Shown piece after piece: positions 1 through 37,644 of a DNA stretch of 37,644 nt. The stretch is taken from positions 1 to 37,644 of the forward strand of contig JANQLJ010000098.1 of assembly GCA_028280665.1 (NCBI GenBank), given 5' to 3'. The notes below the pieces were generated by a model. It did not search any database. It saw nothing but the letters and a program-made list of their open reading frames with translations, and had not been told where the DNA came from. Made by a program: the position numbers and the translations under genes. Origin of the DNA: Alphaproteobacteria bacterium. Lineage in GTDB: Bacteria; Pseudomonadota; Alphaproteobacteria; JAJFIK01. Numbering within the stretch: position 1 is the stretch's first letter; each line of letters starts with the position of its first letter.

Positions 1-704
1 CGGTGCGCCTCGGCGTCCTTCTTGAGCCAGCTTCGGATCGCCTTTTCATCGCGCCAGAACGACAGGAAAAGCATCAGCGGTACCAGCAGCAGTGTCAAAA
101 GCATGACGCCCAAGGGGTGATTGCCCAACCAATTGAAGGCTGCATGGATCAGCGCCGCGGCCAGAAATCCCGGCGCGAAATAGGCAAGCTCAAAGACATA
201 GTTTGACGATGCGCCTTCGGCCTGCCGCCCGGTCATGGAGTGGGCGACAAGAGCGAACACGGCGGTGGCCCCGCCATGCATGAGAGCGGTGCCGAAACCG
301 CGCACAAGCCATGTCGCCATGCTCGCCTCGGCAAACTCACGAAGAAAGTAGATGTTCTCGACCACCGCAAAGCCCGAACCCACCGCAAAGCCGGCTATCC
401 CTGCGTCAAGTTTGTAGCCCAGCCTGTTTTGATGAAAAAGAACGATGATCGGGATCGCTTTCAAGGCTTCTTCCAGGAGCGGCGCCACATAGCGGCTCAC
501 ACCTTCAAGGCTAATCGGGAAAACATAAAGTATGACGGTGTTGATCTGCAGCGTGACAATGGCGATGCCTGAGCCGATCAGCACGAGCAGCCCAATCACC
601 TTGGTGGTGATGAGATCAAAAACATCCAACTGGTTAAAAACAAGAAGAAGCGCCAGGACCGGAACAACGGCCATGGCTGCCTTTTGAAGAAATTCGACGT
701 CCAT
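1..704 (-). CDS. PrsW family intramembrane metalloprotease (partial, 3' end beyond window)
   Basis: Reading the minus strand from an ATG at 704-702 gives an uninterrupted frame of 234 codons to the window edge. It begins MDVEFLQKAAMAVVPVLALL and has several hydrophobic segments. Seen motifs: an EExxK signature (Glu78, Glu79, Lys82 in LLEEALKA), a second-helix ENIYF (Glu116), a His143 in LMHGG and HAAFN (His187). This pattern of conserved Glu and His inside membrane helices is that of the PrsW/CPBP-like membrane proteases; PrsW of Bacillus cleaves an anti-sigma factor. The start codon shares one base with the stop of the upstream gene (TAATG), so translation is probably coupled. The substrate is unknown; the two preceding genes in the same unit encode extracytoplasmic proteins. 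No sigma or anti-sigma gene adjoins this gene within the window. Confidence 0.85.
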   Translation of the reverse strand, partial: MDVEFLQKAAMAVVPVLALLLVFNQLDVFDLITTKVIGLLVLIGSGIAIVTLQINTVILYVFPISLEGVSRYVAPLLEEALKAIPIIVLFHQNRLGYKLDAGIAGFAVGSGFAVVENIYFLREFAEASMATWLVRGFGTALMHGGATAVFALVAHSMTGRQAEGASSNYVFELAYFAPGFLAAALIHAAFNWLGNHPLGVMLLTLLLVPLMLFLSFWRDEKAIRSWLKKDAEAH

Positions 705-3700
705 TACATGATTTTCAAGGAGATCAGAACTTCGTCGCCTTGCCGCTCGCCTTCTTCGAAGCCTTGAGCGTAACCGACCGAAAGCGTCATTGGCAATCGG
801 TGGCCGACTGTGAAATTGAAGTCGAGCTGGCCGCCGATGGTCTCGAAGGTGCGCGACGGGCCCATGTTGGGCGCGGTATGGAGCACACCGGCGAAGGCCG
901 CCGGCCGCACGGAACTGAGATAAAGCGCCGGCACACCCACTTCGCGAACGCGCACCGGCGGCAAGTTCACCTCGCCCATCACGCGGACAAACTGGCGGGC
1001 GGAAATCTCATTGATATCAAATCCGGGGAAGCTGTCATATTGACGGTAGCGCTTGACCTCGCGGTCGTCCACGTAATTGTTCCCGAAGGAACCCATGTAA
1101 AAACTCGAAAGGGGACTGTCCTCGCTGCCGCCTGCCGCGCCCGCGGCAGTGTAAATCCATGCCGAAGAATTCGCCACGGGCAGCGGCAAGCCGCCGTTAA
1201 AGCCCACGCGCAGGCTGGGGAAGCCTTCGTCGTTAGCATAGTCGACCCCGGCGGCGGCATCCCATTCGTATCCGCGTTCGTGATCCACGGCGCCGAGCGA
1301 TTTTTGCGTGTCCGTGTAATGAAGCGTGACACCCGCCGAGGCGAGCGTATCGAACTGGGTTTGCACCGCCTGCGCCGCGGGCAGGGTATCAAGACCCGTC
1401 CAGTAGGAGGCATCGAAATCGATTACAAGCTCGCGCGGCGGATCGTAAACGAGCGAGCGGTTATAGTTGAAACTGACTGCCGTGCCGGCCCTTGAGCGTT
1501 CCGTCGGGCCAAAGAGATCGTAAAAATCCGCATCGTTGTGGCGAAACCGGACCGACCAAAAGAGCTCGCTGTACTCAACGTCGATGTGCCAGTTTTGATC
1601 CTCAAGCCCCGCTTCGGGCGAGAAGGAGACCGTCGCGCTCAGTTGGTGAAACTGAAGCGGGTCTTCCAAAACCACATGATAGCCGAAAGCGGTGTAGCCC
1701 CGGTATCCCTCTATGACAGGATAGGCGGTCCCCAGGCCCATCTCGTCGCGTGGCCGGTACCGGCCACGCTGGGTAACGCGCCCGTCGAAGGCAACGCGGT
1801 TGGGCGAACCCGCCGCCCAACCCCGCACCACGGCGTGTTGCCGCGCCACTTGCGAGCCCAAAAAGTTCACCGCATTAAGATCGTCCGTAGGCTGCGGCTG
1901 GATCAAAACCGGGCGGAGGCCATCGCCCGCATACTCAAAGACGATAAGCGAGCCATCCTCTTGCGGTATGGGGCGGAAGAAACCGGTCTCCGCGTTCGTT
2001 ACCGCTTCGATAGCGCCATTCGCAATCTCAAAGCGGAAGATGTTCGAAACCCCTGTGTAGTAGGAACTGCCGTAAAGATAGCGCCCATCGGGGGAGAATA
2101 CGAACCCTTCGGGGGTCGAGCCCCTTAGCTCAAAAGTCTGGATGGGATCATAGATCCCGGCCTCAAGGTCCGCGATACGGAAGACCTGAACCGACTGATG
2201 ACCCAAGATCGTGCCGATGCTCGCCGACAGCATTCTCCCATCGGGCGATATGTCGAGATCGAAAGCGTTGATGCCAAAGTCAAAGGTGTGAACCTGGTTC
2301 CAGCCTGTATAGGGCGCGCGCAGGCGAACCAACGTCACAAAGCCATTGAGATGACGCAGGCCCCATATCGCCCGGTCCTGGCGGTTAAAGACGATATCGC
2401 CGATGCGCCCGTCGCGGATAAGCATCTGGCGCTCGCCCGTTTCCACGTCGATCTCAATGAGATCGCGATAGGCATAATTGTCGGTGGTGTACCAAGCTGT
2501 ATTGCCATCGGGGTCATAAGCAAGCGAGGTCACGCGATAGAGCATCGGTCCCTTGATGTTCGTGAGCCGGCGTATCTCGCCCGTCTCGCGCGACAATACA
2601 CCCACGTGCGCGATCACCCCCGGATAGCGGAACGCCCCGATGATGTCGCCGGTCGAGGGGTTCACGTAGGACCGCGATATGGACCCCAGCCCCCGCCTGG
2701 AGATAGGCTCGGTTTCCGTTACCGGGTATTCGGCGATCACCGCAAGGTTATCGGCCTGAAACTGTTGTTCCCACGAGATCCAATCATCCCAGGCCTCGTT
2801 CATCGGAAGCCCGAAGACATCGCGGAAGTGAATCAAGTAATAGGCGGCGCTGCCTTCGTCGCGCTGCATCCACTCGATGACTTGCTCCGGCGAATAGGCA
2901 AGCGCGAGATAAGAGAAAAACCGCGTACCATAAAGGTAGTTATTGACCCCCACCTGGAAGTCCACTTGCGTGCCTTCGGCTTCAAGGCCCAGGGGTGAAT
3001 AGAAGTAGGCGCCGTCGCGCACCATGGCGCGGAACACCATTTCATCATAGCCGCCTTGCGCGCGGCCATAACCGCCCGCCATCCAGGTTTCCATGAAGAC
3101 GGCGCTGCCTTCGAGAAGCCAACGCGGAACGGTCACCCGCGGCGTCGTCAGATAATTGTAGACGATGGAGAGAGGATGTTCCTGCACCGGCATGGGCTTG
3201 CCGAAGAACGCGCGCCGCCAGAACGCATCGCGGCTGTTCCACACATCCATGGTGGCGACGTGGGCCAGCTCGTGATTGACCAGGGTGAAAAACCGTTCGC
3301 CCGGGCTAAAGGTCTCGAAGGTGAGGCTTAAAGGCGCGACGTCAAACAAAACCGCATTGTTGGGCGAGGACCTGGCGGCTGCATTGCCATAGTCACCAAA
3401 GTCCTTGAGCAGCATCGTGGTGGGCTCCCACGGCTCCCACTCGAAAATGTCGCGGTGAAATTCAAGCGCGTTCTCGAACGCGCGGCCCACGTAAGGGGTC
3501 AGATACGTTCCTGATGGTTCAAAATAGAGAAGGCGGAGATTTTCGGTCTCCACCGTCGCAAGATCGATCAGCGGCACGTGATCCCGCGCACGGTTTTCCG
3601 GCGGTGCAGGTTCGGATCCTTGATCTTGTTGAGGCGCGTTTTCCGAGCCCCCTGAAACAGGAGAGGCCGGGCCTTCCTCCCCCCAGGCGCCGGCCGAGAC

Positions 3701-3781
3701 GACCATGAACGCCGAGAGAAGGAAGACCCGGATACCTGCTTTACTCTTCCAGGCTTTGCGCCTGTCGCAGCCCCCCAGCAC
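704..3781 (-). CDS. Secreted HExxH metallopeptidase with beta-propeller region and beta-rich C-terminus
   Basis: A 1025-residue protein with a Sec-type signal peptide (basic stretch to about residue 18, hydrophobic 19-32, Ala-rich cleavage region). The N-terminal domain has HELAH at residues 170-174 and a downstream WLLEGSA with Glu224, the layout of a gluzincin zinc site (two His plus a Glu). Residues of roughly 360-640 hold repeated blades of the kind SPDGRYLYGSSY and YDPDGNTAWY, typical of TolB/WD40-like propellers. From about 680 to the end there are alternating beta strands finishing in VLISLKIM, which resembles an Omp85/surface-antigen type barrel, although the last residue is Met rather than the usual Phe/Trp. 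The start is GTG, 15 bases after the stop of the repeat-protein gene, with no strong ribosome site; translational coupling is likely. Specific function not recognised; peptidase activity is inferred from the motif. Confidence 0.8.
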   Translation of the reverse strand: MLGGCDRRKAWKSKAGIRVFLLSAFMVVSAGAWGEEGPASPVSGGSENAPQQDQGSEPAPPENRARDHVPLIDLATVETENLRLLYFEPSGTYLTPYVGRAFENALEFHRDIFEWEPWEPTTMLLKDFGDYGNAAARSSPNNAVLFDVAPLSLTFETFSPGERFFTLVNHELAHVATMDVWNSRDAFWRRAFFGKPMPVQEHPLSIVYNYLTTPRVTVPRWLLEGSAVFMETWMAGGYGRAQGGYDEMVFRAMVRDGAYFYSPLGLEAEGTQVDFQVGVNNYLYGTRFFSYLALAYSPEQVIEWMQRDEGSAAYYLIHFRDVFGLPMNEAWDDWISWEQQFQADNLAVIAEYPVTETEPISRRGLGSISRSYVNPSTGDIIGAFRYPGVIAHVGVLSRETGEIRRLTNIKGPMLYRVTSLAYDPDGNTAWYTTDNYAYRDLIEIDVETGERQMLIRDGRIGDIVFNRQDRAIWGLRHLNGFVTLVRLRAPYTGWNQVHTFDFGINAFDLDISPDGRMLSASIGTILGHQSVQVFRIADLEAGIYDPIQTFELRGSTPEGFVFSPDGRYLYGSSYYTGVSNIFRFEIANGAIEAVTNAETGFFRPIPQEDGSLIVFEYAGDGLRPVLIQPQPTDDLNAVNFLGSQVARQHAVVRGWAAGSPNRVAFDGRVTQRGRYRPRDEMGLGTAYPVIEGYRGYTAFGYHVVLEDPLQFHQLSATVSFSPEAGLEDQNWHIDVEYSELFWSVRFRHNDADFYDLFGPTERSRAGTAVSFNYNRSLVYDPPRELVIDFDASYWTGLDTLPAAQAVQTQFDTLASAGVTLHYTDTQKSLGAVDHERGYEWDAAAGVDYANDEGFPSLRVGFNGGLPLPVANSSAWIYTAAGAAGGSEDSPLSSFYMGSFGNNYVDDREVKRYRQYDSFPGFDINEISARQFVRVMGEVNLPPVRVREVGVPALYLSSVRPAAFAGVLHTAPNMGPSRTFETIGGQLDFNFTVGHRLPMTLSVGYAQGFEEGERQGDEVLISLKIM

Positions 3782-3796
3782 CGGGTGTTGTGCTGC

Positions 3797-5083
3797 TTAG
3801 TACGCGCTAATGGCGTTGGCAAAACCCCGGTCCTGCGCCATGGCGGCGAAGGCCGGATCGTTAGCCAGAGCCATAAAGGCCGGATTTTGTGCAAGCGCCG
3901 TAAAGGCTTGCGCATTGCTTGCCAAGGCACTCAGCGCTTGAGCGTTGTTGGCGAGCGCCGAAAACGCCTGCGGGTTCTGTGCCATCGCCGCAAAAGCCTG
4001 TGGGTTTTGGGCGAGTGCATTAAACGCCTGGGCGTCAAGAGCGAGAGCCGAAAACGCTTGGGCGTTCAAAGCGAGTGCGTTGAAAGCCTGTGCATTTAGC
4101 CCCAGTGCCGCAAAGCCCTGCGCATTTAGCGCCATCGCTGAAAACGCTTGTGCGTTCGACGCAAGGGCGCTGAACGCCTGAGCGTCAAGGGCCAGAGCCG
4201 AAAACGCCTGTGCATTCAAGGCAAGTGCATTGAACGCCTGTGCATCCATTGCCAGGGCATTCATGGCTGCTGCGTCGGCCGCGAGGGCATTAAACGCCTG
4301 GGCATTCATGGCAAGCGCATTCAACGCCTCGGCATTGCTTGCAAGAGCGCTAAACGCCTGTGCATCCCAGCCTTGCGCCTCAAATGCCTGGGCATCTTGA
4401 AGCAGAGCCGTAAACGCTTGCGGGTTTTGAGCAAGCGCCGTAAATGCTTGAGCGTTATTGGCAAGTGCAGCAAACGCTTGCGGATGCATAGCCAGCACTT
4501 CAAACGCTGCCGGATATGACGCCAGCGCCGCAAAAGCCTGCGGATGCTGTGCCATTGCCGAGAACGCTTGCGGGTGCTGTGCAAGTGCCGTGAAGGCCTG
4601 CGGATGCTGCGCGAGCGCCGCGAAAGCCTGCGGATTTTGCGCCAAGGCGGTGAACGCTTGCGCGTCCCAACCCTGGGCGGCAAAAGCTTCCGCATTGCTT
4701 GCCAGAGCCGCAAAGGCCTGCGGGTTCTGGGCAAGCGCGGTAAACGCTTGTGGGTTTTGCGCCATCGCGGCGAGTGCCTGCGGGTTTTGCGCCAGAGCCG
4801 CAAAATTTGCATCCATGGCAAGCGCCCGGAACGACGGGTCATTGACCATCAACTCAAACGCGTCCGTTTGCATAAGTAATGCAACTGACTGATCACCAGT
4901 CGAAACGTCCGCCTCCGAGACTTGACTGTCCCGATAACGCTCGACGGGAGCGATGGTGCCGGCCGACTGTCCGTCTACAGACGGCCCGTTCATTGCGACG
5001 AAATATACGCTCACCGCTATGACTGCTACTGCGCCCATGGCCCCAAGGCCCAATGTGGCATTTCTACTCAGTTTGTCAGACAT
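3797..5083 (-). CDS. Membrane-anchored protein of thirty tandem decapeptide repeats (unknown function)
   Basis: Start chosen at the ATG encoding MSDKLSR, preceded by GGGAGG about 12 bases upstream; the frame is open further upstream but that part is unlike the rest. The 428-residue product has one membrane segment (about residues 10-31), a short linker with charged residues (about 45-80), and then exactly thirty 10-residue units (96-395) with the consensus A-L-A-x-N/D-P/A-Q-A-F-x. It has 9-residue variants on both sides, ending with three of them and a short tail. The repeat zone contains almost no charged residues and is rich in Ala, Gln, Asn and Phe. Asn/Asp followed by Pro could be a helix N-cap, which would make a chain of short helices distantly like STI1 'NP' repeats; an amyloid-like or solenoid fold is equally possible. 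It is first of a three-gene unit with a secreted metallopeptidase and PrsW. Confidence 0.8.
   Translation of the reverse strand: MSDKLSRNATLGLGAMGAVAVIAVSVYFVAMNGPSVDGQSAGTIAPVERYRDSQVSEADVSTGDQSVALLMQTDAFELMVNDPSFRALAMDANFAALAQNPQALAAMAQNPQAFTALAQNPQAFAALASNAEAFAAQGWDAQAFTALAQNPQAFAALAQHPQAFTALAQHPQAFSAMAQHPQAFAALASYPAAFEVLAMHPQAFAALANNAQAFTALAQNPQAFTALLQDAQAFEAQGWDAQAFSALASNAEALNALAMNAQAFNALAADAAAMNALAMDAQAFNALALNAQAFSALALDAQAFSALASNAQAFSAMALNAQGFAALGLNAQAFNALALNAQAFSALALDAQAFNALAQNPQAFAAMAQNPQAFSALANNAQALSALASNAQAFTALAQNPAFMALANDPAFAAMAQDRGFANAISAY
3899..4798 (-). repeat. 30-bp in-frame tandem repeats, 30 units (decapeptide array)
   Basis: Thirty consecutive 30-base units encode the decapeptides of the repeat protein, with no insertions or deletions across 900 bases. 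Units are diverged at third positions and at a few residues. The odd unit AQGWDAQAF occurs twice, as units 5 and 15, each next to or near an ALASNAEA unit, and pairs ALALNAQAFS-ALALDAQAF occur at units 20-21 and 25-26. These point to duplication of larger blocks as well as of single units. Confidence 0.95.
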
Positions 5084-5312
5084 GGAAACCCAAGCCTCCC
5101 TCGGTTGTCTGTGGTTAAGATGACCTAAATGTGAGAGGCGGTCAAAGAAATGTAAGGGCGGGGAATGTTTAGCCGTCACAGAAGAAATAGCAAAAATCCG
5201 GGAGTTTTTTGTTGGCGTGGGGCGGTCTGCGGGTTCCAATTATTTTATGCTTGAAATATTTATCAGCCAAGCCAGACTGAGGGGTGTCTGAATCCCGCAA
5301 GGGAGACCCCTC

Positions 5313-7601
5313 ATGCGAATCGCCTGCCTGGGCGGCGGCCCCGCCGGTCTTTACTTCGCCATTTCGGCAAAACTTCGCGCGCCCGGCCATGAAGTTATCA
5401 TTTTCGAGCGCAACCGGGCCGACGACACGTTCGGCTGGGGCGTCGTGCTTTCCGACGAGACCCTCGACAATTTCGCCCTCAACGATCCGGTCAGCGCAGA
5501 GGCGATTCGCGAGCACTTTGCCTATTGGGACGACATCGCCGTTCATTACCGTGGCACGCGCACCCTTTCCACCGGGCACGGGTTTTGCGGCATCGGCCGG
5601 CAAAAACTTTTGGACATCCTGCAGGCAAGAGCGAAGGAGCTTGGTGTCGAGCTGCGCTTTGAGCATGAGTTCGATTCAACTGCGGAGTTCGGCAGCTTCG
5701 ATCTCATCGTGGCGGCGGATGGCATCAACTCGAAGACCCGCGCGGAGCACGCCCAAGCTTTCAATCCGAATACGGATATTCGGAAATGCAAATTCGTCTG
5801 GCTTGGCACCCACCAAAAGTTCGACGATGCCTTCACCTTCATTTTCGAAGAAACCGAACATGGCTGGATTTGGGCGCATGCCTACCAGTTTGATTCCAAG
5901 ACGGCGACATTCATCGTCGAATGCAAAGAGGAAACCTGGAACGCCTTTGGATTTGGCCAAATATCTCAGGCGGAAAGCATCGCCGTCTGCGAAGACATCT
6001 TTAAAGACTATCTGGGCGGGCACTCGCTCATGTCCAACGCCGCGCATTTGCGAGGCTCGGCGTGGCTCAACTTCCCGCGTGTCCTTTGTGAAAAGTGGTC
6101 TCACGGAAACATTGTGCTTATGGGCGATGCGGCGGCGACCGCGCATTTTTCCATCGGATCCGGTACCAAGCTCGCCATGGAAAGTGCGATCGCGCTGGCG
6201 GATTTTTTGGAGAGCGAGCCGACTTTAGAGGCCGCTTTTGCGCGTTACGAAGACGAGCGGCGCCTTGAGGTTCTGCGGCTGCAATCGGCGGCGCGCAATT
6301 CGCTTGAATGGTTCGAAGACGTGGAGCGTTATCTCCATCTTGATCGGGTTCAGTTCAATTACTCGCTTTTGACCCGTTCCCAGCGCATCAGCCATGAGAA
6401 CTTGCGCCTGCGCGACAAGGCCTGGCTTGAGGGCGCGGAGCGCTGGTTCCTTGCCCAAGCGGGCGCGCCTTCGGACGAGGCGCACGCGCCCATGTTCGCG
6501 CCCTTTCGCCTGCGGGGGCTTGAGCTTAAGAACCGCGTCGTGGTCTCGCCCATGGCCCAATACCGGGCCGAGGAGGGCTGTCCCACCGATTGGCACTTCG
6601 TGCACTATGCTGAACGCGCAAAGGGGGGCGCGGGGCTTGTCTACACAGAGATGACCTGCGTCTGCCCCGAAGGCCGCATCACGCCGGGTTGCACCGGGCT
6701 TTATACGACTGAGCACGAAGCCGCGTGGACACGCATTGTGGACTTTATTCATCGCGAAACGGACGCCAAGGTGGCAATCCAGCTCGGCCATGCGGGCCCC
6801 AAAGGCTCGACGCAACTGGGCTGGGAGGACATGGATGCGCCGCTTGATGCGGGAAACTGGGAGATAATGGGTCCCTCGCCAGTGCCGTGGTCGGAGCGTA
6901 ACCAAATCCCGCGCGAGATGACCCTCGATGACATGGTGAAGGTGCGCGGCCAGTTCGTCGCCTCGGCGGCTATGGCGGAGCGTTGCGGCTTTGATCTTCT
7001 CGAGCTTCATTACGCGCACGGCTACCTCATGTCCGCATTCATCACGCCGCTGACCAACAAGCGGACGGATGAATACGGCGGGAGCCTTGAGAACCGCATG
7101 CGGTTTCCGCTTGAGGTGTTTCATGCAGTGCGCGCCGTATGGCCGGACGAAAAACCCATTTCCGTCCGCATCTCGGCAAATGACTGGGTCGGTGAAGATG
7201 GTATCACGCCCGAAGACGCGGTGGAGATCGCGCGCCGCTTGAGCGATGCGGGCGTTGACATCATCGACGTCTCCGCCGGCCAAACCTCGACCCACGCCGA
7301 CCCCGTTTACGGCCGCATGTTCCAAACGCCCTTTTCCGACCGCATTCGCAACGAGGCAGGCCTTAAAACCATGGCGGTCGGCAATATCTATAAGCCCGAT
7401 CATGTGAACTCGATCCTGATGGCGGGGCGCGCCGACCTTGTCTGCCTTGCCCGGCCGCACCTTTCCAATCCTTACTGGACGCTGCACGCAGGTGCGGCGC
7501 TGGGCGACAAGGCGGCGAACTGGCCCAAGCCTTACTACCCAGGCCGCGATCAGTTGCACCGCCTTGCCGAGCGCGCCGATGCGCAGATTTTGAAGGTCTG
7601 A
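5313..7601 (+). CDS. Bifunctional anthraniloyl-CoA (or salicylyl-CoA) monooxygenase/reductase
   Basis: A 762-residue fusion. Residues 1 to about 385 form a class A FAD monooxygenase: GGGPAG at residues 7-12 is the Rossmann FAD motif and [15 protein letters not shown] is the flavin-ribityl GD motif. Residues about 395-762 form an old-yellow-enzyme NADH:flavin oxidoreductase ([20 protein letters not shown] at its start; [25 protein letters not shown]). This fusion is known from 2-aminobenzoyl-CoA monooxygenase/reductase of Azoarcus evansii and from relatives annotated as salicylyl-CoA 5-hydroxylase: the first half hydroxylates C5 of the ring, the second reduces the product. The CoA ligase and RidA-like gene in the same operon favour the amino substrate. 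AGGGAG lies 9 bases before the ATG. It is the first gene of the operon; the MarR gene follows after one base. Confidence 0.88.
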
Positions 7602-7602
7602 G

Positions 7603-8058
7603 ATGGAGAGCCCCACGCTTTCCAAACAAAGATTGCGCCTTTGGCTGCGGCTCTTGCGCGCCTCGCGCGGCATCGAAAACGGTGTGCGCAACTTCTTGCG
7701 CGAGGAATACGGCTTCACCTTGCCGCGGTTTGACGTGCTGGCCGCGCTCCATAGGGCCGGTGACGGCCTTACCATGAGCGAGCTTAGCCGCGAGCTTATG
7801 GTTTCGAACGGAAACGTCACCGGCATCGTGGACCGGCTGGCAGAAGACGGTTTTGTTGAGCGCAAGCACCGCAAGGGTGACCGCCGTACCAGCCTTCTTC
7901 AACTGACCGAAGCGGGCCGGTCATCATTTGTGCAAATGGCGCGCGATCACGAATCATGGATCGACCGCCGACTCGAACAGCTAAATGAAATCGAGGTCGC
8001 AAACTCCATCAAACTTCTTGAAGGCATCCAACGTTCCGCAGAAAGAGAAACACAATGA
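7603..8058 (+). CDS. MarR family transcriptional regulator
   Basis: A 151-residue protein with the winged-helix layout of MarR: the recognition region reads [33 protein letters not shown], followed by a wing with [13 protein letters not shown]. It begins one base after the stop of the monooxygenase gene, and its own stop overlaps the ATG of the hydratase (ATGA), so it is co-translated with the pathway. Regulators of this family commonly sense aromatic acids or their CoA thioesters; here it most likely autoregulates the operon from the region upstream of 5313. The ligand is inferred, not shown. Confidence 0.9.
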
Positions 8059-8867
8059 CCAGTATGAGCGCATTCAAGCCCAAGCATTTTCTTTACCGCA
8101 TGGAAGGCCCTGTCGCGGTGGTGCAGCTCGACCGGCCCGAGCGCAAAAACCCTTTGACGTTTGAAAGCTACGCGGAGTTGCGCGACATGTTCCGCGATCT
8201 TGTCTATGCGGACGACGTCAAAGCCGTGGTCTTCGCATCCAATGGGGGCAACTTCAGCTCAGGCGGCGATGTGCACGACATCATCGGCCCGTTGGTTTCC
8301 ATGTCCATGAAGGACCTGCTCGCTTTCACCCGCATGACCGGGGATCTGGTCAAAGCGATGATCGGCGCGCCGCAACCCATTATCGCCGCGGTGGACGGCG
8401 TTGCCGTGGGCGCGGGCGCCATCATCACCATGGCCTCGGATATGCGCATCGCAACGCCCGAAGCCAAGACCGCCTTTCTGTTCAATCGCGTGGGCCTTGC
8501 GGGCTGTGACATGGGCGCGTGCGCCATGCTGCCGCGCCTGATCGGCCAGGGCCGCGCGGCGGAGCTTTTGCACACGGGAAGATCATTTAGTGCCGAAGAA
8601 GGCCTTGCCTGGGGCTACTTCAACCGCATCGTGCCCGCGGGTGAACTTGAGGCCGAAACCCTTAAGCTTGCAAGTGCGATCGCCGCCGGGCCTTCCTTCG
8701 GGCACATGATGACCAAAACCCAGCTCAATCAGGAATGGGCCATGGGGCTTAACGAGGCCATTGAAGCAGAAGCCCAAGCCCAGGCCATCTGCATGCAGAC
8801 CGCCGATTTTGAGCGGGCCTACCACGCCTTTGTCGCCAAGGAAAAACCGAAGTTTGAAGGAAACTGA
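8055..8867 (+). CDS. Enoyl-CoA hydratase/isomerase family protein
   Basis: A 270-residue crotonase-fold protein. Seen are the oxyanion-hole segments ([10 protein letters not shown] and [18 protein letters not shown]), the [18 protein letters not shown] stretch typical of the family, and the C-terminal helix region. The start overlaps the MarR stop by four bases. In the 2-aminobenzoyl-CoA pathway a beta-oxidation-like hydration and ring opening follows the monooxygenase/reductase step, and this enzyme is the obvious candidate within the operon. Which of hydration or ring hydrolysis it catalyses cannot be told from sequence. Confidence 0.9.
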
Positions 8868-8886
8868 CCCCCGGGGAGACGCCGCC

Positions 8887-10521
8887 ATGCTCGGACCAAG
8901 CGCCCATGAAGACACGTTCGCGCGGGACAACCTGCCCGCACCCGAAGACTGGCCGGAATTTTTATTGGGTCCACAATTTCAGTACCCGGATCATATCAAC
9001 ATCGCGGTCGAGTTGACCGATGCCATGGTCACCAAGGGCTTTGGCGATCATGACGCGCTGATCGGTAATGGCCGCCGCCGCACCTATAAGGAGCTTGCCG
9101 ACTGGACCAATCGGCTGGCGCACGCGCTGGCTGAGGATTATGGCGTAAGGCCCGGCAATCGGGTGATGATCCGTTCGGGCAACAATCCGGCCATGGTGGC
9201 GTGCTGGCTCGCGGCGACCAAGGCGGGCGCAGTGGTGGTCAACACCATGCCTATGCTGCGCGCGGGCGAGCTTTCAAAGATCATTGACAAGGCGGAGATC
9301 AAGTTCGCCCTATGCGATACGCGCATGATGGACGAGCTTACCTCCGCCGCAAAAACGAGCAAGTTCCTCGAAACCGTCGTTGGCTTTGACGGCACCTCCA
9401 ATCACGATGCCGAGCTCGACCGGATCGCTCTTGAAAAACCGGTACACTTCGATGCGGTGCAAACCGGACGTGATGACGTGGCGCTGCTCGGCTTTACCTC
9501 GGGCACCACGGGCGAGCCCAAAGCAACCATGCATTTTCATCGTGATCTCTTGATCATCGCCGATGGCTACGCGCAAGAAGTGCTGCAAGTAACGCCTGAT
9601 GATGTCTTTGTGGGTTCGCCGCCACTGGCATTCACCTTTGGGCTTGGCGGGCTGGCAGTATTTCCCTTGCGCTTTGGAGCGACGGCAACGCTTTTGGAAA
9701 ACGCAAGCCCGGCGAACCTCATCGAAATCATCGAAACCTACAAGGCCACGATCTGCTTCACCGCGCCCACCGCCTACCGGGCCATGATGGTGGCGGCGGA
9801 TGAGGGCGCCGACCTTTCAAGCCTGCGCATTGCGGTTTCCGCGGGCGAGACCTTGCCCGCGCCGACCTATGAAGCCTGGACCGAAACAACCGGCATTCCC
9901 ATTCTCGACGGCATCGGGGCGACGGAGCTTCTGCACATATTCATCTCAAACCGGCTCGATGATGCGCAGCCCGGCTCGACCGGGCGCACGGTAACGGGCT
10001 ACGAGGCGCGGGTTGTCGACGATGACATGCAGACCTTGCCCGCAGGCGAGATGGGCAAGCTCGCCGTGCGCGGGCCCACCGGTTGCCGCTATCTCGCGGA
10101 CGACCGGCAGAACGACTACGTCAAGGATGGCTGGAACCTCACTGGCGATACGTTCACCATGGACGAGGACAGTCACTTTCATTATGTCGCGCGCGCCGAT
10201 GATATGATCATTTCCGCGGGCTACAACATCGCCGGGCCCGAGGTTGAGGTCGCGCTGCTCTCTCATGACGATGTGGCGGAATGCGCGGTGATCGGTCTTC
10301 CGGATGAAGACCGCGGGTCCGTCGTGGCCGCCTACGTGGTGTTACGCGAAGGCGTGCCCGCCGGCGAGGATTGCGTCAAACAGCTTCAGGATCACGTCAA
10401 AGCGGCCATCGCGCCGTACAAGTATCCGCGCGTCGTCAAATTCGTTGAGGCCTTGCCCAAAACGCAAACCGGCAAGCTGCAGCGGTTTGCCTTGCGCGTG
10501 CAAGCCAAGGAAAGGGCCTGA
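8887..10521 (+). CDS. Benzoate-type CoA ligase (probable 2-aminobenzoate-CoA ligase)
   Basis: The chosen ATG follows GGGGAG eight bases upstream; the frame is open further but that part overlaps the hydratase gene. The 544-residue product is an ANL-superfamily acyl-CoA synthetase: P-loop TSGTTGEPK (204-212), ISAGYNIAGPEVE hinge region and PKTQTGKLQR with the catalytic Lys near the C-terminus. The N-terminal LPAPEDWPEFL and the overall length fit the benzoate/2-aminobenzoate-CoA ligases. It activates the aromatic acid with ATP and CoA, providing the thioester for the monooxygenase encoded by the first gene. Substrate (anthranilate rather than benzoate or salicylate) is inferred from the neighbours. 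Confidence 0.88.
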   Translation: MLGPSAHEDTFARDNLPAPEDWPEFLLGPQFQYPDHINIAVELTDAMVTKGFGDHDALIGNGRRRTYKELADWTNRLAHALAEDYGVRPGNRVMIRSGNNPAMVACWLAATKAGAVVVNTMPMLRAGELSKIIDKAEIKFALCDTRMMDELTSAAKTSKFLETVVGFDGTSNHDAELDRIALEKPVHFDAVQTGRDDVALLGFTSGTTGEPKATMHFHRDLLIIADGYAQEVLQVTPDDVFVGSPPLAFTFGLGGLAVFPLRFGATATLLENASPANLIEIIETYKATICFTAPTAYRAMMVAADEGADLSSLRIAVSAGETLPAPTYEAWTETTGIPILDGIGATELLHIFISNRLDDAQPGSTGRTVTGYEARVVDDDMQTLPAGEMGKLAVRGPTGCRYLADDRQNDYVKDGWNLTGDTFTMDEDSHFHYVARADDMIISAGYNIAGPEVEVALLSHDDVAECAVIGLPDEDRGSVVAAYVVLREGVPAGEDCVKQLQDHVKAAIAPYKYPRVVKFVEALPKTQTGKLQRFALRVQAKERA

Positions 10522-10524
10522 GCC

Positions 10525-10920
10525 ATGCACAAAGAGCTTCACCCAGGCCATTGGAAGCGCGCGAGCGGTTATGCCAACGGCATCGTGGCCGAAGGCACTG
10601 TCATCTTTCTTGCAGGGCAAATTGGATGGAATTCTGACCAAGAATTCGAAACGGATGACTTTGCGGGACAAGTTCGGCAAGCGCTTGAGAATATCCGTAC
10701 ACTGCTTGAAGAAGCGGGCGCGGGACCTGAGCATCTCGTGCGGCTGACCTGGTTTGTCACCGACAAACAGGACTATCTCGGCACCTTGGGCGAGGTGGGC
10801 GCGGCTTACCGGGACATCATCGGAAAACACTTCCCGGCCATGGCCCTCGTTGAGGTCTCCGCCCTTGTCGAGGACCGGGCCAAGGTGGAGATCGAAGCAA
10901 CGGCGGTGCTGCCCACTTAG
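10525..10920 (+). CDS. RidA-like (YjgF/YER057c/UK114) protein without the usual active-site Arg
   Basis: A 131-residue protein starting three bases after the ligase stop. It shows the family pattern: VIFLAGQIGW near the N-terminus, ALENIRTLLEEAGAGPEHLVRLTWFVTD in the middle and VEIEATAVLP at the end. Archetypal RidA has FPARSCVEV, where the Arg (Arg105 in E. coli) binds the substrate carboxylate and is needed for imine deaminase activity; here the same place reads FPAMALVEV, with Met106. It is therefore not a standard 2-aminoacrylate deaminase. In this operon it could assist hydrolysis of the enamine/imine that arises from 2-amino-5-oxocyclohexenyl-CoA, whose carboxylate is masked by CoA, which would explain loss of the Arg. 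That role is inference. Confidence 0.85.
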   Translation: MHKELHPGHWKRASGYANGIVAEGTVIFLAGQIGWNSDQEFETDDFAGQVRQALENIRTLLEEAGAGPEHLVRLTWFVTDKQDYLGTLGEVGAAYRDIIGKHFPAMALVEVSALVEDRAKVEIEATAVLPT

Positions 10921-11035
10921 GGAGCGCGTCCTCACGCGGGCCACGCACCCTTAGACTTCAAAGCAGGGCCCCTGTATCTTTAGGTGGATACCCGGCATCC
11001 GAACGTCATTGCCGGCTCGCCTCAAGGAAGACCCG

Positions 11036-12304
11036 ATGGGCTATTTAGCCATTACGATGTTCGCCGTTGCCTTCGCCATGGTCGCAAGGCGGCTGTCCCT
11101 CACTATCGTCACACCGCCCATGGCGTTTTTAGGGTTCGGCGCGCTCGCCGCAGCGTTCAATCTGGTCACGATCGAATCCGCCGAAGCGCTTCTTCACATC
11201 GTGGCCGAAGTGACCCTGGTGGTTCTGCTGTTCCTGGATGCCGCACAGATCGACTTGCGCGCCTTGCGCCAGCGGCACGTATGGCCGGTCCGTATGCTTT
11301 TCCTCGGCATGCCGCTTATGTTGGCAATCGGGATCGTCGCGGCCATGCCCTTCCTCCCCGGCTGGCCTTTAGTTGCCGTCGCCTTGATCGCCGCAATCCT
11401 GATGCCGACCGATGCAGCGCTCGGCCAATCGGTGATCGCCAATCCCGCCGTGCCGGACCGGGTACGGCGCGCGCTTACGGTTGAAAGCGGGCTCAATGAC
11501 GGTCTCGCGCTTCCCCTGGTCCTGCTCTTTGCGAGCCTTACCGCGGGCGCAATGGGTGGTGGTGAGACGAACTGGCTGCTCTTCGCCGCCAAGCAACTGG
11601 TTCTCGGCCCGGCGGTGGGCATCCCTCTCGGCCTTGCAGGCGGCACGGTGTTGCTTTTCGCAAAACGGCATGAGCTGACCGACGATGTTTATGAAGGCGT
11701 GGGTGCACTGGCACTGGCAGGCTCCGCGTACCTGGCGGCCGACCTTGTTGGCGGCAACGGATTCATTTCCGCTTTCGCGGCCGGGCTTTCATTTGGATAC
11801 CTCGTAAGAGGGCGCTGCAAATTCGTTTATGACTTCACCGAAAGCGAAGGCCAGCTTCTTTCGTGGAGCGCGTTTTTGCTTATCGGCCTTGCCTTGGTGC
11901 CGCCGGCACTTGCTTATCTCACGCCCGCCATGTTTGGGCTTATTCTTGTGAGCTTGCTGGTGGTACGCCCTCTCGCGGTGTGGCTCGCGCTCGCGGGAAC
12001 CGATGCCTCTCACCTAACGCGGCTTTTCATGGGCTGGTTTGGGCCGCGCGGGCTTGCCACTGCCCTCTTCGCCTTGGTGATTGTAGATCGCGTTGCGCAC
12101 GATCTCGCCGAACCGGTGCTAGCGCTCGCCGTCAACGCGGTTTGGATCAGCGCCCTCCTCCATGGCGTTACCGCGGCGCCGGCGGCAAACTGGTACGCGA
12201 ACATCATCAAGTCGCGGGGCACTTGCCCCGAAATGAAGGAAATCGAAAGTTCCGCCAAGCCGCTGATGACGCGCCAGCCCCCCAAGACATCATCCAACCC
12301 CTAA
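11036..12304 (+). CDS. CPA1-family cation/proton antiporter
   Basis: The ATG at 11036 follows AAGGAAG; an earlier in-frame start at 11009 is less well placed. The 422-residue product has about a dozen hydrophobic segments. PTDAALGQ (Asp126) and the stretch TVESGLNDGLALP (Glu150 to Asp155) are the ion-binding signature of CPA1 Na+(K+)/H+ exchangers of the NhaP type. No cytoplasmic TrkA-like tail is visible. It lies 115 bases after the RidA-like gene, so it may have its own promoter. The cation cannot be assigned. Confidence 0.88.
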   Translation: MGYLAITMFAVAFAMVARRLSLTIVTPPMAFLGFGALAAAFNLVTIESAEALLHIVAEVTLVVLLFLDAAQIDLRALRQRHVWPVRMLFLGMPLMLAIGIVAAMPFLPGWPLVAVALIAAILMPTDAALGQSVIANPAVPDRVRRALTVESGLNDGLALPLVLLFASLTAGAMGGGETNWLLFAAKQLVLGPAVGIPLGLAGGTVLLFAKRHELTDDVYEGVGALALAGSAYLAADLVGGNGFISAFAAGLSFGYLVRGRCKFVYDFTESEGQLLSWSAFLLIGLALVPPALAYLTPAMFGLILVSLLVVRPLAVWLALAGTDASHLTRLFMGWFGPRGLATALFALVIVDRVAHDLAEPVLALAVNAVWISALLHGVTAAPAANWYANIIKSRGTCPEMKEIESSAKPLMTRQPPKTSSNP

Positions 12305-12319
12305 TGCGAAGGAATGAAA

Positions 12320-13066
12320 ATGGTCCTCAATCAACAACAGGAAGAGATGTGTGCCACAAGCAAATGGGATTTTTCCGATCTGAGCGCACTCTTTCTCAAC
12401 TGCACACTCAAAAAGTCGCCGGAACTGTCGCACACGGAGGGGCTCATCCGCATCGCCCGCGCAATTATGGAAAAGAACGGTATTGCCGTGGAAAGTCTGC
12501 GCCCGGTCGACTTTGATATTGCCGCAGGTGTCTACCCGGACATGACGGAACACGGGTGGAAGAGCGATGCCTGGCCTGGGATTTTCAAGAAAGTTGAGAA
12601 AGCCGACATTCTTGTTATTACCACGCCGATCTGGCTCGGCGAAAAGTCTTCCATTTGCACGCAAATTATTGAGCGCCTTTACGCCAACTCGCACATCCTG
12701 AATGACGCAGGCCAATACGCCTATTACGGCCGCGTGGGCGGCTGCCTTGTCACCGGCAACGAAGATGGTGCCAAGCACTGCGCCATGAATGTTCTCTATT
12801 CACTGCAACATCTCGGCTACGTCATTCCGCCCCAGGCCGACGCCGCATGGCTGGGCGAGGCTGGCCCGGGACCCTCTTATCTCGACGAAGGCTCGGGTGG
12901 GCCGGAAAACGACTTCACCAACCGCAACACCACGTTCATGACCTGGAACCTGATGCACCTGGCACGGATGATCAAGGATGCGGGCGGCATACCCGCTCAC
13001 GGCAATCAGCGCTCCGAATGGGATGCGGGCTGCCGCTTCGATTATCCGAACCCGGATTATCGATAG
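12320..13066 (+). CDS. Flavodoxin-fold NAD(P)H-dependent oxidoreductase
   Basis: Two ATGs lie close together (12314 and 12320); the second has GAAGGA at a better distance (seven bases) and was chosen. The product (about 248 residues) has FLNCTLKKSPELSHTEGLI, a phosphate-binding loop like that of FMN reductases/flavodoxins, and a second flavin-contacting part ADILVITTPIWLGEKSS. The C-terminal part, with NRNTTFMTWNLMHLARMIK, is helical. It probably binds FMN and reduces a quinone or other small acceptor. The gene follows the antiporter after 15 bases and may be co-transcribed. The partner is unknown. Confidence 0.8.
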   Translation: MVLNQQQEEMCATSKWDFSDLSALFLNCTLKKSPELSHTEGLIRIARAIMEKNGIAVESLRPVDFDIAAGVYPDMTEHGWKSDAWPGIFKKVEKADILVITTPIWLGEKSSICTQIIERLYANSHILNDAGQYAYYGRVGGCLVTGNEDGAKHCAMNVLYSLQHLGYVIPPQADAAWLGEAGPGPSYLDEGSGGPENDFTNRNTTFMTWNLMHLARMIKDAGGIPAHGNQRSEWDAGCRFDYPNPDYR

Positions 13067-13088
13067 CGTGGTGAGTGCCACCCTTATT

Positions 13089-13115
13089 GGCGCGGCTGCG
13101 CTAAGCAACCGCGCC
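13089..13115. terminator. Stem-loop between convergent genes (probable bidirectional terminator)
   Basis: GGCGCGG at 13089-13095 pairs with CCGCGCC at 13109-13115, and TGC/GCA extends the stem inward past one mismatch, leaving a five-base loop. It sits between the flavodoxin-like gene and nirS, which converge. No T-run follows on either strand, so termination may be imperfect or Rho-assisted. Confidence 0.5.
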
Positions 13116-13129
13116 GGGTCCGGTATAAA

Positions 13130-15361
<2,232 letters not shown>

Positions 15362-15447
15362 TTACGATATAGATTGTTCAGGCTCGACCCCCGGCGGCCA
15401 GACGAGCCGCCAAGATGCATTTGGTAATAATGTTACCCTAGCGGCAG

Positions 15448-17772
15448 TTACTCCGCCGGGGCTTTGACATCGGTCAAAGAGGCCTTGGTTGGGGCTTGCC
15501 GCGTATCCACGAACGCCCGGAACACAAAGAGTACAAAGGCCAGCATACCGACCGCGAACACGATGTCTCCCGGCACACGCACCCAGACGAGGGTTTCCAT
15601 GAGCGGGCTGTGCATGAACTCCGCGGTGCGCGCGTAGGCGTAGTACTCGCTGAAGCTCGCGTAGCCTTGCCACAGCCCCTGCGGCAGCAGCGACATGAAC
15701 ACCATCATGGCAAGGCCGATATTGAGGCACCAGAAGGCGATCCCCAAGAGCTTCGTATTCCATACCGCGGGGTTCGTGAGCCCGCGCAGGCAATAGAGCA
15801 TGAGCCCCAGGCCCAACATGCCGTAGACACCGAAGAGCGCCGCGTGGCCATGGGTCGGCGTCGTGTTGAGACCTTGGAGGTAATAAAGCGCCAAGGGCGG
15901 GTTGATCAGGAACCCGAGCATGCCCGCGCCCACGAGGTTCCACAAAAGTACCGAACCAAGGAACAAGAACGGCCAGTGGTATGTCGCCTCCCATTTTTGC
16001 TGACCTTCCACGCGGTAGCGGTTGTAGGCCTCAAAGCCCACGACGGTGAGCGGGACAACCTCAAGGGCGGAAAACACAGCGCCCAAAGCCAGCACCGACA
16101 TGGGCGTGCCTGACCAATAAAGGTGGTGGAAGGTGCCAAGCACGCCCGCGCCAAGGAAGATGATGGTCGCGATAAGCACTGAGATGGTGGCGATCGATGC
16201 GCGCACGAGGCCCATCTTGACGAGAAGCGCCGCGACGATGGCGGTGGCAAACACCTCGAACACGCCTTCGACCCAGAGGTGCACGACCCACCAGCGCCAG
16301 TATTCCATCATCGAGATGTGAGTGCGCTCACCCCACATAAGGCCTGCACCGAACAAAAGCCCGATGGCGATCGTCGACACCACCACCAGGAAAACAAGCG
16401 ACCCGGCTTTGTCCTTGGACTTGAACATGGGCCAAAGCGCGCGCAGCATCAGGAACGTCCAGAGCAGAAGACCGATGAAGAGGTAGATCTGCCAGAAGCG
16501 GCCAAGATCGATGTATTCATAGCCCTGATGGCCGAACCAGAAGGCCGCGGTGAGATTCTCGAACATGCCGTGGACCGAGGCCCATTCGCCCGCGAATGAT
16601 CCGACCACAATGACGAGCAGCGAATAAAACAAAAAATTCACCAGGAACTTCTGGAAGGGCGGCTCATAGCCTGTAAGTAGCGGCGCCACGTAAAGCCCCG
16701 TCGCCAACCACGCTGTTGCGATCCAGAAGATGCCGAGTTGCGTATGCCAGGTGCGGCTGACCACATAAGGAAGCCAGTCGAAAAACGGCATGCCATAGAG
16801 TCCCTGACCCTCAACGGCAAAGTGCGCGGTCAAAATGCCCAAGCCCACTTGCACAAGGAACAGCGCGCACACGATCCAGAAGAACTTGGCCGTCGCCTTC
16901 ATGGAGGGCGTGATGGTGGCGCCATCCATGAAGTCACTTGTGGCAACGCCGCCGTCAGGCTCGCTGTCGGCACGCCAAAGATCAAACTCCTTGGCATAGA
17001 ACCACACGAGCGCACCGATCCCGCCGATCAGCAGGAAGACGGAAATGAAGGTCCAAATAAATACAGGCCCCGTGGGCGTGTTTCCCACCAAGGGTTCATG
17101 GGGCCAGTTGCTTGTGTAGGTGAAATCGCGGTCCGGACGTTCCGTCGCCGCCGACCACGACGTCCAGAAGAAAAAGTCGTTCAGCGCCGCTGCATCGTCC
17201 ACCGACAGGCTCGAGTGAAGCGGCAGGGCATATTCCTCGCGCAGGGTGAGCGCCTCCTCCCCTTCGCCGCGGAACAGAGCTGAGAAATGCGCACCAACTT
17301 GACGGATCGCCTGGGCGCGCTCGGCGCTGATGGTAACGACACCGGACTCAGGCTCGTAGGTATTGGTCCGCATCTCAATTTCGAGCGAAGCACGCAGCCA
17401 TTCCTGATCCCGCGGATCGGTTACATCGTCGAAGGCAACGCCTTCTTGCTGATAGGACCGGATGTCAAGCAGCGCCACCGCTTCCCTGTGAAGCCAATCG
17501 GCGCTCCAGTCCGGTGCGAGGTAGCTGCCGTGACCCCAGATGCTGCCTTGCTGCATACCGCCCATGGCGCGCCAGACCGCCTGGCCGCGTAATATGTCCT
17601 CGTTTGTGAGTATGGTTTCGCCAGCCTCGGTGACGACCGCATTGGGTATGGGAGGCTTGGTCTGATAAATCTCGCCGCCGAAATAGAGCAGCGTGCCGAA
17701 CATCACCGCCATGCTTGCGATCAAAATGATCCAAAGGCGGCGAATGGAAAACAACGTGCGATAGGTAGCCAT
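15448..17772 (-). CDS. norB: Quinol-dependent nitric oxide reductase (qNor)
   Basis: The ATG at 17772 has GGGAGGA at normal distance; the frame is open 22 codons further but without a ribosome site. The 774-residue product has the qNor layout: one N-terminal helix (13-31), a periplasmic domain (about 35-230) that replaces NorC but has no CxxCH, and then about twelve membrane helices. Ligand residues are visible: TWHTQ (His343), VVHLWVEGVFE (His498, Glu502, Glu506), TFHHLYW (His549, His550) and a late HGHAALFGVYG. It reduces NO to N2O with electrons from the quinol pool. Its gene (also called norZ) precedes nirS on the same strand, coupling NO production with removal. An FNR/Dnr-type box lies about 105 bases upstream of the start. 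Confidence 0.95.
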   Translation of the reverse strand: MATYRTLFSIRRLWIILIASMAVMFGTLLYFGGEIYQTKPPIPNAVVTEAGETILTNEDILRGQAVWRAMGGMQQGSIWGHGSYLAPDWSADWLHREAVALLDIRSYQQEGVAFDDVTDPRDQEWLRASLEIEMRTNTYEPESGVVTISAERAQAIRQVGAHFSALFRGEGEEALTLREEYALPLHSSLSVDDAAALNDFFFWTSWSAATERPDRDFTYTSNWPHEPLVGNTPTGPVFIWTFISVFLLIGGIGALVWFYAKEFDLWRADSEPDGGVATSDFMDGATITPSMKATAKFFWIVCALFLVQVGLGILTAHFAVEGQGLYGMPFFDWLPYVVSRTWHTQLGIFWIATAWLATGLYVAPLLTGYEPPFQKFLVNFLFYSLLVIVVGSFAGEWASVHGMFENLTAAFWFGHQGYEYIDLGRFWQIYLFIGLLLWTFLMLRALWPMFKSKDKAGSLVFLVVVSTIAIGLLFGAGLMWGERTHISMMEYWRWWVVHLWVEGVFEVFATAIVAALLVKMGLVRASIATISVLIATIIFLGAGVLGTFHHLYWSGTPMSVLALGAVFSALEVVPLTVVGFEAYNRYRVEGQQKWEATYHWPFLFLGSVLLWNLVGAGMLGFLINPPLALYYLQGLNTTPTHGHAALFGVYGMLGLGLMLYCLRGLTNPAVWNTKLLGIAFWCLNIGLAMMVFMSLLPQGLWQGYASFSEYYAYARTAEFMHSPLMETLVWVRVPGDIVFAVGMLAFVLFVFRAFVDTRQAPTKASLTDVKAPAE
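15462..15479 (-). promoter_or_regulatory. FNR/Dnr-type box for nirS, inside the 3' end of norB
   Basis: The sequence CTTTGACATCGGTCAAAG is a perfect inverted repeat with seven-base arms and a four-base spacer, containing the TTGAC-N4-GTCAA core of Crp/FNR-family NO or oxygen regulators. It lies in the last codons of norB, centred about 121 bases before the nirS ATG. A possible -10, TAACAT on the minus strand, falls at 15435-15430. This would allow nirS to be transcribed separately from norB. Confidence 0.75.
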
Positions 17773-17840
17773 TTGGTCCTCCCAGCCCAGCCGGACCAAA
17801 CCCGCGCGCGAGGGCTCCGCGCGCCGATTCGGTTGCACCG

Positions 17841-17886
17841 CCTATACTCACCATTGCAAGGGGGTTGCCTTTGACCGATGTCAAAG
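17841..17886 (-). promoter_or_regulatory. FNR/Dnr-type promoter of norB
   Basis: CTTTGACCGATGTCAAAG at 17869-17886 is a perfect seven-base-arm inverted repeat with the TTGAC-N4-GTCAA core. On the minus strand a TATAGG -10 element lies at 17846-17841, which puts the box centre close to -41.5 from a start near 17835, the classic class II FNR arrangement. Read on the opposite strand, the 18-mer is identical to the nirS box. The same box is about 111 bases upstream of the divergent sulfatase start. Confidence 0.75.
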
Positions 17887-17988
17887 AGGTGGGGGCCCCA
17901 CAAACCGCCGTAAAGCGCCTTATCGTTCCCGTATTCGGCATTTCCATGTACCTTCTTGGGAGTTTCGCATTGGACGGGAGGCGCGGGG

Positions 17989-19653
17989 ATGAGAGGACTG
18001 GGCGCGATCGTAGGCATTTTGGTCTTGGCCGTGGCGGGCACCTGGGTGTTCCGCGAGCCCTTGCTGCTGCAATTCGTCCATATGCGCGCCGAGATGCGAA
18101 CGCCGGTGGGCCCTCACCAAGACATCACCTGGGGCGGCGCGCACCTGGGTGCGCTTGAAGCGCCGCGCACGGAAGGACCACCCAACATCATCCTGATCGT
18201 GGCGGACGATCTTGGCTGGAACGACATCACCTTTAACGGCGGCGGGGTCGCGGGCGGAACCGTCCCGACACCGAACATCGATGCCATCGCACGTGAAGGC
18301 GCGGCGTTTATGAATGGATATGCTGCCAACGGAACCTGCGCGCCCTCGCGTGCGTCACTCATGGCGGGGCGTTATTCAACACGGTTCGGGTTTGAGTTCA
18401 CGCCGACCCCGCCGGGTATGTTGCAAACCATAACCCGTGTCATCAGGCCCGCGCCCGGCGAGCCCCCAACACGGACCTATTTCGGCGAACGCCCGGCGGG
18501 CGACTTTGATGAGATGGGCATGCCTGCTTCCGAGGTTACTCTTGCTGAGACGTTACACACCGCCGGTTACTACACCGCACATATCGGCAAATGGCATCTT
18601 GGCCGCAACCCCGGCATGATGCCCCACGAACAAGGCTTTGAAGACAGCCTTCTTATGCATTCGGGGCTTTATCTGCCGGTGGAAAGCCCGGGAGTTGTGA
18701 ACTCGCGGCAGGATTTTGACCGCATCGACCGGTTTCTCTGGGCCAGCATGCTCTATGCCGCGAGCTTTAACGGTAGCGCGGCGTTCGAGCCGCGCGGATA
18801 CATTACCGATTACTACACAGAAGAAGCAGTGCGTGTAATCGAGCAGAACCGGCACCGGCCCTTCTTTTTGTATCTCGCCCATTGGGCGCCGCATACGCCG
18901 CTCCAGGCAACGCGCGAGGATTACGATGCTTTGTCTCACATCGAGGATCACCGCTTGCGTGTTTATGCGGCCATGATCCGCGCGCTCGACCGGGGGGTTG
19001 GCGAAGTTCTGGCGGCGCTCGAAGAAAACAGAATTGACGACAATACCCTGGTGATTTTCACCTCCGATAATGGCGGGGCGGGCTATGTGGGCCTGCCCGA
19101 GATCAACCACCCCTACCGCGGATGGAAGATCACTTTTTTCGAAGGCGGCATCCATGTGCCTTATTTTATGCGCTGGCCGGAGGCGATTGCCGCGGGAACG
19201 CGCGTCAATCACCCGGTCCATCACTTTGATCTTTATACGACCGCGGCGGATGCGGCAGGCGCAGCGCCCCCGCAAGACCGCATACTCGACGGCGTTTCCT
19301 TGCTTCCATATGTAACTAGCGATTCATCAGCTGAGCTTGGCGCGCCTCACGATCAACTCGTATGGCGTGGCGGGGGCTATCAAGTGATTCAGGCGGAGGG
19401 TTGGAAACTGCAGCGCGACGCGGCGGGCGGCCGGGTCTGGCTCTTTCACTTGACAGAAGACCCGACTGAACAAATCAACATGGCGGACGAGCGGCCTGAT
19501 ATGGTTGCCGCGCTCAGCGCGCGGCTCGATGCGCACAACGCCGAACAAATGGACCCAGAATGGCCCGCCCTGACCGAGACACCAATTCGCATCGACGAGA
19601 CATTGGCCGAGCCCTGGGATGAAGAAGATGAATATGTCTATTGGCCAAACTAG
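17989..19653 (+). CDS. Arylsulfatase-like, formylglycine-dependent sulfatase
   Basis: The ATG at 17989 follows GGGAGG (17977-17982). The 554-residue product has an N-terminal hydrophobic segment (about 5-20) that is a signal peptide or anchor. The core is an alkaline-phosphatase-fold sulfatase: metal-binding DD at 73-74 (ILIVADDLGWND), the CAPSR signature at 117-121 whose Cys becomes formylglycine, HIGKWHLGR, and FTSDNGG. It should hydrolyse sulfate esters outside the cytoplasm; the substrate is not predictable. The next gene, overlapping its end, encodes the matching maturase. It is transcribed away from norB, and the intergenic region holds the FNR/Dnr-type box, so control by low oxygen or NO is possible. 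Confidence 0.9.
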   Translation: MRGLGAIVGILVLAVAGTWVFREPLLLQFVHMRAEMRTPVGPHQDITWGGAHLGALEAPRTEGPPNIILIVADDLGWNDITFNGGGVAGGTVPTPNIDAIAREGAAFMNGYAANGTCAPSRASLMAGRYSTRFGFEFTPTPPGMLQTITRVIRPAPGEPPTRTYFGERPAGDFDEMGMPASEVTLAETLHTAGYYTAHIGKWHLGRNPGMMPHEQGFEDSLLMHSGLYLPVESPGVVNSRQDFDRIDRFLWASMLYAASFNGSAAFEPRGYITDYYTEEAVRVIEQNRHRPFFLYLAHWAPHTPLQATREDYDALSHIEDHRLRVYAAMIRALDRGVGEVLAALEENRIDDNTLVIFTSDNGGAGYVGLPEINHPYRGWKITFFEGGIHVPYFMRWPEAIAAGTRVNHPVHHFDLYTTAADAAGAAPPQDRILDGVSLLPYVTSDSSAELGAPHDQLVWRGGGYQVIQAEGWKLQRDAAGGRVWLFHLTEDPTEQINMADERPDMVAALSARLDAHNAEQMDPEWPALTETPIRIDETLAEPWDEEDEYVYWPN

Positions 19654-20590
19654 AACTGCTGTCGCCGCCGGGTTGGCCGTGGCGTTCGCCGGCGCCTTCG
19701 GCATCTTCGCCTACCTTCATGGCACCAAAGCGCCGCTTGCGGGCTATACGGCTTGTGCTGGGAACGGGGCGCCCTTTTATGTTCATCTCGATGGCGGCGA
19801 TTTCGTTATGGGCGACGACGGGTTCTACCCTGAGGAACGGCCGGTGCGGCAGGCGCGCGTGGGCCCCTTTGCCATGCGCGCGACGGAAGTCACCAACCGG
19901 CAGTTTACGGCATTTGTGGAAGCGACAGGCTACGTCACCGTTGCCGAGCGTGAACCCCCGCAAGGCGGCGCGCCGGGCTCTGCGGTGTTCATTGCGCCCG
20001 ACCCACAGAAGCCATTGCAGCCCTTGAGCTGGTGGCATTGGGTCGAAGGCGCCAGTTGGCGCGCGCCGGAAGGCCCCGGCAGCTCAATCGACGTCCGCAT
20101 GGACCACCCGGTCGTGCACATCGCCTATGAAGACGCCGCGGCCTACGCCGCTTGGGCAGGCGACCGTCTGCCCACGGAGGAAGAATGGGAGTATGCCGCA
20201 CGGGCGGATGGCACGGTGGGGAACGCGCCTTACCGCGTCGAAAACGGCAACCCTGTTGCCTCCGCCAATATCTGGCAGGGCCTTTTTCCCGTGCTCAACA
20301 CCACTGATGATGGCCACAACGGGACCGCGCCGGCCGGCTGTTACGATGCCAACGCCTTCGGTATCCATGACATGATCGGCAATGTGTGGGAGTGGACCGA
20401 TACACCGGGTAATGCTGCGTTCGGCACCATCAAAGGGGGCTCATTCCTCTGCGCGCCGAATTACTGCATGCGCTTCAGACCTGCCGCGCGCCAGGCCCAG
20501 GAAACGGGCCTCGGCACCAACCACATCGGATTTCGAACCGTCCGGCTCGCCAGCGGATCACAGAATCACAGCGAAACCCGATCCCACTAA
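19619..20590 (+). CDS. Formylglycine-generating enzyme (SUMF1/FGE), membrane-anchored
   Basis: Overlaps the end of the sulfatase gene by 35 bases. ATGs at 19619, 19628 and 19634 are all possible; the last has GAAGAAG at the best distance. A hydrophobic segment (about 13-32) suggests export of the catalytic domain. Seen are the family features GGDFVMGDDGFYPEERPV, TEVTNRQFTAFV, DRLPTEEEWEYAARA, GNVWEWTD and KGGSFLCAPNYCMRFRPAAR. The two Cys (278 and 283) have the same spacing as the copper-binding active-site Cys336/Cys341 of human FGE, so it should be active rather than a relict FGE-domain protein. It would convert the Cys in the neighbouring sulfatase's CAPSR to formylglycine. NirV, an FGE-domain protein of other denitrification loci, is a relative to compare. 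Confidence 0.88.
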   Translation: MKKMNMSIGQTRTAVAAGLAVAFAGAFGIFAYLHGTKAPLAGYTACAGNGAPFYVHLDGGDFVMGDDGFYPEERPVRQARVGPFAMRATEVTNRQFTAFVEATGYVTVAEREPPQGGAPGSAVFIAPDPQKPLQPLSWWHWVEGASWRAPEGPGSSIDVRMDHPVVHIAYEDAAAYAAWAGDRLPTEEEWEYAARADGTVGNAPYRVENGNPVASANIWQGLFPVLNTTDDGHNGTAPAGCYDANAFGIHDMIGNVWEWTDTPGNAAFGTIKGGSFLCAPNYCMRFRPAARQAQETGLGTNHIGFRTVRLASGSQNHSETRSH

Positions 20591-20611
20591 CACGAATATG
20601 GGGAACGCTTC

Positions 20612-20974
20612 TTACCCGCCAGCCTGAGCCGCGCAGCGCCCCGGCGTGTTCACCATGAACATGCCCGATGCGGTCAGTTCTTCCATTGTGAGTTCGGAGC
20701 GGAGCTGCGTCGCGCGGGCATCGTCGCCTTCGATGGACGCAAGAAGCATCTCAAAGCTGCCTGCCGTGAGCTCATCCCGCGCCGTATCGGCAAGGCATTC
20801 GCAAATGGGCTGCTCCATATTCGTCTCATTCAGGCAAGTTTGAACGAAACGATTGCGCTCGCTGCCGCTTACGCCGTCACCACTGCCGCCACCGTCACTG
20901 CTGCCACCACCATCGCCGCAGCCCGAAAGGCCAAGGGCAAGCGCGCCCATTGTCACGATAAGTAGATTTCTCAT
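20612..20974 (-). CDS. Small lipoprotein of unknown function
   Basis: A 120-residue protein with a lipoprotein signal (LSGC, Cys19), a Gly/Ser/Asp linker (20-38) and a small helical domain with four Cys (in VQTCLNE, PICECLAD and GRCAAQ). The Cys could form two disulfides or bind a ligand. It converges with the FGE gene, 21 bases apart. No family recognised. Confidence 0.7.
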   Translation of the reverse strand: MRNLLIVTMGALALGLSGCGDGGGSSDGGGSGDGVSGSERNRFVQTCLNETNMEQPICECLADTARDELTAGSFEMLLASIEGDDARATQLRSELTMEELTASGMFMVNTPGRCAAQAGG

Positions 20975-21101
20975 GTCATTCCCCTTCTTCTAGCGGCGGC
21001 AGATGCGCGAACGCTTCTTATAACTAGGGGAAGAGTAACGGCGGCACGGACGTAGCGCAACAATGCGCCCTATGACGGCTAGGGCTGAACCTCGTGACCG
21101 G

Positions 21102-22166
21102 TTAGAACCTCAACCGGATCTGACCTAGGACGGCATAGCCTTCCTCGGTGGGCTGCGCGGTATAATCATCGGAAAAATGCACCACATCCGCGCTCACCGT
21201 GACATATTCATTTATGTCGTATGAGCCGCCGACGCCGACAAGGGTGCGGTCAAGCGTGGACCTTTCGATGCGCGCCGCCGACGCGGCAATGGAGAGGTCA
21301 TTCGCGCGCCATCTGGCGCCGATATTGATTTCGGTTTCATCCCGGCCTTCAAATGAATTGCTGTCGCCGCGGGAAACATAAGCGCCGCCAATGCGCACGT
21401 TCTGCCACCGCAATTCCGAACCCACGCTCCACGAAGAAATATCCTCGCGCATGGTGATGGGATCGGAGGTGGCATGAACATAGGCGCCGCTGAACGCAAG
21501 CGCCACGCCTTGCTCAAGAGGAAGCTGATATTGTACGGCCGCTTCTATGTGGTCGGATTGGATTGTGCGCAAAGTCGGGTCCGGGTTGTTCTCATCCACT
21601 TCCATTTCCGGGCCGTAGGAAACACCAAACCGCAGCCCATTGATCGGTGGTGACAGGTAGATCACTTTGAATTCATCCCTGGTATCGTAGGGTGAAAGGC
21701 TGGCCGGGCCGCTGACATAACGGGCAAAGCCGCCGCGGATCTGTCCGATCCCCAATGTAGGCGCATGCAAAGATAAAGTATCCGCTGGCCCGTCCTGAAG
21801 CCCAACTTCAACCCGCCCCCAGACGCCCGATACGTAGCCATAGAGCTCATCGAGTTCTACATCATGATCGCGGGCATCTTCGTCGGACTCAACGTCGAAC
21901 GCTTGGTCATATTCTACGCGCGCGCCAACGGTCCAACCGGACTCAAAGATGTGCTCGACATTCAGCCGGGCCGTCCAATCGAAATTGCTGCCCGTGTTCT
22001 CGCTGCTCACGCCGTCATCAAAGTAAGCGCCTTGCGCGTCCGCTTGCAGCGTGAGGTCAAAGTCCAACAACCCAATACTGAACTCATATGCGAGGGCTTG
22101 CGATCCGATGAGGACCGATGCACCGGCACCCAGAAGGAGCGATTTTTGTATTCGGGACATTTTCAT
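21102..22166 (-). CDS. Outer-membrane porin
   Basis: A 354-residue protein with a signal peptide cut near SQALA-YEF. The mature part is a series of amphipathic beta strands with acidic loops (DVESDEDARDHDVELDELYGYV, followed by GRVEVGLQDGPADT), and the last residues are LGQIRLRF with the C-terminal Phe required for outer-membrane assembly. The layout fits the Gram-negative general porins of the Rhodobacter type, with ELYGYVSGVWGRVEVGLQD as a family-like signature. A second ATG two codons in is also possible. Substrate unknown. It lies 149 bases downstream of the ABC transporter gene, so it probably has its own promoter. Confidence 0.85.
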   Translation of the reverse strand: MKMSRIQKSLLLGAGASVLIGSQALAYEFSIGLLDFDLTLQADAQGAYFDDGVSSENTGSNFDWTARLNVEHIFESGWTVGARVEYDQAFDVESDEDARDHDVELDELYGYVSGVWGRVEVGLQDGPADTLSLHAPTLGIGQIRGGFARYVSGPASLSPYDTRDEFKVIYLSPPINGLRFGVSYGPEMEVDENNPDPTLRTIQSDHIEAAVQYQLPLEQGVALAFSGAYVHATSDPITMREDISSWSVGSELRWQNVRIGGAYVSRGDSNSFEGRDETEINIGARWRANDLSIAASAARIERSTLDRTLVGVGGSYDINEYVTVSADVVHFSDDYTAQPTEEGYAVLGQIRLRF

Positions 22167-22315
22167 TCTCTTACCAGTTTAGTTTGTTGGAAGGTTTTCG
22201 CATCGGAGCGGGCTCGCGGAATTTCAGGATACATCTATAGAACGAGATGCTTGGAATGGCATTAACAAAACAGCGTCTCCGCCGCCGTATTGCAAAGGCC
22301 ATAGCGGGACAAGGG

Positions 22316-24028
22316 TCATGGCGAGGACGCTCCCGTCGGCTGATAGGGCAGGACATTGTCAGCCAAATGAGGACTCGGCCGGTCGCTGACAAGGCGTCCC
22401 GCCTCAAGGCGCCAAATTCGATCGGCGCAGGAAAGCCAGTCGTCCGTATGGGTGACCATCAGCACCGTACCGGGGAATGAGCTTATGGCGCGGCGGAAGG
22501 CATCCCGCGTAGCGCGGTCAAGATTTGCTTCCGCTTCGTCGAGCAGCAAAAGCCTGGGCGAGCCCACAAGGGCGCGGGCCAGCATGAGCCTGTGCCGCTG
22601 ACCAAGGGAAAGGTTGTTTCCCTGCTCGGTCAGTTTGGTTTTCATCCCATCAGGCAGACTCTCGATAACCTCGGTGGCGCCGCACAGATCGCAGATTTTC
22701 TCTATACTACGCTCATCCGCAGTCGCATCCCGGTACCGCAAATTTCTTTCCACCGTCCCGCGCAGCAAGGGAAGATCGGCGCTCACGCATGAAACCGCTT
22801 GCGCGAGCGAAGTCCGTTCAAGATCGGAAATGCGCTGCGTGCCGAAGTGAATAGCGCCTTCATCCGGGTCGATCAGTCGTTGCAACAGGAAAAGAAGCGT
22901 CGATTTTCCAGCCCCGTTTCCGCCCGTGATGGCGACGACACTATTGGGCTCAACTTTCGCGCTAAAGCCATCAAGCGCGCCCCGGACCGTTACGTTTTCA
23001 AATGAGATGGCAAACGGGCCGCGCTCGAGTTCTTGCGCGTCTTTACGGAATTGAATGGTCGGGCCGGAGGAAAGGTATCTCACGATTTTTTCTTTCGAGA
23101 CCCTCGCGCCGTGCCAATACTCATACACCCGCCCTATGTCACGGATTTGCGGAGACAAGAATCCGATGATTGCAAGAGCGGCAACGACGGCGCCAGGCGT
23201 AATTGAACCCGACGACTGCAACATCGTGCTAAACAGCAAAATGGCGGCGGCCGAAAGGCCCGTGCTGAGAGCTACAATACCGCGGATTTGACCGATGATG
23301 GCGGCGCGCCCAATAGAGGCGTCCATCAAACGCCTGGCTTGCTTCAGCATGCGCTTGCGTTCCATCGCTACCTGCCCGTTGGAGCCCACCACGGGCATTT
23401 GCGATATCTTCTCGGAGATGTTTGACGAAAGAAAACTCCGGCGCCGGCGCACATCCCGCACCGATTGCTCAAGGGCGATCCCTCGCCAGCCGGAGATAGC
23501 CGCGCCAATCCCCATGGCGCCGACCACGATCAAGCCCAGACGCCAATCGAATATCAGAACCACAACCACGACAACGCCGGTGGTAACGCCCGCGACAAGC
23601 AATCTTGCCAATCCAAGGCTGACCCACTGGCGAATGGCGGTCAGGTCGCCGACAAATCTTAGAAAGAGCGCACCGTGGCGGCGGGAGCGATGGGCGCGCA
23701 AGGAAAGGCGGCTCATATGATCAAACAGCCGCGCCCGTATGGAATAGGCAAAACTCTGGCCCAGCCGTTCGGCGCCAACGCGCTCAACCATGCGCAGCCA
23801 CGCAGCGCCAAAGTGAAGACATACGAAGGCGGCGGCCAGCGCGGTCATCGTCACCACCGATGGTGAAACCCCCGGCCCGATGAACCGGTCAAACACCGCA
23901 CGGATGGCAAAAGCGATACCTAGGGCGCAAGCGCCTTGCGCAAATCCATTGGCCACAAGCCAAACAAGGGTTCGCGACCGGCCCTTGGACAAAAGGCGCG
24001 GGAAAGGGGTTGCCCAGCTAGGCTGCAT
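22316..24028 (-). CDS. ABC exporter, fused permease and ATPase
   Basis: The ATG at 24028 overlaps the last 11 bases of the upstream P-loop gene; an earlier in-frame start at 24073 would lie deeper in that gene. The 570-residue product has an N-terminal six-helix exporter domain (to about residue 300) and a nucleotide-binding domain with Walker A GGNGAGKST, signature LSLGQ and Walker B LLLLDEAEANLD. It is a half-transporter that would work as a dimer at the inner membrane. The overlap with the P-loop gene indicates a joint role. The substrate is unknown; no peptidase C39 domain is present at the N-terminus. Confidence 0.88.
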   Translation of the reverse strand: MQPSWATPFPRLLSKGRSRTLVWLVANGFAQGACALGIAFAIRAVFDRFIGPGVSPSVVTMTALAAAFVCLHFGAAWLRMVERVGAERLGQSFAYSIRARLFDHMSRLSLRAHRSRRHGALFLRFVGDLTAIRQWVSLGLARLLVAGVTTGVVVVVVLIFDWRLGLIVVGAMGIGAAISGWRGIALEQSVRDVRRRRSFLSSNISEKISQMPVVGSNGQVAMERKRMLKQARRLMDASIGRAAIIGQIRGIVALSTGLSAAAILLFSTMLQSSGSITPGAVVAALAIIGFLSPQIRDIGRVYEYWHGARVSKEKIVRYLSSGPTIQFRKDAQELERGPFAISFENVTVRGALDGFSAKVEPNSVVAITGGNGAGKSTLLFLLQRLIDPDEGAIHFGTQRISDLERTSLAQAVSCVSADLPLLRGTVERNLRYRDATADERSIEKICDLCGATEVIESLPDGMKTKLTEQGNNLSLGQRHRLMLARALVGSPRLLLLDEAEANLDRATRDAFRRAISSFPGTVLMVTHTDDWLSCADRIWRLEAGRLVSDRPSPHLADNVLPYQPTGASSP

Positions 24029-25163
24029 GGTCCGGCACTTCGCGGGAGATGATACGGGGGACCAATGCGCCATCCACCAAATCGGATATCGTCAGAACGG
24101 GAATGTCCAAAACCGATTCAGCTTCCTGAATGCACAGGGGTGCTCGGGTCAGAACACCGGAGACACCCAGCACGTTCAGGCCTTTCTCGCGAAGCCATGC
24201 GACACCAGCCGTTGCTGCCATAACCTCACCAGCGGCGAAGATGATGCCATCGACCGCCGCCTTGAACGCGGGTGACTGCAACAGCGTCGCGGTTTCGGCC
24301 TGCAGCAATCCGTCGGCAACTTCCAAAACAATGACGTCTGGCTCGATTTTCAGAAGCTCCGCGAGCAGAGAATTCATGATCCCGGTCAGCGCTTCTGGAG
24401 AAACCTTGTAGGTGGAAACAAATCCAGCGTCGGTAAAATCAAGAGTTGCCGCCGCGCCCGCATCGGCCATGTGCCACAAATCGCCGCCGGCGCCGGTGCC
24501 GGTCAGTTTCGCCGCGCCAACCCTAAGCCCGGCGTCCCGCAGCCCCCGTATAAGGGCAGCGGCAGACGTGGTCTTTCCTGAATCCATGGATGTGCCCGCA
24601 ACGGCAATAACGGGAGGCAGCATCGCAGGGGTGGCTGTTGTTGTGGGAAGCCGCCACTGAAACGCATTGATACGGCACCCATTCTCATCGGCCAGGAGCC
24701 CCAAGGGCTGAAGGCGCGTTGCCGCATTTATCGCGCCATTGCGTGAGAGGGTTGTTGCGGCCAAACCACCGGCGGCCACCAGATCGCATTCCTCAAGTCC
24801 ATCCGGCACCACGGCTTCGAACTGGTTGGGGGCGTAGCGGTTGCCATAACAGACAACAATCTCATCGCCCAGAAACATGTGGGCGCGGCGGCCATCGGGC
24901 AGCTCCAGCCGCTTGTGCTGACCCAAGCCGACGACTTTCGCCAGAATCAGATCACCGGCACTAGGCGAAAAATCTCCGGCCAACAAGCGTTTGGGAACTG
25001 AGTTCGGAATGCGGCGTGTACTGAAGGCCCATTTTGCTTTGGTTAACCGGTCCGCAGAAATAATTTTAGAAAGCCCAAACTTTGAAGTCTGGGTTGCCGC
25101 CCCTTCTCCAAAATCAACACTCGTGCGCGTCTGATAGAGGGCACGTTCATTTGCGATTTCCAT
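24018..25163 (-). CDS. DUF1611-type P-loop protein
   Basis: The ATG encoding MEIANERALYQ has GGGGAGAG upstream and was chosen over starts up to 25331. The 381-residue product has an N-terminal region rich in beta strands (to about 190), then a P-loop domain with GTSMDSGKTT (Walker A) and LEVADGLL. This Walker A form and the surrounding sequence match the C-terminal domain of the DUF1611 family, related to dethiobiotin synthetase and MobB folds; one DUF1611 member, DgcN, takes part in D-glutamate metabolism. A ligase or kinase role acting on a small molecule exported by the overlapping ABC transporter is possible but unproven. Confidence 0.72.
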   Translation of the reverse strand: MEIANERALYQTRTSVDFGEGAATQTSKFGLSKIISADRLTKAKWAFSTRRIPNSVPKRLLAGDFSPSAGDLILAKVVGLGQHKRLELPDGRRAHMFLGDEIVVCYGNRYAPNQFEAVVPDGLEECDLVAAGGLAATTLSRNGAINAATRLQPLGLLADENGCRINAFQWRLPTTTATPAMLPPVIAVAGTSMDSGKTTSAAALIRGLRDAGLRVGAAKLTGTGAGGDLWHMADAGAAATLDFTDAGFVSTYKVSPEALTGIMNSLLAELLKIEPDVIVLEVADGLLQAETATLLQSPAFKAAVDGIIFAAGEVMAATAGVAWLREKGLNVLGVSGVLTRAPLCIQEAESVLDIPVLTISDLVDGALVPRIISREVPDHAA

Positions 25164-25218
25164 ATTCTCTCCCCATCCACCAAAGCTGACGCGCTGCATC
25201 GGCATGCATCCGACAGAA

Positions 25219-25236
25219 TGAGAACGAGTGAGAACG
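25219..25236 (-). promoter_or_regulatory. Direct repeat upstream of the DUF1611-type gene
   Basis: TGAGAACG occurs twice at 25219-25226 and 25229-25236, ten bases (one helical turn) apart, 56-73 bases upstream of the start of the P-loop gene. Such spacing is common for tandem regulator sites; there is no other support. Confidence 0.3.
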
Positions 25237-25272
25237 GCGTTTATTCCCGCGCGATGGGATTTTTTGGCGGCC

Positions 25273-25300
25273 CTGTAAGTGAGGGAAATGAACCTTACAG
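25273..25300. repeat. Inverted repeat just after the anti-sigma gene
   Basis: CTGTAAG (25273-25279) and CTTACAG (25294-25300) form a perfect seven-base stem with a 14-base loop two bases beyond the anti-sigma stop codon. In the direction of that gene it is followed by an A-run rather than a T-run, so it is not a standard Rho-independent terminator; mRNA end protection is possible. Confidence 0.35.
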
Positions 25301-25302
25301 AG

Positions 25303-26124
25303 TTACCACTCCAGGCCCGCCCAACTGTCACTAATCAATTGCTGTTCTTGTTCGCGGCCGAAGGGCTCGCCCGCTCCTAAAGTATCAATGAAGATATCAA
25401 CCGCGAGAAGCGCCGAGCCGGCAGGAATATATCCGTCATCCGGCGTAGAGGACGCGGAAGACGCAACGGTAAATTTCACCTGCCAAGATGGGCCTTCGCG
25501 GCACGCGACCCCGCGCTGCTGAGCCTCCGCTGAATCATAGGAAAATTCCCGGCAGATATGACCGTCCGCGGTCTGAAATGTCATGACCGGCGTAATGCTG
25601 GTGCCCTCCTCCATGCTCACCACCCGCGCCACGGCGCTTTGGCCATGTTCAAGCGCAGCGTGAAGGGGCGAGCCGTCTTCGACGGGCCCTATGGCCTGCA
25701 ATGCCGGATCCCCGCCAGATGAGAACCGACCCATTTCGGACAGTCCAAAGCCTGACCCCAGCCCAATAGCAAGCGCCAGTCCTGCCGCCATGGCGCCCGA
25801 AAATGGGAATGCGGCTGCGTTCTTCCGCCAGCGCGCGGAGGCGCCGCCGAGTGGCACGACATTGTCGCCTGCTCTCGCGACAGCCTCTTGTTTGGACCGC
25901 TCAATCATTTCCAGCACATGCGCCGGGACCGGTTCCTGATCGAGAGGGCCAAGCGTTCGCGCCAATACCTGGTCCACACCGACAAGGCGGTTCAGCCGGG
26001 CCTGCGCATCTTGCGAGTGGGTGATCCGCGCCTCAACGCGGGCCCGTTCCGTTTCCGCAAGTTCGCCATCGAGATAGGCGCACAGTTCTTCATCGGAGAG
26101 GCGGGTTTGATTTTCTGAACTCAT
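25303..26124 (-). CDS. Transmembrane anti-sigma factor
   Basis: The ATG (MSSENQTRLS) lies one base after the sigma stop, behind GGGAGG; a longer frame from 26196 overlaps the sigma gene and is unlikely. The 273-residue product starts with SDEELCAYLDGELAETERARVEARI, the typical N-terminal anti-sigma domain, but lacks the HxxxCxxC zinc motif. One membrane segment spans about 108-128. The periplasmic part ends with DGHICREFSYDSA and RGVACREGPSWQVKF, a two-Cys pattern seen in anti-sigma C-terminal domains and in 17-kDa surface-antigen-type proteins. It should hold the ECF sigma factor at the membrane until released, perhaps by proteolysis. Confidence 0.85.
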   Translation of the reverse strand: MSSENQTRLSDEELCAYLDGELAETERARVEARITHSQDAQARLNRLVGVDQVLARTLGPLDQEPVPAHVLEMIERSKQEAVARAGDNVVPLGGASARWRKNAAAFPFSGAMAAGLALAIGLGSGFGLSEMGRFSSGGDPALQAIGPVEDGSPLHAALEHGQSAVARVVSMEEGTSITPVMTFQTADGHICREFSYDSAEAQQRGVACREGPSWQVKFTVASSASSTPDDGYIPAGSALLAVDIFIDTLGAGEPFGREQEQQLISDSWAGLEW

Positions 26125-26125
26125 A

Positions 26126-26671
26126 TCAGTTGACCTCCCTCGATTGATCGCCGTACCGGCTCTCGTCGCTGTTTCTAAGGGACAATTGATCCGCAAGGGC
26201 TTGGCGGGCGCGGGCTAGACGGCTCATGACCGTTCCTACCGGAATGTCCAGGATCTCGGAAACTTCCTTGTACGAATAACCTTCAACCGCAACCAAAGCC
26301 AGAACCTCGCGTTTGTCATCTCCAAGTGTATTCATCGCCGCGGTTACCTCCGCTAACTCCAATACCCCGGAAGTAACCCTTTCTCCGTCAATCGTTTGAA
26401 CGTGATCCGCATTCTCCGCATCCCATTCGTCCGTTTTCCCGCGGGGCCCGCGCCATTCGTCAATCCACAAATTCCGGCAGATGCGGAAAAGCCACCCGCG
26501 GAGATTTGTGCCCGGTGTAAACTGCTCCCTCTTCACCAGGGCCTTTTCCACCGTCGCCTGCACAAGGTCATCCGCATCGTGCGCAGACCCCGTCAGGGTT
26601 AACGCGAAACGCCTCACACGAGGTATGAGAAGGACCAGCTCATCGTGCCAATCCGTCAAATTGGCGCTCAT
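26126..26671 (-). CDS. ECF RNA polymerase sigma factor
   Basis: The ATG at 26671 (MSANLTDW) has GGAGG five bases upstream; the longer frame begins with TTG at 26683 and includes that ribosome site. The 181-residue product has region 2 (SAHDADDLVQATVEKALVK and LRGWLFRICRNLWIDEWR) and region 4 (LALVAVEGYSYKEVSEILDIPVGTVMSRLARARQAL), with no extra domains. It is followed immediately by its anti-sigma gene. Divergent to it lies a secreted subtilase gene; the shared upstream region has a palindrome and ECF-like promoter motifs on both strands, suggesting autoregulation. Confidence 0.92.
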   Translation of the reverse strand: MSANLTDWHDELVLLIPRVRRFALTLTGSAHDADDLVQATVEKALVKREQFTPGTNLRGWLFRICRNLWIDEWRGPRGKTDEWDAENADHVQTIDGERVTSGVLELAEVTAAMNTLGDDKREVLALVAVEGYSYKEVSEILDIPVGTVMSRLARARQALADQLSLRNSDESRYGDQSREVN

Positions 26672-26681
26672 ACACACCTCC

Positions 26682-26707
26682 AACGGCCCGAATCGCTAAA
26701 TTATTCC
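26682..26707 (-). promoter_or_regulatory. Possible ECF promoter toward the sigma gene
   Basis: On the minus strand GGAAT (26707-26703) and CGTT (26685-26682) are 17 bases apart, resembling GGAAC-N16/17-CGTT promoters of ECF sigma factors. The CGTT lies only about ten bases before the ATG and abuts the ribosome site, so a transcript from here would be nearly leaderless; this lowers confidence. Confidence 0.3.
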
Positions 26708-26721
26708 AAGATATTGGAATA
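26702..26721. promoter_or_regulatory. Perfect 20-bp palindrome between sigma and subtilase genes
   Basis: TATTCCAAGATATTGGAATA has eight-base arms (26702-26709 and 26714-26721) around GATA. It contains the -35-like GGAAT of both divergent candidate promoters, so a protein bound here could control both directions, or the symmetry could simply provide two -35 elements. Confidence 0.55.
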
Positions 26722-26740
26722 TTTCTTATGCATGGGCGTT
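26716..26740 (+). promoter_or_regulatory. Possible ECF promoter toward the subtilase gene
   Basis: GGAAT (26716-26720) and CGTT (26737-26740) are 16 bases apart, like the GGAAC-N16/17-CGTT promoters of many alphaproteobacterial ECF sigma factors. A start about seven bases downstream would give a leader of some 25 bases before the subtilase start codon. Confidence 0.45.
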
Positions 26741-26772
26741 AATACCCAAGGAAACAGGGAAAATAGACCCAA

Positions 26773-28302
26773 TTGCGACTTTTAGGACTGCCGATACAGC
26801 CCTTTTTGAGGGCCTCCAACGCAGCCCCTTGGGCGGCCGTGGCGGGCATGCTGTCTTTATTGTTGGCCGCATCTTCATCTCACGCGCTGGGCCCTTCCGT
26901 AAACGTGATCCGGGTGCCTGACGCAATCAACCTTGTTCTGCTTGTTGCAGGTGACGATGATCTGGATGAGCCTCCGGACGTCGACGAGCCCGATACTCCC
27001 GACATTGAAGACCCCATCGATGAAGTAGATATCGTCGAAGACGAAACTGGCGATATAGATGAAGCAGGCGATCTTGATGAGCCTGAGGACGGCGGTGAAG
27101 GAGAACCCGAAGAAGGCGAAGAAGAGTCGGGAGAAAGCGAAGAAGAGAATGAAGGTTCCGAAACCGAAGATGACGATGAAACGGAAGAAGCCGAACAAAC
27201 TGCCCAAGGTGAGGCGGGCGTCAACGCTTTCGACCAGGATTTCGACGACGAAGGGTACCTGACCGTATCGGGTGAGTTTTTGGTTTTGCTCGACGATGAT
27301 GCCTCGGACTTGCTTAATCTGGACGGAATCATCGTTGAAGAGGCCTATGCGCTTAACTCGCTCGACGCATCGCTGTACCGCATTTCGGTTGATGAAGATG
27401 ACGATGTTTCTGAGATAGCAATTGCCTTGGCGGACGCCGCGGGCGATGCCGTGGTGGACTACAATCACCTCTATGAGCCCGAAAGCAGCACGGCGGGAGT
27501 CGTAACACCGTGCCCGCCTCTTGAGTGCGCCATACCGCTGGGGTGGCCGAACGATACGCCCAGCGCCGTTCGAATCGGGTTGATCGATACGGGCATTGAC
27601 GAAACCCATCCGGCGCTGGCGAACGCAAACATTCATGTCGAAGATTTCGTGCAGCACGGCCAGGCAGGTTCCAACGGGCACGGCACGGCTATTGCGTCAA
27701 TCCTCGTCGGTGACGACGGCGAGATCTTCCAAGGCCTTGCGGTTGGGGCAGAGCTATATGTGGCGAGCGTGTTCACGGCGGCGCCGTCAGGCGAGCTTGT
27801 CGCAACGGCTGAAAGCCTGGTCCGGGCTATCGATTGGAGCCTGAGCGAAGGCGCCGGTGCCTTAAACCTCAGCCTTGCCGGCCCCCCCAACGAGCTTCTG
27901 GAATTTGCCATTGCGCGAACGGTGGAACGGGGCGTTCCCATTGTGGCGGCGGTGGGCAATGCGGGGCCCGCGGCACCGCCGCTTTATCCGGCAGCCTATC
28001 CAGCGGTCTATGCGGTCACGGCAATCGGGCCGGACCTGATGGTCTATCGGCGCGCGAACAGAGGCGCGCATGTGGACTTCACCGCGCCGGGCGTCGATGT
28101 GCTGGCTGCTGCGGCGGGCGGCGGGTACCGTTCATATACAGGGACTTCATTCGCAACGCCTTTCGTAAGTGTCATCGTCGCGGCAACGAAAGACCGGTCG
28201 GGCGCGCATGACCCCCGGCCCTTGCTTCGCCGCCAAGCGATTGACCTTGGGCGCGAGGGGTACGATCAAACATTTGGCTATGGGCTGATCAATATAGAGT
28301 AG
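26773..28302 (+). CDS. Secreted S8 (subtilisin-like) serine peptidase with acidic N-terminal region
   Basis: A TTG start at 26773 gives a good signal peptide (basic region with Arg2 and Arg13, hydrophobic to about 37); the first ATG, at 26848, would remove the basic part. The 509-residue protein has an extremely acidic Asp/Glu/Gly stretch (about 61-145), a propeptide-like region (about 165-235) and a subtilase domain with the full triad: Asp272 (GLIDTGID), His303 (NGHGTAIASIL), Ser459 (GTSFATP), plus oxyanion Asn396 (VGNAG). It should be an active periplasmic or exported protease. It is divergent from the ECF sigma/anti-sigma pair, and anti-sigma cleavage or regulon membership is a reasonable guess. 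Confidence 0.88.
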   Translation: MRLLGLPIQPFLRASNAAPWAAVAGMLSLLLAASSSHALGPSVNVIRVPDAINLVLLVAGDDDLDEPPDVDEPDTPDIEDPIDEVDIVEDETGDIDEAGDLDEPEDGGEGEPEEGEEESGESEEENEGSETEDDDETEEAEQTAQGEAGVNAFDQDFDDEGYLTVSGEFLVLLDDDASDLLNLDGIIVEEAYALNSLDASLYRISVDEDDDVSEIAIALADAAGDAVVDYNHLYEPESSTAGVVTPCPPLECAIPLGWPNDTPSAVRIGLIDTGIDETHPALANANIHVEDFVQHGQAGSNGHGTAIASILVGDDGEIFQGLAVGAELYVASVFTAAPSGELVATAESLVRAIDWSLSEGAGALNLSLAGPPNELLEFAIARTVERGVPIVAAVGNAGPAAPPLYPAAYPAVYAVTAIGPDLMVYRRANRGAHVDFTAPGVDVLAAAAGGGYRSYTGTSFATPFVSVIVAATKDRSGAHDPRPLLRRQAIDLGREGYDQTFGYGLINIE

Positions 28303-28316
28303 CGAGTTGATTGATT

Positions 28317-29018
28317 ATGATGACCAGAATTTATAGCGCCGCCCGCCAAATTTCTCCGTTCTTGTTCGCCGGATTGGCGTTCCTTGCGGCCATCGCCATC
28401 GACAACGAGGCCTTCGGTCAAACAGGTAACGCGCCAAGCTACGAAGCGGGTACAACCTTCGTCTTTGACAACGGCACCGTGGAACGCTTTACGGGCGGTG
28501 CTGGCAATGAACTCCTGTGGCGTTCCCGGTCGGGCCGGGAATACACCCGAAGCCGGGATTTCTTTGTGCCGATTTTGTCGTGGCGGACATCCAGATCGCA
28601 AGGTGCCAGAGTCGTGAATGGAGATCCAAGCAAAGTTTGGCCCCTCGAACAGCGGCGGCGGGCCCGTTTTTCGGTGGTTACCACAAGCCGGTCACGCGGT
28701 GCGGGCGAAGACTGGGACGAGGCGGAGCTAAACCGTTCCGTCGCGCTGTGGCGCTGCCGTGCCGGACGGCCTCAGCTGCTTGCGGTTCCGGCGGGTGAGT
28801 TTGAAAGCACCGCGATTGTTTGCGAGCGCTACTCAAGCAGCAGCATGCGCGTCCTCAGGCGGCTGACCTGGTACTATGCCCCTGCGGTCGGGCACTATAT
28901 TCGCCGCGAGGAGATCAATTACTCGACCGGTGAACACGCCGAGCGCAATCTGGTGGCGGCGCTCCCGCTCGCGCAAGCCAATGATGCACGGATCGACGCG
29001 ATCTTGGCCAATTACTGA
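28317..29018 (+). CDS. Secreted protein of unknown function
   Basis: The first ATG (28317) or the next codon pair is the likely start; an in-frame TTG lies at 28311. The roughly 233-residue product has a signal peptide (hydrophobic about 12-28, ending AFGQ) and a mature part rich in Arg and beta-like segments, with Cys in WRCRAGRP and IVCERYS that could form a disulfide. It follows the subtilase stop after 14 bases and is probably co-transcribed. No family recognised. Confidence 0.72.
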   Translation: MMTRIYSAARQISPFLFAGLAFLAAIAIDNEAFGQTGNAPSYEAGTTFVFDNGTVERFTGGAGNELLWRSRSGREYTRSRDFFVPILSWRTSRSQGARVVNGDPSKVWPLEQRRRARFSVVTTSRSRGAGEDWDEAELNRSVALWRCRAGRPQLLAVPAGEFESTAIVCERYSSSSMRVLRRLTWYYAPAVGHYIRREEINYSTGEHAERNLVAALPLAQANDARIDAILANY

Positions 29019-29040
29019 ACGCGTGAGAGAATCTAACAAA

Positions 29041-29091
29041 CGGCAAGCCCAGGTATTAGTAACGAGGCCAGCGAACCCGATTCGCTTGCCG
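29041..29091. terminator. Inverted repeats between convergent genes (possible terminator)
   Basis: CGGCAAGC (29041-29048) pairs with GCTTGCCG (29084-29091), and within this GCGAA (29071-29075) pairs with TTCGC (29081-29085) around a five-base loop; the two stems overlap and are mutually exclusive. They sit between the unknown secreted protein gene and the 74-codon gene. No T-run follows. Confidence 0.3.
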
Positions 29092-29092
29092 C

Positions 29093-29317
29093 TCAACCCG
29101 TCCTAACAATCAATTCGGAGAGCATTCTGCGTTGCGCGTGAACGTCATGCTTTAGAAGCTGCAGCGCCTGATCTAGTGTCAGGTGGCCTTTTTGCAGTTC
29201 GCCAACAAGTTCAGGAATACCGCGCTTGCGAATCTCCCGGGCGGCATACACCTCTTCAATCGAGACCGCATACATCTCTGATATCTCTTCCGCGGAATAT
29301 TGGTATTGAGTGGCCAT
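29093..29317 (-). CDS. Small helical protein downstream of alg44-like gene
   Basis: A 74-residue product with GGGGGAAG about six bases before its ATG. It begins 36 bases after the alg44-like stop and is probably the third gene of that operon. The sequence is acidic/basic helical, and AREIRKRGIPELVGELQKGHLTLDQALQLL resembles the 'GIPELVEAVxxGxISVxxA' helix pair found in ParB/KorB-like and related DNA-binding proteins, here without the rest of such a protein. It could be a small regulator of the synthase. No family assigned. Confidence 0.65.
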   Translation of the reverse strand: MATQYQYSAEEISEMYAVSIEEVYAAREIRKRGIPELVGELQKGHLTLDQALQLLKHDVHAQRRMLSELIVRTG

Positions 29318-29353
29318 TAGCTTCCCCCTTGGTTCTCCTTTTTATTTTTCTTT

Positions 29354-31000
29354 TTAGAAATCCAAGTAGAGCATCCGCTCAAGCCAGAGCCACGGGCTCT
29401 GCACGAAGATGACATCGACGGGGGAGCGAACCAGAGTATCCACATCCTCCGTGAGGGCAATGGAAACCTCAGCCAAAAGCGAGGGTTCATGACCGCGCGA
29501 GCTTAAAAGCCGGGCATTGGTTGGCGTGGGATGGGTACTGATTGTTGAAACAATGGCGTTCTCGTCAACGGTTCCGTCGGAAAGACGCACACTGACTTTT
29601 TGACCTTGTGCCAGCGCCGCCGCCTCGCGGTGCGTGACAAAGGCGACAAGGTGCGGCGTTTCCTGAATCTCACTCAGAAACATAACATTTTGACCGATGG
29701 CTAAACGTTCGCCGCGGCGGCGCGGCAGTTCCGTTACGATACAGTCGCAAGGGCTGAAGAGGATGGAGGCCTGCATGCGTTCTTCGAGCGCCTTGACCAG
29801 AGCTTCCTGCACCACGATTCGCTGTTCCAATTCCTCCACCGAGCGCGCAAGGCTGCCTGGATCGTCGCCCGCGATCCGTGACGTGCCGAAGAAATATCCG
29901 TTTTGGGCAATGTCCCGTACCGCCTCGGCCGAACGAACCTCCGCACGTGCAACATCAAAGGCAAGGCTTGCTTCAATAAGGTTGCGCTCTGCCTCATCAA
30001 GTGTACGGGCGGGTACCGCGCCGCGTTCAACCAGCGCTTCGGCGCGATTATATTCCTCCTGCCGCGTCTCAAAAACGCCTTGGGCGGCCAACAGCCGGGC
30101 GCGCGCTTCATCAAGTTCGATCTGCGCAAGCGCCTCTTGTCCATCGAGCGCCGCCCCCCGTTCCAAGGCATCTTCATTCATGCCAGCCGCCGCCGCCCGC
30201 AATTGCGTCAGTTCGGCCTGAGCCACCGTCAACTCAACAGTCAGGTTTTCGTCGCGAAATCTCGCGAGCACATCTCCTTCGGTAACCGCATCCCCCACGG
30301 CGACATCCACCGACGTTATTCGGCCCGCGATAGGGGCGGTCAGAACAATCGGGGGGGCATCGATCCACGCGGCCGTGCTGTCAAAAGAAAAAGTGCTGAG
30401 CACAACGGTCCGCAGCAGCAGAAAAAGGAAAACCAGGGCAAGGGCCGCCACCGAAGCTTGGATCCCGATGCGCCTCACCAGGCGCAGCTGATGCCACCGC
30501 GTCTTGTAGTTCACCTCCCCTTCGGCGGAAACACTTATGTCATCAACGTCCGGTTTGATCGACTGAACAGCTTCTTCAACGGTGAGTGTCCGACCCTTTA
30601 TGAAGCTCGCAACAAAAAAACCGAGCGTCGATTTCTGATCGGCGGTCAAGTTTTCAAACTGGCAGCCCGCCTGCTTGGTTTTAAGGTCAATCCATCTGAT
30701 GGAAGCAGTGGTCTTGAACGAAAAATCGAAACGTTCGAAGGGCATGATGATGCGGACTTCGGCCATGTTGCCTGCAACGGACGTCCCTTCCACATCACCA
30801 ATGCGGAAGCCGCCGAGCGACCAATCGAGGGCTTTGTAGGTATGGCCGCCCATTTCGACGTGCAGCGGTGTTGTCAGCCGGGCGTGACGGCGCCTTTGTG
30901 TTTCTGGACCAGACTCAGATGCAGAGTCGCCAGCAGGCGCGGCGGATTCTGAATCCACCACGGCATCTGCAACCTGCTCTTTTTTTTCTGGCAACGCCAC
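29354..31000 (-). CDS. Alg44-like c-di-GMP-binding (PilZ) membrane-fusion protein
   Basis: GTG start with GGAG upstream, 13 bases after the alg8-like stop. The 548-residue product has an N-terminal PilZ domain with RRHAR (37-41) and DWSLGG (59-64), the two parts of the c-di-GMP site. One membrane helix follows (about 170-195), then an HlyD-like periplasmic part: a biotinyl/lipoyl half (APIAGRITSVDVAVGDAVTEGDVLARF), a long coiled coil (about 255-390) and the second half. This architecture is that of Alg44, which activates the alginate polymerase Alg8 when c-di-GMP binds. An eight-A run lies near the 5' end of the gene (30980-30987), at codons 5-7. Confidence 0.88.
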   Translation of the reverse strand: MALPEKKEQVADAVVDSESAAPAGDSASESGPETQRRRHARLTTPLHVEMGGHTYKALDWSLGGFRIGDVEGTSVAGNMAEVRIIMPFERFDFSFKTTASIRWIDLKTKQAGCQFENLTADQKSTLGFFVASFIKGRTLTVEEAVQSIKPDVDDISVSAEGEVNYKTRWHQLRLVRRIGIQASVAALALVFLFLLLRTVVLSTFSFDSTAAWIDAPPIVLTAPIAGRITSVDVAVGDAVTEGDVLARFRDENLTVELTVAQAELTQLRAAAAGMNEDALERGAALDGQEALAQIELDEARARLLAAQGVFETRQEEYNRAEALVERGAVPARTLDEAERNLIEASLAFDVARAEVRSAEAVRDIAQNGYFFGTSRIAGDDPGSLARSVEELEQRIVVQEALVKALEERMQASILFSPCDCIVTELPRRRGERLAIGQNVMFLSEIQETPHLVAFVTHREAAALAQGQKVSVRLSDGTVDENAIVSTISTHPTPTNARLLSSRGHEPSLLAEVSIALTEDVDTLVRSPVDVIFVQSPWLWLERMLYLDF

Positions 31001-31013
31001 CTCAAGGTCTCCG

Positions 31014-32528
31014 CTAGATTTTCACCACACCGGAAACAATCGACATCAAGCATACAAACGTAACGACTGTAATAAGGTTAAGAGCCGCCCCAAAACCTTG
31101 CTGACTTAAGAGGTTGTTAACTTGCGGGCCGGTGGCAATGGCTTGCCGCGTCCATTTCTGCCGATCAAGTCGGAACAAAATATAGATCTTGATTGCAGCG
31201 CCGACGAGCTGCTGATGCAAAAGAAGGAAGGGCACATAAGGGGTCATCGTGCCGCCCTGGTAGGCCACGTTGACCGATTGAACAAACCGGGTGAAGAGGA
31301 CAAACGACCCATATGCCAGAAGGATTTCCGCCCGCCCCGCAACCACGAAGATGGTCGCGACAACAGGACCGGAGATCGCCGTCCATATGGAAAGGCGTTG
31401 GTCGATCAGGCACCACCAGGTGAAGAAGCCCATACGCTTTGGGCCGAGCATGATCGACCGGTCGGAGTTGCGCAGCATGTTTCCAAACCAGCGGGTCATA
31501 AGACTGCTGGATGCCTTGAAGAACCCCCCTGGGGGAAGTTCCTCAACACAGATCACCGGCGTATCCGGCAGGTAGATCATAGACCATTGGTTTTTGAGAC
31601 AATGGTACCAAGTGGTTTTATCATCCCCGGTCAGGCATTTGATCGATCCCAAGCGCCAGTGATGTATAACGTCATTCTCGATGGCGTTGACCATCTCTTC
31701 ATCGGTGATGATTTCAGAACGGAAAACCGAAAACCGGCCCGTGAGGCAAAGAACCTTGCGCGAAAGGCTGAGCGAACACATGTAAAGATTTCGCAAGGCG
31801 AAACGCATCATGTACCAGTCATTGGTCAGCCGATTGCCGCGCACCTCAGCGGTGTTATTGAGGGTTATCGCTCCCACATCCGGCATGATGGCAAAGAAGG
31901 GGAATGACTTTTCAAACGAGCCCTTCGGCAACTCGGTATCGCCGTCCATAAGGACCGTGACGCCGCGCTGATGAATGCCGCGCGCGCTGCCCGCGCGAAG
32001 CGCCGCAGCAATGGCATCGCGCTTACCCGTGCCCGCCTGTAGTTGGGTGATCAGACTGACCTGATCGGGCGGATCATTGAGTCGGAAGATCGAGTCCACA
32101 AGGTCCGCATCACCCTGATCGGTAACGGAGGCGACCAGTGTTGTGGGAACGCCGTAACGCTTTGAGTAATCAAATGCTTCCTTAAAAAGCGCATCATAAG
32201 TCTGATGGTTTTCCGTCGCGGTCATCTGGTAGCTGGTTACGACCACAAGCACGCTTTCAGGGGTGCCAACGCCGGTCTTGAACGCCTCGTCGGCGAGCGC
32301 GCGCCATTTCGGGAAAACCTTACGCTTGTAAATCTCACCACGGATGAAGTGAAGGATTTGCCACGCGTAACGCCAGCTCGCAATCACACCGACAGTCCAC
32401 AGAAAATGGGACGAGGTGATTGCTCCGGAGGCGCCGATTGTTGCGCTAACCAGATAGAGAAAGGCAAGGGCGTAGAGCCCCCAGAAGAGGGGATTAACAA
32501 ACCCTTTCATGTGATCCCGAGCCAACAT
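31014..32528 (-). CDS. Alg8-like family 2 glycosyltransferase (alginate-type polymerase)
   Basis: The ATG at 32528 has GGGG five bases upstream; a GTG two codons earlier is also possible. The roughly 504-residue product has N-terminal membrane helices, a cytoplasmic GT2 domain with VTDQGDADLV, VLMDGDTEL and LTGDDKTTWYHCL, and C-terminal membrane helices. Stretches such as RLTNDWYMMRFALRNLYMCS and LTGRFSVFRSEII match Alg8, the mannuronan synthase, better than cellulose synthase, and there is no PilZ domain on this protein. With the Alg44-like partner it forms a complete polymerase core. Polymer identity is inferred; no other alginate gene (algK, E, G, X, L, D) is in the window. Confidence 0.87.
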   Translation of the reverse strand: MLARDHMKGFVNPLFWGLYALAFLYLVSATIGASGAITSSHFLWTVGVIASWRYAWQILHFIRGEIYKRKVFPKWRALADEAFKTGVGTPESVLVVVTSYQMTATENHQTYDALFKEAFDYSKRYGVPTTLVASVTDQGDADLVDSIFRLNDPPDQVSLITQLQAGTGKRDAIAAALRAGSARGIHQRGVTVLMDGDTELPKGSFEKSFPFFAIMPDVGAITLNNTAEVRGNRLTNDWYMMRFALRNLYMCSLSLSRKVLCLTGRFSVFRSEIITDEEMVNAIENDVIHHWRLGSIKCLTGDDKTTWYHCLKNQWSMIYLPDTPVICVEELPPGGFFKASSSLMTRWFGNMLRNSDRSIMLGPKRMGFFTWWCLIDQRLSIWTAISGPVVATIFVVAGRAEILLAYGSFVLFTRFVQSVNVAYQGGTMTPYVPFLLLHQQLVGAAIKIYILFRLDRQKWTRQAIATGPQVNNLLSQQGFGAALNLITVVTFVCLMSIVSGVVKI

Positions 32529-32615
32529 GTGCACCCCACGTTGGCGGATGATCCGACATTAAGGATTAGATTTAGTGAACAGCGTCAAATTTGTAGGATT
32601 GGGCAGAAAACATGC

Positions 32616-32633
32616 AGAGTCGCGGAACTCTGG
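32616..32633 (-). terminator. Rho-independent terminator-like hairpin after the RND gene
   Basis: CAGAGT and ACTCTG form a six-base stem with a six-base loop, followed on the minus strand by CATGTTTTC. It lies 35 bases past the RND permease stop and before the alg8-like gene, separating the two operons. Confidence 0.5.
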
Positions 32634-32667
32634 GGTGTTCTTGCAGGCTGTGGAGTCAGCTATCATC

Positions 32668-35600
32668 CTAGGTTTCACTTTTGGCTTCCGGCCGACCTCC
32701 TATCATTAAGCTATAGAGTACTGGCACCACACCCAAAGTCAGAACCGTTCCCACCAATAGCCCGAAGGCAATTGCCGACGCCATGCCGTAGAAGAGCGCG
32801 CCACCAAAGAGGATAAGCGGGATGAGCCCTAGCGCCGTCGTCAGCGTGGTCATCAGGATGGGTCTGAGGCGCGAGAGGCAGGCGACCATGATGGCCTCGA
32901 TCTGCGGTTTGCCTTTGCCTTCTTCGTCCACAATCCGGTCGATGAGCACGATGCCATTGTTAATGACGATCCCGGCAAGGCTGACAAGGCCGAGCAACAC
33001 CATAAAGCCAAACGGGGCGCCCATCACCACAAGACCAACCACGGCACCAATAAGCACCAGCGGAATGGTCATGAGAATAATGGCGCCACGGCGGACCGAA
33101 TTGAACTGAGCCACCAGCAGCAAAGCAATAATGCCAAGCGCGAGCGGGAAATTGGAATAAAGCCGGCTCTGCGCATTTGCCTGGTCCTCCGGCTCGCCGC
33201 CGATCTCGATGCGCGTGCCGGGGGGCAGTTCAAAGCCGGCGATCACGTCTTCCAACCCCGTTACGATCTCCCGTGCCCCCAGAACGGTAGACCGCCCGCC
33301 AACGGTCACCACCCGCTCAAGATTGCGCCGTTCAATGCGCGGATAGACCCAGCGTGGTCCGCCATCGGCAATTTCGCCCAGGCGCACAAAGTCCTGATCA
33401 CGGTCGGACCACACAAGCGCGCCCTCCACCGCGGCGAGGGTCTCGCGCGCGACCTCCTGCCCGCGCATGATGACCGGCACTTCAAAGCGGCCTTCGCGCA
33501 CCGTCGTTACCTCAAGCCCGTTAAAGGCGCTGTGAAGGGAACTCGCCACCGCGGCCGACGAAACACCGGCGCGGCGGGCCCGTTCCTGATCGATCTGCAA
33601 GTCGAGCTCAAGAACGCGGTTTTCCCAATCGATGGAAACGCCGGTTGCCCCGGGCAGCGCGCGGTAGGCGGCCTCTATTTCGAGGGCGGTGCCGAAAAGA
33701 AGGTCCGCGTCTTCGCCCGCAATGCGGAACTCCACCCGGCCCGTTTCGCTGGGGCCGAACCACATGGCTTTCGCATCCGCCACAGCTTCGGGCAGGTTCG
33801 CATCGATATAGTCGTTCGTGCGCACGAGCACCTCGGAGATTTGGCGGTGGCTTTCCACATTCACAAGCAAAAACGCGCGGTTGGGCGCGGGCTTCATGGG
33901 GCTAAGCGCAAGATAAAAGCGCGGACCGCCTTCGCCCACATAAGCCACATTGGACGTGATTTCGGGATTGGCTTCGCGGTCGCTGAGCCAATCGGCAAGC
34001 CGCCGGGCGGCGGTCTCCGTCTCGCGAATGTCAGCGCCCGCTTCAAGATCCATGTAGATAAGAAACTGATTACGTTCGCTCGTGGGGAAGAAGGCGTTGG
34101 GAAGCTGGGACAGGACGAAGATCGATCCCACAAGAACCACCATGACCACACCAAGAAAAGCCCACCGCAGCTTGAGCAACCAAGAAATGAATACCTTGTA
34201 GGCCTCATAAAGATGCCCGGTGAAGTCGCCCGAGGACAGGTCCTGGTGAGCCCCCGATGTGGGCTTCACCTTAAGAAACCAGGCGCACAGGGCAGGCGTC
34301 ACCGTCATGGAAAGAACCCAGGAGGAAAGAAGGAGTAGGATCACCACCATCCCCAGCGTGCCCACGTATTCTCCAGCAGCACCGGCGATCAGAGTAAGTG
34401 GCATGAAGGCCGCCACTGTTGTCAGGGACGATGACAGCAGCGGGACCGCAAGAGATCGCCCCGCCGCAATAGCCGCGTCGCTCGGGGCTGCCCCCCGCTC
34501 CATCCGCACACGGATATCTTCCGCAATCACAATACCGTTGTCCACGAGAAGGCCGAGCGCGATAATCACAGCGGCGATGGACATGCGCTGGAGCTCAATG
34601 TCCATGAAGCTCATGAGGATGACGCCCGCCAGCATGGTGAGCGGCACGAACGCGCCGACGATAATCCCGGCGCGCAGGCCGAGGAATAGCATCACCACAA
34701 ACAAAACAATAAAGAGCGTCTGGTAGACATTGCTCAGCGCGCCGTCGACCGCAACTTCAATAAGGTCAGGCTGGAACGAGGCGTAATCAAGCTCAAGCCC
34801 GATGGGAAGCTCCGCCTGGATCGCCTCAATTTCGGCGTTGAGCACTTCGCCGAACGCCACATTGTTGGTTCCTTCATGGGTGGAGACAGCAATCACCACG
34901 GCGGGCCGACCATTGAAATAAACCGGATTGTCGGGCGGGTCTTGATATCCGCGCCGCACGTCCGCTATGTCACCTATACGAAAGAGCCGCTGCGTGCCGG
35001 GAATCTGGAAAGTGACGTCGGCCACATCTTCTTCATTCGTAAGCGCGCCCGATGGCTCAACCACCAGACGGCGCCCGTCCGCCACCGCGACACCCGTAGG
35101 CGCAACGGTGTTCTGATCTGCAATTGCCTGGGCCCCCGCCGCGGGGCCAATCCCCATTTGCGCCGTCCGGTAGGGATCAAACTCGATGAAGATGCGTTCT
35201 TCCTGAACACCATAGAGCTGGACCTTGCGCACCCCATCAATAGTGTAGATGCGGCTACGAAGGTCCTCGGCAGTCTCCCGCAAGCGGGCATGAGAAAACC
35301 CATCCGACCACAGAGCGATTGTCGCAATCGAAACAAGACCGATGTCGTCTTCGACAAGCACGCCGTGGGATTGCTCAGGCAGGTCCGCCGCCACGCGTTC
35401 AGCCCGGTTGCGGATCTCCTGCACCACGGCACCAACGTCATCGGTGTAGTCGGTAACTTCCAAATCGATGATCGCGCGGTCGCGCATTGCCGAGGTCGAG
35501 ATGGTCGTGATCTCGGGGATGTCGCGCATGGCCTCTTCAACGGGCTGGGCGATAAGGGTCTCGATCTCGGTGGTGCTGAGACCCGGCGCGGGTGCCATGA

Positions 35601-35739
35601 CCGTTACATTGCGGACTTGAATGATCGGGTCTTCAGCGCTGGGAAAATTCGCGAAAGTAAGAAGTCCCCCGAGCACGAGAAAAGCAATAAAGAGCGCGAG
35701 AACACGGGAGTTCTCGAGGGCGAGGCGGGTAATCGGCAT
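32668..35739 (-). CDS. RND efflux permease (HAE-type)
   Basis: A 1023-residue protein with the twofold repeated RND layout: TM1 at the N-terminus, a large periplasmic loop, helices 2-6, then the second half with the same order. TM4 has LLVDNGIVIAEDI where AcrB has VDDAIVVVENV, so only one of the two proton-relay aspartates is present, a form found in many RND subgroups. SVRRGAIILMTIPLVLIGAVVG in the second half is typical of drug-type pumps. It is 12 bases downstream of its adaptor gene, and no outer-membrane channel is encoded alongside. Substrates are unknown. Confidence 0.92.
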   Translation of the reverse strand: MPITRLALENSRVLALFIAFLVLGGLLTFANFPSAEDPIIQVRNVTVMAPAPGLSTTEIETLIAQPVEEAMRDIPEITTISTSAMRDRAIIDLEVTDYTDDVGAVVQEIRNRAERVAADLPEQSHGVLVEDDIGLVSIATIALWSDGFSHARLRETAEDLRSRIYTIDGVRKVQLYGVQEERIFIEFDPYRTAQMGIGPAAGAQAIADQNTVAPTGVAVADGRRLVVEPSGALTNEEDVADVTFQIPGTQRLFRIGDIADVRRGYQDPPDNPVYFNGRPAVVIAVSTHEGTNNVAFGEVLNAEIEAIQAELPIGLELDYASFQPDLIEVAVDGALSNVYQTLFIVLFVVMLFLGLRAGIIVGAFVPLTMLAGVILMSFMDIELQRMSIAAVIIALGLLVDNGIVIAEDIRVRMERGAAPSDAAIAAGRSLAVPLLSSSLTTVAAFMPLTLIAGAAGEYVGTLGMVVILLLLSSWVLSMTVTPALCAWFLKVKPTSGAHQDLSSGDFTGHLYEAYKVFISWLLKLRWAFLGVVMVVLVGSIFVLSQLPNAFFPTSERNQFLIYMDLEAGADIRETETAARRLADWLSDREANPEITSNVAYVGEGGPRFYLALSPMKPAPNRAFLLVNVESHRQISEVLVRTNDYIDANLPEAVADAKAMWFGPSETGRVEFRIAGEDADLLFGTALEIEAAYRALPGATGVSIDWENRVLELDLQIDQERARRAGVSSAAVASSLHSAFNGLEVTTVREGRFEVPVIMRGQEVARETLAAVEGALVWSDRDQDFVRLGEIADGGPRWVYPRIERRNLERVVTVGGRSTVLGAREIVTGLEDVIAGFELPPGTRIEIGGEPEDQANAQSRLYSNFPLALGIIALLLVAQFNSVRRGAIILMTIPLVLIGAVVGLVVMGAPFGFMVLLGLVSLAGIVINNGIVLIDRIVDEEGKGKPQIEAIMVACLSRLRPILMTTLTTALGLIPLILFGGALFYGMASAIAFGLLVGTVLTLGVVPVLYSLMIGGRPEAKSET

Positions 35740-35751
35740 GGCTCCGCTCCC

Positions 35752-36831
35752 TTATTCGGCGCCCACGGGAAGGCGGACCTGTTGGCCGTCGCGCAACAGC
35801 CCTGTCCCAGCCGCCGCGATAATGTCGCCGTCGGTGAGGCCTTCGCTCACCAGCACAACATTGCCTTGCGCACCAACGACGGAAACCGGCGTCAGCCGAA
35901 CCACCGAGGCGTCGGTGTCATAAACGAAGACATGGGCGCGGCTCGGATCGGGTCCCGCAACCACCGCGCCGAACGGGACCGGCGTGCCCGCGCCGTCCGT
36001 CGCAAGCGAAACAGTTGCGCTCGCCGCCATACCCGGAAGAAGCTCCGTAGGCGGATTGTCGAGTGCAACCGTGACAGGAATGGCGTTATCACCGCCTACG
36101 TCGCGGCCCACTTCCACAATACGGCCGGCGCAGCCACAGCCCGCAACCGTCGTTGCTTCCACGCGGGCCGGCATGCCGGGGCTCAACTGGCTTGCGAGCC
36201 GGTCCGGGGCATCCACCAAAATCTCAAGCGCACCTTCCGCATTGAGCTCCGCAACGGGCATCCCGACGCCCACTTCTTCGAACGGGTCGGCAGACACCGC
36301 AGCAATCACGCCCGTATAAGGCGCCCGCAAAACCGTGCGTTCAAGATTCCGTTCGGCCTGCCCCAATTGAGCCTCGGCGGCACGCACATCACTGGCCGAG
36401 GTTTCAAATGCCGTTTCAAACTGCTCAAGGGCGGCGGGGGAAATCCAACCCCCTTCAAAGAGCTGGCGTTGTCGATCAAGCTCCGAGCGCCGTTCCGCCG
36501 CCCCCGCATTCGCGCGCTGCAACTGGGCCCGGGCGCTTTCGACCTGCAAGCGATAGGGCTCGTCGTCCATACGGGCGATGAGGGCCCCTTCTTCCACCCG
36601 CTCACCAACGGCAACACCGATTTCAGTGACCGTGCCCGCAACGGCAAAGCCAAGGGAGGTGCGCTCAGCCGCCTGAATGAGACCTGGTAGCCTGCGGTCG
36701 ACCGCCGTCTCAACGCCTTCCACAACAAAGGGCTCGATGGCCCGCACGCGCAGTTCGGGGGCGCCCCCTTCCCGCTCGCCGCACCCGGCGAGCATGAAGA
36801 GAACGGCAATGGCAATGGTAAAGCGGGTCAT
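35752..36831 (-). CDS. RND periplasmic adaptor (membrane fusion) lipoprotein
   Basis: The ATG at 36831 has GGGAGG eight bases upstream; the longer frame from 36864 lacks one. The 359-residue protein has a lipobox (LAGC), a lipoyl half-motif (FAVAGTVTEIGVAVGERVEEGALIARMD), a coiled-coil hairpin (about 85-160) and the matching half (LRAPYTGVIAAV), then beta-barrel and membrane-proximal domains. It links the inner-membrane pump encoded next to an outer-membrane channel encoded elsewhere. A CGCAGR stretch in the barrel region holds two close Cys, which is unusual for this family. Confidence 0.9.
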   Translation of the reverse strand: MTRFTIAIAVLFMLAGCGEREGGAPELRVRAIEPFVVEGVETAVDRRLPGLIQAAERTSLGFAVAGTVTEIGVAVGERVEEGALIARMDDEPYRLQVESARAQLQRANAGAAERRSELDRQRQLFEGGWISPAALEQFETAFETSASDVRAAEAQLGQAERNLERTVLRAPYTGVIAAVSADPFEEVGVGMPVAELNAEGALEILVDAPDRLASQLSPGMPARVEATTVAGCGCAGRIVEVGRDVGGDNAIPVTVALDNPPTELLPGMAASATVSLATDGAGTPVPFGAVVAGPDPSRAHVFVYDTDASVVRLTPVSVVGAQGNVVLVSEGLTDGDIIAAAGTGLLRDGQQVRLPVGAE

Positions 36832-36907
36832 GGTGACAACCTCCCTCATAGCCTTCTTATACATGAGTCACGGCGCGGGCAGTGGCTTTGCCGTGCTCGA
36901 TTTTACG

Positions 36908-36921
36908 ATAGTAGATACCAT
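36908..36921. promoter_or_regulatory. Imperfect dyad upstream of the efflux operon
   Basis: ATAGTA-GA-TACCAT pairs in five of six positions and lies about 80 bases before the adaptor start, a usual place for an efflux-operon repressor site. No repressor gene is adjacent, and the dyad is short. Confidence 0.25.
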
Positions 36922-37041
36922 AATGACGACGATGGGGCCCACGGCGATCAATTCCGCATTGCCCGGAAGATGGGTGAGGATCTTCCCAGGCAAAGACTAG
37001 CTGGCGGCGGAAATAGTCAGTCGCGGACTAATCCCTAGACT

Positions 37042-37644
37042 TCAAATCAGATATTCATCGAACTGACCGGCCCACAACTCCGTGCGCCCTTCTTCCAGCC
37101 AATTCGGAAGAACCACCTGATCCAACTGGCTCCCAACGACGGGCGCAACCGGGTCCGTCGAGTGGACATTTACCGGAAGCTGGGGTTTACGGCTGACCGA
37201 GAACTGCAATTCGAAATCGAACTGCCCCTTGTCAAAGCCAATTCCAGATGACGCGCCAACTTGAGAATCAACACCGCTAACGGATCCATCCGCAAGTCCG
37301 CCGAGTTCCGTGAGAATAAAGCTATCCCCTCCTAAAATCTGTTCGAGTCCGGCGGAACCGGAGCCAGGGAGTTGCGGTGCAAAGGGTTCAAGCGGGTTAC
37401 GAGAGAGCCACTGTGGCGCACTTTCGTCACTCGGAACAAACGTCACATTTTCAACAGGGTGCTCAACACTGCCGCTTACAATGAATGCATCCGATTTCCA
37501 TGATCCCGTCGAGTCTTCTTCGTAGCCGGAAACGACGTCTTCGGTGCCGGGACCAGATTCCAGCCTGAATGGTGTTGCTTGGCTGCTAGCTGCAACAAAC
37601 GAGAAATTATACTGCTCGTTTCCGCCGCCGCCACCGCCGCCTCC
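37042..37644 (-). CDS. Unknown protein, 3' part (5' end beyond window)
   Basis: The minus-strand frame is open from the window edge to a TGA at 37042-37044, so at least 200 residues; an internal GTG at 37446 is not a convincing start. The visible part begins with eight Gly in a row, followed by NEQYNFSFVAASSQATPFRLE and a Ser/Gly/Pro-rich, Cys-free sequence with predicted beta strands (FDFELQFSVSRKPQLPV), ending FDEYLI. The composition suggests an exported or surface protein. No family recognised. Confidence 0.6.
   Translation of the reverse strand, partial: GGGGGGGGNEQYNFSFVAASSQATPFRLESGPGTEDVVSGYEEDSTGSWKSDAFIVSGSVEHPVENVTFVPSDESAPQWLSRNPLEPFAPQLPGSGSAGLEQILGGDSFILTELGGLADGSVSGVDSQVGASSGIGFDKGQFDFELQFSVSRKPQLPVNVHSTDPVAPVVGSQLDQVVLPNWLEEGRTELWAGQFDEYLI

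Follow-up and report, generated by a model that had tools for sequence, protein, structure and literature searches.

A membrane-anchored decapeptide-array protein in a conserved three-gene operon with a peptidase-like/propeller/barrel protein and a PrsW family protease

The stretch of DNA analysed here (the window; 37,644 nucleotides) encodes on its minus strand a membrane-anchored protein with thirty ten-residue repeats, followed by genes for a peptidase-like/propeller/barrel protein and a PrsW family protease. We propose, at somewhat less than even chance, that the first product is a helical rod which is anchored in the inner membrane, sets a length and meets the outer-membrane product of gene 2, and which PrsW can cut near its base. 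The repeat is of a kind already known from phage proteins. The membrane-anchored form, a juxtamembrane box and the three-gene module look new: none corresponds to a family in any library searched, and a literature search that covered few subscription journals found no paper on them.

Results

A decapeptide array under purifying selection

The features of gene 1 are as follows.

3797..5083, minus: gene 1, decapeptide-array protein of 428 aa; ATG at 5083, stop ends at 3797; about 20 relatives
4991..5050, minus: transmembrane anchor, residues ~12-31, predicted N-in; hydropathy 2.21 over 19 residues
4856..4960, minus: juxtamembrane box GT[IVL]AP..R....Q....D...GD......MQTD.F, residues 42-76; without indels in 15 sequences
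4787..4843, minus: N-terminal 9-residue capping units with F85 and F94, from core-residue spacing
3899..4798, minus: array of 30 x 10 residues (96-395), each unit predicted to form one short helix
3800..3898, minus: C-terminal 9-residue capping units with F403, F412 and F421; kept in decapeptide relatives

An in-frame TTG lies upstream at 5239. The ATG at 5083 was preferred as the start because relatives start near it and because AGGGAGG precedes it by about 11 bases. The protein is single-copy in its own genome.

A sequence-only reading of this DNA had described thirty units in exact phase without indels, and our analysis bears this out. Identity within the array at lag 10 was 0.66, compared with 0.19 +/- 0.02 in 2000 composition shuffles (maximum 0.26). 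In a separate comparison identity was 0.62 at lag 10, 0.22 at lag 7 and 0.07 at lag 11; periods 7 and 11 are thus absent, and the array fits a coiled coil as poorly as had been supposed. The flanking 9-residue units, also described before, are real, since the core residues are spaced by 9 on both edges: the spacing is 9 at F85-F94, 10 from L104 to F394, and 9, 9 and 9 at F403, F412 and F421.

The array repeats strictly every 10 residues, and each unit has two hydrophobic core positions. Among the 30 units, columns 1 to 3 hold A (29/30), L (24/30) and A (26/30), columns 5 to 7 hold N/D (25/30), A/P (30/30) and Q (26/30), and columns 8 and 9 hold A (29/30) and F (26/30). Written from the helix cap, the unit reads N/D/H-P/A-Q-A-F-x-A-L/M-A-x. 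There are no K/R, 11 D/E and four H, so that the description of the array as nearly free of charge holds for gene 1. It does not hold for the family, in which R occupies position 10 in 37% of the sampled units of relatives and one array (L034) has 89 charged residues (38 K/R and 51 D/E).

Between units, identity was 68, 81 and 35% at codon positions 1, 2 and 3, and synonymous codons were near-random. Since third positions are nearly random between units, the protein pattern must be old and selected. Between orthologue pairs the dN/dS of the array was 0.004-0.07, with 0-5 gaps over the whole of gene 1, values similar to those of gene 2. These comparisons indicate that the array is under strong purifying selection. 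Recent slippage or repeat expansion at the DNA level was ruled out by the codon variation between units together with dN/dS. Array length among relatives ranged from 343 to 508 residues, with interruptions in many. In many relatives (L014-L019 and L026) gene 1 has two similar half-arrays interrupted by QAQA-type stretches, a super-repeat of decapeptides.

Predicted fold and nearest repeat proteins

An AlphaFold2 model built with 19 sequences (mean pLDDT 64.6, array ~61-84) placed one 8-residue helix in each decapeptide, joined by 2-residue linkers, which agrees with the N-capped short helices suggested earlier. The confidence of the model is moderate, and repetitive sequence can mislead AlphaFold2 and E-values alike; with that limit, the array probably folds as a rod of short stacked helices.

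The top PDB fold match of the array model was 7QLR, the receptor-binding protein gp22 of C. difficile phage CDHS-1 (Foldseek E 1.2e-5, rmsd 11), with a TM-score (TMq) of only 0.49; armadillo solenoids came next. The same entry was the top sequence-profile match (3.8e-13), and the PHROG 7809 tail-fibre family was matched at 2.9e-17. E-values of repeats are inflated, so these matches show the kind of unit and not common descent. Both 7QLR and the PHROG 7809 tail fibres have the unit N-x-x-A-hydrophobic-x-x-hydrophobic-A-x with a period of 10. They differ from gene 1 in being virion proteins whose matched stretches lack the box and the anchor, and their units are T/S/N-rich with an M/I/V core, whereas those of gene 1 are Q/A-rich with an F/L core. 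Among predicted viral structures the best match was the repeat-containing capsid protein of Halobacterium phage phiH (1.6e-7), a virion protein compared by its predicted structure only, at a TM-score of 0.35; a tail fibre was also among the top matches. From the profile and fold matches to phage proteins, the repeat unit is of an already known kind. The statement that no described family has this unit must accordingly be given up. What was found comes near to the characterised repeat family of equal period that the same reading had named as counter-evidence. A literature search on decapeptide and ten-residue repeats, again covering few subscription journals, returned no description of the unit.

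For 7QLR itself, AlphaFold predicts a conformation unlike that in the crystal (PMC10478639); therefore the overall curvature of the gene 1 array model is not to be trusted.

A phage origin of gene 1 was considered and rejected. No match to the array was found in phages or plasmids by tblastn, a result weakened by the low-complexity filtering of BLAST, and a scan of viral contigs gave no confirmed relative. The gene sits in a bacterial envelope operon and not among virion or tail-fibre genes. The predicted helical decapeptide solenoid, whose only solved match in these searches is a phage receptor-binding protein, is thereby extended to a bacterial envelope protein.

Neither pentapeptide-repeat nor amyloid families matched the array in Pfam or NCBIfam (no family HMM matches), in line with the poor fit to pentapeptide repeats noted before. 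A PDB match to the pentapeptide-like part of DotG/IcmE (2.7e-4) was set aside as composition-driven and of another period. The sequence-only reading had also offered assembly as a functional amyloid. The Ala/Gln/Asn/Phe composition of the array would suit one. Fap and curli operons place a repetitive exported protein beside a barrel and proteases, a loose likeness to the present arrangement. The uniform helix prediction, the 7QLR match, the R and D/E carried throughout the array by relatives and the missing amyloid family match all speak against it, and we consider an amyloid very improbable.

The short F/L/M helices could instead form hydrophobic grooves that bind peptides or transmembrane segments as clients, as in STI1 and XPC-binding domains, which share NP/DP-capped short helices with gene 1. 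The XPC-binding family PF09280 scored 27.5 bits against a cut-off of 26.4, and the flanking units are of DPxFxxL type. However, the STI1-HOP_DP family PF17830 scored below its cut-off, and the matches are marginal, probably driven by composition, and inconsistent, L022 falling below both cut-offs. Gene 1 moreover has dozens of strictly spaced units, unlike these domains, and the motif is wholly absent from relative G005, whose array is of another kind (see below). Client binding is therefore improbable, if less so than an amyloid.

An anchor and a constant box

The membrane anchor of the earlier description was recovered as one predicted transmembrane helix. In all relatives with an intact start, an N-terminus of ~8-12 residues, usually with at least one K/R, is followed by one hydrophobic helix. 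Beyond the anchor lies the 35-residue box, in which G, T, A, P, R, Q, D, GD, MQTD and F are invariant across 15 sequences, including that of G005. The box had no family match in Pfam.

Two partner genes in the operon

The sequence-only reading had overlooked both the conservation of an operon of three genes and the swap of the array described further below. The downstream features are these.

704..3781, minus: gene 2, encoding 1025 aa with a signal-peptide-like start, a peptidase-like domain bearing HExxH, a TolB-like propeller and a predicted beta-barrel at the C-terminus
3260..3274, minus: HExxH of gene 2 (H170-H174), invariant among relatives
1901..2704, minus: beta-propeller region of gene 2 (approximate), from a fold match
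710..1771, minus: approximate extent of the C-terminal beta-barrel in gene 2, from predicted structure; weak match to Omp85_2
3..704, minus: gene 3, incomplete because the contig ends within it; intramembrane protease of the PrsW family (PF13367, 3.6e-16)

Gene 2 starts 15 bp after the stop of gene 1, and the ATG of gene 3 overlaps the stop of gene 2 by a base, which makes co-expression likely. Two promoter-like matches, consensus matches only, lie upstream of gene 1 at 5239-5270, compared with 0.3 expected. Genes 1-3 are probably co-transcribed.

The product of gene 2 is predicted to be an outer-membrane protein that combines peptidase-like, propeller and barrel parts. It is apparently undescribed, and the architecture is named in none of the family libraries searched. 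Besides the HExxH, E224 in WxLEGSAVF is invariant and is a candidate third ligand; the two together would make a gluzincin-type motif pair. The peptidase-like domain had no sequence match in Pfam or the PDB, and nothing significant was found when the peptidase domain and the barrel were searched against the PDB as separate profiles. Residues 75-350 (2732-3559 in the window, minus strand) possibly represent an unnamed metallopeptidase family. The best fold match of the propeller was TolB, a match of propeller fold only, since the TolB equivalog TIGR02800 scored 16.6 bits against 343. Similarity of the barrel to Omp85 was weak (0.007, 4 of 13), and PF19143 reached 16.2 against a cut-off of 23.1 in L022.

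By its motifs gene 3 is a clear member of the PrsW family. PF13367 matched the gene 3 family at 2.2e-16 and 3.6e-16, and EExxK, FxxxEN, H143 and H187xxxN were invariant in 14 sequences. In B. subtilis PrsW is the site-1 protease of RsiW (PMC3482391), which would suit a gene 1 product acting as a sensor of regulated proteolysis: strain on the envelope would be felt by the rod, and a signal would follow once PrsW has cut it. However, the cytoplasmic N-terminus, at ~8-12 residues, is too short for an anti-sigma domain, and there is no sigma factor in the operon. Such a sensor seems quite improbable.

Elsewhere in the window, a cluster divergent from the operon (5313-10521, plus) encodes a fusion of FAD monooxygenase and FMN oxidoreductase, a MarR regulator, an enoyl-CoA hydratase and an AMP-dependent acid-CoA ligase; it looks like aromatic acid degradation of the anthraniloyl/salicylyl-CoA type, unrelated to the operon. 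Denitrification genes lie at 13130-17838 (minus), where a NorB-type nitric oxide reductase is next to a cytochrome d1 heme protein that carries two cytochrome c domains. At 26773-29018 (plus) a subtilase (PF00082) precedes an ORF of 235 aa that matched nothing in Pfam.

Distribution and gene order

Scanning genome contigs yielded 14 relatives, mostly from Caulobacteraceae and Hyphomonadaceae MAGs, with a few from Lysobacterales/Wenzhouxiangella-type gammaproteobacteria. In all 14 a gene 2 relative comes after the array gene, and a membrane protein of ~340-370 aa comes next wherever the contig reached that far. Overall about twenty relatives were found, in Caulobacterales-type and some gammaproteobacterial MAGs, with the same gene order. 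Weak array matches in other class members (L005-L013) were discarded, none of their listed ORFs having the array pattern.

A gene 2 probe found carriers in 4/385 genomes of the class, in 1/398 of a phylum sample (the window itself), in 15/60 of the family of G745, and in 1/43 and 3/149 of two other families. Every newly fetched region upstream of gene 2 held an array gene, and the order rod gene, gene 2, PrsW was found at every gene 2 locus with neighbouring DNA available. The operon is absent from two genomes of the same genus; its distribution is thus patchy.

The box was found in 14 genomes and gene 2 in 15 of the 60, and each in 4 of the 385. The fifteenth gene 2 carrier, G790, has its gene 1 cut by the contig end. 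A search with the box alone found gene 2 carriers and otherwise one false match (G065, 8e-4, inside an unrelated LeuD-like ORF). With these two cases set aside, box and gene 2 co-occur one-to-one in the 445 sampled genomes.

A natural swap of the array

In G005 (L036:4222-5529) the anchor, the box and both partner genes are kept, and the decapeptides are replaced by (AASQ)n. This array of 360 aa has a period of 4 (AASQ/AASN) and is Ala-rich, near-charge-free and of mixed codons. The swap of the array beside a constant box suggests that it is the box to which the partners respond, the main contribution of the array being a helical body that is long and rich in Ala; the swap is as expected if helicity and length outweigh sequence. 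It amounts to a natural experiment: the box, as the part that the partners may recognise, is set apart from a rod for which length and helicity would be enough. The C-terminal cap conserved elsewhere is missing from G005, which speaks against a fixed C-terminal docking site.

Discussion

A proposed rod and its rival, a possible exported passenger

With an anchor in the inner membrane and a partner in the outer membrane, the simplest use of the protein is to span or gauge the periplasm as a rod. Gene 1 would encode an inner-membrane-anchored periplasmic protein whose array, with an N-capped helix of 8 residues in each decapeptide, forms an elongated alpha-solenoid. The array would act as a stiff, length-setting rod pointing from the inner membrane towards the gene 2 protein. 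PrsW, possibly together with the gene 2 peptidase, would clip gene 1 near the conserved box, and the clipping would break or release the tether. Computation shows the array with its anchor and box, the order of the genes, the PrsW family of gene 3, the fold of the propeller and the invariant HExxH. The helical solenoid and the barrel are predicted, whereas we infer the bridging, the physical contact between the partners and the cleavage.

The rod is favoured by the helix-per-unit model, with 7QLR as its top fold and profile match, and by a transmembrane anchor in all intact relatives. The constant gene order, the co-occurrence of box and gene 2, and the invariant motifs of PrsW and gene 2 are also consistent with it, as are the retention of anchor, box and partners in G005 and the strong purifying selection on the array. 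Against it stand the moderate confidence of the model, the variation of array length from 343 to 508 and the loss of the C-terminal cap in G005; gene 2 may also face outward and not into the periplasm.

The main rival, export of a surface fibre through the gene 2 barrel, is more probable than a signalling role, client binding or an amyloid. Here the box would be an export or processing signal, PrsW and/or the gene 2 peptidase would free the array, and the barrel would export or display it as a surface fibre or adhesin. A constant N-terminus with a swappable array, a peptidase-propeller-barrel partner and a closest fold relative that is a phage surface-binding protein would all suit such a passenger, and G005, where the C-terminal cap is lost, agrees better with a passenger than with the rod. 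PrsW-dependent release of passengers has been proposed earlier (PMC3482391). However, the relation of the barrel to Omp85 is weak, no secretion domain was recognised, and no adhesion domain follows the array. We regard an exported passenger as possible but doubtful, and keep the rod as our working proposal.

Comparison with known systems

Taken as a whole, the operon may encode an undescribed cleavable trans-envelope tether, in which an inner-membrane rod with interchangeable helical arrays, either a decapeptide solenoid or an Ala-rich tetrapeptide helix, an outer-membrane peptidase-propeller-barrel receptor and a dedicated PrsW form a Tol-Pal-like device from mostly unrelated parts; we hold this broader description to be rather unlikely. 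As in the PrsW family at large (PF13367), the characteristic motifs of gene 3 are conserved. It differs in being the fixed third gene of an operon, and the strictly linked three-gene module would give PrsW a presumed substrate other than an anti-sigma factor.

TolA is an inner-membrane-anchored, Ala-rich periplasmic rod, and gene 1 as proposed here would be like it in these respects. TolB, as the best fold match of the gene 2 propeller, is the second likeness to Tol-Pal. The operon is unlike Tol-Pal in that it is without the TolA C-terminal domain, Pal, TolQ and TolR, in that its propeller shares one protein with a peptidase-like domain and a barrel, and in that PrsW is added.
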